This document shows positions 1-64,000 of a stretch of 64,000 nucleotides of DNA, piece after piece; position 1 is the stretch's first letter, and the number at the start of each line of letters is the position of its first letter. The position numbers and the translations under genes were made by a program. Below the pieces are notes generated by a model. That model searched no databases and was not told the origin of the DNA. It worked only from the letters and a program-made list of their open reading frames with translations. This DNA is from Halorubrum aethiopicum (lineage in GTDB: Archaea; Halobacteriota; Halobacteria; Halobacteriales; Haloferacaceae): positions 1,240,001-1,304,000 of the forward strand of contig NZ_LOAJ01000001.1 in the NCBI RefSeq assembly GCF_001542905.1. The letters are read 5' to 3'.

Positions 1-512
1 AAAACGAGATCGGAATCGCGAACGACGGACATCAAAGCCAGTATTCGCTCTACCTCGATCAAGGTGGGAGTATCAGTAATTTCAGCGCTGAATCTAGCCT
101 CGATCGAACTGTCTCACCGAGTGGGATGTCCTTCTATATAAGACCGGTGAGCGCGGACCAGTACACCAAAAACCAACTGAGGTTGATCAACGGGGACACT
201 ATTGGGATTCGGTTCGTCAATCACATACAAAACGACGGGCTGTACTTCAGATTCGGAGACGGGAACGATGAGGAGGACAGGGCTCGGATCCGCGATGGTG
301 CCATCAGTCCGGACGTTGAGCGGTTCGTCCAAGTCCGCATACAGGGGATCGACTGGACTGACGGAACGATCGGCGAGGTGTACGTTGACGGAGAACGGGT
401 CGCCACGGACGCGCCCTTCGAGAACGATATCTCCGGATTCGATACGGTTTCCTTTGCGGCTATCGGTGGCGGAGACACGGTTTTCAGAGTGGATGATATC
501 AGTTGGCAGTGA
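1..512 (+). CDS. LamG / concanavalin A-like domain protein, 3' fragment
   Basis: This is the C-terminal part of a gene that begins before the window; the frame is open from base 3 to the stop at 510-512 (169 residues visible). The fragment alternates short beta-strand-like segments with turns and contains GEVYVDGERV followed by a final strand and VDDISWQ. That pattern is typical of LamG or concanavalin A-like jelly-roll domains on secreted carbohydrate- or surface-binding proteins. The family call is inference from pattern only. Base composition differs from the rest of the window: the first 60 bases are about 50 percent GC and AT-ending codons are common. This suggests an accessory or transferred gene. 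Neither the N-terminus nor any signal peptide can be seen. Confidence 0.5.
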   Translation, partial: NEIGIANDGHQSQYSLYLDQGGSISNFSAESSLDRTVSPSGMSFYIRPVSADQYTKNQLRLINGDTIGIRFVNHIQNDGLYFRFGDGNDEEDRARIRDGAISPDVERFVQVRIQGIDWTDGTIGEVYVDGERVATDAPFENDISGFDTVSFAAIGGGDTVFRVDDISWQ

Positions 513-550
513 GAACCGCCGTGACGATTGACTGTCCCATCGAAACATCA

Positions 551-803
551 GGTGTGAACGCGTCCAAAGCCCCAGGCGCGAGGAGGTCGTACGCTTGCTG
601 TGCTCCTCTCTCGCTCGCTCGTTTCACTCGCTCTCTCGTTGCGGTGCTTGCGTCGCCTACGGCCTCCTCGCGACTGCCCCTTTGAGTCCCACCCCGCACA
701 GCACCGCACCTCACGCCTCCCCAGCCTCGCGGCTCGCGGTTTCACCGCTCGCCGCGTCCCTCGCGGGCTCCTCGTGCCCCTGCGGGGCACTCGGAGGCGC
801 GCC
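551..803 (+). repeat. Dispersed structured repeat, copy A (fills the 513-912 gap)
   Basis: This full-length copy of the family runs from a GGTGTGAAC head to a GGAGGCGCGCC tail. The 5' arm at 565-586 begins CAAAGCCCCAG and the 3' arm at 663-684 ends GCCCCTTTG. CAAAG pairs with CTTTG, and beyond a 4x4 internal loop 12 of 13 further positions pair. After the stem come the blocks TTTGAGTCCCACCC and CTCACGCCTCCCCAGCC. A terminal hairpin at 774-790 has arms GTGCCCC and GGGGCAC with a TGC loop. Apart from this copy and the promoter of the next gene (AT-rich box near 884-890), I see nothing else in 513-912. Confidence 0.8.
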
Positions 804-912
804 GCCGCGGGAATCACGTTTCGTTTGACGCCCTCCTGGCGGGTGATTCCGATCCTCTCCCGGCGTCCGGAAGCCGGAGAGATTTTCATCCGCGGGCGAG
901 TATCGCGAACCC

Positions 913-2922
913 GTGACCGCGACACAGGGACGGCTCGCCGGGCTCTCCAAGTTCATCTTCCGTGCGCCGCGCTGGCCGCGAACGCTCGCGTTCGCCGTGC
1001 TCCTCGGCGGGCTCACGGGGATCGCCGTCTTCGACTCCGCCTCGACGATGGGGTCGACGTACCCCGTGTTGCTCGTCGGCCAGGACGCCTGGCAGGGGAT
1101 CGTCTTCCTCGGCGCGCCGACGGTCGTCGCCGCGCTCACGACCACCACGGTCGACCGCGCGCTCGGCGGGAACCTCACGTACAACCGCTCGGCGCTTCTG
1201 GCGCTGCTGTGTGAGCTGTTCGTCGTCGTCGTCCTCGTCGTCGCCGGCGTCTTCGCCGCCGTCTTCGGGCTCTCCCAGCGGTTCGTCTTCGACGCGCTCG
1301 TCGTCGCGCTCGCGTCCATCTTCGCCCTCCGACTGCTCGCCGTCCTCGCCGTCTCGCGGGTCTCCGTCCCCGCCGCCAGCGTCCCCGCGCTGGTCCAGAC
1401 CGCCGTCGCCGCGGTCCTGCTCTTCGTGTACGGCGGGACCGCGCGCCTCCTCATCGACGGGGGCTCCGCCTACGAGGCGTACGTCGTGTTCCTCTCGCGG
1501 ACCGACCACGGCCCGCCCGTCTTCGACGCGGTGACGCTCGACCACTTCCTGCTTTTGGGCGCGCTCTGTCTGCTCTACGCCGTCGCGGTCTGGGGGTTCC
1601 TCGTCGCCGTCGAGCGGCCGTGGCGGCGCGCGCTCGACGTCTCGGTGCTGGATTTCATCCGCGGGTTCATCGGCTACGCCGCCGAGGAGTCCCGTGACCT
1701 GGAAGAGTTCTTCGAGCGGCTCGGACAGGAGGCGGTCGTCCCCGTCTCGGCGCTGTCGTTCCGGGTGATCGAGGGAGACGACGCCGGCACGGAGGTCCCC
1801 GACGCGGCGGCCGACGCGGCCGGCGACGACCCCGACACGACCGCCGCCGACGGCGGGCGGGTCGATCCCGACCGCCTCGGCGAGGAGAAGGCCCGGTTCG
1901 TGCTCCCGATGATCCACCCCGGTCCGCTCGGCGAGATCGGCGGCGGCGACCTCCCCCGTCGGGTCGCGCTCTCCGCGGACGGCGTCGGCTTCCCGCCGCA
2001 CGCGACCGCGGGTCACGACTTCAACCTCGTCTCCGAGAGCGAGGTCGACTGCGTCATCGACGCCGCCGACCGCGCGCTCGAGGACGCGACGTTCCGCCGG
2101 GAGGGGACGGTCCCGCAGTCGGTCGAGGCCGGCGAGTCGTCGGTGCTGGCCCAGCGGTTCGGCGACGCCGCGCTCGCGGTCTCGACGTTCGCGCCGGGGT
2201 CGGCCGACGACGTCGACTTCGCGGTCGGCCAGTCCGCGAGGGCGGAGTTCCGGTCCGGCGGGGCGGAGGACGTCCTCCTCGTCGACGGCCACAACTGTCA
2301 CACGGGGCTCTCGGGGGCGGATCTGGGCCACGTCACGCCCGGCTCGGAGCGTTCCTACGACCTGTACGAGGCCGCCGGCTCCGCCGGGAGGGCGACCGCC
2401 GACGCCGACCGCGGGTGGACGGAACTCGGCGTCGCCTGGGAGCCGACCCCCTGGACGCCCGAGGAGGGGATCGGCCCGCTCGGCGTCCGCGTCGCGGTCA
2501 CCCGCGTCGCCGGCGTCGAGGCCGCCTACGTGCTCATCGACGGCAACAACATGGTGCCGGGCCTGCGCGAGGACCTGCTCGCGGCCGTCCGCGAGGCCAC
2601 CGGCATCGACCGCGTCGAGGTCATGACCACCGACAACCACGTCGTCAACCGGACCCGCGCGGACAACCGGGTCGGAGAGGAGATCGACGCGGACCGGCTC
2701 GCGGAGACGGTCGCGTCGCTCGCGGTCGACGCGCGTGCGGACCTCGAACCCGTCGCGGTCGGCGGGGGAACGGAGCACGCGACGGTGACCGTCTTCGGCA
2801 ACGACCGCACCGAGACGCTCGCGACGCAGGCCAACGCCGCGCTCTCACTCGGCGCGGCGCTGGCGGCGGCGGTGACGCTTTTCGCCATGTCGGTGAGCGT
2901 GCTGCTGTTCTTCCTGACGTGA
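913..2922 (+). CDS. DUF2070 family archaeal membrane protein
   Basis: This 669-residue protein matches the archaeal DUF2070 family of integral membrane proteins of unknown function. The N-terminal third has about six hydrophobic segments (roughly residues 20-40, 48-75, 92-120, 127-147, 152-173 and 207-232). A long soluble region follows, containing the IHPGPLG signature near residue 335 and VDGHNCH near 457. A single hydrophobic helix closes the C-terminus (about 642-668). The start is a GTG at 913; an AT-rich TATA-like box about 26 bases upstream favours a leaderless start there. The soluble domain is conserved and His-rich, so an enzymatic role is possible, but I know of no established activity. 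Confidence 0.8.
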   Translation: MTATQGRLAGLSKFIFRAPRWPRTLAFAVLLGGLTGIAVFDSASTMGSTYPVLLVGQDAWQGIVFLGAPTVVAALTTTTVDRALGGNLTYNRSALLALLCELFVVVVLVVAGVFAAVFGLSQRFVFDALVVALASIFALRLLAVLAVSRVSVPAASVPALVQTAVAAVLLFVYGGTARLLIDGGSAYEAYVVFLSRTDHGPPVFDAVTLDHFLLLGALCLLYAVAVWGFLVAVERPWRRALDVSVLDFIRGFIGYAAEESRDLEEFFERLGQEAVVPVSALSFRVIEGDDAGTEVPDAAADAAGDDPDTTAADGGRVDPDRLGEEKARFVLPMIHPGPLGEIGGGDLPRRVALSADGVGFPPHATAGHDFNLVSESEVDCVIDAADRALEDATFRREGTVPQSVEAGESSVLAQRFGDAALAVSTFAPGSADDVDFAVGQSARAEFRSGGAEDVLLVDGHNCHTGLSGADLGHVTPGSERSYDLYEAAGSAGRATADADRGWTELGVAWEPTPWTPEEGIGPLGVRVAVTRVAGVEAAYVLIDGNNMVPGLREDLLAAVREATGIDRVEVMTTDNHVVNRTRADNRVGEEIDADRLAETVASLAVDARADLEPVAVGGGTEHATVTVFGNDRTETLATQANAALSLGAALAAAVTLFAMSVSVLLFFLT

Positions 2923-2986
2923 GCGGCGGGACGGCGCTCCCGCTTTCGGTCGAAAACGACGAACGGGCCGAACTCCGGTCCGCTCT

Positions 2987-3268
2987 CTACTCCTCGAACA
3001 GCTCGTCGACGGCCTCGCCCGCGGCCTCCGTGGCCGCCTCGGCGACCGCCTCCGGGTCGGGGTCGTCGGGGCCGTCGGGCGCGTTCAGGTAGACGTCCAC
3101 GTCGAGGACGCCGTCCTCGAAGGTGACCGTGACGTCGAGGTCGGTCACGGCCGATTGGTCGTATCGATGGAAGACGACGCCCTCCGCCGCCTCGGCGGCG
3201 GTCCGGACGACCTCCTCGTCGGCGGGGTCGCCGTCGGTCGGTCGCTCGCTCGACGCGTCCTCGCTCAT
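2987..3268 (-). CDS. DUF3194 family protein
   Basis: This small acidic protein of 93 residues matches the archaeal DUF3194 family, which is commonly found beside prefoldin beta. It has a disordered acidic N-terminus (about 1-18), a mixed alpha/beta core with the strand pattern LDVTVTFEDGVLDVDVYLN, and a helical acidic C-terminus. It starts six bases after the prefoldin stop codon, so the two are almost certainly co-transcribed and probably translationally coupled. Its biochemical role is unknown. The conserved pairing suggests a link to co-translational folding or quality control (inference). Confidence 0.8.
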   Translation of the reverse strand: MSEDASSERPTDGDPADEEVVRTAAEAAEGVVFHRYDQSAVTDLDVTVTFEDGVLDVDVYLNAPDGPDDPDPEAVAEAATEAAGEAVDELFEE

Positions 3269-3274
3269 CGGTCT

Positions 3275-3676
3275 CTACGCGCCGCCCGCGCCCGGGCCGC
3301 CGGGGCCCATCGGGCCGCCGCCGCCGCCCGCGCCGCCCTGGAGCATCTGCTGGAGCTCGCCCTGGAGGTCGTCGAACTGCTCTTGAACGCGCTCCTCCTG
3401 TTTCTCGAGCTGCTCGACGCGGACCTCGAGCGAGTCGACCTTGTTCTCGAGGTCGTCGTAGGCGGACTCGTAGTCGGTCTCGACGAGCACCTCGCCGATC
3501 TCGCGGTACATGCCGGCGTCCTCGTCGACGTCCTCTAAGGCGTCGAGCGCCGTCTTCGACTCGTTGAGCGCGGTCTTCGCCTGCTCCTTCTGCTCTGCGA
3601 CCTGCTGTGCGGTCTCCTGAAGCTCCTGAAGCTCCTCGATCTTCTCCTGTGCCTCGGGCGGCATGTTCCCTTGCAT
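3275..3676 (-). CDS. pfdB: Prefoldin subunit beta
   Basis: Beta subunit of the hexameric archaeal prefoldin chaperone, which captures unfolded proteins with coiled-coil tentacles and passes them to the thermosome. The 133-residue product shows the family layout: an N-terminal helix ([20 protein letters not shown]), a central beta-hairpin with [11 protein letters not shown], and a second long helix (about residues 67-105). It ends in a Gly/Pro/Met-rich tail. The start was set at the ATG at 3676 rather than an upstream in-frame ATG at 3760. The extra residues there are basic and unlike prefoldin, and a T-rich TATA-like box lies about 27 bases before 3676. DUF3194 follows in the same unit. Confidence 0.92.
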
Positions 3677-3787
3677 GGGCGGACCGAGGCGGTCCGGACG
3701 GAAAAACCCCCGACTTCTCCGACGAGAACGAGAACCGCCGGGAACCGACGGGAGAGGCACCGAGCGGATGAAAACCGTCCGGGTGGA

Positions 3788-4039
3788 CTACAGGTCCCGG
3801 CTCACGCGCTCGGCGACCGCGACCAGCCGCGACCAGCTCGTGATCCCGGCCCGCAGCGCGACGAGGTCGGCGGCGGTCACGCGCACTCGGACGACGGAAC
3901 CGTCCCGCGAGACGGTCGCGCTCGACCGGGACTCGTCGAGCTCGCCGACCTCGGGCGCGAGCGCGTCGGCGACGATCCGGGCGCGTCGCTCGTCGGGGTA
4001 CTCGAAGGAGAGAAGCGTTCCGTGGTCGCGGTCGGTCAC
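3788..4039 (-). CDS. pcc1: KEOPS complex Pcc1-like subunit
   Basis: This 83-residue protein matches Pcc1, the small dimerising subunit of the KEOPS complex. KEOPS transfers threonylcarbamoyl to A37 of ANN-decoding tRNAs. The sequence has the expected two-layer pattern: an initial strand (LLSFEYPDERRARIVADAL), a middle strand pair around ATVSRDGSVVRVRVTA, and a C-terminal helix pair (LVALRAGITSWSRLVAVAERV). It lies 12 bases after rpoP, downstream of the L37Ae gene, in a translation/transcription unit on the minus strand. Confidence 0.85.
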   Translation of the reverse strand: MTDRDHGTLLSFEYPDERRARIVADALAPEVGELDESRSSATVSRDGSVVRVRVTAADLVALRAGITSWSRLVAVAERVSRDL

Positions 4040-4051
4040 GGCGAGGTCCGG

Positions 4052-4186
4052 TTACTCGACGTCGACTTCCTTGATGTCGCCGCCGCGCTCCTTCAGGAGG
4101 ACGCGGTGGCCGCAGTAGGGACAGCGGACGCCGCCGTACTCGTCGAGCGTGACGTCGCGCTTACAGCGGGAACACTTGTAACTCAT
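4052..4186 (-). CDS. rpoP: DNA-directed RNA polymerase subunit P (Rpb12-like)
   Basis: Small zinc-binding subunit of archaeal RNA polymerase. The 44-residue product starts [12 protein letters not shown] and carries two CxxC knuckles, C5/C8 and C22/C25 (RCPYCGHR), followed by a basic segment VLLKERGG and an acidic end. This is the normal length and layout of archaeal RpoP. Its ATG shares one base with the TAA stop of the L37Ae gene (TAATG at 4184-4188), showing tight coupling between a ribosomal protein and a polymerase subunit. Confidence 0.95.
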
Positions 4187-4452
4187 TATTCCTCGTCGGC
4201 GAGCGCGGCGCGGATGGAGCGGCGGACGGTCCGACCGCCGGGAGTCTCGGGGCGGTAGGCCCCGCCGGTGAACGTCTCGCCGGTCTCCTCGTTCACCCAG
4301 ATGCCGGTGCCGACGCGCTTGACGTCGTCGCCGTCGACGGTCGCGTTCTGCATCTCTCCCTCGATGTCCTTGACCCGCTTTCTGGCGACGCGGCCGTAGC
4401 GAGCCCCGAATCGGCCCGCGCTGCCGGTGCTTCGTGCCTTGTCCTCAGCCAT
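4186..4452 (-). CDS. rpl37ae: 50S ribosomal protein L37Ae (eL43), cysteine-free
   Basis: This 88-residue protein has the L37Ae hallmarks [15 protein letters not shown] at the N-terminus, GTGIW in the middle and [20 protein letters not shown] near the C-terminus. L37Ae proteins usually carry a four-cysteine zinc ribbon in the middle. Here the corresponding region ([17 protein letters not shown] and then [11 protein letters not shown]) has no cysteine, and the whole protein contains none. The fold is probably held by the acidic loops without zinc (inference). The ATG at 4452 was chosen because it gives the conserved N-terminus and has a TATA-like CTTTTTA about 29 bases upstream. It leads a unit with rpoP and pcc1. 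Confidence 0.93.
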
Positions 4453-4590
4453 AGTGTGCCTGGATACCGCCAGCGTGGGTAAAAAGGCTACGAGTCGGTC
4501 ACGGCCGTGCGCCTCCGTGGCGCGTTCCCTCTCCGGGTTCGTTGTGATTCCGTTTACCGTGAGAGTGGTTGGGCCGATCGGTGCGGGAGT

Positions 4591-4886
4591 GTTGCTGGCG
4601 CGGTGACTACCGCCAAAGCCCCAGTCACGAGGACTTGGGGGCCTCGTTGCGCGCTTCAGTCGTTCGCTCTGCTCACTCCTTCCAGTGCTTACGTCGGCCG
4701 CCGTCGTCCTCGCGACTGCCCCTTTGAGTCCCACCCGACCGCACAGCCCCGCCCCTCACGCCTCCCCAGCCTCGCGGCTCCTTTCAGTCGCCGCGTCCCT
4801 CGCGGTCGGGTTCGCGCCCTCCGGGCGCTCACCGGCGCAGGGCGAGAGCGGAGCTCTCGCTTGAAGCCGGCGGCGGAGCCGCCGGC
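4591..4886 (+). repeat. Dispersed structured repeat, copy B (fills the 4453-4983 gap)
   Basis: Full-length copy with head GTTGCTGGCGCGGTGA. The stem arms are 4614-4634 and 4706-4726, with CAAAG pairing CTTTG plus 11 of 12 further pairs. The invariant TTTGAGTCCCACCC block follows, then a terminal hairpin at 4814-4828 (GCGCCC, loop TCC, GGGCGC). Two extra perfect hairpins with GGA loops sit after it: 4842-4860 (8-bp arms) and 4866-4886 (9-bp arms). The rest of 4453-4983 holds the rpl37ae promoter (about 4478-4485) and the thi4 promoter with its operator-like palindrome. Confidence 0.8.
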
Positions 4887-4963
4887 GACGCCACCGCACC
4901 GCGAGTCGGATCGGTACTCGGACGACATCGACCGTATCGACCACAACGACTAATACTACCCAG

Positions 4964-4984
4964 TGATACCACTCAGTCGTATCA
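4964..4984 (+). promoter_or_regulatory. Palindrome over the thi4 start
   Basis: TGATAC (4964-4969) and GTATCA (4979-4984) form a perfect 6-bp inverted repeat around 9 bases. The right arm ends on the A of the thi4 ATG. A TAATAC box lies at 4951-4956, so the palindrome covers the expected transcription start. Its position suits a repressor operator for thiamine control, but no binding protein can be assigned from sequence. Confidence 0.4.
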
Positions 4985-5910
4985 TGGACTTCGACGGCTT
5001 CAGCGACGTGAGCGAGACGGACGTAACGCGCGCCATCGGCCAGGACTGGTCGGATGAGTTCCTCGAGTTCTCCGAGAGCGACGTCATCGTGGTCGGGGGC
5101 GGCCCGTCCGGGCTGATGGCGGCGAAGGAGCTCGCCGAGCGCGGGGTGAAGGTGATGGTCGTCGAGAAGAACAACTACCTCGGCGGCGGCTTCTGGCTCG
5201 GCGGCTTCCTCATGAACAAGGTGACCGTCCGCGACCCCGCCCAGGAGGTGCTCGCGGATCTCGGCGTCGACTTCGAGCCCGCGGAGGGCGTCGAGGACCT
5301 CTACGTCGCCAACGGGCCGGAGGCGTGTTCGGGGCTGATCAAGGCGGCCTGCGACGCGGGAGCCAAGGTCCAGAACATGACGGAGTTCACCGACCTCGTC
5401 GTCCGCGAGGACCACCGCGTCGGCGGCATCGTGATGAACTGGACGCCGGTCCACGCGCTCCCGCGCGAGATCACCTGCGTCGACCCCATCGCGGTGGAGT
5501 CCGAGGTCGTGATCGACGCCACCGGCCACGACGCGGTCGCGATCTCCAAGCTCGACGAGCGCGGGGTCCTCGAGGCCCCCGGCATCTCCCACGCGAGGGA
5601 GCACGACGCGGGGATGGACGCGACCGGCGACGACGAGTACGGCGCGCCGGGCCACGACTCGCCGGGCCACGACTCGATGTGGGTCGGCGAGAGCGAGGAC
5701 GCCGTCGTCGAGCACACCGGCGTCGTCCACGACGGGCTCGTCGCGAGCGGGATGGCGGTCGCGACGGCCCACGGGCTCCCGCGGATGGGGCCGACCTTCG
5801 GCGCGATGCTCGTCTCCGGCAAGCGCGCGGCGCAGGCCGCGCTCGACGAGCTCGGCGTCGACGCCGGCGACGTGCGGCTCTCCTCGCGGCCCGCCCCCGC
5901 CGACGACTGA
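4984..5910 (+). CDS. thi4: Thi4 thiamine thiazole synthase
   Basis: Makes the adenylated thiazole precursor of thiamine from NAD and glycine. The 308-residue protein has an N-terminal Rossmann FAD/NAD-binding motif VVGGGPSG (residues 36-43), an acidic residue at the end of strand 2 (VVEKNN) and the Thi4 segment LGGGFWLGG. Cys165 in REITCVDP is at the position of the sulfur-donating cysteine described for Haloferax and yeast Thi4. This predicts a single-turnover suicide enzyme rather than the sulfide-using, histidine-type archaeal enzyme. A second upstream ATG at 4963 is in frame. The ATG at 4984 gives the conserved start MDFDGFSDV and suits the promoter spacing. The gene converges with an ArsR-like regulator 23 bases away. 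Confidence 0.93.
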
Positions 5911-5933
5911 CGGCGGGTCGACTCGCGGGAGGG

Positions 5934-6836
5934 TCACTCCCGGCTGACGTCGAGCCCCTCGCCGACCCGGAACCGGGCCCCGTCCGGCGTCTCGAAGACG
6001 AGGTCCCCTCCGACGGCGGTGACCGGCCACGACATCACCGCGGCGATGCGCTCCCAGCCGGGTTCGACCCCGTTTCTCGTGAAGAACGTGGCCATGGGAT
6101 CCCGGTCGTCGGTGGCGTAGAGCGGGTGGGAGATATGTCGGCGTCCGCAGTGGCCGCACGCGAACCGGACCATCCCGTCGTGGTTCACGTGGCGGAACCC
6201 GTACCCGTCGTCTCCCGGCTCCTCGCCTTTCGCGGGGGGAAGCGTCGTCGTCACGTCGTGCCCGCAGTTCGGGCAGAACCCGTCCGCCATCGCCCGAAAG
6301 GTGTGTGCCGACCGGCGGTGCGAGCGTTCGAAGGCGGTCTCGATGTCGATCCCCGTCACGCCCGACGGCGGATACGAGACCGATGCGAGCGTCCCCTCGG
6401 TGACGAGCTCGTGATCGATCAGCCCCACACATCCCGGACACCGCGTCACGAGATACCCCCTGCGGTAGAAGGCCTGGACCCCTTCCCCACAGCGGTAACA
6501 CTCCCCGTCGACCGGTTCGGCCTCGACGGTCGGGTCCTCGGTGAGCACGCCGGTCCGTCGGAGCCGGACCACCTCCCGCCCCGGCTCCGCGAGCCGATAC
6601 CCGCTCTCGGTCTTCGTGACGAACTGGTCGGTGAGCTTGTCGAGGTGGTAGCTGAACCGACCGCTGTCCTCGACGCCCACGTCGGCCTGGATCGTCGAGT
6701 ACGCGGCGTTGCCCGCGAGCGGTCCGGACGCGACCGTCAGGTCGTACAGCGAGTCGAGAATGGCGAGCCTGACCTCGCTGTCGAGCACCGAGAACGCGAG
6801 CGCGTCCCGGGATCGGACCGCGGCGATACTGTCCAT
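5934..6836 (-). CDS. ArsR-like winged-helix regulator with zinc ribbons
   Basis: This 300-residue haloarchaeal transcription factor type begins with a winged-helix DNA-binding domain (about residues 12-95: FSVLDSEVRLAILDSLYDLT, then FSYHLDKLTDQFV and a wing with GYRLAEPG). Two CxxC-type zinc ribbons follow: CYRCGEG with CPGC around 112-136, and CPNCGHD with CGHCGRR around 187-230. The C-terminal part has no recognised domain. The ligand is unknown. A perfect TAAGCGCTTA palindrome overlaps the expected TATA position just upstream, consistent with autoregulation (inference). Confidence 0.75.
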   Translation of the reverse strand: MDSIAAVRSRDALAFSVLDSEVRLAILDSLYDLTVASGPLAGNAAYSTIQADVGVEDSGRFSYHLDKLTDQFVTKTESGYRLAEPGREVVRLRRTGVLTEDPTVEAEPVDGECYRCGEGVQAFYRRGYLVTRCPGCVGLIDHELVTEGTLASVSYPPSGVTGIDIETAFERSHRRSAHTFRAMADGFCPNCGHDVTTTLPPAKGEEPGDDGYGFRHVNHDGMVRFACGHCGRRHISHPLYATDDRDPMATFFTRNGVEPGWERIAAVMSWPVTAVGGDLVFETPDGARFRVGEGLDVSRE

Positions 6837-6856
6837 TCGTCCGTCCGGTGTGGTAG

Positions 6857-6866
6857 TAAGCGCTTA
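6857..6866. promoter_or_regulatory. Perfect palindrome in the regulator promoter
   Basis: TAAGCGCTTA is a perfect 10-bp palindrome 21 bases upstream of the regulator start at 6836. That is where its TATA-like element (CATAAG on the minus strand) should lie, so a bound dimer could block the promoter. I see nothing else notable in the 276-base gap up to pyk. Confidence 0.4.
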
Positions 6867-7112
6867 TGTATTTCGCTCCGAGTGACATGTCCCGCGAATC
6901 GGACGCCGGACCCCGATCGGGCGTTCGACCGGCAATCGCTGAACTCGAAAGCGGGCCGATCGGACTCGGCGTATCCGTCGTGATCGTCCCCGATCGTTCT
7001 CGGCGAGATCGGCGATATCCGGTCGTTCGGGCGCGCTTCGCGGGCTCCGTGGGTTCGGTCCGATCGCGGCTCGACCGCATGGCTTTTTCCGGCGCTGCGC
7101 CGAATCGGACGT

Positions 7113-8870
7113 ATGCGAAACGCCAAGATCGTCTGTACGCTGGGTCCGGCGTCGGACGACCGGGACACGATCCGCGGCCTCGCGGCCGCGGGAATGTCGG
7201 TCGCTCGACTCAACGCCAGCCACGGGACGACGGGCCACCGCGAGGACGTCATCGAGCGCGTCCGCGCCGTCGACGACGCGATCGACGACCCGCTCGCGGT
7301 GATGGTCGACCTGAAGGGTCCCGAGGTCCGAACCGCGGAGATCGACGAGCCGATCGCGCTCACGACCGACGCCGAGGTGACGTTCCACGAGGGCGAGGAC
7401 GCGACCCCCGAGCGGGTCGGACTCACCCACTCGATCGCGGCGGCGGCCCCCGGCGACACGATCCTCCTGGACGACGGCCGGATCGAGTGTCGCGTCGAGC
7501 GGGTCGAGGGGGAGTCGGTCGTGGCGCGGGTGGTCTCCGGCGGCGAGCTCGGCTCCCGGAAGGGGGTCAACCTCCCGGGCGTCGCCATCGACGTCGACCT
7601 CATCACGCCGAAGGACGAGGACGAACTCCGCCTCGCGGCGCGCGCCGACGCCGACTTCGTCGCCGCCTCGTTCGTCCGCGACGCCGACGACGTGTACCGG
7701 ATCGCCGACCGCCTGGAGGCGCACGGCGGCGACGACATCCCCGTGATCGCGAAGATCGAACGCGCGGGGGCCGTCGATAACCTCGGCGGGATCGTCGACG
7801 CCGCGGACGGCGTGATGGTCGCCCGCGGCGACCTCGGCGTCGAGTGTCCCCTCGAGGACGTGCCCATGATCCAGAAGCGGATCATCCGCACCTGCGTCGA
7901 CGAGGGCGTGCCCGTGATCACGGCGACCGAGATGCTCGACTCGATGGTCCGCTCGCGGCGACCCACCCGCGCCGAGGCCTCGGACGTCGCCAACGCGGTC
8001 CTCGACGGCACCGACGCGGTGATGCTCTCCGGCGAGACCGCGATCGGCGACCACCCGGTCCGGGTCGTCGAGACGATGGACCGGATCGTCCGGGAGGTCG
8101 AGACCAGCGAGGAGTACGCCGAGACCCGCGAACAGCGGGTGCCGACCGCCGCCGACGACTCCCGGACCGAGGCGCTCGCGCGCTCGGCGCGGTACCTCGC
8201 GCGCGACATCGGCGCGTCGACGGTCGTCGCGGTCTCGGAGTCCGGCTACACCGCCCGCAAGACGGCGATGTTCCGCCCCGGCGTCCCCGTGGTCGCGACC
8301 ACGCCGGACGACCGGGTGCGCCGCCAGCTCGCGCTCTCGTGGGGCGTCCAGCCGGTCACCACCGCGTACGCCGACGACATGGAGGCCGTCCTCGACAACG
8401 CGGTCGACGCCGCGCTCGACACCGGCGCGGCCGCCTCCGGCGACACCCTCGTCGTCCTCTCCGGGATGTTGACCGAGCTCGAGGGGACGAACACCACGAA
8501 CACGCTGAAGGTCCACATCGCGGCCGAGACGGTCGCCACCGGGAAGGCGGTCGTCGCCGGCCGGGTCGCCGCCCCGGTCCACCGGAGTTCGGACGGCGAC
8601 CTCTCCGCGGTCCCCGAGGGATCGATCGTCGCGCTCGCTCCCGACTTCGAGGGCGAGTTCGCCGGCGACCTCGACCGCATCGCCGGCATCGTCGACGCCC
8701 GCCCGGGCATGACCGGCTACCCCGCGGTCGTCGCCCGCGAGCTGGGCGTGCCGATGATATCCGGGGTGACGCTGCCGGACTCGGTGGCCGACGGGACCAC
8801 GCTGACGCTCGACGGCGAGCGCGGCGTCGTGTACGAGGGCGACGTGATCGCGCCCGCGAGACGGCGGTAG
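7113..8870 (+). CDS. pyk: Pyruvate kinase with C-terminal PEP-utilising-like domain
   Basis: Final enzyme of glycolysis, converting PEP and ADP to pyruvate and ATP in the cytoplasm. The 585-residue product starts MRNAKIVCTLGPAS, has MVDLKGPEVRT, the active-site block KIERAGAVDN with MVARGDLGVE, and METMDRIV-type helices. This covers the TIM barrel, B domain and C domain to about residue 460. The last 110 residues form a mobile PEP-utiliser-like domain seen in some long pyruvate kinases. In it the usual catalytic TSHAA sequence is replaced by TGYPA, so phosphotransfer by this domain is unlikely. The ATG at 7113 has a T-rich box about 28 bases upstream. Confidence 0.95.
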   Translation: MRNAKIVCTLGPASDDRDTIRGLAAAGMSVARLNASHGTTGHREDVIERVRAVDDAIDDPLAVMVDLKGPEVRTAEIDEPIALTTDAEVTFHEGEDATPERVGLTHSIAAAAPGDTILLDDGRIECRVERVEGESVVARVVSGGELGSRKGVNLPGVAIDVDLITPKDEDELRLAARADADFVAASFVRDADDVYRIADRLEAHGGDDIPVIAKIERAGAVDNLGGIVDAADGVMVARGDLGVECPLEDVPMIQKRIIRTCVDEGVPVITATEMLDSMVRSRRPTRAEASDVANAVLDGTDAVMLSGETAIGDHPVRVVETMDRIVREVETSEEYAETREQRVPTAADDSRTEALARSARYLARDIGASTVVAVSESGYTARKTAMFRPGVPVVATTPDDRVRRQLALSWGVQPVTTAYADDMEAVLDNAVDAALDTGAAASGDTLVVLSGMLTELEGTNTTNTLKVHIAAETVATGKAVVAGRVAAPVHRSSDGDLSAVPEGSIVALAPDFEGEFAGDLDRIAGIVDARPGMTGYPAVVARELGVPMISGVTLPDSVADGTTLTLDGERGVVYEGDVIAPARRR

Positions 8871-8937
8871 GGACCCCGACTCGTCCTCAGCGGACCGCGC
8901 CCGCCAGCCATTTATCCGACACGCGTCTACGGCGAGT

Positions 8938-9168
8938 ATGAGCGGCGACGACACCCGAAGCCGGGCGAACGAGGTCCGGACGGACGACGAGGACGAGGGC
9001 CGCGAGTGGCGATTCAGCGTCGACGACGTGGGACCGGACGGCGTGACGGAGGACACGTCGACGCCCGAGAACGAGCCGATCGAACCCGGCTCCATCGACG
9101 CCGAACACGCCGTCTTCGTCGTCCTCGGCGTCGCGCTCGTCGTCGGCGTGTTCGTCTTCGGGTTCTGA
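8938..9168 (+). CDS. Small acidic single-pass membrane protein
   Basis: This 76-residue protein has a very acidic soluble N-terminus (about 1-52, including EWRFSVDDVG) and one C-terminal transmembrane helix (AVFVVLGVALVVGVFVFGF). It is the kind of short conserved protein found across haloarchaea, similar to DUF7312-type families; no function is known to me. The ATG at 8938 follows a TTTAT-like box at about 8911. Repeat copy C begins directly after it. Confidence 0.6.
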   Translation: MSGDDTRSRANEVRTDDEDEGREWRFSVDDVGPDGVTEDTSTPENEPIEPGSIDAEHAVFVVLGVALVVGVFVFGF

Positions 9169-9190
9169 CCGTCGGTAGAGAGGGATACGG

Positions 9191-9390
9191 GACCGCGGAA
9201 GACTTCTCCAGAGCCCCAGCCAACCGCGCGGCCGCCCCGCACCTCACGCCTCCCCGGCCTCGTCGCCGGACTACGTCCGGCTGCAAGCGAGAGCTTCGCT
9301 CTCGCCCTGTCGGCCGTCCTCCGCGTCGCTCCGGCCGCCCGACTCCCTCGCGGTCGGGTTCGCGCCCGCCGGGTGCTCACCGGCGCGCCG
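9191..9390 (+). repeat. Dispersed structured repeat, copy C (internal deletion; fills the 9169-9500 gap)
   Basis: This copy keeps the head (GACTTCTCCAGAGCCCCAG) and the CCGCACCTCACGCCTCCCC block but has lost everything between them, including the long stem. It then carries hairpin 9265-9281 (GCCGGAC, loop TAC, GTCCGGC) and hairpin 9287-9305 (GCGAGAGC, loop TTC, GCTCTCGC). The terminal hairpin is 9362-9376 (GCGCCC, loop GCC, GGGTGC with one G-T wobble), followed by TCACCGGCGCGCC. The remaining part of the gap holds the nfeD promoter (CTTATCC near 9471-9477). Confidence 0.75.
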
Positions 9391-9500
9391 CCGCGAATCG
9401 GTGACTCCCTCCCGCTACTGAACGGTTTCGCGCCGGCGTGAGGCTCACTCCCGTGTCCGTCGTACCACCACTTATCCGCCTCCCAGCCGTACGGCGGGAC

Positions 9501-10151
9501 ATGGACGTGCTCCTACAGGCGGACCTGGTCGGTCCGGACACGCTTCCCCTGTTGCTGTTGACGGCGGGGCTCCTGTTGGCGATGGCGGAGGCGCTCGCGC
9601 CGGGCGCGAACTTCATCGTCGTCGGCATCGCGCTCATCGGCGCGGGGCTCGGCGGGCTGTTGCTCTCGACGGTCGGCGTCGCCTTCGGCGGCCTGGTGTT
9701 CGCGATGGCGGTCCTCACCGTCGTGGTCGGCGCGGCCGCGTTCTACGGCTACCACGAGTTCGACCTCTACGGCGGCAAGGGACAGGCCCAGACCAGCGAC
9801 AGCGACAGCCTCAAGGGGAAAGTCGGGACCGTCTCCGAGACCGTGACCCCGCGGGGCGGCCAGGTGAAACTCGAGGGCGGCGGCTTCAACCCGCACTACT
9901 CGGCGCGCTCCATCGAGGGAACCATCGAGGAGGGCGAGGAGGTGATGGTCGTCGACCCCGGCGGCGGCAACGTCGTCACCGTCGAGTCGCTGACGTACGT
10001 CGAGGACGACATCGACCGCGAACTCGCCGCCGACCGGGCGCGAAAGGAGGCCGAGGCGAACGCCGACGGCGGCGACGCCGACGCCGGGGACGCCGACTCG
10101 GACGTCACGGAGACCGCGACCGCCGAGGTCGACACGGAGCGCGAACGGTAG
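9501..10151 (+). CDS. NfeD-like membrane protein
   Basis: This 216-residue protein has three or four N-terminal hydrophobic segments (roughly residues 10-85: LPLLLLTAGLLLAMAEALAPGANFI and following). A small soluble beta-barrel of the NfeD/OB type follows (about 105-170: LKGKVGTVSETVTPRGGQVKLEG). An acidic disordered tail closes the protein. NfeD proteins usually partner stomatin-like membrane proteins or proteases; no partner gene is adjacent here. The ATG at 9501 is preferred over the GTG at 9438 because a TATA-like box lies about 27 bases before it and the added residues are not membrane-like. Confidence 0.82.
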   Translation: MDVLLQADLVGPDTLPLLLLTAGLLLAMAEALAPGANFIVVGIALIGAGLGGLLLSTVGVAFGGLVFAMAVLTVVVGAAAFYGYHEFDLYGGKGQAQTSDSDSLKGKVGTVSETVTPRGGQVKLEGGGFNPHYSARSIEGTIEEGEEVMVVDPGGGNVVTVESLTYVEDDIDRELAADRARKEAEANADGGDADAGDADSDVTETATAEVDTERER

Positions 10152-10259
10152 GCCTCCGCCGCACGGAGGAACGGGCGGTCGGGAGTGTCTCCGACGAGGG
10201 CATGACGCTCGTCTGACTGACATTTATGCGTGTCGGTTCGGTATATGGTATCTCGACAC

Positions 10260-10721
10260 ATGATTCCCGGTCCCTCCGTCGAGAGCGTCCGCGGTCGAAT
10301 CGAGTCGAACGGTAGCGAGCGGTACGCGCCGGCGAACCCCGATCGCCCGGTCTCGGCGGCTCGAAGCGATCGGTCCGACCGGGACCCCGCCCGAGACGCA
10401 CGGAGCGATCCGTCGAGCCACGGGGAGGGCCTTCCGGAGCGGGGGCCCGATCGCTCCCCGGACGAGGATCGTCCCCCGAACGAGGATCGCCCTCCGAACG
10501 AGGACCGCCTCCCGGACGAGACGGAGGGTCCCCTCGACGAGATCGAACGCCTGGAAGCAGAGATCGAACGCAAGGACCGGCACCTCCGGTACGTCATCGA
10601 CCGGTACGAACGGCTCCTCGCGGAGAAGAACCGACAGCTCGACGAGGAGCGCTCGGAGCCGGCGGACGGCGTCTGGTCGGCGGTTCGATCGGCGGTCTCG
10701 CGTCTCCTTCCGGGCGAATAA
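10260..10721 (+). CDS. Hypothetical coiled-coil protein with short tandem repeats
   Basis: I do not recognise this 153-residue protein. The first 90 residues are disordered and rich in Arg, Asp, Ser and Pro, with a hexapeptide repeat PPNEDR encoded by 18-bp DNA units at 10459-10512. A strongly charged coiled coil follows (about 92-132: LDEIERLEAEIERKDRHLRY and on). The short C-terminal helix (VWSAVRSAVSRLL) may be amphipathic. In-frame starts exist at 10230, 10245 and 10260. TTTATG at 10222-10227 favours a start at 10245 or 10260. No operon partner is evident. Confidence 0.55.
   Translation: MIPGPSVESVRGRIESNGSERYAPANPDRPVSAARSDRSDRDPARDARSDPSSHGEGLPERGPDRSPDEDRPPNEDRPPNEDRLPDETEGPLDEIERLEAEIERKDRHLRYVIDRYERLLAEKNRQLDEERSEPADGVWSAVRSAVSRLLPGE
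10459..10512 (+). repeat. Three 18-bp in-frame tandem units
   Basis: Units at 10459-10476, 10477-10494 and 10495-10512 share the core GAACGAGGATCGCC with few changes. They encode the PPNEDR-type hexapeptide in the disordered part of the coiled-coil protein. Unit number is likely to vary between strains. Confidence 0.75.
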
Positions 10722-10766
10722 TCGTCCGATCTCTCCGGCGTCCTCTGAGTCGCTCCCTTCCCTCGC

Positions 10767-12740
10767 TCACTCGTCGCCGCTTCGGCCCCGTTCGGCGAGC
10801 CGTCGCGCCGCCTCGCTCAGGTTCGACTCCGCCGGCCGATCCGTGCTCCCCTCGGCGTCCGAGGCGGCTTCCCCGATCCCGGCGAGCGAGCCGTCTTCGC
10901 CGTCGATCCGCGCGGTCTCGTCCCCTCGGTCGGTCCCCGCGGATCGGTCGCCGTCTCCGGTCGACCCGTCGTCCCGCTCGCCGAGGTCCTCCGGCGTGGC
11001 GTCCGGCGGGTACGACCGCTCGCCGGGAGGGACGAACGCGGTCTCCACCTCGCGGACCGTCTCGCGGACGGCCGGCTCGTCCAGCCGGTCGGCGTACGCC
11101 TCGCGGATCAGGTCGGGCACGGCGTACGCGTAGTGACCCCGCCCGGCGTGGCGGATGAGCCCGGCCTTCCGGATCGGGCGGTGCCGGCTGTAGGCGTGGC
11201 CCGCGTCGCCGTCGCCGCCGGCGTCGATGTGGGCGGCCACCGGGTCGGAGACGCCCTCGCGGCGGTAGTGTCGCAGCATCCCGCGCGACAGCTCCGGGAG
11301 CGACTCGATCCGCCCGCGGAGCTCGTCGATGACTGCCTCGCGGGTGCCGAGCTCGATCGCGTCGTCGAACCGGAGCGCGCCCTCCGCGACGTCCGAGCGC
11401 GTCACGGGGTCCACGTCGGCCGCCGGCGCGCCGTCGTCTCCGGCCTCGGCGTGCTCCTCCCGGCTCTCGGCCGCCCGGTCCGTTCCGTCCCCGCCGCCGT
11501 CGACCTCCGCGGACGGCGTCTCCTCGCCCGCCGTCCCCGTGGCCTCCTCTCCCGTCTCCACGGCCGCGGATTCGGTCGTCTCGGTCGTCTCCCCTCCGAT
11601 CGGTTCCTCGTCGTACTCGCCGAGCCCGGACTGGTCCAGGCGCTTCTCCGCGGCGGCCGACCGACCGGACCCTCCGCGGTAGGGGGCCTCCGCCTTGCCC
11701 AGAAGCGCCTGGGCGAACTGGTCGGCCATGCTGCTCAGGTCGCGGGCCTCCTCGAGTTCGCGCTCGAGTTCCCGGATCCGCTGGTCCTTCTTCTCCAGCT
11801 CCTGGCGGAGGTCGGCGAGCTCGGACTCGCGGCGCGCCTTCTCGTCGGAGATGGACTGGAGCTCCCCGACGAGGTCGCTCGAGACCGACTTGAGCTCCGG
11901 CCGCTCGAAGTCGTCGAGGCCGGGGGTCGCGCCCGCGTCGAACGTCTCCTTGCGGTGGAACTGGATCCGGCGGATCGACTCGTCCCAGTCGGTCATCAGG
12001 AACGCCTCGCCGTCGCCGAGGTCCTCCACGGCGCTCGCGTACTTCGAGCCCAGAATCCGCCCCACCACCTTCGTGTCGTTGTCCCAGGTGAGCCGGTGCC
12101 AGCAGAGCCAGTCGCACTGGGTGATGAAGTCCTTCTTCACGTCGGCGGGCCGCTGGCTGATCCCGACGATCCCGAGGCCGTGTTTCCGCCCGCGCTTGCC
12201 CACCTTGATCAGCATCTTGCCCGTCTCGTCCATCCCGCCGCCCTCCGGGATGTACTCGTGACACTCCTCGACGACGAGCAGAAACGGTTTCTTGAGGCGC
12301 TTCTCCTTGGCGAACAGCTGTTTGACCACTTCGAGAAGGAGCTCGTTGGCGGTGTCCTCCTCGAGGTACCCCGAGACGTCGAGGATGATCGGGACGTTCT
12401 GTTCCAACGCGAGGTTCGCGAGCTTCTCGGCGTGTTCCGGGGAGACGACGATGTCGCACTCGTCGTCCGCGCCGGCGTGGAGGATCTCGTACTCCTCCTT
12501 CAGGCCGTAGTACTCGCCGTCGGTGTCGACGATCATGACGGGAAAGCCGTTGTCGAGGAGGTTCTCGATGACGACGCTCGCGGTGTTGCTCTTGCCGGAG
12601 CCGCTCTTGCCGGTGATGAACGACCGGCCGGTGAGCACGTCGACGACCGGAAGCTCGACCGGCGACCCCGGATCCGCCGTCGCGTCGCCGCCGATCCCCT
12701 CGCTGACGTCCGCGACGTGGATCGTCTCCTGCTCGGTCAT
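10767..12740 (-). CDS. HerA-like helicase-domain ATPase
   Basis: This 657-residue ATPase belongs to the HerA/DUF87 superfamily of hexameric DNA translocases. Walker A GKSGSGKS is at residues 44-51. Walker B LLVVEECHEYIPEGGG is near 155. GKRGRKHGLGIVGISQRPAD resembles the HerA sensor/arginine-finger region. A long charged coiled coil follows at about 280-330, then a Thr/Glu/Ala-rich linker. A C-terminal segment has winged-helix character (SRHRPIRKAGLIRHAGRGHYAYAVP, split by no gaps). The ATG at 12740 has TTTATC at 12765-12770 upstream. No nurA nuclease is adjacent, so this is probably a stand-alone HerA paralogue rather than the Mre11/NurA repair operon member. Confidence 0.82.
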   Translation of the reverse strand: MTEQETIHVADVSEGIGGDATADPGSPVELPVVDVLTGRSFITGKSGSGKSNTASVVIENLLDNGFPVMIVDTDGEYYGLKEEYEILHAGADDECDIVVSPEHAEKLANLALEQNVPIILDVSGYLEEDTANELLLEVVKQLFAKEKRLKKPFLLVVEECHEYIPEGGGMDETGKMLIKVGKRGRKHGLGIVGISQRPADVKKDFITQCDWLCWHRLTWDNDTKVVGRILGSKYASAVEDLGDGEAFLMTDWDESIRRIQFHRKETFDAGATPGLDDFERPELKSVSSDLVGELQSISDEKARRESELADLRQELEKKDQRIRELERELEEARDLSSMADQFAQALLGKAEAPYRGGSGRSAAAEKRLDQSGLGEYDEEPIGGETTETTESAAVETGEEATGTAGEETPSAEVDGGGDGTDRAAESREEHAEAGDDGAPAADVDPVTRSDVAEGALRFDDAIELGTREAVIDELRGRIESLPELSRGMLRHYRREGVSDPVAAHIDAGGDGDAGHAYSRHRPIRKAGLIRHAGRGHYAYAVPDLIREAYADRLDEPAVRETVREVETAFVPPGERSYPPDATPEDLGERDDGSTGDGDRSAGTDRGDETARIDGEDGSLAGIGEAASDAEGSTDRPAESNLSEAARRLAERGRSGDE

Positions 12741-12856
12741 ACCCGTGACAGGTAGCGCACCGGTGATAAAGCATCGCCCCGGCGGCGTCGACGAGCGGAT
12801 CCCACGGGGGACCCGAACCCGCAACGACTTACACCCCGCCGATCGATCCCGGATCC

Positions 12857-13465
12857 ATGCCCACGGTCCAGGACCTCATCGACCGGCTCGAGACGGAAGC
12901 GGCGGCGGACGCCGATCCGGATACCACCCCCGACGTGGGGATCATCATGGGGTCGGACTCCGACCTGCCCGTCATGGAGGGGGCGTACGACGCGCTCTCG
13001 GAGCTCGGGTTCGCGGAACAGACCGACTTCCACGACGCGCCCGACGCGCGGTTCACCTTCGAGAGCTACGTCGTCTCCGCACACCGGACGCCAGAACTCA
13101 TGTACGCCTACGGCGAGACCGCCGCGGCCCGCGGGCTCGACGTGATCGTCGCGGGCGCGGGCGGGAAGTCGGCGGACCTCCCGAACATGACCGCCTCGAT
13201 CGCGTACCCCATCCCCGTGATCGGCGTGCCGGTCCAGGAGAAGTCCGTCGACTCCGTGATCGGGATGCCCACCGGCGCGCCCATCGTCGCCGTCGACGCC
13301 GGCAAGTCGTTCAACGCCGCGCTCTCGGCCGCGCAGGTCCTCGCGCGCGAGCACGACGAGATCGAGGAGCGGCTGGTGGCGTACCACGAGGACCTCAAGG
13401 GCGGCGTCGCCGACGTCTCCGCCGACCTCCACGATCTGGGCATCGACGGCTTCCGGGATCGGTAG
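12857..13465 (+). CDS. purE: N5-carboxyaminoimidazole ribonucleotide mutase (PurE)
   Basis: Converts N5-CAIR to CAIR in purine biosynthesis. The 202-residue product contains GSDSDLPVM near residue 32, the SAHRTPE catalytic loop near 75, AGAGGKSADLPNM, and VIGVPVQ with SVIGMPTGAPI, all standard class I PurE motifs. The N-terminus has about 28 extra, acidic residues, common in haloarchaea. A CTTACA box about 27 bases before the ATG fits a leaderless start. purK, the usual partner, is not in the window. Confidence 0.94.
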   Translation: MPTVQDLIDRLETEAAADADPDTTPDVGIIMGSDSDLPVMEGAYDALSELGFAEQTDFHDAPDARFTFESYVVSAHRTPELMYAYGETAAARGLDVIVAGAGGKSADLPNMTASIAYPIPVIGVPVQEKSVDSVIGMPTGAPIVAVDAGKSFNAALSAAQVLAREHDEIEERLVAYHEDLKGGVADVSADLHDLGIDGFRDR

Positions 13466-13468
13466 GGA

Positions 13469-13648
13469 GTTGTCGGCGTGGTGACCTGCTCCAGAGCCCC
13501 AGTCGATCAGCTATAAACGACCGTTGCCAAAGACGCGACCGACACCGCCAAAGCTCCAGCCGGGAGGACTCGCGCGCCTCGCTGTGGCTCCCTCCGCTTC
13601 GCTTCGGTCGACGCGTCCCTCGCGGGCTGGCTCGCAGACGCGTCGACC
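13469..13648 (+). repeat. Dispersed structured repeat, copy D (rearranged; in the 13466-13858 gap)
   Basis: Head GTTGTCGGCGTGGTGACC leads to CCAGAGCCCCAG. A second head-like segment then ends in GCCAAAGCTCCAG near 13560, so the 5' end appears twice. The 3' stem arm and TTTGAGTCCCACCC block are missing. The CCCTCGCGGGCT core lies inside a perfect inverted repeat, GGTCGACGCGTC at 13606-13617 and its complement at 13637-13648. Downstream come a strong TTTATATA box (13663-13670) and the nuo promoter (CTTATG near 13813-13818). Confidence 0.7.
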
Positions 13649-13662
13649 GCGCCGCGCGCCAG

Positions 13663-13670
13663 TTTATATA
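13663..13670. promoter_or_regulatory. Isolated consensus TATA box
   Basis: TTTATATA is the best archaeal TATA match in this part of the window. It lies about 190 bases before nuoA, too far for a leaderless start there. Read rightward it would give a long nuo leader; read leftward it would transcribe through repeat copy D toward the purE 3' end. Nothing in the sequence decides which. Confidence 0.5.
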
Positions 13671-13858
13671 CTACCGCCGTCGCCGTCGCCGGCAGCGCTT
13701 GCCTCTCGCTGCGATCCGCTCGTCGGATCGACGGCTGTCCGTCGGTTCGCTGCCGCTCGGACCGGAAACGGGCGATACCGGCCCGCTCGCGCGCGGGCAC
13801 ACAAGTCTCAACGCTTATGAGGGGGCGGTCCAAATCCTCGCACGTTACGGAGACCTAT

Positions 13859-14278
13859 ATGAGCGATTGGATAGCGATCGGCGCCTTGGCGGCCGTCGGC
13901 CTGCTCATCCCGGTAGGGATGATGACCGTGTCGGCGTTGCTCCGTCCGAGCGTGCCTGAGACCGGCAAAAGTACCACCTACGAGTCCGGCGAGACCCCGA
14001 CGGGCGGGACGCGGATCCGGTTCAACATCCAGTATTACATGGTCGCGTTGCTGTTCGTCGTCTTCGACATCGAGACCGTGATGCTGTTCCCGTGGGCCGT
14101 CATCTACCGCCCCGCGATCGAGGCGGGCGTCCCCATGGCGGACCTGCTGTGGCCGATGTTGACCTTCGTCGGGATCCTCGCGATCGGGCTCGGCTGGGCG
14201 TGGCGGACCGGCGCGGTCGAGTGGGCCCGCAGCTCCCGTGCGGCCAGCAGAAAGACGGAGCGTGACATCAACACATGA
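13859..14278 (+). CDS. nuoA: NADH dehydrogenase-like complex subunit A
   Basis: First gene of the nuo cluster. This 139-residue membrane subunit of the complex I-like respiratory enzyme has three hydrophobic helices (about residues 4-25, 61-82 and 97-120). The family signature YESGETPTGGTRIRFNIQYY is followed by VVFDIETVMLFPW. NuoA forms part of the junction between the quinone-reducing arm and the membrane arm. The ATG at 13859 was chosen over 13817 because the upstream residues are basic and not NuoA-like. Its stop overlaps nuoB by four bases (ATGA). Confidence 0.93.
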   Translation: MSDWIAIGALAAVGLLIPVGMMTVSALLRPSVPETGKSTTYESGETPTGGTRIRFNIQYYMVALLFVVFDIETVMLFPWAVIYRPAIEAGVPMADLLWPMLTFVGILAIGLGWAWRTGAVEWARSSRAASRKTERDINT

Positions 14279-14973
14279 GCAGCGATCAACCCTTCATCAC
14301 CGACGAATCGCGCGTGGTAACACAGACCCGCGACAGCCGCATGGAGGGGCAGGGGGACCGCTTCAACTCCCGCCTCCGGGAGGCGTTCGGCTCCTCTCCC
14401 TTCATCCTCACCAAGTTCGACAAGTTCCTGAACTGGTGTCGCGGCTCCTCGATGTTCATGCTACAGTTCGGAATCGCCTGCTGTAGCATCGAGATGATGC
14501 ACACGTACGCGGTGAAACACGACCTCGACCGCTTCGGCAGCGGGGTCCCCCGCGCGTCGCCGCGGCAGGCGGACGTGATGATCGTCCCCGGAACGATCGT
14601 CTCGAAGTTCGCCCCGCGGATGAAACGCGTCTACGACCAGATGCCCGAGCCGAAGTTCGTCGTCGGGATGGGGTCGTGTACCATCTCCGGCGGCCCGTTC
14701 CAGGAGGGGTACAACGTGATCAAGGGCGCGGAGGAGGTCATCCCGATCGACATCCACGTCCCCGGCTGCCCGCCGCGTCCGGAGGCGCTCGTCTACGGGG
14801 TCGTCAAGCTCCAGGAGCGCATCGCGAACGGCGAGGCCGCTCCCGTGACGGTGAAGCCGTACGAGCTCGAGGAGTTCTCCGACCTCGAGAAGGACGAACT
14901 CGTCGAGACGCTCGCAGACCAGATCGACGAGGACGAACTCGTCATGCGGTACAACTTCGCCGATTCACCATGA
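14275..14973 (+). CDS. nuoB: NADH dehydrogenase-like complex subunit B
   Basis: Soluble subunit carrying the terminal iron-sulfur cluster N2, which hands electrons to quinone. The 232-residue protein has the ligand pattern C69-C70 (GIACCSIEMM), C135 (GMGSCTISGG) and C165 (VPGCPPRPEA). Haloarchaeal features are an acidic N-terminus (about 1-40) and an acidic C-terminal tail (EEFSDLEKDELVETLADQ). The gene overlaps nuoA by four bases and the next gene by four bases, so translation is likely coupled. Confidence 0.95.
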   Translation: MSSDQPFITDESRVVTQTRDSRMEGQGDRFNSRLREAFGSSPFILTKFDKFLNWCRGSSMFMLQFGIACCSIEMMHTYAVKHDLDRFGSGVPRASPRQADVMIVPGTIVSKFAPRMKRVYDQMPEPKFVVGMGSCTISGGPFQEGYNVIKGAEEVIPIDIHVPGCPPRPEALVYGVVKLQERIANGEAAPVTVKPYELEEFSDLEKDELVETLADQIDEDELVMRYNFADSP

Positions 14974-16637
14974 GCCTCGAAGCACCAGACACCACAGAGA
15001 CGGACGAGGTCCCGGAGCGGACCCCCGACGAGCTGGAGGCCCTGCTCGGCGACCTCGTCATCGACCGCGACGACCACCTGAACGCGCCCGGCTTCGTGAT
15101 CCGACCGGACGCCGTCCAGGAGACGCTCTCGCGACTCAAACAGCAGGCCGGCTACGACCACCTGTCGCTCGTCACCGCCCAGGAGTACGAGAACCGCTAC
15201 GAGTCGATCTACCACCTGAAGAAGTTCGACGACCCGACCCAGGAGGTCAGCGTCGTCGTCCCCGCGGACAAGGACCGGCCGGTCTCGGAGTCGGGCGAGG
15301 CGGTCTTCCGCACGGCGGACTGGCACGAGCGGGAGGCGTTCGACCTGATCGGGATCGAGTACGACGACCACCCCGACCTCCGGCGGATCCTGCTCCCGGA
15401 GACGTGGCAGGGCCACCCGCTGTCGATGGACTACGACAAGGACCGCCCGCAGATCGCCACGCTGCCGGAACACGCCAACCCGCTCGAGGACCACCACCGC
15501 GACGCCGAGTCGGACACGATGTTCCTCAACATCGGGCCGCACCACCCGGCCACCCACGGCGTCCTCCACCTGAAGACGATCCTCGACGGCGAGCAGGTGA
15601 TCGACGTGGAGCCGGACATCGGCTACCTCCACCGGTGTGAAGAGCAGATGGCCCAGTCGGGCACCTACCGCCACCAGATCATGCCGTACCCCGACCGCTG
15701 GGACTACATCTCGGCGGGCCTGCTCAACGAGTGGGCGTACGCGCGGGCGGCCGAGGACCTCGCGGACATCGAGGTGCCCGAGTACGCGCAGGTCATCCGC
15801 ACCATGGGCGCGGAGATGTGTCGGATCGCGGCGCACATGCTCGCGCTCGCGACGTTCGCGCTCGACATCAACGGCGACTTCACGGCGACGTTCATGTACG
15901 CCATCAACGACCGCGAGCGCGTTCAGGACCTCCTCGAGGACCTGACGGGCCAGCGGCTGATGTTCAACTACTTCCGGCTCGGCGGCGTCGTCTGGGACTT
16001 GCCCGAGCCCCGCGGCGAGTTCTTCTCGAAGACGCGCGACTTCCTCGACCAGCTGCCCGGCTCCGTCGAGGAGTACCACAACCTGGTCACCGAAAACGAG
16101 GTCTTCCAGATGCGGACGATCGACACCGGAGTCCTCCCGCCGGAGGTCGCGAAGAACTACGGCGCGACCGGCCCCGTCCTCCGGGGTTCGGGGGTCGACT
16201 ACGACCTGCGTCGCGACGATCCGTATGGGTACTACGACGAGCTCGACTGGGACGTGGTGACCGAGGACGGCTGTGACAACTACTCGCGGCTGTTGGTCCG
16301 GATGCGCGAGGTCGAGGAGTCCGCGAAGATCATCGAGCAGTGTATCGACCTGCTCGAGGACTGGCCCGAGGAGGAGCGGAACATCCAGGCCAACGTCCCG
16401 CGGACGCTCCGGCCCGACGACGACACGGAGATCTACCGCGCGGTCGAGGCCGCCAAGGGCGAACTCGGCATCTACATGCGTGCGGACGGGACCGACAAGC
16501 CCGCCCGCTTCAAGATCCGGTCGCCGTGCTTCTCGAACCTCCAGACGCTGCCGGAGATGGCCAACGGCGAGTACATCCCCGACGTGATCGCCGCGCTGGG
16601 GAGCCTCGACGTCGTGCTCGGGGAGGTGGACCGCTGA
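14970..16637 (+). CDS. nuoCD: Fused NuoC-NuoD subunit
   Basis: This 555-residue fusion of the 30-kDa (NuoC, about residues 20-175) and 49-kDa (NuoD, about 185-555) subunits forms much of the quinone-binding connecting module. The NuoC part shows YDHLSLVTAQEYENRYESIYHL and a DWHEREAFDLIGIEYDDHP block. The NuoD part starts with LNIGPHHPATHGV, has IGYLHRCEEQ, and ends with LGSLDVVLGEVDR. The fusion is usual in haloarchaea. The ATG at 14970 overlaps the nuoB stop and the last base overlaps nuoH, continuing the coupled series. Confidence 0.95.
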   Translation: MSLEAPDTTETDEVPERTPDELEALLGDLVIDRDDHLNAPGFVIRPDAVQETLSRLKQQAGYDHLSLVTAQEYENRYESIYHLKKFDDPTQEVSVVVPADKDRPVSESGEAVFRTADWHEREAFDLIGIEYDDHPDLRRILLPETWQGHPLSMDYDKDRPQIATLPEHANPLEDHHRDAESDTMFLNIGPHHPATHGVLHLKTILDGEQVIDVEPDIGYLHRCEEQMAQSGTYRHQIMPYPDRWDYISAGLLNEWAYARAAEDLADIEVPEYAQVIRTMGAEMCRIAAHMLALATFALDINGDFTATFMYAINDRERVQDLLEDLTGQRLMFNYFRLGGVVWDLPEPRGEFFSKTRDFLDQLPGSVEEYHNLVTENEVFQMRTIDTGVLPPEVAKNYGATGPVLRGSGVDYDLRRDDPYGYYDELDWDVVTEDGCDNYSRLLVRMREVEESAKIIEQCIDLLEDWPEEERNIQANVPRTLRPDDDTEIYRAVEAAKGELGIYMRADGTDKPARFKIRSPCFSNLQTLPEMANGEYIPDVIAALGSLDVVLGEVDR

Positions 16638-17704
16638 TGGGGACGGTACAGCTGTTCCCCGAGTTCGTCTCGGAGACGCTGGGACTCTCGGGCGTGCTCG
16701 GCGACGTCGTCGGCTCGCTCGTCGCCGCCGCCGTCGTCGGCAACATCGTGCTCGCGTTCACCGGCGTCGCCGGCCCGTGGGCGAAACGGAAGATCACGGC
16801 CGCGTTCACGGACCGGATCGCCGTCAACCGGATCGGTCCGTTCGGGCTGCTCATCATCCCGGCCGCGGCCGTCCAGCTGCTCGCGAAGGAGCTCATCGTC
16901 CCCGAGGGCGTCGACCGCCCGACGTGGGACCTCGCGCCGCTCGTGTTGCCCGCGTCGGCGCTGCTCGGCTTCTCCGTGATCCCGATGGGACGGCTCGGAC
17001 CCGTGAACCTCCAGATCGCCGACCCCGAGGTCGGGCTGGCGCTGGTGTTCGCGTTCGCCTCCATCGCGTCCATCTCGCTGGTGATGGCCGGCTACGCCTC
17101 GAACAACAAGTACTCGATGCTGGGCGGGCTCCGCGCGGTCGCACAGAACCTCGCCTACGAGATACCGCTCATCGTGACCGCGATGTCCGTCGTGATCTTC
17201 GCGGGGACGCTCCAGATGAGCGGCATCGTCGCCGCGCAGGGCGACGTCCTGTTCAGCGTCGGCGGCTTCGACGTCCCGACGTGGTACGCCTTCGTGAACC
17301 CGTTCGCCTTCGTGTTGTTCCTCACGGCGAACATGGCTGAGATCGGGCGGAACCCGTTCGACATTCCGGAGGCGCCGACGGAGATCGTCGCGGGGTACCA
17401 GACGGAGTACTCCTCGGCGTACTTCGTGTTGTTCTACCTCGGGGAGTTCGTTCACATCTTCCTCGGCGGGGCGATCCTCGCCGTGACGTTCCTCGGCGGG
17501 GCCGCCGGGCCCGGACCGGAGAGCATCGGCTTCCTCTGGTTCGTGGTGAAGATCTGGGGCTTCTTCCTGTTCACGCAGTGGGCGCGCTCGGCGCTCCCGC
17601 GCGTCCGTATCGACCAGCTGATCGAGATCGGCTGGAAGGGAATGCTGGTGTTGTCGTTCGCGAACCTGGTGCTCACGGCCGTAATCGTGGGGGTGATCGC
17701 GTAA
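16637..17704 (+). CDS. nuoH: NADH dehydrogenase-like complex subunit H
   Basis: Integral membrane subunit of 355 residues with about eight or nine helices, contacting the quinone site. Family motifs are GPWAKRKITAAFTDRIAVNRIGP (first cytoplasmic loop), MAEIGRNPFDIPEAPTEIVAGY with the adjoining EYSSAYF, and a C-terminal RSALPRVRIDQLIEIGWK. The conserved E and D residues of the loop motifs are present. The ATG at 16637 overlaps the nuoCD stop by one base. Confidence 0.95.
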   Translation: MGTVQLFPEFVSETLGLSGVLGDVVGSLVAAAVVGNIVLAFTGVAGPWAKRKITAAFTDRIAVNRIGPFGLLIIPAAAVQLLAKELIVPEGVDRPTWDLAPLVLPASALLGFSVIPMGRLGPVNLQIADPEVGLALVFAFASIASISLVMAGYASNNKYSMLGGLRAVAQNLAYEIPLIVTAMSVVIFAGTLQMSGIVAAQGDVLFSVGGFDVPTWYAFVNPFAFVLFLTANMAEIGRNPFDIPEAPTEIVAGYQTEYSSAYFVLFYLGEFVHIFLGGAILAVTFLGGAAGPGPESIGFLWFVVKIWGFFLFTQWARSALPRVRIDQLIEIGWKGMLVLSFANLVLTAVIVGVIA

Positions 17705-18165
17705 TGATCGGACTCATGAAATCGATGGCGACGACGATGAAACACGCGCTGGACGGGTCGACGTTCACGGTGGAATACCCGGAGGACGCGCCCGACGTGA
17801 GCCCGCGGTTCCGCGGGGTTCACAAGTTCAGCCAGGAACGGTGTATCTGGTGTCGGCAGTGCGAGAACGTCTGCCCGAACGACACGATCCAGATCGTTCA
17901 AGACGACCAGCGCAACGGCGAGCAGTACAACCTCCACATCGGGCAGTGTATCTACTGCCGGCTGTGTGAGGAGGTCTGTCCCGTCGACGCCATCCTGTTG
18001 ACGCAGAACTTCGAGTTCACCGCGGACTCGAAAGACGAGTTCGTCTACAACAAAGAACAGCTCAAGAACGTCCCGTGGTACAAGGGAATCGACCCGCTGG
18101 AGTCCCGGAACCCCGATCGCGGCGCGTGGATCGGGGAGGGAGACGGCGAGGTCGACTACCAGTAA
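17704..18165 (+). CDS. nuoI: NADH dehydrogenase-like complex subunit I (2x[4Fe-4S])
   Basis: Ferredoxin-like subunit of 153 residues carrying clusters N6a and N6b. The two ligand sets are C47/C50/C53/C57 (CIWCRQCENVCP) and C82/C85/C88/C92 (CIYCRLCEEVCP). The N-terminal basic amphipathic helix (MIGLMKSMATTMKHAL) likely lies on the membrane. nuoE, nuoF and nuoG are absent from the cluster, so the electron donor is probably not NADH through the usual module. Its ATG overlaps the nuoH stop. After it comes the only larger break in the cluster (49 bases). Confidence 0.95.
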   Translation: MIGLMKSMATTMKHALDGSTFTVEYPEDAPDVSPRFRGVHKFSQERCIWCRQCENVCPNDTIQIVQDDQRNGEQYNLHIGQCIYCRLCEEVCPVDAILLTQNFEFTADSKDEFVYNKEQLKNVPWYKGIDPLESRNPDRGAWIGEGDGEVDYQ

Positions 18166-18200
18166 CGGGCGTATCTCGAAATCTTCAAAGGGACACTGAT

Positions 18201-18207
18201 AGGAGGG
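18201..18207 (+). promoter_or_regulatory. Shine-Dalgarno site before nuoJ1
   Basis: AGGAGGG lies seven bases before the nuoJ1 ATG at 18215 and matches the 3' end of archaeal 16S rRNA well. It is the clearest ribosome binding site in the window. It occurs at the one nuo junction that is not translationally overlapped, where internal re-initiation is needed. Confidence 0.7.
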
Positions 18208-18214
18208 TTACACA

Positions 18215-18487
18215 ATGGTTTACGACACCATCGCGTTCGCGCTGTTCGCCGCGGTCACGCTGGCGTTCAGCCTGGGGGTCGTCTTGGCACGCGACGTGTT
18301 CCACGCCGCGTTGCTTCTGGGCGGTGCCCTGACGAGCGTCGCGGTGCACTACGTGATGTTACGGGCGGAGTTCATCGCCGCCATGCAGATCCTCGTCTAC
18401 GTTGGCGGGGTTCTCATTCTCGTCACGTTCGCCGTGATGCTCACGCGATCGGATGGAACGAACGATGTGGAGGTGAGTAGCGGATGA
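18215..18487 (+). CDS. nuoJ1: NADH dehydrogenase-like complex subunit J, N-terminal half
   Basis: This 90-residue protein has three membrane helices (about residues 4-24, 27-47 and 52-73) and the NuoJ motif MQILVYVGGVLILVTFAVML. It matches the first half of bacterial NuoJ. The second half is encoded by the next gene, which overlaps by four bases (ATGA). This split is common in haloarchaea and is not a frameshift, since each part has its own start and stop. It has a strong Shine-Dalgarno sequence. Confidence 0.9.
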   Translation: MVYDTIAFALFAAVTLAFSLGVVLARDVFHAALLLGGALTSVAVHYVMLRAEFIAAMQILVYVGGVLILVTFAVMLTRSDGTNDVEVSSG

Positions 18488-18828
18488 CTGACGACTCCGG
18501 CGGAACCCGGATCCTGCCCGCGATCGCGGTCGGCGCGCTGTTCGCGGTGATGGCCGCGACGTTCGTGTCGGCGAGCTTCGGGGAGGCGGCCGGCTTCCCG
18601 GAGGGCGAGTCGATCGTCCACAACGTCGGGTACGCGCTGTTCAACCTGAGCGAGGCGGCGGCGATCCCCTCGGAGGGATTCCTGGCCGCCTTCCTGATCG
18701 TCGCCGTCGCGCTCGACGTCGCCGTCGACGGGGCCATCTACCTCGCGCGACGCGAGGACGGCGGCTCCGTGAGCGCGGCGATCGGTGAGGCGCTCACCGA
18801 CGGCGGTCGCGACGGGGGTGAGCGGTGA
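18484..18828 (+). CDS. nuoJ2: NADH dehydrogenase-like complex subunit J, C-terminal half
   Basis: This 114-residue protein has two clear membrane helices (about residues 10-32 and 62-88). It contains the late NuoJ pattern NVGYALFNLSEAAAIPSEGFL followed by LIVAVALDVAVDGAIYLARR. It completes the split NuoJ and is coupled to nuoJ1 by an ATGA overlap. The C-terminal 20 residues are polar and poorly conserved in appearance. Confidence 0.82.
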   Translation: MTDDSGGTRILPAIAVGALFAVMAATFVSASFGEAAGFPEGESIVHNVGYALFNLSEAAAIPSEGFLAAFLIVAVALDVAVDGAIYLARREDGGSVSAAIGEALTDGGRDGGER

Positions 18829-19130
18829 TGGTGCCGGCACAGTGGTACCTCGTCCTGGCGGCCGGGATCTTCTGTATCGGGCTGTTCGGGATCCTCACCC
18901 GGAGCGACGCGCTGTACTTCCTCATGAGCGTCGAGCTCATGATGAACGCGGCGAACATCAACTTCGTCGCGTTCTCACTGTACTACGGCGACCTCACCGG
19001 GCAGGTGTTCGCGCTGTTCGTGATCGCGTTGGCGGCCGCGGAGGTCGCGATCGGGATCGGGATCATCCTCGTGTTGTACCGCAACTTCGGAGACATCGAC
19101 GTGACCGTTCCGACGGAGATGAGGTGGTAA
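18828..19130 (+). CDS. nuoK: NADH dehydrogenase-like complex subunit K
   Basis: Small membrane subunit of 100 residues with three helices, homologous to Mrp antiporter subunits. It has the conserved ILTRSDALYFLMSVELMMNA block, with the functionally important glutamate in helix 2, and AAAEVAIGIGIILVLYRNF in helix 3. The ATG at 18828 overlaps the nuoJ2 stop (TGATG). A GTG at 18825 is also possible. nuoL starts one base after its stop. Confidence 0.93.
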   Translation: MVPAQWYLVLAAGIFCIGLFGILTRSDALYFLMSVELMMNAANINFVAFSLYYGDLTGQVFALFVIALAAAEVAIGIGIILVLYRNFGDIDVTVPTEMRW

Positions 19131-19131
19131 G

Positions 19132-21156
19132 ATGGTGGACGCATTCGCGTACGTTCCGGCGGTCGTGTTGTTACCGTTCTTCTCGTTCCTGGTCGCGCTC
19201 GGGGCGGGAAAGTACCTCCCGAAGGGCGGTGCCTTCGGCGGGATAGCGGCGACTGCGGGGTCGTTCCTGCTGTCGCTGTGGATCGCGACGGCCGTCGCCG
19301 GCGGCCGCGCCTACAACGAGACGCTGTACACGTGGGCGGCCGGCGACCAGTTCGAGCTCACGTTCGGGGCCCTCGTGGACCCGCTGTCGGCGCTGATGCT
19401 CGTCATCGTGACGCTCGTCGCGCTGTTGGTCCACGTCTTCTCGCTCGGCTACATGAACGACGAGGGCGAGACGGGGCTACCGCGCTACTACGCCGGGCTC
19501 GGCCTCTTTACGGCCTCGATGCTCGGGTTCGTCGTCGCAGACAACCTGCTCATGGCGTTCATGTTCTTCGAGCTGGTCGGGCTCTGCTCGTACCTGCTCA
19601 TCGGGTTCCACTTCCGCGAGCCCGGGCCGCCCTCGGCGGCGAAGAAGGCCTTTTTGGTCACCCGCTTCGGCGACTACTTCTTCCTCGTCGGCGTCGTCGC
19701 CGTGTTCGCGACGTTCGGCACGGCCGCGTTCGCGGGCGAGGGGTCGTTCCCCGCGCTCGCGGAGGCGGCGCTCGCCGGCTCCGGCGACGTCTGGACGCCC
19801 GGCGGGCTCGACCCGATGACGTGGTTCACGGTCGTCGGCCTGCTCGTCCTGGGCGGCGTCGTCGGGAAGTCCGCGCAGTTCCCGCTTCACACGTGGCTGC
19901 CCGACGCGATGGAGGGCCCGACGCCCGTCTCCGCGCTCATCCACGCGGCGACGATGGTCGCGGCCGGCGTCTACCTCGTCGCGCGGATGTACGGCTTCTA
20001 CGCGCTGACGCCGACGACGCTCGCGGTCATCGCGTTCGTCGGCGGCTTCACCGCGCTGTTCGCGGCGACGATGGGCGTGGTGAAGGACGAACTGAAGCAG
20101 GTGCTCGCGTACTCGACCATCTCGCAGTACGGCTACATGATGCTCGCGCTCGGCGCGGGCGGCTACGTGGCCGCGGTCTTCCATCTGACGACCCACGCCT
20201 TCTTCAAGGCCCTGCTCTTCCTCGGTGCGGGGTCGGTCATCATCGCGATGCACCACAACGAGGACATGTGGGACATGGGCGGACTGAAGGCGAAGATGCC
20301 CGTCACCTACTACACGTTCCTCGCCGGCTCGCTGGCGCTCGCGGGCATCTTCCCGTTCGCCGGCTTCTGGTCGAAGGACGAGGTCCTCTACGAGGCGCTC
20401 GTTCACGGCCTGAACGAGCCGCTGCTTCTCGGCGGCTACGTCATGGGGCTGCTCGCGGTGCCGGTCACCGCCTTCTACACCTTCCGGATGGTCTTTTTGA
20501 CCTTCCACGGCGATCCGCGGACCGACCTGGCGGCCGATCCCGAACCCGTCCGCTGGAACGTGAAGGGGCCGTTGACGGTTCTCGGCTCGCTCGCGGTCGT
20601 GACCGGCTTCATCAACATGGTGCCGGTCCAGAAGGTGCTCGGGCTCGAGGGCATCGACTACCTCCACCGCTGGCTCGACAACGAGTGGGGCGGCATCGAG
20701 GGGCTCTCCTCGCACCACTACGCCGACATCGGGCCGTACAGCAGCGGATACATCGCGGGCGGGGAGGTCCCGACCGTGCTCGTCGGCGCGGCGGTCTCGC
20801 TCGGACTGGCGCTGGCGGGGCTCGGCCTCGCGTGGCGGCTGTATAACGTCGCGTCGCCGACGGAGCACACGGCGAAACTCGGCGGGATCAAGGACGTGTT
20901 GTACAACAACTACTACCTCGACGAACTCCAAGTCTGGATCGCGTATCGAACCGAAGACGTCGCGGGCGGCGCGGACACCTTCGACCAGGGGATCATCGAC
21001 GGCGTCGTCAACGGCGTCTCCTCGGTGAGCCTCCTCGGCGGGAGCCGCGTCCGCCGGATACAGACCGGCCTGGTGACGCAGTACGCCGCGATGCTCACGC
21101 TGGGGCTGATCGCGCTGCTCGTCGTCCTCGGGGTCAACGGGGGGTGGTTCCTGTGA
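19132..21156 (+). CDS. nuoL: NADH dehydrogenase-like complex subunit L
   Basis: Large antiporter-like proton-pumping subunit of 674 residues with about 16 helices. Typical motifs are ELVGLCSYLLIGFHF, GKSAQFPLHTWLPDAMEGPTP (broken helix 7 region), the conserved K in VVKDELKQVLAYSTISQYGYM, and FAGFWSKDEVLYEAL. The C-terminal lateral helix region is present, including the VASPTEHTAKLGGIKDVLYN stretch. The stop overlaps the nuoM start (GTGA). Confidence 0.95.
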   Translation: MVDAFAYVPAVVLLPFFSFLVALGAGKYLPKGGAFGGIAATAGSFLLSLWIATAVAGGRAYNETLYTWAAGDQFELTFGALVDPLSALMLVIVTLVALLVHVFSLGYMNDEGETGLPRYYAGLGLFTASMLGFVVADNLLMAFMFFELVGLCSYLLIGFHFREPGPPSAAKKAFLVTRFGDYFFLVGVVAVFATFGTAAFAGEGSFPALAEAALAGSGDVWTPGGLDPMTWFTVVGLLVLGGVVGKSAQFPLHTWLPDAMEGPTPVSALIHAATMVAAGVYLVARMYGFYALTPTTLAVIAFVGGFTALFAATMGVVKDELKQVLAYSTISQYGYMMLALGAGGYVAAVFHLTTHAFFKALLFLGAGSVIIAMHHNEDMWDMGGLKAKMPVTYYTFLAGSLALAGIFPFAGFWSKDEVLYEALVHGLNEPLLLGGYVMGLLAVPVTAFYTFRMVFLTFHGDPRTDLAADPEPVRWNVKGPLTVLGSLAVVTGFINMVPVQKVLGLEGIDYLHRWLDNEWGGIEGLSSHHYADIGPYSSGYIAGGEVPTVLVGAAVSLGLALAGLGLAWRLYNVASPTEHTAKLGGIKDVLYNNYYLDELQVWIAYRTEDVAGGADTFDQGIIDGVVNGVSSVSLLGGSRVRRIQTGLVTQYAAMLTLGLIALLVVLGVNGGWFL

Positions 21157-22685
21157 TACTCGAGGCGCTCATCGGGTTCACGTTCCTCGCCGCGCTCGTC
21201 GTCCTGCTCGCGCCGAACGCGTGGGCGGGTCGGCTCGCGTTCGCGCTCAGCGCGGTCCCGTTCGTCGGGAGCCTCTACCTCTGGTCGCGGTTCGACGCGG
21301 TCGGGAACGCGCTCACGGGCGGGACGATCGCCTTCGAGTCGCGCTACGAGTGGATCGAGGTCGGCGGCCGGACGGTGTCGTGGTTCGTCGGGCTCGACGG
21401 GATCAGCCTGCCGCTCGTCGTGCTCACGACGTTCCTCGTCCCGCTCGCCATCCTCAGCGCGTGGACGCCCGTCGACTCCCGGCAGAGCCAGTTCTACGGG
21501 CTGATGCTGTTCATGGAGGCGAACCTGCTCGGCGTGTTCACCGCGCTCGACTTCTTCCTCTGGTTCGTCTTCTGGGAGGCGGTCCTCGTCCCGATGTACT
21601 TCCTCATCGGGATCTGGGGCGGTCCCCGTCGGAAGTACGCCGCGATCAAGTTCTTCGTGTACACGAACGCGGCGTCGCTTTTGATGTTCATCGGCTTCAT
21701 GTCGCTGACGTTCGCGCTCGGCGACTCGATCGGGTCGCTGGCGCTCCCGGAGATCACGCAGGCGATCGCCGACGGCGGCCTCGAGACGTGGTTCGGCATC
21801 TCGCCCGGCCGGATGGCGATGGTCGCGTTCCTCGCGACGTTCGCCGGGTTCGCGGTGAAGGTGCCGATCGTCCCGTTCCACACGTGGCTGCCGGACGCCC
21901 ACGTCGAGGCCCCGACGCCGGTGTCGGTGCTCCTGGCGGGCGTCCTCCTGAAGATGGGGACGTACGCGCTGCTCCGGTTCAACTTCACGATGCTGCCCGA
22001 GCAGGCGTCCGCCCTGGCGGTCCCGATCGCCGCGATCGCCGTGATCAGCGTCATCTACGGCGCGATGCTGGCGCTCGCACAGAAGGACCTCAAGCGCATC
22101 GTCGCCTACTCCTCCGTCTCGTCGATGGGGTACGTCATCCTCGGGCTCGTCGTCTTCACCGAGTACGGCGTCGGCGGCGCGACGTTCCAGATGGTCGCAC
22201 ACGGCCTCATCTCGGGGCTGATGTTCATGGCCGTCGGCGTGGTCTACAACGCGACCCACACCCGGATGGTCGGCGACATGGCCGGCATGGCCGACCGGAT
22301 GCCGGTCACCGTGGGAATTCTCGTCGCCGGCGCGTTCGGCTACATGGGGCTTCCCCTGATGGCCGGCTTCGCCGGGGAGTTCTTCATCTTCGTCGGCGCG
22401 TTCGGCGCGCCGGCGCTCCCGTACGCGCCCGTCTTCACGGCGCTGGCGATGTTCGGGATCGTGATCGTCGCCGGCTACCTGCTGTCGGCGATGCAGAAGA
22501 CGCTGTTCGGGCCGTTCCGGCTCGAGACCGACTACGAGGTCGGCCCTGCCCCGTTCCACGACGTGGCGCCGCTCGCGGTCCTGCTGGCGGCGATCATCGT
22601 GCTCGGGGTCGCGCCGGACGTCTTCTTCGAGATGATCCGTGACGCCGCGATGCCCGTGGTCGAGGGGGTGAGCGTCGATGTCTAG
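21153..22685 (+). CDS. nuoM: NADH dehydrogenase-like complex subunit M
   Basis: Second antiporter-like proton-pumping subunit of 510 residues with about 14 helices. It has FVFWEAVLVPMYFLIGIWGG (essential Glu in helix 5), KVPIVPFHTWLPDAHVEAPT and LKRIVAYSSVSSMGYV. The GTG at 21153 was chosen because it overlaps the nuoL stop by four bases and gives MILEALIGFTFL. A GTG three codons earlier, at 21144, is the alternative. It overlaps nuoN by eight bases. Confidence 0.94.
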   Translation: MILEALIGFTFLAALVVLLAPNAWAGRLAFALSAVPFVGSLYLWSRFDAVGNALTGGTIAFESRYEWIEVGGRTVSWFVGLDGISLPLVVLTTFLVPLAILSAWTPVDSRQSQFYGLMLFMEANLLGVFTALDFFLWFVFWEAVLVPMYFLIGIWGGPRRKYAAIKFFVYTNAASLLMFIGFMSLTFALGDSIGSLALPEITQAIADGGLETWFGISPGRMAMVAFLATFAGFAVKVPIVPFHTWLPDAHVEAPTPVSVLLAGVLLKMGTYALLRFNFTMLPEQASALAVPIAAIAVISVIYGAMLALAQKDLKRIVAYSSVSSMGYVILGLVVFTEYGVGGATFQMVAHGLISGLMFMAVGVVYNATHTRMVGDMAGMADRMPVTVGILVAGAFGYMGLPLMAGFAGEFFIFVGAFGAPALPYAPVFTALAMFGIVIVAGYLLSAMQKTLFGPFRLETDYEVGPAPFHDVAPLAVLLAAIIVLGVAPDVFFEMIRDAAMPVVEGVSVDV

Positions 22686-24189
22686 CGTGACTCCCGCGTG
22701 GACCGCGCTGTCGCCCGCGCTGCTGCTCGGGCTCACCGGCCTCGCGCTGCTTCTGGTCGACACGATCCGCCCCAACGAGCGGTCGAACACGTCGATGGCC
22801 GTCGTGAGCGCGCTCGGCGCGCTCGCGTCGCTTTCGGTCACCGTCTGGTTCGTCGTCGCCGGCACGGGTCACGCCGACACCGGCGGGGCGATCACGCTCC
22901 TCGAGGGCGCGGTGAAGGTGGACACGCTGGCGCTCTTTTTCACCGCGATCTTCGCGTCGGTGACGGCGCTCGTCGTCGTGGCCGCTCACGACTACTTCCA
23001 CGACCACCAGAATCCGGCGGCGTTCTACTCGCTGACACTGTTCGCCGCCACGGGGATGGCGCTTTTGGCGGTCGCGAACTCGCTCGCGGTCGTCTTCGTC
23101 GCCCTCGAGATGGTGTCGCTGCCGTCGTACGCGCTCGTGGCGTTCCTCAAGAAGAACCGCGGCAGCGTCGAGGCGGGGCTGAAGTACTTCCTCGTCGGGG
23201 CGCTGTCGTCGGCGGTGTTCCTCTTCGGGATCTCCTTGGTGTACGCGGCGACCGGCTCGCTGGTCTTCGGCGAGGTCGCGAGCGCGGTCGAGTCGCTCGA
23301 CGCGCTCGCCGGCGTCGCCGGGATCGGGATCGTGATGATCGTCGGCGGCGTCGCGTTCAAGACCGCCTCCGTGCCGTTCCACTTCTGGGCCCCGGAGGCG
23401 TACGAGGGCGCGCCCGCGCCCGTGAGCGCGTTCCTCTCGTCGGCGTCGAAGGCCGCCGGGTTCGTCGTCGCCTTCCGTGTGTTCACCGAGGCGTTCCCGC
23501 TCGGGGCGTCGGTCGCGGCCGGCATCGACTGGGCGCTCGCGTTCGCCGCCGTCGCGGCGGTGACGATGACGCTCGGTAACTTCGCGGCCGCCGTCCAAGA
23601 GGAGGTCAAGCGGATGCTGGCGTACTCCTCGATCGGCCACGCCGGCTACGCGCTGATCGGGCTGGCGGCGCTCTCGACCGGCAGCGCCGGCAACGAGGCC
23701 GTGATGGGTGCCGCGATGGCGCACCTGCTCGTCTACGGCTTCATGAACACCGGCGCGTTCCTCTTCGTCGCGATGGCGGAGCGGTGGGGGATCGGCCGGA
23801 CCTTCGAGGACTACGCCGGCCTCGCCCGGCGCGCCCCCGTGGCGTGTACGGCGATGGCCGTGTTCATGTTCTCGCTCGCCGGGCTCCCGCCCTTCGCCGG
23901 GTTCTTCTCGAAGTACTTCCTGTTCATGGGAGCGATCGAGAACGGGTTCCTCTGGCTCGCGGGGCTCGGCGCGGTGAACAGCGTCGTCTCGCTGTACTAC
24001 TACAGCCGGGTCGTCCGGGCGATGTTCCTCGACGACCCCGCGACGCCGAGCGCGCTCGACGCGATCGACGTGCGGCCGACCGCGCTGTACGCGGCGGTCG
24101 TCTTCGCGGCGGTCGCGACCGTGCTGCTCCTGCCCGGCTTCGGTCCCGTCATCGACGCGGCCGAGGCCGCCGCCGCGGCGCTGTTCTAG
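22678..24189 (+). CDS. nuoN: NADH dehydrogenase-like complex subunit N
   Basis: Third antiporter-like subunit (503 residues, about 14 helices) and the last gene of the cluster. Motifs are ALEMVSLPSYALVAFLKKN (helix 5 Glu), KTASVPFHFWAPEAYEGAPA, VKRMLAYSSIGHAGYALIG and LAGLPPFAGFFSKYF. Two T-runs (CGCTTTTCGTTTCTTC) directly after the stop, near 24202-24217, may be the transcription terminator of the operon. nuoE, nuoF and nuoG do not follow, so the complex resembles the methanogen Fpo type in composition. Confidence 0.95.
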   Translation: MSSVTPAWTALSPALLLGLTGLALLLVDTIRPNERSNTSMAVVSALGALASLSVTVWFVVAGTGHADTGGAITLLEGAVKVDTLALFFTAIFASVTALVVVAAHDYFHDHQNPAAFYSLTLFAATGMALLAVANSLAVVFVALEMVSLPSYALVAFLKKNRGSVEAGLKYFLVGALSSAVFLFGISLVYAATGSLVFGEVASAVESLDALAGVAGIGIVMIVGGVAFKTASVPFHFWAPEAYEGAPAPVSAFLSSASKAAGFVVAFRVFTEAFPLGASVAAGIDWALAFAAVAAVTMTLGNFAAAVQEEVKRMLAYSSIGHAGYALIGLAALSTGSAGNEAVMGAAMAHLLVYGFMNTGAFLFVAMAERWGIGRTFEDYAGLARRAPVACTAMAVFMFSLAGLPPFAGFFSKYFLFMGAIENGFLWLAGLGAVNSVVSLYYYSRVVRAMFLDDPATPSALDAIDVRPTALYAAVVFAAVATVLLLPGFGPVIDAAEAAAAALF

Positions 24190-24288
24190 CGCCGTCTTCG
24201 GCCGCTTTTCGTTTCTTCGGCGCGTTTCGATCGGGTACGGTCCGCCCGGTACCCGCAGATACTAGCGCGTTCGCCGCCTCGATCGACC

Positions 24289-24576
24289 ATGAGCCGAACG
24301 CGTCGGTACCGCTGTCTGAACTGCCGCGAGCACACCGTGGTTCGAGAGTTCGACACCTCACACCTCTCGGTGACGTGTCCGGACTGCGGCTCCTTCGAGC
24401 GGTTCCTCAACGAGCGGGTGTTCGAGCGCTTTCGGGCCTACGAGGAGTCGCCGCCGCCGGAGCTGGCGTGGGACCGGCTGGACCGCACGGAGAAGCTCTT
24501 CGTGTGCGAACGGCTCGTCCGGTCGGAGAAGACGCTCGACGACTTCGACATCGTCGAGGAGGAAAAGGCGGTCTGA
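24289..24576 (+). CDS. Zinc ribbon protein, uncharacterised
   Basis: This 95-residue protein has one rubredoxin-like zinc ribbon: CLNCREH at residues 9-15 and CPDCGSFERF near 35-44. An acidic helical C-terminus follows (LDRTEKLFVCERLVRSEKTLDDFD). Such proteins are conserved in haloarchaea (DUF7836-like) but I know of no function. The ATG at 24289 directly follows the nuo cluster with a 99-base gap and its own TATA-like sequence, so it is probably separate. Confidence 0.6.
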   Translation: MSRTRRYRCLNCREHTVVREFDTSHLSVTCPDCGSFERFLNERVFERFRAYEESPPPELAWDRLDRTEKLFVCERLVRSEKTLDDFDIVEEEKAV

Positions 24577-24605
24577 GCGACGGATCGTCGCGAGCGACGG
24601 TCGGT

Positions 24606-24836
24606 CTACCGCGCGTACAGCGGTCCGCCGACGAGCGCGGCGAGCGAGACTCCGTCGTCGGGAGTGACGGCGACGTACGGGTGATCGACCGGACCGAACA
24701 CGTCGACGACGCGGCCGACCCGCGAGAGGGACTCGTCGACGACGCCGGCACCGATCTCCGGCGGCTCCTCGCCGGGGTCGGCGCGGGCGACGGCGAGCCC
24801 CTGTGCCGTCCTGACGACGGTGCCGACGCGGCGCAT
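24606..24836 (-). CDS. gar1: H/ACA ribonucleoprotein subunit Gar1
   Basis: This 76-residue protein has the compact Gar1 beta-barrel pattern: MRRVGTVVRTAQGLAVARAD, DESLSRVGRVVDVFGPVDHPYVAVTP and ALVGGPLYAR. Archaeal Gar1 binds Cbf5 and promotes turnover of pseudouridylation guide RNPs. The G/R-rich tails of eukaryotic Gar1 are absent, as expected. It begins two bases after the srp19 stop, giving an RNP-component pair found in many haloarchaea. The ATG at 24836 fits the conserved N-terminus; longer upstream frames are shadows. Confidence 0.88.
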   Translation of the reverse strand: MRRVGTVVRTAQGLAVARADPGEEPPEIGAGVVDESLSRVGRVVDVFGPVDHPYVAVTPDDGVSLAALVGGPLYAR

Positions 24837-24838
24837 CG

Positions 24839-25117
24839 TCACTCGCGTAAGATCCCGATGTAGGCGGCGATCGCCTGTACGAGGTCGTTCTTCGCGGTGT
24901 CCTCGGTGCCGCGCACCACCACCGCGCCGCGGGGTTCGTACTCCCTGGAGTACGTCTTCTCCCGTTCGATCACCGCGTCGTAGCCGACCTGCTGGACCGC
25001 CTTCGCGATCTCGTCGACGGTCGGCTCCTCGACCGCCAGGTCGGTCGGGACGCGGCGACCCTCCGAGCGCGAGCGGTCGGCGTCGAAGTACGCGGGATAC
25101 ACGACGTTCTCGACCAT
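24839..25117 (-). CDS. srp19: Signal recognition particle subunit SRP19
   Basis: Binds the tips of SRP RNA helices 6 and 8 and helps SRP54 assemble for membrane targeting. The 92-residue product shows the SRP19 pattern: [20 protein letters not shown] near the N-terminus (YPxYxD with a basic loop), then [20 protein letters not shown] and [11 protein letters not shown]. The length is normal for archaea. It is the first gene of a pair with gar1, two bases apart. Confidence 0.93.
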
Positions 25118-25174
25118 ACCGGTGAGGCGGGCCCGCGGGGTAAGGTCGTTTCGGACCGCGGGCGTCGTCTCCGA

Positions 25175-26569
25175 TCAATCGACCGTTCGCGGCAGGGTGA
25201 CCGTGATCTCGTTGCCGCGCTCCGGGCCGGACTCCACGGATATCGTGCCGTCCGAGAGGTCCACGCTCCAGTGGACGAGCCAGAGCCCCAGCCCGCTGCT
25301 GTGGTACACGTTGGTCATGTCGTGATCGCCCGTGAGCACGTCCGCCTCGACGGGCGGGATCGGCGCGTGGTCGTCCCGGACGACGATCTCCGCGCTGACG
25401 GGCGTCCGTCGGAGGGCGATGCTCACCGTCGGGTCGTCGCCGTCTGCGTGTCGCACCGCGTTCTCGAGCAGTTCGATCACCGCGGAACCGAGTTCGGGCC
25501 GCCCCTCGACCGCGACCGGATCCGGCGTCGAGACCTCGATAGCGGCGTTCGGGTGTCGCTCTCGGACGATCCCGACGCAGTCCCCGATCGTCTCGTGGAG
25601 CTCGATCCGCTCGGGTTCCCGCGTTTCGGTGATGAGGTCGATGATGTCGCGCTCCTTCTCGGCGGTCTCGAGGAGCTGTTCGCCGACGCGGCGGATCACG
25701 GCGGTGTGTTCCGCCGACTCCGGCACCTCCGACTCGAGGTACTCCGCCCGACCGAGGATGACGTTGAGGTCGTTTCGGAGGTTGTGTCGCAGGAGGTTGT
25801 CCATCACGACCAGCTGGCACTCGCGGCGTCGCCGGTCGGTGACGTCCCTGGTGAACCCCGTGATGCGGACCACCTCGCCGTCCTCGGTGATCGGCTCGGC
25901 CTGTACCCACACGCAGCGGTTGTAGTTCTCGCCCGGGTTCACCCGGTACTCCATGTCGACCGGCGTGCCCTCGGAGAGCCGCTTCATCGCCGCCTCGACG
26001 GCGGGGACGTCCTCCGGGTGGACCGCGTCGAGGAACGTCGTCGGGTCGTCCTCGAGCGCGTCGATCGACGTCCCGTAGATCTCCTCGTACGCGGGGTTCA
26101 CGAAGCGAACTTCGGACCAGTCCGCGTCGAACATCCAGAGCACGTCCCCGGAGACCGTCGCGATCTCCCGCAGGTTCGACGCCGTTTCGGCGCGCTCGCG
26201 CTCGGCCCGAACCCGGTCGGTGACGTCGCGGGAGCTCACGACGTATCCGTCGAGCCCGCCGTCGCTGAGGTTCGACATGCGACTCGCCAACCAGACCCAC
26301 GACCCGTCCGCCGCCCGGTGGCGGTACTCGACGGTGTCCTCGGCGAACTCGTCGCGATCGATCACGTCGCGGAACGCGCGACGCACCGCCTCGCGGTCGT
26401 CCGGGTGGACGTACTCGAAGGCGTCCTCGCCGACGAGATCGGCGGGCGCGAACCCGAGGATCCGCTCCGCCGCGCCGTTGACGTAGGTGAACCGCCCCTC
26501 GTCGTTCAGGAGGGCGATCTTGTCCTGCGCCTGATCGAGCAGCAGGCCGAGCGGTTCGGGACCATCCAT
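25175..26569 (-). CDS. PAS-domain sensor histidine kinase
   Basis: This 464-residue soluble kinase has no membrane helices. Two PAS domains occupy about residues 12-125 (DKIALLNDEGRFTYVNGAAE, SGFTR-type exits) and 135-250 (VLWMFDADWSEVRFVNPAYE). A histidine kinase core follows, with the H-box LLRHNLRNDLNVILGRAEYL, N-box ELLENAVRHADGDDP and a G-box YHSSGLGLWLVHW. The ATPase domain is short, as usual in haloarchaeal kinases. No response regulator is adjacent. It probably senses an intracellular signal such as redox or energy state (inference). Confidence 0.88.
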   Translation of the reverse strand: MDGPEPLGLLLDQAQDKIALLNDEGRFTYVNGAAERILGFAPADLVGEDAFEYVHPDDREAVRRAFRDVIDRDEFAEDTVEYRHRAADGSWVWLASRMSNLSDGGLDGYVVSSRDVTDRVRAERERAETASNLREIATVSGDVLWMFDADWSEVRFVNPAYEEIYGTSIDALEDDPTTFLDAVHPEDVPAVEAAMKRLSEGTPVDMEYRVNPGENYNRCVWVQAEPITEDGEVVRITGFTRDVTDRRRRECQLVVMDNLLRHNLRNDLNVILGRAEYLESEVPESAEHTAVIRRVGEQLLETAEKERDIIDLITETREPERIELHETIGDCVGIVRERHPNAAIEVSTPDPVAVEGRPELGSAVIELLENAVRHADGDDPTVSIALRRTPVSAEIVVRDDHAPIPPVEADVLTGDHDMTNVYHSSGLGLWLVHWSVDLSDGTISVESGPERGNEITVTLPRTVD

Positions 26570-26647
26570 TCCCCTCGGAGTTTCCGACGAAGACGGATAA
26601 CGGTCACGGCGGGTCTCGCAGCGTCTCGTTCGTGGCTACGGAAGACG

Positions 26648-28513
26648 TCAGACGTGTTCCTCGAGGAACTCGACGATCGCGCGGTACGCCTCGATCCGGT
26701 TCTCCAGCTTCGAGAAGCCGTGGCCCTCGTCGTCGAAGATCAGCTTTCGCACCGGAACGTCCCGCTCGCGGGCCTCCTCGACGATCCGCTCGGCCTCGCT
26801 CACGGGCACCCGCGGGTCGTTCGCGCCGTGGAGGACGAAGAGCGGCGACTCGATGGCCTCGACGTTGTTGATCGGCGAGATCGACTCGAGGAACTCCCGG
26901 TCCTCCTCGAGCGACCCGTACTCGGCCTCGCGCAGCTCGCGCCGCCAGTCGCCGGTGTTCTCGAGGAAGGTGACGAAGTTCGCGATCCCGACGACGTCGA
27001 CGCCGGCGGCCCACAGCTCCGGGTACTCCGTCAGCGCCGCGAGCACCATGAAGCCGCCGTAGGAACCGCCCATCGCGACGATCCGGTCGGGGTCGACCTC
27101 CGGATGGTCGTGGAGCCACTCGACGCCGGCCCGCAGGTCGGCGACCGAGTCCATCCGGTTCTCCACGTCGTCGAGCGCGGCGTACGCCCGCCCATAGCCC
27201 GAGGAGCCGCGGACGTTGGGCTCGAAGACGGCGTAGCCGCCGTTGAGCAGGTACTGTTTGACCGCGCCGAAGGAGGGGCGGCGCTGCGACTCCGGGCCGC
27301 CGTGGACGTCGACGACGACGGGGTAGCCGGACTCGGGCGCGTCCGTCTCGGGAACCGAGAAGAACGCCGGGATCTCCCGGCCGTCGAAGGTGGGGTAGTG
27401 GACGAGTTCGGGCTCGACGAACGTGTCCCGCGGGATCCCCGCGGTGGAGGCGTTCGTCCAGCGCTCGGTCTCGCCGGTCGTCGTCTCGACGACGTGGACG
27501 TTCGCGTTGTCGGTGCTGCCCGTGGCGGTGATCGCGAACCGGTCGCCGTCGGGCCCGAAGCTCACGCCGCCGGCGACGCCACTCGGCAAGTCGGGGTCGG
27601 GAAACTCGTCGATCCGATCGGGCGCGACCAGCTCGCCGACCGTGATCTCGGTGTAGCCGTCGACGTTCCGCGAGTAGACGACCCGACGGGACTCCTCGTG
27701 GACCGCGACCCCGTCGACGTTCCAGCCGGCCTCCCCGGGCGTGGCGTCCGCGTTCTCCTCCTCTCCGCCGCCGTCGTCGCCGTCGCCGCCACCGTCGACG
27801 ACGACGGAGAACGCGCCCGTTTCCAACTCGAGCCGCTCGAGCCGGAGCGTGTCGCTCTCGCGGTCGGTGACGAGGTAGATCGACTCCCCGTCGGGACCCC
27901 ACTCGGGGCTGCCGTACCGGACGTCGCCGTCGTGGGGCGTGTGGTGCGTGAGCGTTCCCGACTCGACCTCGAGCGTGTACAGGTCGTGGTCGAACGAGGA
28001 GTGCGCCTCGTGGACGATCAGCCGGTCGTCGTCGGGCGACCAGCCGGCCACGGAGAGCCACCCGTCGCCCTCGTGGACGAGCTCCGCGTCGTCGCCCGTC
28101 CCCTCGCGTCCCTGGACGTAGACGTCGAACACCGCCTCCTCGCGGCGGTTCGACGCGAACGCGAACCGCTCGCCGTCGCCCGCCCAGCCGCCCCACCGGT
28201 GTTTCGCCTCCGGGCGCTCCGTGAGGTCCGTGATCGCGCCCGTCTCGAAGTCGAGCCGGTACAGCTGTGCCCGCTCGTTGCCGCCCTCGTCCATGCCGAA
28301 GACCGCCTCCGACCGCTCCGGCGAGGCGTCGACGAACGTGACCCGTTCCTCGAAGAAGGTGTGTTGTTCGGGCCACGCGAGCGGCCGGTCGACGGACCAC
28401 ACCTGCGAGGTACCGGTGGTGTCGAGCAGGAAGGAGAGCCGGCCGTCGGGTCCGAGCGTCGCCCCGCCCGCCCCCCGCACGTTGAGGTAGCGTTCGACGT
28501 CGTATCGGTGCAT
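26648..28513 (-). CDS. S9 family prolyl oligopeptidase-type peptidase
   Basis: Cytoplasmic serine peptidase of the S9 family (621 residues). It has an N-terminal beta-propeller of WD/TolB-like repeats (about 1-365: repeated SPDDDRL, GPDGDRF motifs) and a C-terminal alpha/beta hydrolase domain. The catalytic triad is visible as Ser484 (GGSYGG), Asp566 (HGANDPRVP) and His598 (DEGHGFSK). An acidic, Gly-rich insertion interrupts the propeller near residues 240-265. No signal peptide is seen. It likely cleaves short peptides in protein turnover. Confidence 0.92.
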   Translation of the reverse strand: MHRYDVERYLNVRGAGGATLGPDGRLSFLLDTTGTSQVWSVDRPLAWPEQHTFFEERVTFVDASPERSEAVFGMDEGGNERAQLYRLDFETGAITDLTERPEAKHRWGGWAGDGERFAFASNRREEAVFDVYVQGREGTGDDAELVHEGDGWLSVAGWSPDDDRLIVHEAHSSFDHDLYTLEVESGTLTHHTPHDGDVRYGSPEWGPDGESIYLVTDRESDTLRLERLELETGAFSVVVDGGGDGDDGGGEEENADATPGEAGWNVDGVAVHEESRRVVYSRNVDGYTEITVGELVAPDRIDEFPDPDLPSGVAGGVSFGPDGDRFAITATGSTDNANVHVVETTTGETERWTNASTAGIPRDTFVEPELVHYPTFDGREIPAFFSVPETDAPESGYPVVVDVHGGPESQRRPSFGAVKQYLLNGGYAVFEPNVRGSSGYGRAYAALDDVENRMDSVADLRAGVEWLHDHPEVDPDRIVAMGGSYGGFMVLAALTEYPELWAAGVDVVGIANFVTFLENTGDWRRELREAEYGSLEEDREFLESISPINNVEAIESPLFVLHGANDPRVPVSEAERIVEEARERDVPVRKLIFDDEGHGFSKLENRIEAYRAIVEFLEEHV

Positions 28514-28617
28514 ACGCCCCGTTCCGCCGCGGGGGAGAAACCGTTTCGGGTGGTGGCGGCTCCTCGCGCGTCCGCGATGGCGGGTCTTTTTGGTCGGGCC
28601 CCTCCTCCGGTCGGCGT

Positions 28618-29664
28618 ATGCGCGTCGCGTTCGTCTCGCTTTTCACCCCCGAACACGGCGACACGCCGGCGCGCTCGCGGACGCACCGGACCGCCGCGGG
28701 CCTCGCCGCCCGCGGCCACGACGTGACGTGGCTGTGTGCCCGCTGGTGGGGCGGCGAGGCGTCGACGTTCGAGGCGGACGGGATCACGTACCGGTCCGTC
28801 GTCGTCGACCCGTCGCCGGCGGCGTTCGCGGCGCGGCTTCCGGCGGCGGTCCGCCGCCTCGACCCGGACGTCGTCCACGCGGTCAACAGCCCGCCGACGC
28901 CCGCACTCGCGGCGACGCTCGCGGGGCGGGTCGGCGGCCCGCCGGTCCTCGTCGACTGGTGGCGCGACCACCCGGCGGACTCGCGGCGGGTCTACCCGAT
29001 GCTGGCGCGCGGGGCGGACGCGGTCTCGACGCCCTCGCGCACGACGAAGACGCGGATCCGCGAACACGGCGCGGACGGCTCGGCGGTCCGGGTGATCCCC
29101 GAGAGCGTCGACCTCGACCTCGTCGCCGACGCGGAGCCGGACGACCGCTTCGACGCGGTCTACTCCCGGCGGCTCGACCGCCACGCCAACGTCGAGACGT
29201 TCCTCCTGGCGCTTGCCGAACGCCGCGGACGCGACTGGAACGCCGCCGTGATCGGCGACGGTCCCGAGCGGAGCCGGACCGAATCGACCGCCGAGGACCT
29301 CCGGATCGACGACCGGGTCACGTTCCTCGGGGAGCTCCCGCTCGACGAGCGGGTCTCGGTGTTCAAGGGCACCCACGTCTTCGCACAGACCGCGAGCTGG
29401 GAGACGTTCCCGACGGAGCTTTTGTGGGCGCTGGCGTGCGGCTGCGTCGGGCTCGTCGAGTACCAGGCCGACTCGAGCGCCCACGAGCTCGTCGAGGGGC
29501 GCGACCGCGGGCGGCTCGTCACGAGCCCCGCGGAGCTGGCGGACGCGATAACCGCCGTCCGCGACCTCGACCGGTCGACGAGCGACCCGGCGTTCGAGAC
29601 CTACGGTCGCGACGCGGTCCTCGACCGATACGTCGACGCCTACCGCGAACTCGGCGCGATCTGA
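28618..29664 (+). CDS. GT4-type glycosyltransferase
   Basis: Family 4-like glycosyltransferase of 348 residues with GT-B layout. The N-terminal domain has the early pattern FTPEHGDTPARSRTHRTAAGLAARGHDV with its Gly-rich loop, and DPDVVHAVNSPPTPALAATL. The C-terminal domain has VIPESVDLDLV, an IGDGPERSR nucleotide-loop, LGELPLDERVSVFKGTHVF, and the acidic ETFPTELLWALACGCV with the E-x7-E family motif. The sugar donor and acceptor are unknown. It stands alone between genes of other function, so a specific glycan pathway cannot be named. Confidence 0.85.
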   Translation: MRVAFVSLFTPEHGDTPARSRTHRTAAGLAARGHDVTWLCARWWGGEASTFEADGITYRSVVVDPSPAAFAARLPAAVRRLDPDVVHAVNSPPTPALAATLAGRVGGPPVLVDWWRDHPADSRRVYPMLARGADAVSTPSRTTKTRIREHGADGSAVRVIPESVDLDLVADAEPDDRFDAVYSRRLDRHANVETFLLALAERRGRDWNAAVIGDGPERSRTESTAEDLRIDDRVTFLGELPLDERVSVFKGTHVFAQTASWETFPTELLWALACGCVGLVEYQADSSAHELVEGRDRGRLVTSPAELADAITAVRDLDRSTSDPAFETYGRDAVLDRYVDAYRELGAI

Positions 29665-29732
29665 CGGCTCCTCGTCTGCGGGCCGCGCGGACGGGTGACG
29701 ACCGAAGAAGTGAACGGGGCTGCGTCCGCGGG

Positions 29733-30380
29733 TCAGGCCTCGTCCGGGGCGATCGTTCCGCCGTACTTCATGAAGACGAACGCGAGGCCGAGCGTGCTCA
29801 CCATGGCGATGAAGGTGGCGATCGTCAGCGCGCGCGCGCCGTCGGGGACGAACACCGCGCCGCTTCCGCCGCCGCCGCCGGTGTCAACGGTCGGAACGTC
29901 CTCGCCGACGGCGAGTCCACCGTGCATGCCGACCGCGGTGTGGGGAACGCAGTGGTAGTGGGTGATGCCGGCGTCCTCCTCGCTGGTCTCGTACTCGTAG
30001 GTGTACCCCTCCTCGCCGACGGGATCGCCGCTGTCGAGGGAGGCCGGGCCGCCGCCCTCGACGGTCTGGACGTTGTGTGCGCCTCCGGCTCCCGTCCACT
30101 CCCAGGTGATCGTCGTCCCCGGGTCGACCCAGACCTGGGTCGGATCGAACGCGAGCCCCTGATCGCCCGCGCCGACCGAGATCGTGACCGAGTCCTGGCC
30201 CCTGGCGTCCTGGTAGGACCCCACGTTTCCGTTCGTGGCGCTCGGCCAGTCCGGCTCCACGCTGCCGCCGCCCTCCTGTCCCGCGGCGGTTCCCGTCGCG
30301 GCCGTGGCTCCCCCGACGGCGGCGGCGGTGCCGCCGGCGGTCCGCATGAACGTGCGCCGAGAGACATCGTCCGTGCTCAT
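29733..30380 (-). CDS. Halocyanin-like blue copper protein, membrane-anchored
   Basis: Exported electron carrier of 215 residues. The N-terminus has a Tat signal, SRRTFMRTAGGTAAAVGG. The blue copper domain spans about residues 60-160, with the type-1 copper ligands H102 (GAHNV), C144, H147 (YHCVPH) and M152 (GMHGG). A Gly-rich linker (167-174) leads to a C-terminal membrane helix (about 184-206), so the protein sits on the outer face. Such proteins shuttle electrons between a bc-type complex and a terminal oxidase. The start at 30380 was set by the Tat motif. Confidence 0.92.
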   Translation of the reverse strand: MSTDDVSRRTFMRTAGGTAAAVGGATAATGTAAGQEGGGSVEPDWPSATNGNVGSYQDARGQDSVTISVGAGDQGLAFDPTQVWVDPGTTITWEWTGAGGAHNVQTVEGGGPASLDSGDPVGEEGYTYEYETSEEDAGITHYHCVPHTAVGMHGGLAVGEDVPTVDTGGGGGSGAVFVPDGARALTIATFIAMVSTLGLAFVFMKYGGTIAPDEA

Positions 30381-30502
30381 GGATCCGGGTTCGTCGCCGC
30401 CGATAGTGAATATGTTGGTTCCGCTCGCCCGGTCGCGGCGGCCGCCCGGTTCGAGCGCGTCCGATCCCGTTTCCGACCGTCGCTCCGACCCTTCCGTCCC
30501 GC

Positions 30503-32857
30503 TCAGCGAACCGAGTCGAGCAGCAGCCGCTGTTCGACCCGCTTCACCTCGTGTTGGACGTCGCGGACGGCGTCGATGTTCGCGGAGATGGACGAGACCC
30601 CCTCCTCGACGAGGAACTCGACCATCTCGGTCTTCGAGCCGGCCTGCCCGCAGATGCTGGTGTCGACGCCCAGCTCCCGGCACCGCTCGATCGTGTCGCC
30701 GATGAGCCGCAGGACGGCCGGGTGGAGCTCGTCGAAGCGGTCGGCGACGTGCTCGTTGTTACGGTCGACCGCGAGCGTGTACTGCGTGAGGTCGTTGGTG
30801 CCGAAGGAGGCGAAGTCGATCCCCGCCTCCGCGAGCTCGTCGATCTGGAGCGCGCTCGCCGGCGTCTCGATCATCACGCCCCACCGGTGCGTCTCGGGGT
30901 CGATCCCGGCCTCGCGCATGTGTCCCTTCACGCCCTCGAGGTCGGCCGCGTCGTTGACGAGCGGGAACATCACCTCGAGGTTGTCATACCCCATGTCGAT
31001 GAGCCGCGCGAACGCGGCCAGCTCCTGGCGGAACGGCTCCGGCTTGTCGAGGCTCCGTCGGATACCCCGCCAGCCCAACATTGGGTTGTGCTCGTTCGGC
31101 TCGCCGTCGCCGCCCTCGAGCTCGCGGAACTCGTCCGTCGGCGCGTCGATGGTCCGGACCCGGACCGGCCGGGGGTAGAACTCGTCTGCGACCCGCCGGA
31201 CGCCCTCGATGAGCTCGTCCTGATACGCCCGCGCCCCGTGGTCCGCGATGTACCTCTCGGGCGTCTTCCCGAGCGAGAGCACCATGTGTTCTATCCGGAG
31301 CAGGCCGACCCCGTCCGCCCCGGTCGCGGCCGCCCGCTCCGCGGCCTCCGGGATCGAGACGTTCACCTTCACCTCCGTCGCCGTCATCGGTTTCACGGGG
31401 GTCTCCGGCCGCGCGGCCTCCACCGGCTCGAACTCCTCCGCGGGCTCGGCCGTCTCGTCGGCCCCGGCGCGGACGGTCCCCTTGTCGCCGTCGATCGTGA
31501 CGCTCTGGCCCTCCTCGAGGACGCGGGAGCCGTTCCCCGTGCCGACGACGGCCGGGACGCCGAGCTCGCGGGAGATGATCGCGGCGTGGCTCGTCATCCC
31601 GCCCTCGTCGGTCACGATGCCCGCGGCCCGTTTCATCGCGGGCACCATGTCGGGCATCGTCATCTCGGTCACGAGCACGTCGCCCTCCTGGACCTGGTCG
31701 AGGTGGTCGAGCTTCGTGACGATCCGGACGGTGCCGGAGACCGCGCCGGGGCTCGCGCCGAGCCCGTCCACGAGGACGTCCGCCGCGTCGCCGTCGCCGC
31801 CGTCGCTCTCCGCGGTCCCGCCGGACCCGCCGTTGCCGGCCACCGCCGCGGCGAGGTCGCCGCCGGCCTCTCCGCCGGCCGACCCGCTCGCGTCGTCGCC
31901 GGCGTCCTCGCGGATCGTGGTGATCGGCCGGGACTGAAGCATGTACACCTCGCCGTCATAGATCGCCCACTCGACGTCCTGTGGAGTGCCGTAGTGGTCC
32001 TCGACGAGCTCGCCGAGTTCGACCAGCTCGTCGATCTCCTCGTCGGAGAGCACCCGCGCCGTGCGTCGGTCCTCCTCGACGTCGAGCTGGACGGTCTCGC
32101 CCGACTCGGGGTCCTTCACCATCTCCACCTTCTTCTCCGCGATCGTCACGTCCTCGACGCGGTCGCGCCCGCGGTCGTACACGTAGTTGTCCGGGGAGAC
32201 GGTGCCGGAGACGACCGCCTCGCCGAGCCCCCAGGCGGCCTCGATGGTCATCTGCGGGTCGCCGGTCGACGGGTGGCTCGTGAACAGCACGCCCGACTTC
32301 TCGGCGTCGACCATCCGCTGGACGACCACCGCGATGTCGACGTCCTCGTGGGGGAACCCGCGCTGTTGGCGGTAGTAGATCGCCCGCTGGGTGAAAAGCG
32401 ACGCCCAGCACTCCTTCACGCGCCGGAGGAGGTCGGTCTCGCGGACGTTGAGGAACGTCTCCTGTTGCCCGGCGAACGACGAGTCGGGCAGGTCCTCGGC
32501 GGTCGCCGAGGAGCGCACGGCGACGAACGCCTCCTCGCCGTCCTCGCCCATCTCGCGGTAGCTCTCTAGGATCCCCTCGCGGACCTCGTCGGGGAACGGG
32601 GTCTCCGTGATCAGCTCCCGGGCCGTCGCCTCGGCCTCCCGGAGCGCGGCGGAGTCCTCGGGGTCCACGTCGACGGCGGAGAACAGCTCCTCGTCGATCC
32701 CCGCCTCCTCGATGAACTCGCGGTAGGTCCCCGCCGTGACGACGAATCCCGGCGGGACCGGCAGCCCCGCGCCGATGAGTTCGCCCAGCGAAGCCCCCTT
32801 GCCGCCGACGGTCCCGATGTCGTCGGCGTCGACGTCGTCCAGCCAGAGTACTGCCAT
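30503..32857 (-). CDS. ppsA: Phosphoenolpyruvate synthase
   Basis: Gluconeogenic enzyme converting pyruvate and ATP to PEP, AMP and phosphate. The 784-residue product has an N-terminal ATP-binding domain (VGGKGASLGEL at 15-25), the phosphohistidine swivel domain with catalytic His424 (GGMTSHAAIISRELGVPAVV), and a C-terminal PEP-binding barrel (MIETPASALQ, FGTNDLTQYTLAVDRN, SICGQA). A Gly/Ala/Asp-rich linker sits near 325-355. The ATG at 32857 gives the conserved MAVLWLDDVDADD. Upstream lie a TATA box and a site close to the TrmB consensus, consistent with activation when sugar is scarce. It opposes the pyruvate kinase at 7113. Confidence 0.95.
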   Translation of the reverse strand: MAVLWLDDVDADDIGTVGGKGASLGELIGAGLPVPPGFVVTAGTYREFIEEAGIDEELFSAVDVDPEDSAALREAEATARELITETPFPDEVREGILESYREMGEDGEEAFVAVRSSATAEDLPDSSFAGQQETFLNVRETDLLRRVKECWASLFTQRAIYYRQQRGFPHEDVDIAVVVQRMVDAEKSGVLFTSHPSTGDPQMTIEAAWGLGEAVVSGTVSPDNYVYDRGRDRVEDVTIAEKKVEMVKDPESGETVQLDVEEDRRTARVLSDEEIDELVELGELVEDHYGTPQDVEWAIYDGEVYMLQSRPITTIREDAGDDASGSAGGEAGGDLAAAVAGNGGSGGTAESDGGDGDAADVLVDGLGASPGAVSGTVRIVTKLDHLDQVQEGDVLVTEMTMPDMVPAMKRAAGIVTDEGGMTSHAAIISRELGVPAVVGTGNGSRVLEEGQSVTIDGDKGTVRAGADETAEPAEEFEPVEAARPETPVKPMTATEVKVNVSIPEAAERAAATGADGVGLLRIEHMVLSLGKTPERYIADHGARAYQDELIEGVRRVADEFYPRPVRVRTIDAPTDEFRELEGGDGEPNEHNPMLGWRGIRRSLDKPEPFRQELAAFARLIDMGYDNLEVMFPLVNDAADLEGVKGHMREAGIDPETHRWGVMIETPASALQIDELAEAGIDFASFGTNDLTQYTLAVDRNNEHVADRFDELHPAVLRLIGDTIERCRELGVDTSICGQAGSKTEMVEFLVEEGVSSISANIDAVRDVQHEVKRVEQRLLLDSVR

Positions 32858-32914
32858 TCGTGTGTCCGGTGGATCCACGACCCACCGTATGAATCTTCCG
32901 AACCGAACGGCGTC

Positions 32915-32940
32915 GAATAAATGTTACTCGCGACTGAGTT
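32915..32940 (-). promoter_or_regulatory. ppsA promoter: TATA box and TrmB-like site
   Basis: On the minus strand ATTTATTC (32922-32915) is a good TATA box. Three bases upstream of it is a site that reads TACT-N7-GAGT-T on the plus strand (32925-32940). The published Halobacterium TrmB motif is TACT-N7-8-GAGTA, so only the last base differs. A TrmB site upstream of the TATA box is the activating arrangement, which suits ppsA. The predicted 5' leader is about 30 bases. Confidence 0.6.
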
Positions 32941-33091
32941 GTCGGCGGCCGTCCACCGTCCTGACTCGAAGCGGAACGCTTTCTGCGTGGGCGAGGCGGG
33001 CGGCGGTTCGAAAGCGAGAGAGGGCCGAGTTCGTCGCGGGCGTGACGAACCGGGATCCGGTCCGTACATTTCAGCACGGCTTCGGTTGACC

Positions 33092-33149
33092 TATACTTAC
33101 TTGCTGCTCGAATGATCGATCCGATCACGTGTTACAGGTGTTGTAACAC
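33092..33149 (-). promoter_or_regulatory. Candidate distal ppsA promoter with palindromic operator
   Basis: TATACTTA (33092-33099) reads as AAGTATAG on the minus strand. About 30 bases upstream of it lies a perfect 7-bp inverted repeat, GTGTTAC (33129-33135) and GTAACAC (33143-33149), overlapping GGTGTT-GT-AACACC (33137-33150). This could be a second regulated promoter giving a leader of about 210 bases. It could also belong to an unseen short RNA. Between these sites and the proximal promoter I see no gene in the 32858-33186 gap. Confidence 0.35.
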
Positions 33150-33186
33150 CTCGTCCCGGTCGCCGTCGCCCCGTCCGCCCGACGGA

Positions 33187-33816
33187 TCAGTCGCTCGCGA
33201 GCCGGCGTCGCTCGTCCCGGAGGAGCCGCTCCCAGAGCCCGAAGAGACGGCTGTCGAGGCCGTAGGCCGCGTCCACCCGAGCGACCCAGGCGTCGTCGGC
33301 GAAGAGCAGTCGCTGGAACCGTCGGACCTCCGGCGAGAGACGGTCGCGGTCGCCGGCGTAGTACGACAGCGACTCCTCGCGCGCCCGCTTGACGAGGTCG
33401 CTCGGGACTGCGATTCCGTCGGCGGCCGCGGCGTGGACGAACCACTCCAGATGGAGGAGCGCACCTGCTGCGAGGAACCGCTCGCGGAAGCCGGAGACGC
33501 CCGCGAGCGCCGGACGCCCGTCGACGACGACGTCTCGCGGGCGGGAGAAGCGCGGGGCGCTCGCGGTGACGCCGGCCGCCGCCGCGACCTCGCGGGCGAC
33601 CCGGCGGAGCCGCCACTCGCCGTACCTGACCGGCGCGAGGAGACCGAGTTCGTACCACAGCGGCATCCACTCGCAGTACGGCTCCGAGAAGGCCCCGTCC
33701 GCGAGCAGCGTGGTCGCCACCGAACGCGCCGCCGCCGGCGGGAGGTCCGTCGGGTCCGCGGCGAGCCGCTCCGCGATCCGATCGCCGTCGAGGTCCTCGG
33801 CACCCGCGAACCCCAT
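33187..33816 (-). CDS. Uncharacterised haloarchaeal protein; N-terminus uncertain
   Basis: This 209-residue, mostly helical protein is not recognised. It has several Trp/Tyr-rich segments (YCEWMPLWYELGLL, FLAAGALLHLEWFVHAAAA, SLSYYAGDRDRL) that suggest a folded enzyme or binding domain. The first canonical start is the ATG at 33816. The frame stays open upstream and encodes protein-like sequence (LRLLRLTAPRDFADWYAASR and on) with no ATG, GTG or TTG. A TTTTGA box near 33934-33943 would place a leaderless start close to an ATC at 33912 or a GTC at 33918. It is the third gene after the MinD-like ATPase. Confidence 0.7.
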   Translation of the reverse strand: MGFAGAEDLDGDRIAERLAADPTDLPPAAARSVATTLLADGAFSEPYCEWMPLWYELGLLAPVRYGEWRLRRVAREVAAAAGVTASAPRFSRPRDVVVDGRPALAGVSGFRERFLAAGALLHLEWFVHAAAADGIAVPSDLVKRAREESLSYYAGDRDRLSPEVRRFQRLLFADDAWVARVDAAYGLDSRLFGLWERLLRDERRRLASD

Positions 33817-33934
33817 TCCCTCGGCGACGTGCCGGGTGTACGCGCGGCTCGCGGCGTACCAGTCGGCGAAGTCCCGCGGCGCGGTCAGTCGGAGGAGACG
33901 GAGGACGGTGATGGCGACCGTAGGGGCGGCCGGG

Positions 33935-34633
33935 TCAAAACCGCTCCGCTCGGCCCGCGTCGCCGTCGCTCGGGCGGTCGTCGCCCGTCACCGGCTCCGT
34001 CCGGTCGTCGTCGCCGTCGCCGCCGTCAGCGAGCGCGCCGTCCAGCCCCCACTCGTCCGCGCGCTCTCTCGCCTCGGCGCGGGCCTGCTCGCGGATGGCG
34101 TCGATCCGGTCGTCGTCCGCGAGGAACGCCGCGACCGCGTCGGCCTCCTCGCCGTCCCCGTCGGTCAGGCGGTCGTCCGGGGCGCTCTCGCGGGTGCGCT
34201 CCGCGAGGTCGGGGTCGTCGGCGAGCTCCGTCGCGACCGCCGCGGGCGGGACCCGGAGCGACTCCTCGTCGTGAGCCGCTCGGAGCGCCTCGGACGCGAC
34301 CGCGTACAGCTCGACGCGGTACGGGCCGGGGACGGCCAGCTCGGCGAGCGCGTCGGGGCCGCCGCTGTCGGTCACGGTGTTGTACGCCAACACGGGAACG
34401 CCCGCCTCGAAGGTGAGCACGCCGCGGGCGTCGCCGGAGAGCAGCAGCGTCTCCTGGGGGACGACGGTGGCGTAGCCGGTCAGTTCGCGGTCGAGCGCGG
34501 CCGACAGGGTGGTCCCGACGTCGGAGACGACCCGCGACCGGAGGAGGTCCCCGCGCGGGATCTCGAGGACCGGGGCGTCCGTCGACTCCGTCCCGTCGGT
34601 CGGCCGTCCCGCTCCGCCCGGCGACCCGGTCAT
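33935..34633 (-). CDS. Uncharacterised acidic protein of the MinD-like unit
   Basis: I do not recognise this 232-residue protein. Residues about 20-115 look folded, with alternating strands and helices (LEIPRGDLLRSRVVSDVGTT, YATVVPQETLLLSGDARGVL and PYRVELYAVASEALRAAH). The C-terminal half is strongly acidic and probably disordered, with a helix around DDRIDAIREQARAEARERAD. Its start overlaps the stop of the MinD-like gene by four bases (34630-34633), so the two are co-translated and probably work together. This resembles DUF8054-type haloarchaeal proteins, an uncertain match. Confidence 0.6.
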   Translation of the reverse strand: MTGSPGGAGRPTDGTESTDAPVLEIPRGDLLRSRVVSDVGTTLSAALDRELTGYATVVPQETLLLSGDARGVLTFEAGVPVLAYNTVTDSGGPDALAELAVPGPYRVELYAVASEALRAAHDEESLRVPPAAVATELADDPDLAERTRESAPDDRLTDGDGEEADAVAAFLADDDRIDAIREQARAEARERADEWGLDGALADGGDGDDDRTEPVTGDDRPSDGDAGRAERF

Positions 34634-35397
34634 GGGGTGTCGGGGACGACCGCGCTCTTGAACCGCGCCGCCACCGCCTCCCCGTCGCCGTCGCGCACCT
34701 CGAGGCGGGCGGCCGCCTCGCGGTACCGGGCGGCGGGCTCGCTGTCGGGCGCGTGGGCGAGGAGCGGCTTCCCGGCCCGCCGCGCGGCCCGGACCACGTC
34801 GCTGTCGGGCACCTCCGCGAGCACCGGGCCGCCGAAGTGGCGGCCGGCCTGCTCCGCGACCGCGGCCGCCGGATCCCGCACCTTGTTGAGCAGGACGCCC
34901 GCGGTCTCGGTACCGTACGAGCGGGCGTACTCCTGGACCTTCAGCCCGTCCGAGAGCGCGGGGATCGTCGGCTCGACCACGATCACGACGCGGTCGGCGA
35001 GGACGACGGGCAACACCGCGGACTTCGAGCCGAGCGCGGCCGGCGAGTCCAGGAGGAGCACGTCCGTGTCGCGGGCGAGTTCGGCGACGACCTCGCGGAG
35101 CCGCGCGGGGTCGGCCGCGGAGAAGCCGGCGAGCGAGGTGCCACAGGGGACGACCGAGAGCCCGAACCGCTCGTAGGTCGCCTCCGAGACGTCCGTCGCG
35201 GTCCCCTCGACGAGCAGGTCGTGGAGGGTGACCGCCGCGTCGTCGAGTCCGGTGTGAAACAGCAGGTTCGCCATCCCGGTGTCGGCGTCGACGACCGTCA
35301 CGTCGTGCTCCTCGGCGAGCGCCATGCCGAGCGCGAGCGTGCTCGTCGTCTTGCCGGTGCCGCCCTTGCCGCTGGCGACCGCGAACGCCTCGACCAT
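34630..35397 (-). CDS. MinD/ParA-family ATPase
   Basis: This 255-residue P-loop ATPase has the deviant Walker A KGGTGKTT (residues 11-18), a switch I region (VDADTGMANLLFHTGL) and Walker B DVLLLDSPAALGSKSAV. Such proteins position cellular structures or regulate assembly through ATP-dependent dimerisation. Haloarchaea have several MinD paralogues affecting shape, motility or archaellum and chemosensory placement. No obvious membrane-targeting helix ends this protein. It starts a unit with two unrecognised genes; the ATG at 35397 has a TTTTAA box about 28 bases upstream. Confidence 0.85.
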   Translation of the reverse strand: MVEAFAVASGKGGTGKTTSTLALGMALAEEHDVTVVDADTGMANLLFHTGLDDAAVTLHDLLVEGTATDVSEATYERFGLSVVPCGTSLAGFSAADPARLREVVAELARDTDVLLLDSPAALGSKSAVLPVVLADRVVIVVEPTIPALSDGLKVQEYARSYGTETAGVLLNKVRDPAAAVAEQAGRHFGGPVLAEVPDSDVVRAARRAGKPLLAHAPDSEPAARYREAAARLEVRDGDGEAVAARFKSAVVPDTP

Positions 35398-35570
35398 TAC
35401 CCTCTCGTCCGCGTCGGCGCGTTAAAAGGTGTCTATTGTGCGGTTGCCGGGTTGATCGAATCGTTGAAGTCCCGATCGGTGCGACGATGTGAGAGGACTT
35501 CGAGAACTCGTTTGACAGACAGTACGTCTCGATCCGGTTGTGGTCAATACAGCCACCTTTTTCATCGTCG

Positions 35571-35763
35571 GGTGCCCTCGCTCACTGCGTTCGCTTCGGG
35601 AACCGCTCCTCGAAAAACCTGGAGGGAAAAAGCCGACTCCGCCGTCTTCGACGGCTCCGTCGGTGAACCGCTCGCTTCGCTCGCGGATGCTCCCTCCAGT
35701 CTAAGCAACGAACGACGGCCCTCGCGGGCTCCTCGCGGCCTCCGGCCGCTCGGAGGCGCGCCA
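35571..35763 (+). repeat. Dispersed structured repeat, copy F (divergent; in the 35398-35845 gap)
   Basis: The tail (CCCTCGCGGGCTCCTCGCG to GGAGGCGCGCC, about 35719-35763) matches the other copies and includes hairpin 35735-35749 (GCGGCC, loop TCC, GGCCGC). The segment CTCGCTCACTGCGTTCGCT at 35578 matches the middle of copy E. The rest is replaced by a nested structure. Outer arms CTGGAGGGA (35619-35627) and TCCCTCCAG (35691-35699) enclose the hairpin GCCGTC-TTC-GACGGC (35641-35655). The leftmost part, 35398-35570, is AT-richer; I see no gene there. Confidence 0.65.
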
Positions 35764-35845
35764 CCACCAACTCGTCTCCCGGCCGTCGCGTCGCCCGACC
35801 GCCTCCGAGAACAGCGCTTTTGTCCGCTCCCACCAATACTCCGCC

Positions 35846-37105
35846 ATGGTCCAGACGATCTCCGCCGACGAGTTCCGCGACATGGTCGACGCGGCGCGAC
35901 GCGGCGAGCGCGAGTTCGCCCTCGTCGACACCAGGCCCGAGGAGAGCTACGAGGGCTGGCGGATCGCCGGCGCGATCAACTACGTCTACAAGCCGTTCCA
36001 CCGGTTCGACCGCGAGGAGTTCGAGACGGCGACGGGGCTCGGCCCCGAGGAGACGGTCGTGACCGTCTGCGCGAAGGGGAAGTCCTCGCACGCGCTCGCC
36101 GACGACCTCGCGGCCGCCGGCTACGACGACGTGTACGCCATCGACGACGGGATGCGCGGCTGGTCGGCCGTCTACGACCGGGTCGAGGTTCCCCTCCCCG
36201 ACGCCGGCGACGACCCCCTCGATATCGTCCAGATCCAGCGCCGCGCGAAGGGGTGTCTGGGATATCTCGTGGTCGGGGGCGAGGGTGACGATGGCTCCCG
36301 TGTCGCCGTCGCCGTCGACGTCTCCCGCCACGGCGAGGAGTGGCGGGCCGCGGCCGCCGCCCGCGACGCGTCGATCGCGGCCGTGCTCGACACCCACGTC
36401 CACGCCGACCACCTCTCCGGCGGCCGCGCGCTCGCGGACGAGTTGGGGGTCCCATACGTCCTCCCCGCCGCGGTCGCCGACCGCGACGTGGCGTACGACT
36501 TCGACGCGATCGGGCGCAACGAGACCCTCTCGGTCGGCGGGATCGACGTGAAGGCGCTCGCGACGCCCGGACACACCGACGACATGGCGAGCTACCTCGT
36601 CGGCGGCTCGGCCGTCCTCACCGGCGACACCCTCTTCACGGGGGGCGTCGGCCGGACGGAGCTCCAGTTCGCGGCCGACGAGGGCGGCGAGGAAGGCGAT
36701 CGCGACGAGGGCAGCGAACGCGAATCCGCCGGCGCGCGGACCGGCGCGGAGCGCCTCTACGACTCGCTCCACGGCACGCTCCTCGCCGAGCCCGACGACG
36801 TCGCCGTGTTGCCCGGCCACTTCGCCGTCGCGAACGACGGGACCGCCGACGCGACCCCCGGCGAACCCGTGGCGACGACGGTCGGGGAGGCCCGACGGGA
36901 GATCGGGATCCTCCGACGGGACCGGGAGGCGTTCGTCGAGGAGATCACGGCGACGCTGCCGGAGAAGCCGCCGAACTACGAGTCGGTGATCGCGGCCAAC
37001 CGCGGGGTCGAGCCCCCGGCCGACGAGGTCGCCGCGATCGACCTCGAGATGGGACCGAACCGCTGTGCGGCCGAACCCGCGCCGGAACCCGAGGCCGGCG
37101 ACTGA
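35846..37105 (+). CDS. Rhodanese-metallo-beta-lactamase fusion, persulfide dioxygenase-like
   Basis: This 419-residue fusion starts with a rhodanese domain (about 1-115) whose active-site cysteine is C75 (VCAKGKSS). An MBL-fold domain follows with the metal-binding motif THVHADHL (H184, H186, D188, H189), a second ligand region TPGHTDDM, and GDTLFTGGVGRTEL. This combination resembles ETHE1-type persulfide dioxygenases and rhodanese-Blh sulfur-detoxifying proteins. A polar insertion rich in Glu and Gly lies near residues 275-305. Substrate persulfide or glutathione analogue is inferred. The ATG at 35846 has a CTTTTG box about 27 bases upstream. Confidence 0.85.
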   Translation: MVQTISADEFRDMVDAARRGEREFALVDTRPEESYEGWRIAGAINYVYKPFHRFDREEFETATGLGPEETVVTVCAKGKSSHALADDLAAAGYDDVYAIDDGMRGWSAVYDRVEVPLPDAGDDPLDIVQIQRRAKGCLGYLVVGGEGDDGSRVAVAVDVSRHGEEWRAAAAARDASIAAVLDTHVHADHLSGGRALADELGVPYVLPAAVADRDVAYDFDAIGRNETLSVGGIDVKALATPGHTDDMASYLVGGSAVLTGDTLFTGGVGRTELQFAADEGGEEGDRDEGSERESAGARTGAERLYDSLHGTLLAEPDDVAVLPGHFAVANDGTADATPGEPVATTVGEARREIGILRRDREAFVEEITATLPEKPPNYESVIAANRGVEPPADEVAAIDLEMGPNRCAAEPAPEPEAGD

Positions 37106-37170
37106 GAACGAGAGCAGCGACTGAGAGCGAAAGCAGCGAGCGAGAGCGAAGCCGGCGACCGATCGGGAGT

Positions 37171-37962
37171 TCAGGCGTCCTGGAGGTCGACCTCCCGCAG
37201 CGCCTCGTTCAGGTCCTCGCGGACGCGCTCGCCGGTCTCGCGGTCCATCGCGGTCGTGACGATCCGGTTCTCCTGCACGCTGGAGCCGTCCCGGAGGAGG
37301 AGCCGGACGTTCCCGTTCGTCCCCGCGCGCGTCGCCTTCGCGCGCAGGCCCGTCCGGGAGCCGGTGCCGCCGGCGTCGATCGGGCCGGGGACGACCTTCT
37401 TCACGTGCGGGTGTTCGGCCACCGTCTGAACCGCCCGCCGGCCCTTGCGGTCGCCGATGAGCGTCGAGTGGGACCCGCCGATCTTCTCGCGCGGCGGCGT
37501 CTCGACCACCTCCAGCGCCCGGTCGCCGCGGCGGTCGAGCACCCACTCGACCACGTCGCTCTCGGCCGCGGTCGCGTCGTCGCGATCCCCGTCGCCGTCG
37601 CGACCGTCCTCGCGGTCCCCGTCCCCCTCCGGCACGCGGTAGAACTCGTGGTGGAGCTGCGCGCGCGTCTCCCGGAGGGGTTCGCGTGTGCCGGCCGCGT
37701 ACACGGTCTCGGGGCGCTTGCGACGGATCTCGTCGGCGACGCGGCCGGCGAAGTTGCGGAGCTGGATCCCGCTCAGCTCCTCGTCGTCCTCGGGACGGGT
37801 CGTCACGGTCGTCCGCCCGACGACGTCGTCCTCCGCGAGCATCGTCAGCTCAGCGCGCTCCGCCGTGAACTCCGCGACGACCGCGTCGCTGTTGGCGGTG
37901 TTACAGGTCAGACAGTAATCCCCCGGCTTCTCCAGGGGGGTGCCACACCGCCGACAGTTCAT
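37171..37962 (-). CDS. DUF2103 family metal-binding protein
   Basis: This 263-residue protein belongs to the archaeal DUF2103 group of predicted metal-binding proteins. It starts with a zinc ribbon, MNCRRCGTPLEKPGDYCLTCNT (split motif CxxC, CxxC). The conserved C-terminal half contains REKIGGSHSTLIGDRKGRRA and HPHVKKVVPGPIDAGGTGSR. An acidic, Arg-rich linker (GDGDREDGRDGDGDRDD) separates them. The basic, Gly-rich C-terminal motifs suggest nucleic-acid binding (inference). The ATG at 37962 was chosen to give the zinc ribbon at the N-terminus. Confidence 0.8.
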   Translation of the reverse strand: MNCRRCGTPLEKPGDYCLTCNTANSDAVVAEFTAERAELTMLAEDDVVGRTTVTTRPEDDEELSGIQLRNFAGRVADEIRRKRPETVYAAGTREPLRETRAQLHHEFYRVPEGDGDREDGRDGDGDRDDATAAESDVVEWVLDRRGDRALEVVETPPREKIGGSHSTLIGDRKGRRAVQTVAEHPHVKKVVPGPIDAGGTGSRTGLRAKATRAGTNGNVRLLLRDGSSVQENRIVTTAMDRETGERVREDLNEALREVDLQDA

Positions 37963-38000
37963 ACCGGTCGGAGGCGCGTGCCGGATAAAAGACCGTCCGT

Positions 38001-38441
38001 TCAGGATTCCCCGTCCGGTCGGCACGGAGCCTCCTCGGTCGCCCGGTGACTGCCGAAGGCGACGGTTCCCTCGCGGATCCCGACGCGGGCGATCGTACAC
38101 GTCCCGTCGCGGTGGTCGCCGGTGTACTCGAAGGCCTCGCTCGGTCCGTCTGCCAGGTCGACTCTCACCCCGTAGACGCCGACCCGATCCGCCCAGGCGT
38201 CGTTGCGGAACACTCCGGAGCCGTCACCGTCGTCCGCGGCCGCCAGCGCGTACCGCTCGTCGAGCACCGGCGTCCCGTCGCGCGTCACGCGGAGTCGCGC
38301 CTCAACTCGCTCGGGCCGCCGGTTCGTCAGGAGGATACCGCCGAGGCGGAGCCCGTCCGGCTCGCGGACGCCGAGACATCCGGATCCCGCCGAGAGGCCG
38401 GCGGTCGCGGAGGCGGCGAGCACGAACCGCCTTCGGTTCAT
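38001..38441 (-). CDS. Predicted Tat-exported lipoprotein
   Basis: This 146-residue protein has a Tat-type signal with lipobox: MNRRRFVLAASATAGLSAG, then SGCLG. Cys22 would carry the lipid on the outer membrane face. The mature part looks like a small immunoglobulin-like beta-sandwich (LTNRRPERVEARLRVTRDG, YGVRVDLADGPSEAFEYTG). Function unknown. The start at 38441 is fixed by the signal. It stands 38 bases upstream of the DUF2103 gene on the same strand and may be co-transcribed. Confidence 0.75.
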   Translation of the reverse strand: MNRRRFVLAASATAGLSAGSGCLGVREPDGLRLGGILLTNRRPERVEARLRVTRDGTPVLDERYALAAADDGDGSGVFRNDAWADRVGVYGVRVDLADGPSEAFEYTGDHRDGTCTIARVGIREGTVAFGSHRATEEAPCRPDGES

Positions 38442-38535
38442 GCGCGGCGTTCGTACGTGACCGACAAAAAAGCGACCGAACCCCGGTCGCCTCCGTCGGG
38501 ACAACCATATTAGTCGGCGCTCCCGGATCGGACGT

Positions 38536-39306
38536 ATGGACACCGACCGCTTCGACGCGAACGCCCCGGGCGAGGAGTCCGACGGGCCCGAACCCGACGG
38601 ATCCGACCCCGACGCTCCGGAGGGCGGATCCGACCGATCCGGGGGTGACCGGTCCGAATCCGATCGCTCCGTGATCGACCGGTCCGTGTCGGACCTGGCC
38701 GACTCGGAGGTCATCGAGGACTGGCTGGAGGGGCTGTTCCGCAACGGGCGAACGAACGCGGTGATCGCGTGGGCGATGGTCGCGGTGCTCGTCGGCGTCT
38801 TCCTCGAGAGCCTGCTCGGGTTCGATCTCCTCTCGATGGCGCTCGTCGCGGCCATCACGGCCGTCGTGATCGCGCCGGCGGTCGCCGCTCGGGATCCGCG
38901 GGTGATGCTCCCGTGGGAGCTGCTCGGGCTCGCGCTGTTGCCCGTGTTGGTCCGGGCGCTTCTCGGCGGTGACCTCGGCGTCTTCGCGGTGTACCTCGCG
39001 ATCGCCGCACTGGCGCTCGTCATCACCGTCGATCTCCACATGTTCACGTCGCTGCGGGTGACTCATTGGTTCGCGATCGTCCTCGTCGTGATGACGACGA
39101 TGGCCACCGCGGCCGCGTGGACGGTCCTCCGGTGGAACGCCGACCGCAGGCTCGGGACCGACTTCCTGACGACGAACGAGGCGCTCATGATCGAGTGGCT
39201 CTACGTGACGCTGGCCGGGCTCGCCGCCGGCGTCCTCTTCGACGTCTACTTCCGCCGTCGCGGCGTGCGGCTCCGGCGGGCGATCCGACGGGTGGTCCGC
39301 CGATGA
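38536..39306 (+). CDS. Membrane protein with acidic disordered N-terminus
   Basis: Unrecognised 256-residue protein. The first 55 residues are disordered with repeated SDxSVxD-like units (GDRSESDRSVIDRSVSDLAD). Five or so hydrophobic helices span about residues 73-240, and the C-terminus is strongly basic (RRRGVRLRRAIRRVVRR), facing the cytoplasm. The gene overlaps the next membrane-protein gene by four bases (ATGA), so the two products are probably made in equal amounts and may form a complex. A TATTAG box lies near 38509-38514. Confidence 0.6.
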   Translation: MDTDRFDANAPGEESDGPEPDGSDPDAPEGGSDRSGGDRSESDRSVIDRSVSDLADSEVIEDWLEGLFRNGRTNAVIAWAMVAVLVGVFLESLLGFDLLSMALVAAITAVVIAPAVAARDPRVMLPWELLGLALLPVLVRALLGGDLGVFAVYLAIAALALVITVDLHMFTSLRVTHWFAIVLVVMTTMATAAAWTVLRWNADRRLGTDFLTTNEALMIEWLYVTLAGLAAGVLFDVYFRRRGVRLRRAIRRVVRR

Positions 39307-39947
39307 GGCTTCTTCCGCGACCGTCGGTTCGAAACCAGAAGCGGCTCACGCGAGGGATGCAGCTCGTGCTCGTCGGGATCCTCGTCTACGGGATCGTCGC
39401 CGGCGCGCCGAAGGCGATCTCCAACGGCGGGATCGCGCTGCTCATCACGTTCGTTCCGGCGGCGCTCGAGCGGAACTACGAGGTCCCGATCGACCCCTGG
39501 CTCGGCGTGTGGATCACGAGCGCCGTCTTCTTTCACACCCTGGGATCGGCCGCGCTCTACACGCGGATCGAGTGGTGGGACCATCTCACGCACTCGCTTT
39601 CGGCGTCGCTCGTCGCCGGCGTGGGGTACACGGCGCTGCGCGCCGTCGACCTCCACAGCGACCGGATCCGGATCCCCGACCGCTTCGCGTTCGTCTTCAT
39701 CCTCGTCGTCGTCCTCGCGTTCGGCGTCGTCTGGGAGCTGTTCGAGTTCGCGCTCGACATCATCGCCGCCACGACCGGGGTCACCATGCCCCTCGCACAG
39801 CACGGCCTCGACGACACCGTCCTCGATCTGACGTACAACTCCATCGGCGCGCTCGTCGTCGCGACGTTCGGACAGGCGCACCTCTCGGGCGTCGCGGAGC
39901 GGCTCCGCGAGGGACTCCTCGCGCGGTCGGGCGGCTCCGGGGAGTGA
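39303..39947 (+). CDS. DUF2238/YjdF-like membrane protein
   Basis: This 214-residue membrane protein has about five or six helices. The motifs IEWWDHLTHSLSASLVAGVG and VVWELFEFALDIIA resemble the DUF2238 (YjdF) family. In that family the acidic and His residues in WDHLTH and WELFE are conserved within or near helices, suggesting a metal- or proton-related role. No activity is established. It is translationally coupled to the preceding membrane protein by an ATGA overlap. Confidence 0.65.
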   Translation: MRLLPRPSVRNQKRLTRGMQLVLVGILVYGIVAGAPKAISNGGIALLITFVPAALERNYEVPIDPWLGVWITSAVFFHTLGSAALYTRIEWWDHLTHSLSASLVAGVGYTALRAVDLHSDRIRIPDRFAFVFILVVVLAFGVVWELFEFALDIIAATTGVTMPLAQHGLDDTVLDLTYNSIGALVVATFGQAHLSGVAERLREGLLARSGGSGE

Positions 39948-39972
39948 GGGGTCGACGGGGCCTTCCGCTCCG

Positions 39973-41145
39973 TCAGTCGAGACAGGCCGCGACGACGCGC
40001 AGCGCCGCCTCGCCGCGAACCTCCTTCGCCAGAAGCGGGACCCGTTTCACGTCGCGGCCGCGGAAGAGGTCGGTCGCCTCCCGCAGCGCCGCCTGCTGGA
40101 CCTCCCACCGCCGCGCGCAGAACTCGCAGTGTTCGGGGTCGGGCTCGACGATCCACTCGGGATCGACGTCGGCCACCTCGCTCACCCGCTCCATCACGCG
40201 GTTGACGACGAGCGTGTTCACCGGAATCGAGAACTCGTCGAGCCGGGCGACGAGCCGCTCGGACTCGACGACGCTCATCTCCTCGGGGATGGTGACGACG
40301 CGGAAGTCGGTCCGGTCGGGGTCGCGTAACACGTCCCGGAGGCGCTCGATCCGCGCCCGCAACTCCTCGAGGTCGGCGCTCGGGTCGGGCTCGTCGTCGC
40401 CCCCGCCGAACATCCCCTTGATCCCGTCCATCATCCCCGAGAACCGCTGGCGGAGCGACATCACGCGGCCGATCATCGAGTCCATGATCTCGGGCAGCTG
40501 GAGGAGCCGGAGGGTGTGGCCGGTGGGCGCGGTGTCGACGACCACTCGGTCGAACCGGGGGTCGTCGAGGTACTCGAGCAGCTGGCGCATCGCCGCGGCC
40601 TCGTCCGCGCCGGGCATCGTCCCGCCGAGCAGCGAGCCGGGCGCGTCGTCCATCCCCTCGGCGGCGTCGTCCGCCATCCCACCCATCCCCGGCATCCCGC
40701 CCATCGCCTCGCCCATCTCGCCGAGTCCGCCGAGCGGGTCGCCGTCCGCGCCGAACATCCCCTCCTCCATCGCGTCGTCGGGGTCGATCTCGGCGGCGTA
40801 AAGCGGCAGGTCCTCGTGGACCACCGCCGGCTCCGCGGGCACGTCGATCCCCAGCGTGTCCGAAAGGGAGTGGGCGGGGTCCGTCGAGACGACGAGGGTC
40901 GGGACGCCGCCCGCCGCCGAGGAGAGCGCGGTCGCGGCCGCCATCGTCGTCTTCCCCACGCCGCCTTTCCCGCCGTAGAGCACGTACTCGGGCGCGTCCA
41001 CGCCCCGCGGGAGTTCGTCGTCTCCGGCCGCCTCCTTGAGCGCGTCCTCGTCGATCCCGTCGCTCTCGGCGTCCCCGCCGGTCGCGTCGCTCCCGGCGTC
41101 CTCGTCGTCGACGCGGTCGACGGGCTCGACGTCGATGTCGTCCAT
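39973..41145 (-). CDS. Get3/ArsA-type ATPase
   Basis: This 390-residue P-loop ATPase has an acidic N-terminal extension (1-50), deviant Walker A KGGVGKTT (60-67), switch I STDPAHSLSD and DTAPTGHTLRLLQLPEIMDSM (A-loop). A C-terminal CxxC (about C340/C343, PEHCEFCARRW) is the zinc-dimer motif of Get3. Arsenite-binding cysteines of true ArsA are not seen. A Met/Gly-rich insertion at about 126-177 (MGGMPGMGGM) could bind hydrophobic segments. It probably targets tail-anchored membrane proteins (inference). The start at 41145 was preferred over an upstream ATG at 41196. Confidence 0.85.
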   Translation of the reverse strand: MDDIDVEPVDRVDDEDAGSDATGGDAESDGIDEDALKEAAGDDELPRGVDAPEYVLYGGKGGVGKTTMAAATALSSAAGGVPTLVVSTDPAHSLSDTLGIDVPAEPAVVHEDLPLYAAEIDPDDAMEEGMFGADGDPLGGLGEMGEAMGGMPGMGGMADDAAEGMDDAPGSLLGGTMPGADEAAAMRQLLEYLDDPRFDRVVVDTAPTGHTLRLLQLPEIMDSMIGRVMSLRQRFSGMMDGIKGMFGGGDDEPDPSADLEELRARIERLRDVLRDPDRTDFRVVTIPEEMSVVESERLVARLDEFSIPVNTLVVNRVMERVSEVADVDPEWIVEPDPEHCEFCARRWEVQQAALREATDLFRGRDVKRVPLLAKEVRGEAALRVVAACLD

Positions 41146-41222
41146 GCTCGCCACTGGCGGCGGCGCGCTTGTGTACCCGTCGGTCCGGGTCGCCATCGAC
41201 GCCGCGCGAGGAGGAGAGCCGC

Positions 41223-41519
41223 CTACGGCGACTCGTCGAGCCGCTCCACGACGGTCTGGAGGTTCGCCTCGCTCTCGATCTCGCGTTTCACCTGCTCCCG
41301 TCGGCGCACCGCCGCGGAGTCGGCGTCGTACGCGCGGACGTACTCCGCGCGGGTGTGCTCGTCGAACGCGTGCCGGATCGCGAAGTAGCCGTCCGGGACG
41401 ATCGTGCCGCACACCTTACACTCGTGGCGCTGGTGTTCTCGCGTCTGGTGGAGCACGGCCGACTCGACGTCCTCGAAGACGGCGTCACAGCCGTCGATGC
41501 CGCACGCCCAGGGAACCAT
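41223..41519 (-). CDS. C2H2-like zinc finger protein
   Basis: This 98-residue protein has two tandem C2H2-type fingers: C6/C11 with H24/H29 (CGIDGCDAVF, LHQTREHQ) and C34/C37 with H50/H55 (CKVCGTIV, IRHAFDEH). A helical charged tail follows. Haloarchaea encode families of such small C2H2 proteins (DUF7565-like), some of which affect biofilm and motility. Nucleic acid or protein binding cannot be decided here. Confidence 0.7.
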   Translation of the reverse strand: MVPWACGIDGCDAVFEDVESAVLHQTREHQRHECKVCGTIVPDGYFAIRHAFDEHTRAEYVRAYDADSAAVRRREQVKREIESEANLQTVVERLDESP

Positions 41520-41665
41520 ACCCCACGGTTCCCGCCGAGGGGATTAACGGTTTCCCCCGACGCCGGCGGTCCCGTCGAGTCGAACTGGGCGGCCGGGTCG
41601 ATCGCGGCGGGCGGCCGTCGACCGCGAACGATACGCCTTTGGGCGGCTTTCGCGTACCGCCGACC

Positions 41666-42430
41666 GTGAGCCGATCTCGAACGCGCGTCGACGCCCACGT
41701 CAAGGTCCTCGACGACCGCGTCGTCGCCCGCGCGAAGGAGCGCGGGATCGACGCGCTCGTGTACGCGCCTCACTTCACCCGACTGCCGGCGATCCGCGAG
41801 CGCGCGGCCCGGTTCTCCGACGACGACCTGACGGTGGTCCCCGGCCGCGAGGTGTTCACCGGCGACTGGGGGAACCGCCGACACCTCCTCGCGATCGGGC
41901 TCTCCGATCCCGTCCCCGACTACGTCACCTTCGAGGGGGCGATGGCGGAGTTCGAACGCCAGGACGCCGCGGTGCTCGTCCCGCACCCCTCGTTCGCGAC
42001 CATCTCGCTCACCCGGCCCGAACTCGCCGCTCACGACGCCCGTGTCGACGCCATAGAGACGTACAACACGAAGCTGCTCGGCCACCAGAACGGCCGCGCG
42101 CTCGACATCGCGGACGACCTCGACCTCCGCGGGTTCGGCTCCTCGTACGCCCACCTCCGCCCGACGGTCGGCGAGGCCTGGACTGCCTTCGAGGGCGACC
42201 TCCCCGACGAGGAGGCGATCGTCGAGGCGTTCCGCGAGGGCCGCCCCCGGACGGTCGTCCACCGCGGCGGTCTCGACCACCGGCTCCGCGGGCTCGTCGA
42301 GTTCGGCCACCTCGCCTACGAGAACACGTGGGCGAAGGCCGAGCGGCTGTTCCTCTCCGGCGAGGAGCCCACGCTCCCCTCGAACGTCGCCTACGAGGGC
42401 CGGTTCGACGACGTGGCCGTCTACGAGTGA
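41666..42430 (+). CDS. PHP-domain metal-dependent phosphoesterase-like protein
   Basis: This 254-residue protein resembles the PHP superfamily. It has VDAHVKVLDDRVVARAKERG at the start, YAPHFTRLPAIRERA, the family-like VPGREVF and LVPHPSFATISLT, and a late acidic/His segment (GFGSSYAHLRPTVGEAW). The usual first DxHxH motif is reduced to DAHVKV, so metal content may differ. Related proteins hydrolyse phosphoesters of nucleotides or sugars; the substrate is unknown. The GTG at 41666 (MSRSRTRVDAHVKV) was chosen over far-upstream starts that lie in repetitive, Arg-rich shadow sequence. Confidence 0.78.
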   Translation: MSRSRTRVDAHVKVLDDRVVARAKERGIDALVYAPHFTRLPAIRERAARFSDDDLTVVPGREVFTGDWGNRRHLLAIGLSDPVPDYVTFEGAMAEFERQDAAVLVPHPSFATISLTRPELAAHDARVDAIETYNTKLLGHQNGRALDIADDLDLRGFGSSYAHLRPTVGEAWTAFEGDLPDEEAIVEAFREGRPRTVVHRGGLDHRLRGLVEFGHLAYENTWAKAERLFLSGEEPTLPSNVAYEGRFDDVAVYE

Positions 42431-42537
42431 GCGTCGGCGGGGATCGGTCGGCCCGTTTCCGTTCGAAACGACCGTCATGCTTCGGGTGCTTATAGAGCGG
42501 GTATTTTATCGGTGATCGAGGTGGTGAAAAAGAGATC

Positions 42538-42783
42538 GTTGCTGGGGCGGTGAACTCTTTCAAAGCCCCAGCCGGCTCCGGTCGAGGGCCTCGCTGTGCT
42601 CCTCGCTCACTTCGTTCGCTGCGGTGCTTGCGTCGGCCGTCTTCCCGGAGCCGGCTGCCCCTTTGAGTCCCACCCGACCGCAACCACCTCGCACCTCACA
42701 CCTCCCCAGCCTCGCTGCTCACTTCGTTCGCAGCGTCCCTCGCGGGCTCCTCGCGCCTCTCCGGGGCACTCGGAGGCGCGCCA
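42538..42783 (+). repeat. Dispersed structured repeat, copy E (in the 42431-42889 gap)
   Basis: The best-preserved copy, with head GTTGCTGGGGCGGTGAAC. The stem arms are 42561-42581 and 42645-42665: CAAAG/CTTTG plus 12 of 12 further pairs. The inner arm sequence (AGCCGGCTCCGG) is quite different from copies A and B but still perfectly complementary. An additional GCTGGGGC/GCCCCAGC pairing is possible at the head. The TTTGAGTCCCACCC block and tail are conserved. The terminal hairpin 42753-42769 is imperfect (6 of 7 pairs). It lies between convergent genes; I see no gene in the rest of 42431-42889. Confidence 0.85.
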
Positions 42784-42889
42784 CCGCTCCGGCGATCGCT
42801 CACTCCTTCGGCTGTACTGAGCGGTTGAGAGTGGAAAAACGGTCCGCGGCTGACTATCTCGACGAGACCGCTCCCCGCCGATTTCGGCC

Positions 42890-43381
42890 TCAGAGCCCGA
42901 AGCCGGCGGTCGCCGACGAGAGGTCCACGTCGAGCGAGACGACGTAGGTGGTGACCGCCCAGAACGCGGCTATCTCGAGGGCGGTGATGATAACGGTCAC
43001 GAGGTCCGCGTACTTGCTGCTCGTGGTGACGCCGAACGGCAGCGAGAACTCCTTGTCCGAGAACGGGTGAAAGAGCGCGATCCCCCGGCGGCTGCCCAGG
43101 AGATCCAGCAGGTAGTGGGTCACCACGCCGACCCAGACGAAGTGGAGGTTGTCGAAGACGATCGGGTACGCGAGGACGACCGCGAGCACCGGGAGGCTGT
43201 GGAGCGTCTTCCGGTGTTTGCCGAAGGCGGTGTCGACGTCGGGGAAGAGCGCGCCCAACACGATCGGTACCGTGATCTGGGCGACCTTCCGGGCGGTGGC
43301 GACGTCGACGCCCGGCTCCAGCACGAACCCGAGCCCGACGGCGAGAAGCAGCGCGTTCAACACGTGGCCGCGTTTGTTCAT
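42890..43381 (-). CDS. YdjM-like metal-dependent hydrolase-type membrane protein
   Basis: This 163-residue membrane protein matches the LexA-binding, YdjM (DUF457-type) family. Conserved acidic and His residues appear in LGALFPDVDTAFGKHRKTLHS (D-x-D and H motifs) and VVTHYLLDLLGSRRGIALFHPF. Four or five helices are seen. Family members are predicted membrane-bound metal-dependent hydrolases; the true reaction is unknown. The ATG at 43381 is directly upstream of a short run of 20-bp tandem repeats. Confidence 0.8.
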   Translation of the reverse strand: MNKRGHVLNALLLAVGLGFVLEPGVDVATARKVAQITVPIVLGALFPDVDTAFGKHRKTLHSLPVLAVVLAYPIVFDNLHFVWVGVVTHYLLDLLGSRRGIALFHPFSDKEFSLPFGVTTSSKYADLVTVIITALEIAAFWAVTTYVVSLDVDLSSATAGFGL

Positions 43382-43435
43382 GCCCCGTCTCTCGCGGCGT
43401 CGACCGAAAAGGCACGGATCGCGTCCGGGACGGGA

Positions 43436-43535
43436 CGCCCGGGATTCGACGATTGCGACCCGGATCCGAGGGTGGCGAGCCGGATCCGAGGATGGCGACC
43501 CGGATCCGACGGGAACGACCGGGATCCGGCGTCGA
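43436..43535. repeat. Five 20-bp tandem repeats
   Basis: Five units of exactly 20 bases start at 43436, 43456, 43476, 43496 and 43516. They are built on CGACCCGGATCCGAGGGTGG with single-base variation, the central CGGATCCG palindrome being best kept. They fill the intergenic space between the divergent YdjM-like gene and the aminotransferase gene. No spacers separate them, so they are not a CRISPR array. Confidence 0.85.
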
Positions 43536-43568
43536 AAGAGCCACGGGGGGCACACCCCATGAACGGAC

Positions 43569-44675
43569 ATGGAGTACGAGGAGCCCAAGTTCTTTCACGT
43601 GATGAAGTACGGCGTCGACGCCGACCGCGACGTCATCGACATGGTGAGCGGCAACCCCGACTGGGAGCCGCCCGCCGCGCTCCGTGAGGCCGTCGCGGCG
43701 TACGCGGAGCTGCCGTCCGCCGAGTTCCAGTACCCGCCGAGCGAGGGGATCCGGGAGCTCCGCGAGGCGATCGCGGTGAGACGCGGGGTCGACGTCGACC
43801 GGATCGTCCTCACGAACGGGACGGGCGAGGCGAACTACCTCGGGATGGCGCGGGCGCTGGAGCGCGACGCGGGCGACGAGGCGCTGCTCATGGACCCCGT
43901 CTACCCGTACTACCCCGGAAAGACCGAGCTGCTCGGCGGCGATCCGACCCTCGTCCCGACCGAGCGCGACGGCGGCCTCGACGTCGACGCGATCCGCGAG
44001 GCCGCGAGCGCCGAGACCGCGCTGATCGTCCTCAACACCCCGAACAACCCGACCGGCGCGGTGTACGACATCGAGAAGGTGCGGGAGGTCGTCGAGATCG
44101 CGACCGAGGTCGACGCGCTCGTCGTCGTCGACGAGGTGTACGACCGCTTCGACCACACCGGATCCTTCGAGTCGGCGCTCTCGATCGACTCCGACCGGGT
44201 GATCGTCACGAGCGGCTTCTCGAAGTCGATGGCGATCACGGGATTCCGCGTCGGCTACGCGATCCTCCCGGACGCGCACGTCGGCGCGGCGAAGACGCGG
44301 CACATGCTCGTGAACGTCGCGGGCTCGCGGCCCGCCCAGTACGCGGTCTCGCACGCGCTGGAGGCGACGGAGGAGGCGTACTACGCGGAGGCCCGCGAGC
44401 GGCTCGCCGACCGGATCGACGCGTTCACGGAGGCGCTCGACGCGGCCGGCGCGGAGTACACCCGCCCGGACGGCGGCTTCTACGTGCTGGCGCGGTTCGA
44501 GGGATTCCCCGGCACCATGGAGAACGTGAAGCGCCTGATCGACGAGGCGGGCGTCGCGGGCATGCCCGGCGACACCTTCGGGACCGCCCGCGACGACTGG
44601 CTGCGGTTCGCCCTCGTCACCCCGCGGTCGCTCGAGGCCGCGGAACGGCTCGTCGACTACTTCGCGGAGCGGTAG
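43569..44675 (+). CDS. PLP-dependent aminotransferase (class I/II)
   Basis: Fold-type I aminotransferase of 368 residues. It has MVSGNPDWEPP, the cofactor-binding NGTGEANYLGMARAL, NTPNNPTGAVYDIEKV, VVVDEVYDRFD, and the Schiff-base lysine in TSGFSKSMAITGFRVGYA. The conserved C-terminal arginine region is RFALVTPR. The substrate is probably an aspartate, alanine or aromatic amino acid; the neighbours do not settle it. The ATG at 43569 lies just after the 20-bp tandem repeats. Confidence 0.9.
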   Translation: MEYEEPKFFHVMKYGVDADRDVIDMVSGNPDWEPPAALREAVAAYAELPSAEFQYPPSEGIRELREAIAVRRGVDVDRIVLTNGTGEANYLGMARALERDAGDEALLMDPVYPYYPGKTELLGGDPTLVPTERDGGLDVDAIREAASAETALIVLNTPNNPTGAVYDIEKVREVVEIATEVDALVVVDEVYDRFDHTGSFESALSIDSDRVIVTSGFSKSMAITGFRVGYAILPDAHVGAAKTRHMLVNVAGSRPAQYAVSHALEATEEAYYAEARERLADRIDAFTEALDAAGAEYTRPDGGFYVLARFEGFPGTMENVKRLIDEAGVAGMPGDTFGTARDDWLRFALVTPRSLEAAERLVDYFAER

Positions 44676-44699
44676 CGGGCCCGTCTCACCCCGTTCCCC

Positions 44700-45866
44700 T
44701 CATCCCTCGACGTCGACGCCGGTGATCTCGAAGCGCGCCCCGCCGTCCCGGCTCTCCTCGACGCGGATGTCCCAGCCGTGCGCCTCGGCGATCTCCCTCG
44801 CGATGTTGAGCCCGAAGCCCGTCCCGTCGTCGTCGGTGGTGTACCCGGTCTCGAACACGCGTTCGCGGTCGGCCTTGGGGATCCCGGGGCCGTCGTCGGC
44901 GACGTAGAACCCGGCTCCGCCGGCGCTCGCCGCCCGCGTGGAGGTGTACATCGGCTCGACCACGCCGACCCGGACCGTCGCGTCCTCGCCGCCGTGGCGG
45001 ACCGCGTTGGCGAGGAGGTTCTCGAGCAGCTGTCTCACGCGTCCGGGGTCCCCGCGGATCTCGCCGTCGGCCTCGACGACGAGCGTCGCGTCGGCCGTCT
45101 CGACGCTCGTCCACGCCGCCTCGACCGCGTCCGCGAGCGAGATCCGCTCGACGTCGGCCACCGCCTTCCCCTCGCGAGCGAGCGCCAGGAGGTCGCCGAT
45201 CAGCGCGAGGCTCCGGTCGACCGCGTCGGCGGCCGGCTCGAGGTGCTCCCCGTCGCCGTCGGCGCGGGCGAGGTCCAGCCGCCCCTGCGCGACGTTGAGC
45301 GGGTTGCGGAGGTCGTGTGACACCACCTCCACGAACCGCTCGAGGCGCTCGCGGCGGCGCTCGGCCTCGCGTATCGCGCGGGTCGACTCCACCGCGGTCG
45401 CGACGCGGTGGGCCAGGATCGCGTCGCCGTCGGTCGTCGGGTCCCGGCGGACGTAGTCCGTGACGCCCGCCGAGAGCGCCTCGGAGGCGGAAAGCGTCTC
45501 GGTGGCGGAGCGGGCCTCGGCGGCGGAGAGTGCCTCGGAGGACGAGTCGTCGTCGCTCCCGGCGTCGGCGTAGACGACGAACGGGAGATCCGGGTCGTGT
45601 GCGCGAACGCGGTCGAGGAGCTCCAGCGCGTCGACGCGGTCCGCCCCGCCGGTCGCCGCGTCGCCCGCGTGGAGCGCGGCGGCGACGACGCAGTCGTAGC
45701 CTCCGGCGACGATCCGATCGAACGCCTCGTCGGCGTCCGCCGTGGGGTCGACGTCGAGCCGGTCGTCCGCCCGTTCGAGCGCGGCCGCGACGCGCTCCGC
45801 GGTACCGGGGTCCGATCCGACGAGGAGGACGTCCATCGGCGGGTCTGTCGTCGCCATGCGTTCCAC
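44700..45866 (-). CDS. Histidine kinase with degenerate N-terminal receiver
   Basis: This 388-residue protein has an N-terminal receiver-like domain (about 10-160: MDVLLVGSDPGTAERVAAAL). At the position of the phosphoacceptor aspartate it reads CVVAAALHAG, so the Asp is missing. A 24-residue Ser/Ala/Glu repeat (ALSAAEARSATETLSASEAL) interrupts it. A complete kinase core follows with H-box SHDLRNPLNVAQG, N-box LLENLLANAVRHGG, and G-boxes DDGPGIP and GTGFGLNI. No membrane helices. The start at 45866 suits a TATATG box near 45893-45898; 45857 is an alternative. Confidence 0.87.
   Translation of the reverse strand: MERMATTDPPMDVLLVGSDPGTAERVAAALERADDRLDVDPTADADEAFDRIVAGGYDCVVAAALHAGDAATGGADRVDALELLDRVRAHDPDLPFVVYADAGSDDDSSSEALSAAEARSATETLSASEALSAGVTDYVRRDPTTDGDAILAHRVATAVESTRAIREAERRRERLERFVEVVSHDLRNPLNVAQGRLDLARADGDGEHLEPAADAVDRSLALIGDLLALAREGKAVADVERISLADAVEAAWTSVETADATLVVEADGEIRGDPGRVRQLLENLLANAVRHGGEDATVRVGVVEPMYTSTRAASAGGAGFYVADDGPGIPKADRERVFETGYTTDDDGTGFGLNIAREIAEAHGWDIRVEESRDGGARFEITGVDVEG
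45476..45547 (-). repeat. Four 18-bp in-frame tandem units
   Basis: Units begin at 45476, 45494, 45512 and 45530 and share GCGCCTCGGAGGCGGAAA-like sequence. On the minus strand they encode the Ser/Ala/Glu-rich hexapeptide repeat within the receiver-like domain of the histidine kinase. This kind of tract is prone to unit gain and loss. Confidence 0.75.
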
Positions 45867-46007
45867 TCTCGATCGGATATCTCGGGCATCCGGTGTATAT
45901 GTGTCCCCCGCGACGGCGTGCGTCGCCGCATCGGGGCCGCGTCGGGGCCGCCTCCTCGCCGGCCGACGCGTCCAGGGCGGTCGACGAGCGACCCCCGTCC
46001 GCCGACG

Positions 46008-47555
46008 CTATCGCTCGTCGATCGCCGCCCGGACCGACGTCCGGTAGCGTCCGGCGAGTTCGCGGACGACGAGGCGGTCGCGGGGGTCGACACCGACGGC
46101 ACGGAGGACGAGCAGGTAGGCGGCGACCCCGACCGGGACGCCGACCGCGACGCCCGCGATCCCGGTGACCGCGACCCGGATCGTCAGCATGACGCCGACC
46201 ATGACCGCCCCCGCCGACAGCGGCGCGAGGAACGTCCGGTCGAACGGCCACAGCCCCTCGAACCGGCGGAGCAGCAGGACCTGCGCCCCGTTCTGGACGG
46301 CGATGGCGACGGAGGTGCCGAGCGCGGCCCCCACGAGCCCGTACCGGAGAACGAACGCGTACGTCAGCCCGACGTTGAGCGCCGCGAGCAGCCAGTCGAG
46401 CGCCATCCGGGCGTACTGGTGGTCCGTCATCATGAGGAGCCAGCCCGTCGCGCCGACGGCGCTGCCGACGAACACCCCGCCGAGGTAGACCACGAGCGGG
46501 AGATGACCTCTGAGGTACGTCTCCCCGAACAGCGCGAGCAGGGGCTCGCCGAACACGCCGAGGGTCGCGATGACCGGCAGGACCGTGGTGACGATGAGCC
46601 GGGTCACGGAGGCGTACACCGCGTTGAGCGTCCCCGTCCGGTCGTCCGCGTACAGCTCCGAGGCCACCGGCGGGAGCAGTTGGTTGAACGAGAGGAGGGG
46701 GATCCACGCGATCGAGACGAACACGAGGACGACGTTGTACACCCCGGCGGCGACCGCGGTGAGGAGCGCCCCGACGAGCAGCACGTCGATCCGGTTCTGA
46801 AACACCTTGCCGAGGCTGCTCATCGCGACCGGCGCGGCGTGGTCGTAGAAGCGGCGGGCCTCCCGGCGCGCGCCGCGGAGGGTGGGCGTGATCCCCGTGG
46901 CGCGCACCGAGACGGGGACGCCGACGGCGACGAGGAGCGCCGTGGCCGCCACGATCGCCCCGGCGACGCCGACGACGGAGGACCCGAGCGCCAGCGCGAC
47001 GGCCGCGCCGACGAGCCGGACCGCCGGCCGGCACAGTTTGTTGAAGAGGACCTCGCCGCGCGCGGAGCCGATCGCCCGGAAGACCGCGCCGGTGACGGTG
47101 ACGAGCCCCATCAGCCCGACGAGGACGCCGAAGAGCCGCATCGTCGGCGGGAAGGCCGGGTCGGCCACGGTGAGGTCGTTCACCCGCGGCGCGGCGATCC
47201 AGACGGCGAGCGCGAGCGCGGCCCCCGCGGCCGCCGTCGTCGCGTACGCGAGTCCGACCACCCGCGACCGGCGGCCGGGGTCCTCCTCGCCCGGAACGAA
47301 CCGCTGGAGCGCCGGCACGCTCCCGACGGGGACGATCCGGGCGAGCACCTGGGCGATCCGCCACGCGAGCGCGTACACGCCGTAGGTCGCCGGCCCCAGC
47401 CCGCGGGCGAGGACGAACTCCGTCGCGGTCATGAGCCCGCGCTGTGCGGAGAAGGCCCCGCTCGTGACGACGGCTCCGCCGGCGATCGTCACCAGCGCGT
47501 CGCGCTCGTCGTCGGGGATCTCCTCGGTCGTCTCCGGCGTCGACTCGGTACCCAC
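46008..47555 (-). CDS. Polysaccharide/oligosaccharide flippase (MOP superfamily)
   Basis: Membrane protein of 515 residues with about 14 helices in the layout of Wzx/MATE-like exporters. Such proteins flip lipid-linked oligosaccharides to the outside for S-layer or glycolipid modification. The N-terminus is acidic and soluble (1-22), followed by LARGLGPATYGVYALAWRIA, a typical early flippase motif. Later helices include FYDHAAPVAMSSLGKVFQNR and FNQLLPPVASELYADD. No glycan gene cluster surrounds it; the nearest glycosyltransferase is 16 kb away. The function is therefore inferred from fold. Confidence 0.85.
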   Translation of the reverse strand: MGTESTPETTEEIPDDERDALVTIAGGAVVTSGAFSAQRGLMTATEFVLARGLGPATYGVYALAWRIAQVLARIVPVGSVPALQRFVPGEEDPGRRSRVVGLAYATTAAAGAALALAVWIAAPRVNDLTVADPAFPPTMRLFGVLVGLMGLVTVTGAVFRAIGSARGEVLFNKLCRPAVRLVGAAVALALGSSVVGVAGAIVAATALLVAVGVPVSVRATGITPTLRGARREARRFYDHAAPVAMSSLGKVFQNRIDVLLVGALLTAVAAGVYNVVLVFVSIAWIPLLSFNQLLPPVASELYADDRTGTLNAVYASVTRLIVTTVLPVIATLGVFGEPLLALFGETYLRGHLPLVVYLGGVFVGSAVGATGWLLMMTDHQYARMALDWLLAALNVGLTYAFVLRYGLVGAALGTSVAIAVQNGAQVLLLRRFEGLWPFDRTFLAPLSAGAVMVGVMLTIRVAVTGIAGVAVGVPVGVAAYLLVLRAVGVDPRDRLVVRELAGRYRTSVRAAIDER

Positions 47556-47640
47556 GGTGGCTCGTCCGACCGAAGCGTCGTCCGTGGATTAAGCGGTTCG
47601 TTCCCGGGATCCGGCGAGCCGTGCCGGTTCGTGCGGGTAG

Positions 47641-48285
47641 CTACCCGAAGTTCTCGACTTTCGCGCCGTCGGGATCGCCGCCGCCGGCCTCGATCGCCGC
47701 CAGGGCGTCGTCGACGAACTCCGCGAAGCCGTAGACGAAGACGCCCTCGTCGGCCGCGCCGGTCAGCGCGTCCGCGACGGGCCCCGTCAGGTCGTCGTCG
47801 CCGCCGATCACCGCGATCGACGCGCCCCGCTCGCGGAGGTCGTCGAGGCGGGCCTCGTGAGCGGGGTCGTCGTCGCGGTAGACGACCGCGGCCTTCCCGC
47901 CGTCGTCGAGCGCGCGCCGGGCGATGGCGACGGCCGGGCCGACGCCGGGGCCGCCGGCGAGGACGACGACGCGCCCCTCGCCGTCGTAGTGCTGGTCGCC
48001 GAAGGGTCCGGTGAGCGACATCTCGACGCCCGGCTCGATGTCGGCGAGAAAGCGGGAGAACTCCCCGCCCTCCTCGAGGTCGATCCCGACGGTGACCTCG
48101 AAGGTCTCCTCCGTGGTGGGCGAGGAGAGCGTGTAGAACCGCGCGACGGACTCGCCGTCGATCTCCGTCCCCAGCTTCACGAACTGGCCGGGCTCGGCGC
48201 TGAAGCCCCCGGGCGTGTCGAACCGGATCGCGTACGTGTCCGAGCCGACCTCCTCGACCGACGTCACCGCGACTGTCGCGTCCAT
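47641..48285 (-). CDS. Flavin reductase-like FAD/NAD(P)-binding oxidoreductase
   Basis: This 214-residue protein resembles the ferredoxin-NADP reductase superfamily. The N-terminal FAD-binding barrel has PGQFVKLGTEIDGESVARFY with the RxYS-like RFYTLSSP motif. The C-terminal nucleotide-binding domain has LAGGPGVGPAVAIARRAL and ends with a short FVYGFAEFVDDALAAIE helix. It has no ferredoxin domain and its electron partner is unknown. It lies 287 bases upstream of the kor operon on the opposite strand, sharing the intergenic region. The ATG at 48285 was chosen over 48309 for the conserved N-terminus. Confidence 0.82.
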   Translation of the reverse strand: MDATVAVTSVEEVGSDTYAIRFDTPGGFSAEPGQFVKLGTEIDGESVARFYTLSSPTTEETFEVTVGIDLEEGGEFSRFLADIEPGVEMSLTGPFGDQHYDGEGRVVVLAGGPGVGPAVAIARRALDDGGKAAVVYRDDDPAHEARLDDLRERGASIAVIGGDDDLTGPVADALTGAADEGVFVYGFAEFVDDALAAIEAGGGDPDGAKVENFG

Positions 48286-48435
48286 ACGCCCCGTCGGTCC
48301 CTCGGACACAAACGTGTTCTCGTCTCGCTCCCGCCCCGCCGGCGGGCGGCTCGGATCGGACGAGCCGGTTCGACGCGCGTCGAAACCGACTGCGACGGTC
48401 GGTGTCTATCGGATCGGATCGGGTTGACGATCGGC

Positions 48436-48489
48436 CAATATTTGCGGGATCATTCGAAGTTCGAGGCCGATAAAGTGACAATATTCGCG
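48436..48489. promoter_or_regulatory. Direct repeat upstream of korA
   Basis: CAATATTTGCG (48436-48446) and CAATATTCGCG (48479-48489) are near-identical direct repeats 43 bases apart in an AT-rich stretch. They lie between the divergent flavin reductase and korA genes. A CCTTTTGATG box near 48538 is the likely korA TATA element, so the repeats sit about 50-100 bases upstream, where activator sites are usual. No regulator can be named. Confidence 0.4.
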
Positions 48490-48572
48490 AAAAACAGGAC
48501 GTTCGTTGAATAACGCTCGGGTACCGCCATCCAGAAGCCTTTTGATGAGTCCGAGTGAACCATCGACATAGA

Positions 48573-50336
48573 ATGGCTGCGGACTTCAACTGGGCCGTCG
48601 GCGGGGAGGCCGGCGACGGCATCGACTCGACGGGCAAGATCTTCGCGCAGGCGCTGTCCCGATCGGGTCGACACGTGTTCACGTCGAAGGACTTCGCCTC
48701 GCGGATCCGCGGCGGATACACCGCGTACAAGGTGCGAACCTCCGTCGACAAGGTACAGAGCGTCGTGGACAGACTCGACGTACTCATCGCGTTGACCCCG
48801 CGGACCATCGAGGAGAACCTCGAGGAGCTCCACGAGGGGTCCGTGATCATCTACGACGGCGAGCGCACGACGATGCAGAACGTCGAGATCCCCGAAGGGA
48901 TGATCGGCATCGACGTCCCGCTCAAGCGGCTCGCCGAGGAGGCGGGCGGCGCGATCATGCGGAACGTCGTCGCGCTCGGCGCGGCGTGTGAGGTCGCCGA
49001 GTTCCCCATCGAGAACCTCGACTCCGCCCTCGAGAAGCGCTTCGGCGACAAGGGCCAGAAGCTCGTCGACAACAACAAGGAGGCCGCCCGCGCGGGGCGG
49101 TCGTACGTCGCCGAGGAGTACGACGCCGAGTTCGAGTACGACCTCGAGACCACCGACGAGGACTACGTCCTCCTCAACGGCGACGAGGCGATCGGCATGG
49201 GTGCCATCGCCGCCGGCTGCCGGTTCTACTCCGGCTACCCGATCACGCCCGCGACGGACGTGATGACGTACCTCACCGGCCGGCTGGAGCGGTACGGCGG
49301 CCACGTCGTCCAGGCGGAAGACGAGTTGTCGGCGATCAACATGGCGCTCGGGGCCGCTCGCGGCGGCGCGCGCGCGATGACGGCGACGTCGGGGCCGGGG
49401 ATCGACCTGATGACGGAGACGTTCGGGCTCGTCGCCACCTCGGAGACGCCGCTCGTCATCTGTAACGTGATGCGCTCGGGCCCCTCCACGGGGATGCCGA
49501 CGAAACAGGAGCAGGGCGACCTGAACCACATGCTGTACGGCGGCCACGGCGAGGTCCCCCGGTTCGTGCTCGCGCCCACCACCGTCGACGAGTGCTTCTG
49601 GAAGACGGTCGAGGCGTTCAACCTCGCCGAGAAGTACCAGCTCCCCGTCTACCTCACGGCGGACCTCTCGATGGCGGTCACGGAACAGACGTTCTCGCCG
49701 GACACCTTCGACATGGACGCGGTCGAGGTCGACCGCGGCTTCGTCGTCGACGACGCGTCGGTCGACGAGCACCTCTCGGAGAGCGGCGGGTTCAAGCCCC
49801 ACGAGCTGACCGAGGACGGGATCTCCCCGCGCGCGTTCCCCGGCACCGTCGACGGCGCGCACATGTCGACGGGGCTCGAACACGACGAGCAGGGCCGGCG
49901 GACCGAGGACACGGAGATGCGCGTCGAGCAGGTCGACAAGCGCAACCGGAAGGTGGAGACGGCGACGGACCGGGAGGAGTGGAGCCCTCGCGAGTTCGGC
50001 GACGAGGACGCCGAGAACCTCGTGATCACGTGGGGCTCGAACGAGGGTGCGCTCGCGGAGGCGCTCGACCTGCTCGAGGAGGACGGGATCGGCATCCGCG
50101 TGCTCTCGGTCCCGTACGTCTTCCCGCGACCCGACCTCTCGGACGCCATCGAGGCGGCCGAAGAGACCATCGTCGTGGAGTGTAACGAGACCGGGCAGTT
50201 CGCGAACCTGATCGAGCGGGACGCGCTGGTTCGCGTCGACCGGATCAACAAGTACGACGGCGTGCGGTTCAAGGCGGACGAGCTCGCACGAGAGATCAAA
50301 GCGACCCTGGAGACGGGGACGGAGGCGACCCAATGA
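48573..50336 (+). CDS. korA: 2-oxoacid:ferredoxin oxidoreductase alpha subunit (KorA type)
   Basis: Oxidises a 2-oxoacid with CoA to acyl-CoA and CO2, reducing ferredoxin. The 587-residue subunit is a gamma-alpha fusion. The N-terminal gamma domain (about 1-175) has GGEAGDGIDSTGKIFAQALS and SKDFASRIRGGYTAYKVR. The alpha domain (about 190-587) has GCRFYSGYPITPATDVMTYL and ARAMTATSGPGIDLMTETFG. Length and start match the haloarchaeal 2-oxoglutarate enzyme better than the longer pyruvate enzyme, though pyruvate cannot be excluded. It overlaps korB by four bases, and citrate synthase is close by. Confidence 0.85.
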   Translation: MAADFNWAVGGEAGDGIDSTGKIFAQALSRSGRHVFTSKDFASRIRGGYTAYKVRTSVDKVQSVVDRLDVLIALTPRTIEENLEELHEGSVIIYDGERTTMQNVEIPEGMIGIDVPLKRLAEEAGGAIMRNVVALGAACEVAEFPIENLDSALEKRFGDKGQKLVDNNKEAARAGRSYVAEEYDAEFEYDLETTDEDYVLLNGDEAIGMGAIAAGCRFYSGYPITPATDVMTYLTGRLERYGGHVVQAEDELSAINMALGAARGGARAMTATSGPGIDLMTETFGLVATSETPLVICNVMRSGPSTGMPTKQEQGDLNHMLYGGHGEVPRFVLAPTTVDECFWKTVEAFNLAEKYQLPVYLTADLSMAVTEQTFSPDTFDMDAVEVDRGFVVDDASVDEHLSESGGFKPHELTEDGISPRAFPGTVDGAHMSTGLEHDEQGRRTEDTEMRVEQVDKRNRKVETATDREEWSPREFGDEDAENLVITWGSNEGALAEALDLLEEDGIGIRVLSVPYVFPRPDLSDAIEAAEETIVVECNETGQFANLIERDALVRVDRINKYDGVRFKADELAREIKATLETGTEATQ

Positions 50337-51196
50337 GTTCAGACGTTCGATTCACCGACTTCAAATCCGACAAGCAGCCGACGTGGTGTCCGGGATGTGG
50401 CGACTTCGGCACGATGAACGGCATGATGAAGGCCCTCGCGGAGACGGGGAACGACCCCGACAACACCTTCGTCGTCGCCGGCATCGGCTGTTCGGGCAAG
50501 ATCGGCACGTACATGCACAGCTACGCGCTCCACGGCGTCCACGGCCGGGCGCTCCCGGTCGGGACCGGGGTCAAGATGGCGCGCCCCGACATCGAAGTGA
50601 TGGTCGCCGGCGGCGACGGGGACGGCTACTCCATCGGCGCGGGCCACTTCGTCCACGCCGTCCGGCGGAACGTCGACATGACCTACGTCGTGATGGACAA
50701 CCGCATCTACGGCCTGACCAAGGGCCAGGCGTCGCCGACCTCGCGTGAGGACTTCGAGACGGCGACGACCCCCGAGGGCCCCAAACAGCCCCCGGTGAAC
50801 CCCCACGCGCTCGCGCTGGCGTCGGGCGCGACGTTCATCGCGCAGTCGTTCTCCTCGGACGCCCTGCGTCACCAGGAGATCATCCAAGAGGCCGTCGAGC
50901 ACGACGGCTTCGGCTTCGTGAACGTCTACTCGCCCTGTGTGACGTTCAACGACGTCGACACCTACGACTACTTCCGCGACTCGCTCGTCGACCTCGCCGA
51001 GGAGGACCACGACCCGAGCGACTACGACGCGGCCAAGGACGTCATCCTCGACTCCGACAAGGAGTACCAGGGCGTCATCTACCGGGACGAGGAGTCGGTG
51101 CCGTACCACGAGCAGCACGGCGTCGACGAGGACATGTCCGACATCCCGGACGGCGCGCCGGAGAACGCGACCGACCTGGTCCGCGAGTTCTACTGA
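50333..51196 (+). CDS. korB: 2-oxoacid:ferredoxin oxidoreductase beta subunit (KorB type)
   Basis: Thiamine-diphosphate-binding subunit of 287 residues. The N-terminal motif is WCPGCGDFGTMNGMM, and GIGCSGKIGTYM carries a further conserved cysteine that helps hold the [4Fe-4S] cluster. The ThDP/Mg motif is GGDGDGYSIGAGH with NRIYGLTKGQ. ThDP made with the help of Thi4 (4984) is its cofactor. Co-translation with korA is expected from the ATGA overlap at 50333. A hairpin with T-run follows the stop immediately. Confidence 0.88.
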   Translation: MSSDVRFTDFKSDKQPTWCPGCGDFGTMNGMMKALAETGNDPDNTFVVAGIGCSGKIGTYMHSYALHGVHGRALPVGTGVKMARPDIEVMVAGGDGDGYSIGAGHFVHAVRRNVDMTYVVMDNRIYGLTKGQASPTSREDFETATTPEGPKQPPVNPHALALASGATFIAQSFSSDALRHQEIIQEAVEHDGFGFVNVYSPCVTFNDVDTYDYFRDSLVDLAEEDHDPSDYDAAKDVILDSDKEYQGVIYRDEESVPYHEQHGVDEDMSDIPDGAPENATDLVREFY

Positions 51197-51229
51197 GCCG
51201 TCGGCGTCGCGTCGTCGCCGACGGCTTTC
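51197..51229 (+). terminator. Hairpin terminator after korB
   Basis: GCCGTCGGCG (51197-51206) and CGCCGACGGC (51216-51225) form a perfect 10-bp stem around nine bases, directly after the korB stop and followed by TTTCCCC. It is the clearest hairpin terminator-like structure in the window. Haloarchaeal termination usually relies on T-runs, so the stem may instead protect the 3' end. Confidence 0.55.
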
Positions 51230-51410
51230 CCCGTCGTCGCCGGCGGGCCTCTCCGCCGATCGATCCTCCCGTTCGATCCCTCTCTCACGCCTGATTTCCG
51301 CCGACATCCCGACCTCTCGATTCCGTCAAAAACGGCCGACAGCGGCCCGTTTCCTCGAGACCTCGTCCCGTTTCGGCAAACCTAATTACACGGGTGGGCA
51401 TGTACGCGGT

Positions 51411-52649
51411 ATGTCCGACCGTTACGACGTCGCGATCGCGGGCGCCGGACCGGCGGGCGCACAGTGCGCCCGCGATCTGGCCGCCCGGGGCTACGACGTC
51501 GTCGTTCTCGAGACGGAAGCCGAAGCCGAGTTCCCGCGGCAGAGCAACAAGTCGACCGCGGGCACGTTCCCCTCCATGATGTCCGCGTTCGGGATCCCGG
51601 ACGACGTCGTGATGTCGTACACCGACGACGTGGTGTTGGAGTCGCCGAACGACCACTACGAGTCCTACCAGCCGGGCGCGGTGTTGGAGTTCGCCGACTT
51701 CAAGCGCTACCTCGTCGCCGACGGCCGCGAGAAGGGCGCGGAGTACCGCTTCGACTCGCGGGTCTCCCGGCCGATCCTCGACGACGACGGCGTCATCGAG
51801 GGCGTCAGGTACGCCGGCGACGAGGAGGTGTACGCCGACATCGTCGTCGACGCCACCGGCCCGGCCGCGCCGATCGCCAGCGCGCTCGACGTGGTCGACC
51901 TCGAGCGCGAGAACCAGGCGATCGGCATCGAGTACGAGATGGAGAACGTCGACCTCGATCACCCGGAGTTCGCCGACCTCCGACGGGCGATGATGCTCCG
52001 GCTCGACCACGACATCGCCCCCGGCGGCTACTCGTGGATCTTCGCCACCGGCGAGGAGAGCGCCAAGGTCGGGCTCTGTTACATACAAAACGAGCGCCAC
52101 CGCGAGGCCGGCGAGGAGGGGAAGACGATCGACGGCTACCTCGAGGGGTGGCTCGAGTCCGACCCCCGGTTCGCCGACGCCGAGCGCTTGGAGGGGAAGG
52201 TCCACCGCGGGTCGGCACACATCCAGCGGCCCGGCCGGATGCACACGGACGGCTTCCTCGCCATCGGCGACACCGTCCCCACCATCGACCCGCTGTGGGG
52301 CGAGGGGATCCACAAGGGCATGAAGTCCGCGCGCGCCGCGGCGATGTCGATAGACCGGTGTTTCACCGACGCCGACCGCCCGACCGACGCCGAGAGCCTC
52401 GCGATCTACGAGACGCTCTGGCACCGCGACGTCGCTCCGCGGATGAACTCGCGGCTGGTGCTCACGGAACTTCTGTACCTCGCGCCCAACGAGCGGTACG
52501 ACCGGCTGATGCGCGACCTCCGGCGGACGGACGAGGACACGCTCGCGGCGGTCAACCGCGGGGACAAACGCGCGATGCGGAAGCTGATCCACCTCGACGA
52601 CCTCCCGCTTCTGACGCGATACCTCCGCCGGCGGTTCGGCTCGTCGTGA
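51411..52649 (+). CDS. Geranylgeranyl reductase family flavoprotein
   Basis: FAD-dependent oxidoreductase of 412 residues in the family that saturates the isoprenoid chains of archaeal membrane lipids (digeranylgeranylglycerophospholipid reductase). The N-terminal Rossmann motif is AIAGAGPAGAQCARDLAARG. VVDATGPAAPIASAL precedes the second FAD motif, and GFLAIGDTVPTIDPLWGEGI contains the GD-x6-P signature. Related proteins also reduce menaquinone side chains, so the exact substrate is unsettled. The ATG at 51411 has TAATTA at 51381-51386 upstream. Confidence 0.85.
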   Translation: MSDRYDVAIAGAGPAGAQCARDLAARGYDVVVLETEAEAEFPRQSNKSTAGTFPSMMSAFGIPDDVVMSYTDDVVLESPNDHYESYQPGAVLEFADFKRYLVADGREKGAEYRFDSRVSRPILDDDGVIEGVRYAGDEEVYADIVVDATGPAAPIASALDVVDLERENQAIGIEYEMENVDLDHPEFADLRRAMMLRLDHDIAPGGYSWIFATGEESAKVGLCYIQNERHREAGEEGKTIDGYLEGWLESDPRFADAERLEGKVHRGSAHIQRPGRMHTDGFLAIGDTVPTIDPLWGEGIHKGMKSARAAAMSIDRCFTDADRPTDAESLAIYETLWHRDVAPRMNSRLVLTELLYLAPNERYDRLMRDLRRTDEDTLAAVNRGDKRAMRKLIHLDDLPLLTRYLRRRFGSS

Positions 52650-52704
52650 ACGGCGGACTGGACCCCGACGTACACCGATTCGACGACCGAGGACGACTCC
52701 CGAC

Positions 52705-53838
52705 TCAGCGCTCCTCGAGCGGCACGAAATCGGCGGTCTCGGGGCCGGTGTAGCGCGCCCGCGGACGGATGAGCCGGTTGTCCTCGCGGTACTCGTGGAC
52801 GTGCGCGACCCAGCCCCCGACGCGGCTCATCGCGAAGATGGGGGTGTAGAGGTCCACCGGGATCCCCATGGCGTCGTAGACGGAGCCGGAGTAGAAGTCG
52901 ACGTTCGGGGCGATCCCCTTCTCGACGAGGCCCTCCTCCTCGAGGTACGACTCGATGGCCGTGGTGTACTCGAGCCACTTCCGGTCGCCCGAGGACTCGG
53001 CGAGGTCGCGCAGCTTCTCCTCGAGGATGTTCGCGCGCGGGTCCTTCACCTTGTACACGCGGTGGCCGAAGCCGGGGATCCGCCGGCCCTCCTCGCGCGC
53101 GTCGGCCGCCCACTCGACGGGGTCCTTCCCGGAGTCGTCGACCTCCCGGAGCATCTCCATGACGTCCTGGTTCGCGCCGCCGTGAAGCGACCCGGAGAGC
53201 GCGCCGATCCCGCCGGTGACGCTGGAGTAGACGTCGGCCATCGTCGAGCCGATGACGATCGCCGTGAACGTCGAGGCGTTGAGCCCGTGGTCGGCGTGGA
53301 GCGTCAACGCCATGTCGAAGGTCTCCTCGCTCACGTCGTCGGGCTCGGTCCCGGTGAGCATGTACAGGAAGTTCCCCGCGTGAGAGAGCTCCGGGTCGGG
53401 GTCGACGGCCTCCTCGCCCTGGCGGGCGCGCTCGAAGGCCGCCAGGATCGTGGGTATCTTCGCCGTGATCGCCGCGCCCTCGGCGAGGACGTCGCCGTCG
53501 CCGCCCTCGCCGTCGTACGCCGACAGCATCGAGACCGCGGTGCGGAGCGCCGCCATCGGCCGGTCGCCCGCGTCCGCGAGGGTACGCACCGTCGAGAGCA
53601 CCTCGTCGTCGACGGCCCGCTCGGCGGCGAGGTCGTCGCCGAACTCCTCGAGCTCCGCGGGCGTCGGCAGCGAGCCGTGCCAGAGCAGGTGGAGCACCTC
53701 CTCGTAGCTCGCGCCGCGTGCCAACTCCTCGATGTCGTACCCGCGGTAGACGAGCTTGCCGACCTCCCCATCGACGTGACTGAGCTCCGACTCCGCGACG
53801 AGGACGCCTTCCAACCCGCGTTTCAGCTCGTTCGACAT
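52705..53838 (-). CDS. citZ: Citrate synthase
   Basis: First TCA-cycle enzyme, condensing acetyl-CoA and oxaloacetate. The 377-residue type I citrate synthase has ELSHVDGEVGKLVYRGYDIEELA, the active-site GGANQDVMEMLREVDD region and the catalytic FGHRVYKVKDPRA. The NVDFYSGSVYDAMGIPVDLYTPIFAMSR block is conserved, including the last catalytic aspartate region and the late arginine. The start at 53838 has a CTTTTTTG box at 53861-53868. The kor genes, 1.5 kb away, encode a later step or the acetyl-CoA supply. Confidence 0.95.
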   Translation of the reverse strand: MSNELKRGLEGVLVAESELSHVDGEVGKLVYRGYDIEELARGASYEEVLHLLWHGSLPTPAELEEFGDDLAAERAVDDEVLSTVRTLADAGDRPMAALRTAVSMLSAYDGEGGDGDVLAEGAAITAKIPTILAAFERARQGEEAVDPDPELSHAGNFLYMLTGTEPDDVSEETFDMALTLHADHGLNASTFTAIVIGSTMADVYSSVTGGIGALSGSLHGGANQDVMEMLREVDDSGKDPVEWAADAREEGRRIPGFGHRVYKVKDPRANILEEKLRDLAESSGDRKWLEYTTAIESYLEEEGLVEKGIAPNVDFYSGSVYDAMGIPVDLYTPIFAMSRVGGWVAHVHEYREDNRLIRPRARYTGPETADFVPLEER

Positions 53839-53954
53839 GCCGTCACCTTCCGACCACCGCCAAAAAAGCGTTATCTTTCAGGAGGAACCGGATACGTCGA
53901 TCGTGGTACCTCGATGCGGCGTCCGACGGCGTCGGCTCCTCGCGCGCCGACGGC

Positions 53955-55868
53955 TCAGCGCGCGGGCACGACGGTGATCGTCCGCTTCCGGTCGATCGCG
54001 TCCTCCAGCTCCTCGGCGATGGCCGACCCGCGCGACACCTGTACCTCGCCGCCGCGCCCGACCGTCGCGGTGAAGAGGTACTCGCCGTTCGCCCGGACCT
54101 CGACCGTCTCGCCGACGCCGCCGTCGACGTCCAGGACGACGTGTCTCGAGGTGATCTCCGGCTGGACGACGGAGCCGCGCTCCTCGCCAACCTGCCCGTC
54201 GCGTCCCCCGCCCGCGCCGCTCGCGCCGCCGCGTCCGTTTCCGCCGGGGCCGCCGGCCGTGCTCCCACCGGAACCCCCCGGCTTCTCCGCGTGGGTCCGC
54301 ACGTCGATCTCGATCCCGAGGCGGCTCTCGATGTCGCTGATGCGACCGCCGCCCTTCCCGATCACGGTACCGATGTCGCCCTCGTCGACGTACACGATCG
54401 CCTCGTCGTCGCCCCTGAGCTCCACGTCGACGTGGCCGTGTGCGACCGAGCGGATCTCGCGTTCGATCTCCTGTTTCGCGATGCGGCCGACGCCCGATTC
54501 GGCCTCCCCGCCGTCCGCGTCGTCGAGCGGGACGGTGACGACCTGCCGGTTGAAGGTGTAGATCTCGTACTCCGGTTTGCCGGTCTCGAAGTTCGCCACC
54601 TGGATCACCGGCCGCGCGAGGTCCTCGGCGGTGAGCCCCGCGGGCACCTTCACCTCCGTCGTCACGTCGTAGACGGTGTGGACCTCGCCGGCCTCGATGT
54701 AGACGACGGTGTCGACGATCTGGGGGATCATCCCGAGCTCGACGCGGCCGACGAGCCGCTGGAGCGCGTCGATGGCGCGCGAGGCGTGGACGACGCCGAC
54801 CATGCCGACGCCGGCCATCCGCATGTCCGAGAACACCTCGAAGTCGCCCGTCTTGCGGACCTCGTCGTAGATCGTGTAGTCGGGCCGGACCAGAAGCAGG
54901 GAGTCGGCCGTGTTCTCCATCTTCCCGCCGAGCGCGCCGTACTGGGTGATCTCCGGACCGACCTGGAGGTCCCGCGGCTTCTCCATCGTCTTGACCGCGT
55001 AGTCGGAGTCGTTGAGGAACTCCGCGACCGCCTGCGCGAACGTCGACTTGCCGGCCCCCGGCGACCCGGAGATGAGCACGCCGCGTTTCCGCTCGAGGAA
55101 GCGCTCGCGAAGCTCGTCGGCGAACTCGTAGTCGTCGAGGGTCGTCTTCGCGATGGGTCGGACCGCCGTGATCTCGATCCCGTCGGCGAAGGGCGGGCGC
55201 GCCACCGCGATCCGGTAGTTCCGGTACTGGACGATGTCCATCCCGTCGTCGGAGAGCTCGATGAAGCCGTCCGAGGACTGCCGCGCGAGGTCCACGATCG
55301 AGTTCGCCAGCTCGGCCATCCGCTCCTCTCCCGTCTCCTCCTCCTCGATGACCTCGTAGCGCATCTCGCCGAGCGAGCCGCGTTTGGCCTTCGGCTTCGT
55401 CCCCGCCTTCAGGTGGACGGACATCGTCTCGTCGGTGAAGTACTCCTCGATGGGGAGCTCGTCGACGACGCCGCGGGCGACCGGCTCGACGTACTCGACG
55501 TCGATCCCCTTCGCGCGGGCGACCTCCGCCTGGACGACGTCGCTCGAGAGGAGCGTCGCGTCGTTGTCGGCGGCGATGTCGCGGATGAGCGCGTCGACGT
55601 CGCCCTCGGCGGCGCGAGAGCGCTGGTCGCCGCTGGGGCGGTCGCCGACGTACCGCAGGTCGATCGTTCCCTCGTCGCGAAAGCCGGCGAGCCGCTTGAG
55701 TTCCTCGAGGCCGTCCCAGCCGGACTCGAGCCCGTCGTTGGCCTGCGACTCCAGCTCGCCGACGACGGCCTCGGGGACGACGACCGTCACCCCCTCGTAA
55801 CTGCCGTCCTCGACGCGTTCGGACACGCGGCCGTCGACGACCGCACTGGTGTCCGGTACTACGTTCAT
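53955..55868 (-). CDS. PIN-ATPase-KH protein (PINc/VapC family ATPase)
   Basis: This 637-residue protein joins an N-terminal PIN nuclease domain (about 1-145: VPDTSAVVDGRVSERVEDG, acidic residues D6, E46-type and D107-type) to a VirB11/PilT-like ATPase. The Walker A is ISGSPGAGKSTFAQAVAEFL near residue 265 and DYTIYDEVRKTGDFEVFSD is the Walker B region. A KH domain follows (about 505-545: VYVDEGDIGTVIGKGGGRIS), then a Gly-rich linker and a small C-terminal beta domain like TRAM. All domains suit RNA handling. The archaeal family is widespread yet poorly understood. CTTATAC about 28 bases upstream supports the ATG at 55868. Confidence 0.88.
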   Translation of the reverse strand: MNVVPDTSAVVDGRVSERVEDGSYEGVTVVVPEAVVGELESQANDGLESGWDGLEELKRLAGFRDEGTIDLRYVGDRPSGDQRSRAAEGDVDALIRDIAADNDATLLSSDVVQAEVARAKGIDVEYVEPVARGVVDELPIEEYFTDETMSVHLKAGTKPKAKRGSLGEMRYEVIEEEETGEERMAELANSIVDLARQSSDGFIELSDDGMDIVQYRNYRIAVARPPFADGIEITAVRPIAKTTLDDYEFADELRERFLERKRGVLISGSPGAGKSTFAQAVAEFLNDSDYAVKTMEKPRDLQVGPEITQYGALGGKMENTADSLLLVRPDYTIYDEVRKTGDFEVFSDMRMAGVGMVGVVHASRAIDALQRLVGRVELGMIPQIVDTVVYIEAGEVHTVYDVTTEVKVPAGLTAEDLARPVIQVANFETGKPEYEIYTFNRQVVTVPLDDADGGEAESGVGRIAKQEIEREIRSVAHGHVDVELRGDDEAIVYVDEGDIGTVIGKGGGRISDIESRLGIEIDVRTHAEKPGGSGGSTAGGPGGNGRGGASGAGGGRDGQVGEERGSVVQPEITSRHVVLDVDGGVGETVEVRANGEYLFTATVGRGGEVQVSRGSAIAEELEDAIDRKRTITVVPAR

Positions 55869-55980
55869 ACCCGGGTTCCGGGCGGGAACCGTATAAGGGT
55901 GTTCGACCCGGTCGCGACGCGTGCGCGGCGGGATCCGGAGAGCGGAGAACCGTCGGGGTCGGATCGAGTGCTCGCGACCG

Positions 55981-56586
55981 TCACTCCGCGGGCTCGGCCG
56001 GTTCCTTGAGCAGTTCCGCGTCCTCCTCGACGGTTTCGTCCGTCCCGGTCGTCCCGACCGTCTCGTCCGTCCCGGTCGCCCCGTCCGCGTCCTCGTCGTC
56101 CTCCCCCGTGACGACCTCCGAGACCGTCTCGACGACGGCGAACTCGCGGGCGCGGTACGCCGCCACGAGCCGGTAGCAGACGACGTAGCTGGGAACCGCC
56201 GCGACGACGGCGAGGATCGTGTTGCCGACGAGCAGCCGGGCGACGATCTCCGGGCCGGCCGACAGCGACACCTCCGCCGGTGTCACGCCCGGAACCGGCC
56301 CGAGGATCGCCACGCCGAGCGTGAAGCTGGCCGCGTAGACGCCCCACTTCACCGCCGGATTGAAGACCACGACGGAGGCCAAAAGCGCCGCCTTGTTGAT
56401 CCGGCTCGACGCCCACGCGAGCGCGACGAACGCGAGGAGGCCGGTTCCGAGCGTCGGCAGCATCGTGATGAAGACGCCGACGGAGAAGCTTCCGGCCGTC
56501 TCCCGCACCGTGTGCTCCTCGGAGAACGAGCGCTGGATCTCGCCTTTGGCCCGCCCGGCCCACTCGTTCATCCGACGGAGTATCAT
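55981..56586 (-). CDS. DUF2062 family membrane protein
   Basis: This 201-residue membrane protein matches DUF2062. It has an N-terminal cytoplasmic stretch, EEHTVRETAGSFSVGVFITM, then LPTLGTGLLAFVALAWASSRINKAAL (helices 1-2), NPAVKWGVYAASFTLGVAIL and a last pair of helices near residues 105-140. The acidic C-terminal tail has TGTDETV repeats. Function unknown. Two possible starts, 56586 and 56571, are 15 bases apart. Confidence 0.8.
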   Translation of the reverse strand: MILRRMNEWAGRAKGEIQRSFSEEHTVRETAGSFSVGVFITMLPTLGTGLLAFVALAWASSRINKAALLASVVVFNPAVKWGVYAASFTLGVAILGPVPGVTPAEVSLSAGPEIVARLLVGNTILAVVAAVPSYVVCYRLVAAYRAREFAVVETVSEVVTGEDDEDADGATGTDETVGTTGTDETVEEDAELLKEPAEPAE

Positions 56587-56691
56587 TCGAGTACCGCTAC
56601 GTCGGCACGGAGAATGTAGTTACCGGCGGGGGCCGGGTCACGTTCGGTACCGGGCCGGTCGGTCTCCGGCGGCGGTCGCCGTCCCCCCGTC

Positions 56692-57408
56692 TCAGTCGTC
56701 GGCCGCCGCGGCCGCCTCGCGATCGCGTTTCACGCCCTCGGCGTACGCGAGGAAGTTGTCGAAGATCGCCTTCGCCTCGCAGGCGGCCTCGAACGCCTCC
56801 GGCGTGATGTTCGCGAGCACGTCGTCGACGCGGGCGTCGCCGAGCCGGTCGCGTTTCCCCTCGGCGACGTCCTCGGCGGTCTCGACGTCGTACTCCGGGT
56901 GGAACTGGACGCCCCAGCAGTGGCCCTCCCGAAACGCGTGGACGCCGTGTTCGTTCTCGGCGAGCAGCGTCGCGCCCGGCGGGAGGTCGACGACCGCGTC
57001 GCCGTGGCTCGTGAACACGGTGAACGACTCCGGCACGTCCGCGAACAGCTCGTCGTCGGCGTCGTGGCGGACCGTGTTGTACCCCAGTTCGAACCCGTCC
57101 ATGCCGGCGACGCGGCCGCCCAGCGCCTCCGCGAGCACCTGGTGGCCGTAACAGACGCCGAGCACCGGCACGCCGTCGTCGGCCGCCTCGGAGACGTAGT
57201 CGACGAGCTCCGGGATCCACGCCTCGTCCCAGTAGACGGACGAGCGGGAGCCGGTGATGACGACGCCGTCGAAGTCGGTGTGCTCGGGGAGGCGTGCGTC
57301 GGTCGCGTCGAACTCGACGAGGTCGGCGTCGAACTCCCGGCGGAAGTTGCGGCGGGTGTGCTCGCCGTCGTGAGCGGCGTTCAGCAGGGCGAATCGGAGT
57401 CGGCTCAT
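56692..57408 (-). CDS. Class I glutamine amidotransferase-like protein
   Basis: GATase1-fold protein of 238 residues, similar to the GMP-synthase amidotransferase domain. The catalytic Cys lies in VLGVCYGHQVLAEALGG and the His in WGVQFHPEYDVE, with a following Glu as the third member. There is no synthetase domain. It probably hydrolyses glutamine or a gamma-glutamyl compound, or is a GATase for an unlinked partner. The ATG at 57408 gives MSRLRFALLNAAHDGEH; an earlier ATG (57435) adds nine unlikely residues. Confidence 0.85.
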   Translation of the reverse strand: MSRLRFALLNAAHDGEHTRRNFRREFDADLVEFDATDARLPEHTDFDGVVITGSRSSVYWDEAWIPELVDYVSEAADDGVPVLGVCYGHQVLAEALGGRVAGMDGFELGYNTVRHDADDELFADVPESFTVFTSHGDAVVDLPPGATLLAENEHGVHAFREGHCWGVQFHPEYDVETAEDVAEGKRDRLGDARVDDVLANITPEAFEAACEAKAIFDNFLAYAEGVKRDREAAAAADD

Positions 57409-57513
57409 GGCCGATCCGACGAGCGAGGGGCTCAAAACCGTTGTGGCGGCGACGGAACCGTCCGGTGTCGGGGACGGGATCCGTCGATCCGAACGCGCGG
57501 ATCGCGGCCGATC

Positions 57514-58314
57514 TCAGGCGTCCGGATCGGTCGCGTGTTCCGCGAGCCACCCGACGAGGAGGTCGTTGACCTCCGCGGACGCCTCGACGCCGACGAGGTG
57601 GCGGGCCCCCTCGACGGCGTGAAACTCGCCGCGCGGAAGTCCCTCGGCGAGCGTCTCGCCGGCGGAACGCGGGCACACCGCGTCCTCGCCCCCGTGAACG
57701 ACGAGCGTCGGGAGCGTCGCCTCGTGGAGGCGGTCGGCGGCGTCGAACCCCTCGACGGCCGCCCGGTGCGCCTCGAAGGTCTCGCGGTCCGCGTCCTCGG
57801 CGAGCCGCCACTCGACGATCCGCGAGAGCGCGTCGGCGTGCTCCCGCCGGAACCGCTCGGAGAGCAGCCCCGTCAACGACCCCCTGACCGCCTCCGGGTC
57901 CGACGGGTCCGCCCACACCCCGGCCGGGTTGTAGGCGTCGCCGGCCGGCGGCGTTCCGACGAGCGTCAGGCTCGCGGGACGCGTCGAGCCGAGTCCGTAC
58001 GCGAGCGCGACCATCCCCCCGAGCCCGTAGCCGACGAGGTGGGCGTTCCGGATCCCCTCCGCGGCACACACCGCTTCGAGATCGCCCGCGAGCGCTTCGA
58101 CCGAGTAGGGGCCCGGCGGCGCGTCCGAGCGCCCCACGCCCCGCGTCTCCGGCGTGATCGTCGTGTGCGGCCCCGCGAGCGCGGCGTGTTGCCAGCCGAA
58201 CTGCCACGCGCCGAGCCCCACGTCGCCACAGAAGACGACCGCCTCGTCGCCGGCGGAACGCCCCTCGTCGACCTCGTACCGGATCGAGACGCCGCCGTTG
58301 CTCGCGTGCGGCAT
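57514..58314 (-). CDS. Alpha/beta hydrolase-fold protein lacking the nucleophile
   Basis: This 266-residue protein has the alpha/beta hydrolase fold: a cap-like insertion and the ordered elements GRSDAPPGPYSVEALAGDL, HLVGYGLGGMVALAYGLGS, LVVHGGEDAVCPRSAGE and EGARHLVGVEAS. The nucleophile elbow, normally G-x-S-x-G, reads GYGLGG, so the serine is replaced by glycine. The Asp and His positions remain. It is therefore likely non-hydrolytic, or uses another residue, and may bind rather than cleave a ligand. It lies nine bases after alaS on the same strand, suggesting co-transcription. Confidence 0.8.
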   Translation of the reverse strand: MPHASNGGVSIRYEVDEGRSAGDEAVVFCGDVGLGAWQFGWQHAALAGPHTTITPETRGVGRSDAPPGPYSVEALAGDLEAVCAAEGIRNAHLVGYGLGGMVALAYGLGSTRPASLTLVGTPPAGDAYNPAGVWADPSDPEAVRGSLTGLLSERFRREHADALSRIVEWRLAEDADRETFEAHRAAVEGFDAADRLHEATLPTLVVHGGEDAVCPRSAGETLAEGLPRGEFHAVEGARHLVGVEASAEVNDLLVGWLAEHATDPDA

Positions 58315-58323
58315 GGCCGTGGA

Positions 58324-61101
58324 CTACGCCTCCTGGAGCGTCCGCAACACGTCCGGGGCCGCCTCGAGCGCGTCGTCGAGGGCGTCGACGTCCGGGCCGC
58401 CGCCCTGCGCGAAGTCCGGCGGGCCGCCGCCGCCGCCGCCGACGCGCCCGGCGAGCTCGGCGACCACCTGGCCGGCGTCCACGTCGACGCCGTCGGGCAC
58501 GCCGACGACGAAGCTCGCCGAGCCGTCCGCGCCGCTGCCGACCACCGCGACCTTCCCGTCGTCGACGTGGGCGTTCGCGGTCGCGCGTAACTCGTCGGTG
58601 TCGCCGTCGAGCCGCTGGATCACGGCGGTCGTTCCGTCGATCTCGACCTCCTCGGCGTCCGCGCCGCCGGACGCCCGTGCGGCCGCCAGATCCTCCTTGA
58701 GCGTCTCGATCTCCTTGCCGCGGGCCTTCCACTCCTCGAAGAACCGCTCCGCGGTCTCGGGTACGTCGAGCGGGTCGACGTCGAGGGCGTCGGCGGCGTC
58801 GTACAGCGCGTCCTCCGTGCGCTGGGTCGCCTCGACGGCCGCGCCGCCGGCGGCGAAGACGATCCGCTCGACGCCGTCCTGGACCGGCTCCGTCTTCAGC
58901 ACCTTGACCGCGCCGACGTCGCCGGTGCGGTCGACGTGGGTGCCCGCACACGCCTGGACGTCAGCGTCGCCGACGTGGATCAGCCGGACGTTCGTGCCCG
59001 GCGGCACCCCGCCCTGATAGAGGTCGAAGCCGTGTTCCGCCTCCGCCTCGTGGCGGTGGGGCCACTCCTGTCTCACCGGGAGGTTCTCGCGGACCAGCTC
59101 GTTGGCGACGCGCTCGATCTCGCGGACGTCCTCGCGGGTGATCCGGTCGTAGTGGCGCACGTCGAGCCGCGAGGAGTCGAGCCCCTTCTGTGCGCCCGCC
59201 TGCCGGACGTGGTCGCCGAGGACCTCGCGGGCCGCGTGGCCGATCAGGTGGGTCGCGGTGTGGTGTGCGCGCAGGCGGTTCCGGCGGTCGCCGTCGACCT
59301 GCCCGCGGACGAACTCGCCCTTTCCGGGATCGGCGTCGGTGCGGTGGAGGACGACGCCGTCGACCTCTTGTACATCCGTGACCTCCGCCGTGGCCTCGCC
59401 GCCGACGAGCTGGCCGCGGTCGGCCGGTTGGCCGCCGCCCTCCGGGTAGAACATCGTCTGGTCCAACACCACGTCGTACCCCTCCTCGGCCTCGAACACG
59501 TCGAGGACGACCGCCTCGAACTCGGTCCGACCCTGGTCGTCGTAGAAGAGCTTCTCCGTCTCGGGGAGGTCGCGGAACCGCTCGTCGCGATCGTCCGTCT
59601 CCTCGTCGTCGCCGATCTCCTCGTGGCGGTCGGCGACGAGCGCGTAGAAGTCGTCCGGCACGTCGACGCTCGCGCCCCGGTCGGCCGCGATCTCGGCGAC
59701 CATGTCCGGCTGGATCCCGTGGGAGTCGTACAGTTCGAGGAGTTCCTCGGTCGGGATGGGCTCGTCCGTGCCGGCGTACTCGTCCGCGAGCTGTTCGACC
59801 TTTCGCGAGCCGCGCTCGAGCGTCTTCCGGTACTTGCGCTCCTCGGTCCGGACGATCTCGCGGATCGTGTCGCGGTTCTCGTAGCCGAGCCGATCGGCCT
59901 GCATGTCGACCAGCTCGTCGAGGGGAGCGTCGACGCCGACCTCGTCGACGAGCCGCTTCGTCCGCCGGAGCACCATCCGCGCGAGGTAGCCCGTGCCGAC
60001 GTTCGAGGGGACGATCCCGTCGCCGAACATGTACGCGAGCGTCCGCGAGTGGTCGGCGATGGCGTAGATGGACTCGAGCGGCTCGACGAGCTGGCGCAGG
60101 CGGTCGACGTCGACGTCGAGCCGCTCCGCGATCTCGCCGCGGGCGTCCTCCACGTCGTCGACGTCGTCGATGTCGAGGCGGCCGGAGAGCTTGGCGGCGC
60201 GGGCGACGATCGCCTCCTCCTCGTCGGTGTACGCGAGCCCCGCGTTCTCCTTCAGGAAGTCGATGGCGTCGGGGTAGATCGCCTCGTAGACGGTGGGCGT
60301 CCCCTGGCTCATCCACGTCCACCGCTCCAAGCCGTAGCCCGTGTCGACGATGTACGTGTCCATGAAGGAGTAAGTGTTCCCGTCCTTCATCTCGTAGTCG
60401 CCGTCGGGGTCCTGCTCCATACACATGAAGACGAGCGTGGCCAGCTCCGCGCCCTTGTAGATGACCTCGATGGCGGGGCCGGCGTTGCCGCCGCCGACCC
60501 AGGGGTCCTCGATGTAGGTGATCTCCTCCAGATCCGCGCCGAGCTCCTCGAAGAGGCCGTCGCAGTACTCGACGGTCTCGTCCTTCCAGTACACCTCCCC
60601 CTCGTAGGCGTACTCCGCCTCGGCGTCCTCGCGGGTGTTGAACGCGTGGTGGGCCATCATCTCGAACGCCATCGTGTGTCGCCCCGTCTTCCCGACGTTG
60701 TCGATGTCCTGCATGCGGATACAGGGCTGGGAGATGGTGAGCGGGTTCGCCGGCGGCGGCGTCTCGCCCGACGTGACGAGCGGCTGGAAGTCGTAGATCG
60801 ACGCCTGCGTCAGGAGGACGTCGTCGCGCCAGCGGTTCGCCGCGACCGGGTACGGGTCGATCCGCTCGTGGCCGTGCTCCTCGAAGTACGAGAGGAACTC
60901 CTCGCGCATCTCCGTGAGGGTGTACGACTCGGGGAAGCCGGGGTCGTCGATGAAGCTGTAGTCCTCACACGGCGGCTCGCCGCACAGTTCGCGGTCGGGA
61001 TCGCGCGTCCAGAAGTGCGCCCCGCAGGAGGGGCACTCCTTCCGATCGAACCCCTCCTCCTCGAAGTAGTCGAGGCGGTACTCCGCTTCGAGATCGCTCA
61101 T
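58324..61101 (-). CDS. alaS: Alanyl-tRNA synthetase, archaeal type
   Basis: Charges tRNA-Ala and edits mischarged serine. The 925-residue product has an N-terminal zinc-binding [20 protein letters not shown] insertion typical of archaea, the class II motif region ([40 protein letters not shown]) and the editing domain with [16 protein letters not shown] and [13 protein letters not shown]-terminal oligomerisation domain (Gly-rich, [14 protein letters not shown]) ends it. The ATG at 61101 gives [18 protein letters not shown] and has a CCTTTTGG box about 33 bases upstream. Confidence 0.96.
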
Positions 61102-61212
61102 TATACCATGTCCTGACCCGTGTTCGTCCAAAAGGGTTCCGGGGCACGGGCACTGCCGGGAGACCCGTCGAATCCCCCGATCCGGCCGCCTCACTGCTCG
61201 CGTCCGACCGCC

Positions 61213-61866
61213 TCACTCCCCGTGTTCGACCGCCTCCATCAGCGCGCCCTGCGTCTCCCCCTCCTCGACCGCACGCGGGTGGACGCCGACGAGCACCAGC
61301 ACGTCCCCGCCGTGTTCGACGGTCGCGACGTGGACGAGCGCGGGGACGCTCCCCTCGGCGTCGATCGGCGCGTCGCCGGCGTTCTCGAACCGGATCTCGG
61401 TCGCGAACGTGGTCACGGTCGTCTCGCCGCCGAGGACCGGTCGCGTCTCCGCCCCGACCTCCTCGAGGTCGCCGACGCTCCCGCCGTCGACGCCGCCGCC
61501 CCGCTCGAGGAGCCGCCGGAGCACTTCCGCGTCGTCCGCCCCGACCAGCGGGTTGACCGACTGCCCGGCCACCGTCGCGTTGGGCGTGCTCGCGACGAGC
61601 AGCGACGCCGCCCGCTCGGGGTTCTCGTAGCTCGCGACCCACGACGCGGCCGACACCTCCCGCTCGATCCCGGCCACTTCGAACGTCTGTTCGATCTCGA
61701 ACGCTCGGGGCTCCTCGCCCTCGTAGCCCGCCTCCGACAGCGCCGCGTCCGGCACCCGCGCCGGCTCGGCGTCGAACTCGAAGGTCCCGTCATCGCCGCC
61801 GAGGCATCCCGCGGTCGCGAGCGTCCCCGCCGCCGCGAGCGCTCCCAGCAGTCGTCTCCGGTACAT
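61213..61866 (-). CDS. DUF6517-like lipoprotein
   Basis: This 217-residue exported lipoprotein has a twin-arginine signal and lipobox (MYRRRLLGALAAAGTLATA, then GCLGG), which would anchor Cys21 at the outer face. The mature domain is a mixed alpha/beta fold with SASWVASYENPERAASLLVA and VVATVEHGG-like strands. It resembles the haloarchaeal DUF6517 family. Function unknown. The start at 61866 is set by the signal; no operon is evident. Confidence 0.72.
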   Translation of the reverse strand: MYRRRLLGALAAAGTLATAGCLGGDDGTFEFDAEPARVPDAALSEAGYEGEEPRAFEIEQTFEVAGIEREVSAASWVASYENPERAASLLVASTPNATVAGQSVNPLVGADDAEVLRRLLERGGGVDGGSVGDLEEVGAETRPVLGGETTVTTFATEIRFENAGDAPIDAEGSVPALVHVATVEHGGDVLVLVGVHPRAVEEGETQGALMEAVEHGE

Positions 61867-61941
61867 GTCCGGGGATACGTCGCCGTCCCGATTTAACCGT
61901 ACCGCCGCGAGGCACAAAGTTCACGTCACCCCGCGCGCGAT

Positions 61942-62718
61942 GTGAGCCAAATGGAACGACGAGGGCAGATCGGCCTGCTGGAGGCGCTTCTCTTGGACGT
62001 GGTGCGACTCCACGAGACCTGGATGGAGATCGTCTTCCCCAGACAGCTCGACCCCAGCACGGTGCTCGGCAAGTGGAAGCCGGAGACCGCCCCTCAGACG
62101 GTCGGCTACTACCTCTGGGCGGTCCTCGGCGCGCCGCTCGTCGCGGCGGCGTACCCCCTGCTTCTCGTCGGGTTCGCGACCCGGTTTTACGCCGCGAAGC
62201 TCGACTCCGCGGTGGCCCGCATCGGGATCGCGGGCGCGGTGCTCGTCGCGACCGTCGTCTGGGGGGCGCTCACGCTCGTCACCTACCTCCAACTCGCCAC
62301 CGCGGACGTGATCGCCGTCGGCGCGGCGAGCGTCGTCGCCGTCGTCTCCGCCGCGCTCGCCGCCGGCTTCTCGAAGACCGGCGGCCGCCTCGTCAGCGTC
62401 CTGTTGGCGTACCCCTTCGCGATGACCGCGCTCTTCTTACCGCCCGTCGTGGCCGCGCTCGTCACCCCGACCCTCGAGGCGATCATCCTCCCGCCGAGCT
62501 ACGACCTGGCCGTCTGGATCCTCGACACGTTCCTCGCGTTCGGCGACGTCAACGACACGCTCCGGAACGCCTTCGACCTCGAGACCTTCGGCGAGCAGTG
62601 GGGGCTTCCGGGGCTCGGCTACGTCCTGATGTGGATCGGGATCTCCGTCCCGCTCGGCTGGTTCCTCGGCGCGCTCGTCGCGCTCGCGAACCTGGTCCGC
62701 CCGAAACCCGAGGAGTAG
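61942..62718 (+). CDS. Membrane protein, uncharacterised
   Basis: This 258-residue protein has about six hydrophobic helices (residues roughly 45-72, 85-112, 118-140, 155-178, 185-200 and 228-250). An amphipathic N-terminal helix has LLEALLLDVVRLHETWMEIV. I do not recognise the family. Starts at GTG 61942 and ATG 61951 are both possible; the position is not settled. It is divergent from the DUF6517-like lipoprotein gene. Confidence 0.65.
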   Translation: MSQMERRGQIGLLEALLLDVVRLHETWMEIVFPRQLDPSTVLGKWKPETAPQTVGYYLWAVLGAPLVAAAYPLLLVGFATRFYAAKLDSAVARIGIAGAVLVATVVWGALTLVTYLQLATADVIAVGAASVVAVVSAALAAGFSKTGGRLVSVLLAYPFAMTALFLPPVVAALVTPTLEAIILPPSYDLAVWILDTFLAFGDVNDTLRNAFDLETFGEQWGLPGLGYVLMWIGISVPLGWFLGALVALANLVRPKPEE

Positions 62719-62817
62719 CTCCGCCCCGAACCCGGAGAATAGCCTCTCCTTCGGGCGGCTCGACGGTCGTGTCGCGGTCGGTGGATCCCTCGTCGTTCGT
62801 ATCGTGGGGCCGCCCCG

Positions 62818-63633
62818 TCAGACGACGACCTCCGGATCGGTGAGGAGGGCCCGCTTGGCCCGTTCGGCTTCCGGCCCCTCCGGAACCAGGCCGGGTGCCG
62901 ACGCCTCGTCGTCGAACCGATCCGGATCCGGCGTCCGGGAGTCGAGTATCTCCGCGAACGTCGGTCCGTCCCGACCGGTGATGTGTACGAACCCCCCGTA
63001 CTGACGCCGATCGAACGGTGTCGTGTCGGGATCCGGGAACGCCTCGCGAATACACGCCACGTTCTCCCGAAGGTACGCCGCGGCCTCGTGTTGTGAGTAC
63101 TGGCAGTCGCCGTAGTACTGTTCCCGGTCGTGGTCGCTGAGGTCCGCTTCGACGTGCGTCGAGGACTCGTATCGAACCGCGTCCGGGCCGACCTCCCCGT
63201 CGAGAAAACAGAGGTTCACGGTGAAACAGTCCGGGTAGCGGAGGATCAGCAGGAAGAAGATCTGCTCGTCGACGGTGTATCGTTCCTGTAATCGATAGTA
63301 ACACTCCAGGTAGTACGCCGCGAGCGCGCCGATCCAGTCGTCGCGCTCGCCGTCGACGTACGCGAGCGCGATGTCGTAGTAGTCCTCGCCGGCGACCTGT
63401 CGCAGGCGGTGCTCGAAGCTCCGTCGCATCTCGTCCAGTTCGTCCTCGTACACCTCCGTCAGCGGAACGTCCGGATCGTCGAGCAGTTCGCTCTTCCGCT
63501 CGCCGGCGTCCGCGATCCGCATCATGTTCTCGTGGAGCGACCGCTCCGCCTCCGCGTCCGGGAGGGGAACGCGCACGGCTCGCCCTCGCAGGACGTTCGA
63601 GCCCGACTTCAGCCGCTCGTGGCGCTCGTCCAT
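62818..63633 (-). CDS. Uncharacterised acidic protein
   Basis: Unrecognised 271-residue soluble protein, rich in Asp, Glu, Tyr and Arg. It has a helical N-terminal half (RSLHENMMRIADAGERKSEL, YEDELDEMRRSFEHRLRQVA), a middle segment with Tyr/Leu-rich packing (WIGALAAYYLECYYRLQERY, FFLLILRYPDCF) and a late HITGRDGPTF motif. Several cysteines (YGDCQY, NVACI) are unpaired in pattern. The ATG at 63633 is preferred to the GTG at 63639 because ACTTTAGTG lies about 27 bases upstream. Confidence 0.6.
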   Translation of the reverse strand: MDERHERLKSGSNVLRGRAVRVPLPDAEAERSLHENMMRIADAGERKSELLDDPDVPLTEVYEDELDEMRRSFEHRLRQVAGEDYYDIALAYVDGERDDWIGALAAYYLECYYRLQERYTVDEQIFFLLILRYPDCFTVNLCFLDGEVGPDAVRYESSTHVEADLSDHDREQYYGDCQYSQHEAAAYLRENVACIREAFPDPDTTPFDRRQYGGFVHITGRDGPTFAEILDSRTPDPDRFDDEASAPGLVPEGPEAERAKRALLTDPEVVV

Positions 63634-63815
63634 GTTCACGGCTTCCGCGTACCGACACTAAAGTCCGATCGTGGGCCCGACCGCGAGCCCGTCCGCCAGT
63701 CCGACCGCAAGCGTCGGGTCGCTCGCGACGCGTGCCGTGATCCCTCCGCCCGAGTCCCGATCGGTGGCGACACGCCTCCCCGGCGGGCCCGGCCCACGCT
63801 CCCCTCGTCCCCGCC

Positions 63816-64000
63816 TCACTCGTCGCCACCGTCGGAACCGTACCGCTCGCGAGCCGTCTCGAACGCCGACTCCTCGCGCTCCCTGGTCCGGCGACCCTCC
63901 CGCTCGGCGATCGCCTCCGGGTCCGGGCTCGCGTCGTCGTCGATCCGGGCGAACGACGCGTGGACCTTGGCGTGACACCACCGACAGAGGGCGACCGTGA
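63816..64000 (-). CDS. HNH endonuclease, C-terminal fragment
   Basis: The gene enters from beyond the right edge of the window and ends at 63816. The visible 61 residues begin with TVALCRWCHAKVHASF, the second CxxC plus His of a classical HNH nuclease domain (LCRxCHxxVH). An acidic helical tail follows (PDPEAIAEREGRRTREREES). The first half of the nuclease domain is outside the window. HNH proteins like this are common as stand-alone nucleases in haloarchaea; target unknown. Confidence 0.72.
   Translation of the reverse strand, partial: TVALCRWCHAKVHASFARIDDDASPDPEAIAEREGRRTREREESAFETARERYGSDGGDE

Follow-up and report, generated by a model that had tools for sequence, protein, structure and literature searches.

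What, in a 64,000-nucleotide stretch of Halorubrum aethiopicum DNA (the window), are the paired stem arms that change from copy to copy and still match their own partners? The preliminary description placed them in three copies, A (565-586 with 663-684), B (4614-4634 with 4706-4726) and E (42561-42581 with 42645-42665), and the coordinates, sequence and pairing that it gave for all three are accurate. Its observation was right, but the family is far larger than it saw. The element is a DNA repeat without annotation that is very common in haloarchaea; one copy lies in the region of 42561-42665. Its behavior is that of a mobile, dispersed repeat, a reading that the preliminary description did not contain. 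Its distinguishing mark is that pairing is kept while stem sequence is free. On our best reading it is a MITE/PATE-like element, non-autonomous, whose hairpins are under selection. In full, we tentatively identify the feature as hairpin 1 of an interspersed haloarchaeal repeat, non-coding and present in many copies, which spreads non-autonomously as a mobile element and works in the form of a folded single strand, an account to which we give just short of an even chance.

Architecture of the element

The arms first noticed make up just one hairpin, the first, of a larger unit that measures about 225-250 bp from CAAAG to GGCGCGCCACCGC; many copies additionally possess a leader and a trailer. 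In plus orientation the order is leader, hairpin 1, GAGTCCCACCC, linker CCTCACGCCTCCCCAGCCTCG, hairpin 2, GTCCCTCGCG, hairpin 3, GGCGCGCCACCGC and, in some copies, trailer. Hairpin 1 has a median length of 113 bp (mostly 105-113 bp), and hairpins 2 and 3 usually consist of two stems with a TC/TC loop between them. Besides A, B and E, the window holds two decayed copies, at about 9209-9392 and 13549-13660. The parts found in the window are as follows.

565-684, minus strand: hairpin 1 of copy A (covariance model R1, 102.7 bits)
684-803, plus strand: remainder of copy A, with GAGTCCCACCC, linkers, hairpins 2 and 3, and GGCGCGCC
4614-4726, minus strand: hairpin 1 of copy B (R1, 118.6 bits)
4726-4895, plus strand: remainder of copy B, with additional hairpins near the hairpin 3 end
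9209-9392, plus strand: copy C, a derivative without hairpin 1, with CAGAGCCCCAG, linker, enlarged hairpin 2 and hairpin 3
13549-13660, plus strand: copy D, a derivative in decay, preceded at 13492 by a short tandem leader unit
42490-42560, plus strand: leader of copy E (..GATCGTTGCTGGsGCGGTGAACtcttt), common to other class I copies
42561-42665, minus strand: hairpin 1 of copy E, with CAAAG/CTTTG closing helix, CCC/CCC loop, copy-specific arms and conserved interior (R1, 123.9 bits)
42665-42675, plus strand: conserved unpaired block GAGTCCCACCC, 3' of hairpin 1
42694-42714, plus strand: conserved linker CCTCACaCCTCCCCAGCCTCG
42713-42735, plus strand: hairpin 2 (CGCTGCTCACTTCGTTCGCAGCG)
42735-42744, plus strand: conserved linker GTCCCTCGCG
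42745-42777, plus strand: hairpin 3 (GGCTCCTCGCGCCTCTCCGGGGCACTCGGAGGC), two stems flanking a TC/TC loop
42775-42787, plus strand: conserved end GGCGCGCCACCGC
42788-42820, plus strand: trailer TCCGGCGATCGCTCACTCCTTCGGCTGTACTGA, found in a subset of copies

In hairpin 1 of copy E, the CAAAG/CTTTG helix leads into a 3x3 loop in which C faces C, and from there into the copy-specific stem. An inverted-repeat search recovered these arms as 42560-42581 and 42645-42666 (22 nt, 86% complementary); the CCC/CCC loop accounts for the three columns that do not pair. Folded as DNA, the hairpin scored better than 200 of 200 shuffles on each strand (z -3.2 minus, -3.8 plus). With one mismatch allowed, CAAAGCCCCNG has 7 matches in the window against 2.3 expected, a number reached in 0 of 100 shuffles. 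The leader was recognized from recent duplicates, whose similarity extends some 75-100 bp upstream of CAAAG; the flank homology of copy E with a second Halorubrum species (G011) likewise ends near it. At the other end of copy E, CACCGCTCCGGC is complementary to the upstream GCTGGGGCGGTG (42541-42552), so that the two could pair.

Tail-to-tail pairs of hairpin 1 are a further arrangement seen in other genera (AACAGCCAGAAAGCCCC-hairpin-CCCCTTTCAGTCCCACCC-spacer-GGGTGGGACTGAAAGGGG-hairpin-GGGGCTTTCTGGCTGTT), and each of the two has arms of its own. The outer inverted repeats of these composites are perfect or near-perfect (AACAGCCAGAAAG..), whereas the inverted ends of Halorubrum copies amount to a weak AGTAC-like pair.

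Abundance and distribution

In the window's genome (G000) CAAAGCCCCNG has 113 matches, compared with 10 for the reversed control, and all the places listed are on the main chromosome. The same sequence exceeds background in most genomes of the genus, where copy number spans from background level to more than 200 (maximum 223 matches). The genome search proposed in the preliminary description found copies in most same-genus genomes, and its view of a Halorubrum family proved correct in that the element is Halorubrum-wide but too narrow in its limits: the exact 17-base block CCCCTTTSAGTCCCACC is present in 212 of 392 haloarchaeal genomes sampled across the order and in 62 of 95 genera, while its reversed pattern gave zero matches in every row of that search. 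Genomes that lack the exact block can still contain dozens of copies by covariance model R1 (59 matches in G075, where the exact block has none). Among the 80 loci listed from all prokaryotes, 79 are haloarchaeal. The other, in a Bacteroidales MAG (L160), lacks the hairpin and is due to chance. A viral origin was rejected, the exact block being found in 0 of 2.9 million viral contigs and blastn returning no phage records.

The lack of a named RNA family, as claimed earlier, held in our searches: Rfam gave no matches at gathering threshold across the window and none at E up to 5 for 42350-42900. Literature searches of an open library returned no description of the family, and most plasmid matches have no annotated feature beneath them. 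The copies are intergenic and scattered across the genome in both orientations.

Pairing is kept while stem sequence changes

The base-paired structure is conserved across genera and the stem sequence is not. In an alignment of 45 diverse hairpins, 93.8% of cells are paired and two-sided changes occur in 21 of 29 pairs. The covariation score, computed without a phylogeny model, is 0.585 as against 0.169 (sd 0.011) after shuffling, with 0 of 500 shuffles reaching it; slid versions of the structure score at most 0.101, a comparison in which the tested structure has an advantage, having been drawn from the same alignment. Likewise, across 40 arm clusters a fraction of 0.361 of the sequence pairs differ on the two sides and nevertheless stay paired, compared with 0.055 for shuffled ones. 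The earlier claim that copy-specific complementary arms reflect a structural constraint therefore holds at scale. Where that claim went too far was in treating three copies of one genome as direct evidence of selection, which by themselves they are not, given that copies trade entire hairpins as blocks and that one copy shows quasi-palindrome correction (see below).

The conserved and the changing positions both bear on this point. The CCC/CCC internal loop is kept in 241 of 242 hairpins, although the search pattern partly fixed this loop. The closing helix has four lineage-specific forms, all complementary: CAAAG/CTTTG, GAAAG/CTTTC, CGAAG/CTTCG (five G016 copies) and GGAAG/CTTCC (4 of 7 copies in G075 and G086). 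Taken together with single-column compensatory changes and strand-biased wobble pairs (see below), the constant mismatch and the lineage-wide changes of the closing helix argue for selection on structure. With its fold kept and its stem sequence free to change on either side, the repeat has the look of a mobile element recognized by its shape and not its sequence.

Which strand, and DNA or RNA

A rather unlikely alternative is that the minus strand is transcribed and that the hairpins are structured non-coding RNA, either the product of many genes or a SINE-like RNA spreading via RNA; its conserved purine-rich internal loops (GAC/GA, AA/RCA, A.A, GGG/GGG) would then bind protein. The covariation of the stems fits this idea, as do the purines conserved within the paired interior of hairpin 1 across genera. 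It also draws support from a haloarchaeal PATE distinct from the present element, for which strong reverse-orientation expression is reported in Halorubrum lacusprofundi (PMC10544981). A further point in its favor is the excess of minus-strand G.U in hairpin 1, where over the first 12 stem columns G.T/U outnumbers A.C by 27:7, 16:2 and 34:5 in three sets. This bias is absent over arms of up to 40 nt (22 vs 30), so the result depends on remaining within the stem, and hairpins 2 and 3 do not show it clearly. Nor is the mutational background uniform: the leader shows no matching bias (0.034 vs 0.044), but in the conserved blocks that are unpaired G>A is more frequent than C>T (0.055 vs 0.008), which could mimic a wobble bias, although the constraint on the sequence of these blocks counts against such an explanation. 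Strand-biased wobble, which counts for the main reading too, is thus suggestive of the acting strand rather than proof.

Several observations weigh against an RNA. No conserved promoter was recognized on either side of the element; a TATA-like block in the leader, considered as a candidate, is not conserved (TTATAG and TAGTGG alternate). Orientation relative to the downstream gene is unbiased (56 vs 48), derivatives that have lost hairpin 1 are common, and there is no Rfam family. On the minus strand, 43 of the 67 apical loops of hairpin 3 fit C(GNA)G or C(GNNA)G, and just 4 of the 16 tetraloops among these 43 are GNRA. Loops of the former kind are very stable in DNA, whereas RNA hairpins would favor GNRA. 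Since the apical loops obey a DNA-stability rule and no promoter was recognized, we lean slightly towards DNA over RNA for the folded single strand that would be the acting form.

Dispersal and turnover between sites

That the element disperses is shown by near-identical copies at unrelated loci: two of them (L013 and L059) share 399 bp at 96.5% identity, as is typical of MITEs, and further pairs have more than 300 bp in common at 88-93% identity. Movement is not fast, given that about 70% of mapped sites are common to G000 and G011. Between these two Halorubrum species flanks are mostly 80-97% identical and elements 62-86%. At the site of copy E the flanking genes directly adjoin in four genomes (G046, G059, G009 and G056), and in G011 an unrelated gene stands in place of the element. 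The translation of that gene (L070, 620-1530) resembles an HD-domain hydrolase. At other sites intergenic regions are plainly shorter in relatives; neither a target-site duplication nor a clean empty-site junction was seen at the sites compared, which weighs against the main reading. Replication-oriented insertion was also considered, but the apparent strand pattern was gone in a runs test (z -0.2) and a scan test; this too speaks against the main reading, since a single-strand mechanism tied to replication might produce strand clustering.

At orthologous sites hairpins are usually replaced whole (hairpin 2 differs in 14 of 15 and hairpin 3 in 7 of 7). Such block swaps would suit an explanation without any selection on shape, in which mutation itself, by template switching and quasi-palindrome correction, keeps the arms complementary and whole-hairpin gene conversion spreads them. 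In one copy (L066, plus strand, 9984) CTGGGGCTTTG stands in place of CTGCCCCTTTG (CTGCCCC to CTGGGGC), turning the 3' arm into a perfect complement and the whole into a perfect palindrome, which is likely a natural case of quasi-palindrome correction. At two orthologous sites (L298 and L282) the hairpin 1 interior runs in the opposite direction to that of the G000 copy, which is also in line with this explanation. We nevertheless judge it improbable. Correction should repair the CCC/CCC mismatch, yet nearly all copies keep it; by motif, the hairpin 1 interior is in forward orientation in 172 cases and reversed in 1; orthologous sites show two-sided single-column changes as well (for example, L009/L286, L035/L274 and L040/L282); wobble pairs are strand-biased; and the paired changes of the closing helix run lineage-wide.

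Least probable of the alternatives is a DNA site that acts in cis (as a cruciform) and serves the host, for instance in separating convergent genes, transcription termination or chromosome organization: many sites are common to species, neighbors are more often convergent than divergent (32 vs 18, with genes from a rough ORF caller) and the small replicons C2 and C3 of G000 have 0 copies against 10.4 expected by length, but copy number varies from background to over 200 inside one genus, strand and replication patterns are absent, and the convergent bias is explained by avoidance of promoters.

A proposed mobile element read by its shape

If the element is mobile, a putative enzyme supplied in trans would recognize the folded minus strand, probably as single-stranded DNA, by its shape together with short motifs at its ends (the closing helix, the CCC/CCC loop and AGTCCCACC), and would copy or insert the element into intergenic DNA. 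Were shape what is recognized, the arms could drift or be replaced freely while pairing lasts. It is possible, if doubtful, that this extends to a haloarchaea-wide class of DNA mobile elements, in which a putative archaeal enzyme reads the shape of the folded strand and not the stem sequence, and the arms diversify while the element stays active.

The closest known systems are the PATEs and SMRs of Haloquadratum (PMC3119063), although membership of our element is not established. PATEs are palindrome-associated transposable elements whose near-terminal palindromes are related to IS605-type transposons; as described there, they resemble the element in being haloarchaeal, non-coding, multi-copy and palindromic, in showing no target duplication and in being hit by nested insertions (PMC3119063). 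Like PATEs and other IS200/IS605 derivatives, the element indeed is too short to code and has palindromes, and no target duplication was seen at the sites compared. It differs in the covarying arms of its multi-hairpin unit, which the available text does not mention for PATEs (PMC3119063), and in its relation to the TnpB loci of G000, to which it showed no convincing resemblance. G000 has 4 TnpB genes only and 0 Y1 (TnpA) matches, and the flanks of its TnpB loci gave short weak matches to the element (best 35 bp at 80%, E 0.001); these four loci accordingly give a TnpB/PATE origin no convincing support. No transposase is linked to the element, which counts against the main reading. SMR-A, of about 110 bp, with prominent inverted ends, no target duplication, many copies and a transposase described as unknown, resembles the element in these features and hairpin 1 in size; by description, SMR types are commonly over 95% identical within a type, whereas the arms of the element differ between copies (PMC3119063).

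By analogy, the element may work like a modular mobile palindromic repeat.

Among bacteria, BOX, RPE, ERIC and bcr1 are modular structured repeats that, like the element, are interspersed, foldable and non-autonomous. The element differs from them in its restriction to haloarchaea, its lineage-specific closing helix and stems whose sequence varies much more than their fold. For the way it might work, the nearest comparison is with integron attC sites, which have short conserved ends and variable self-complementary arms and act through one folded strand; the element shows neither cassette arrays nor a core-site motif.

A structured, mostly unannotated element in over half of the sampled haloarchaeal genomes represents a natural experiment on shape-based recognition, and its dozens to hundreds of variants per genome are a resource for identifying whatever enzyme or other protein reads the fold. 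The element probably misleads haloarchaeal gene prediction and assembly; the covariance model is ready for use in annotation.

Insertions and neighboring repeats

Several copies carry extra hairpin pairs inserted within the hairpins of the element. These two-hairpin, REP-like insertions (L014-5527, L054-10094, L066+9984, L020-10325 and L036-14620) take the forms TCGCCGGCGG..GCTGCC..GCTG and GTTCG-hairpin-CGTGATGACG-hairpin-CGAACCACG, occur in both orientations and have variable yet self-complementary arms. Upstream of some copies there are tandem leader units of 51-57 bp (CAAAGCCCCAGyCGCTCGGCTGTACG..GCGGTGAACACCTC), located at 71205-71368 and 140268-140386 of contig C11 in G011 and at L015, L018, L019 and L030. 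A second repeated element (GAGTGAGCATCCGCGAGCGAAGCGAGCGGTTCACCGACGGAGCCGTCGAAGACGGCGGAGTCGGC) lies directly 3' of some copies and was seen in several right flanks, for example those of L022, L035 and L050.
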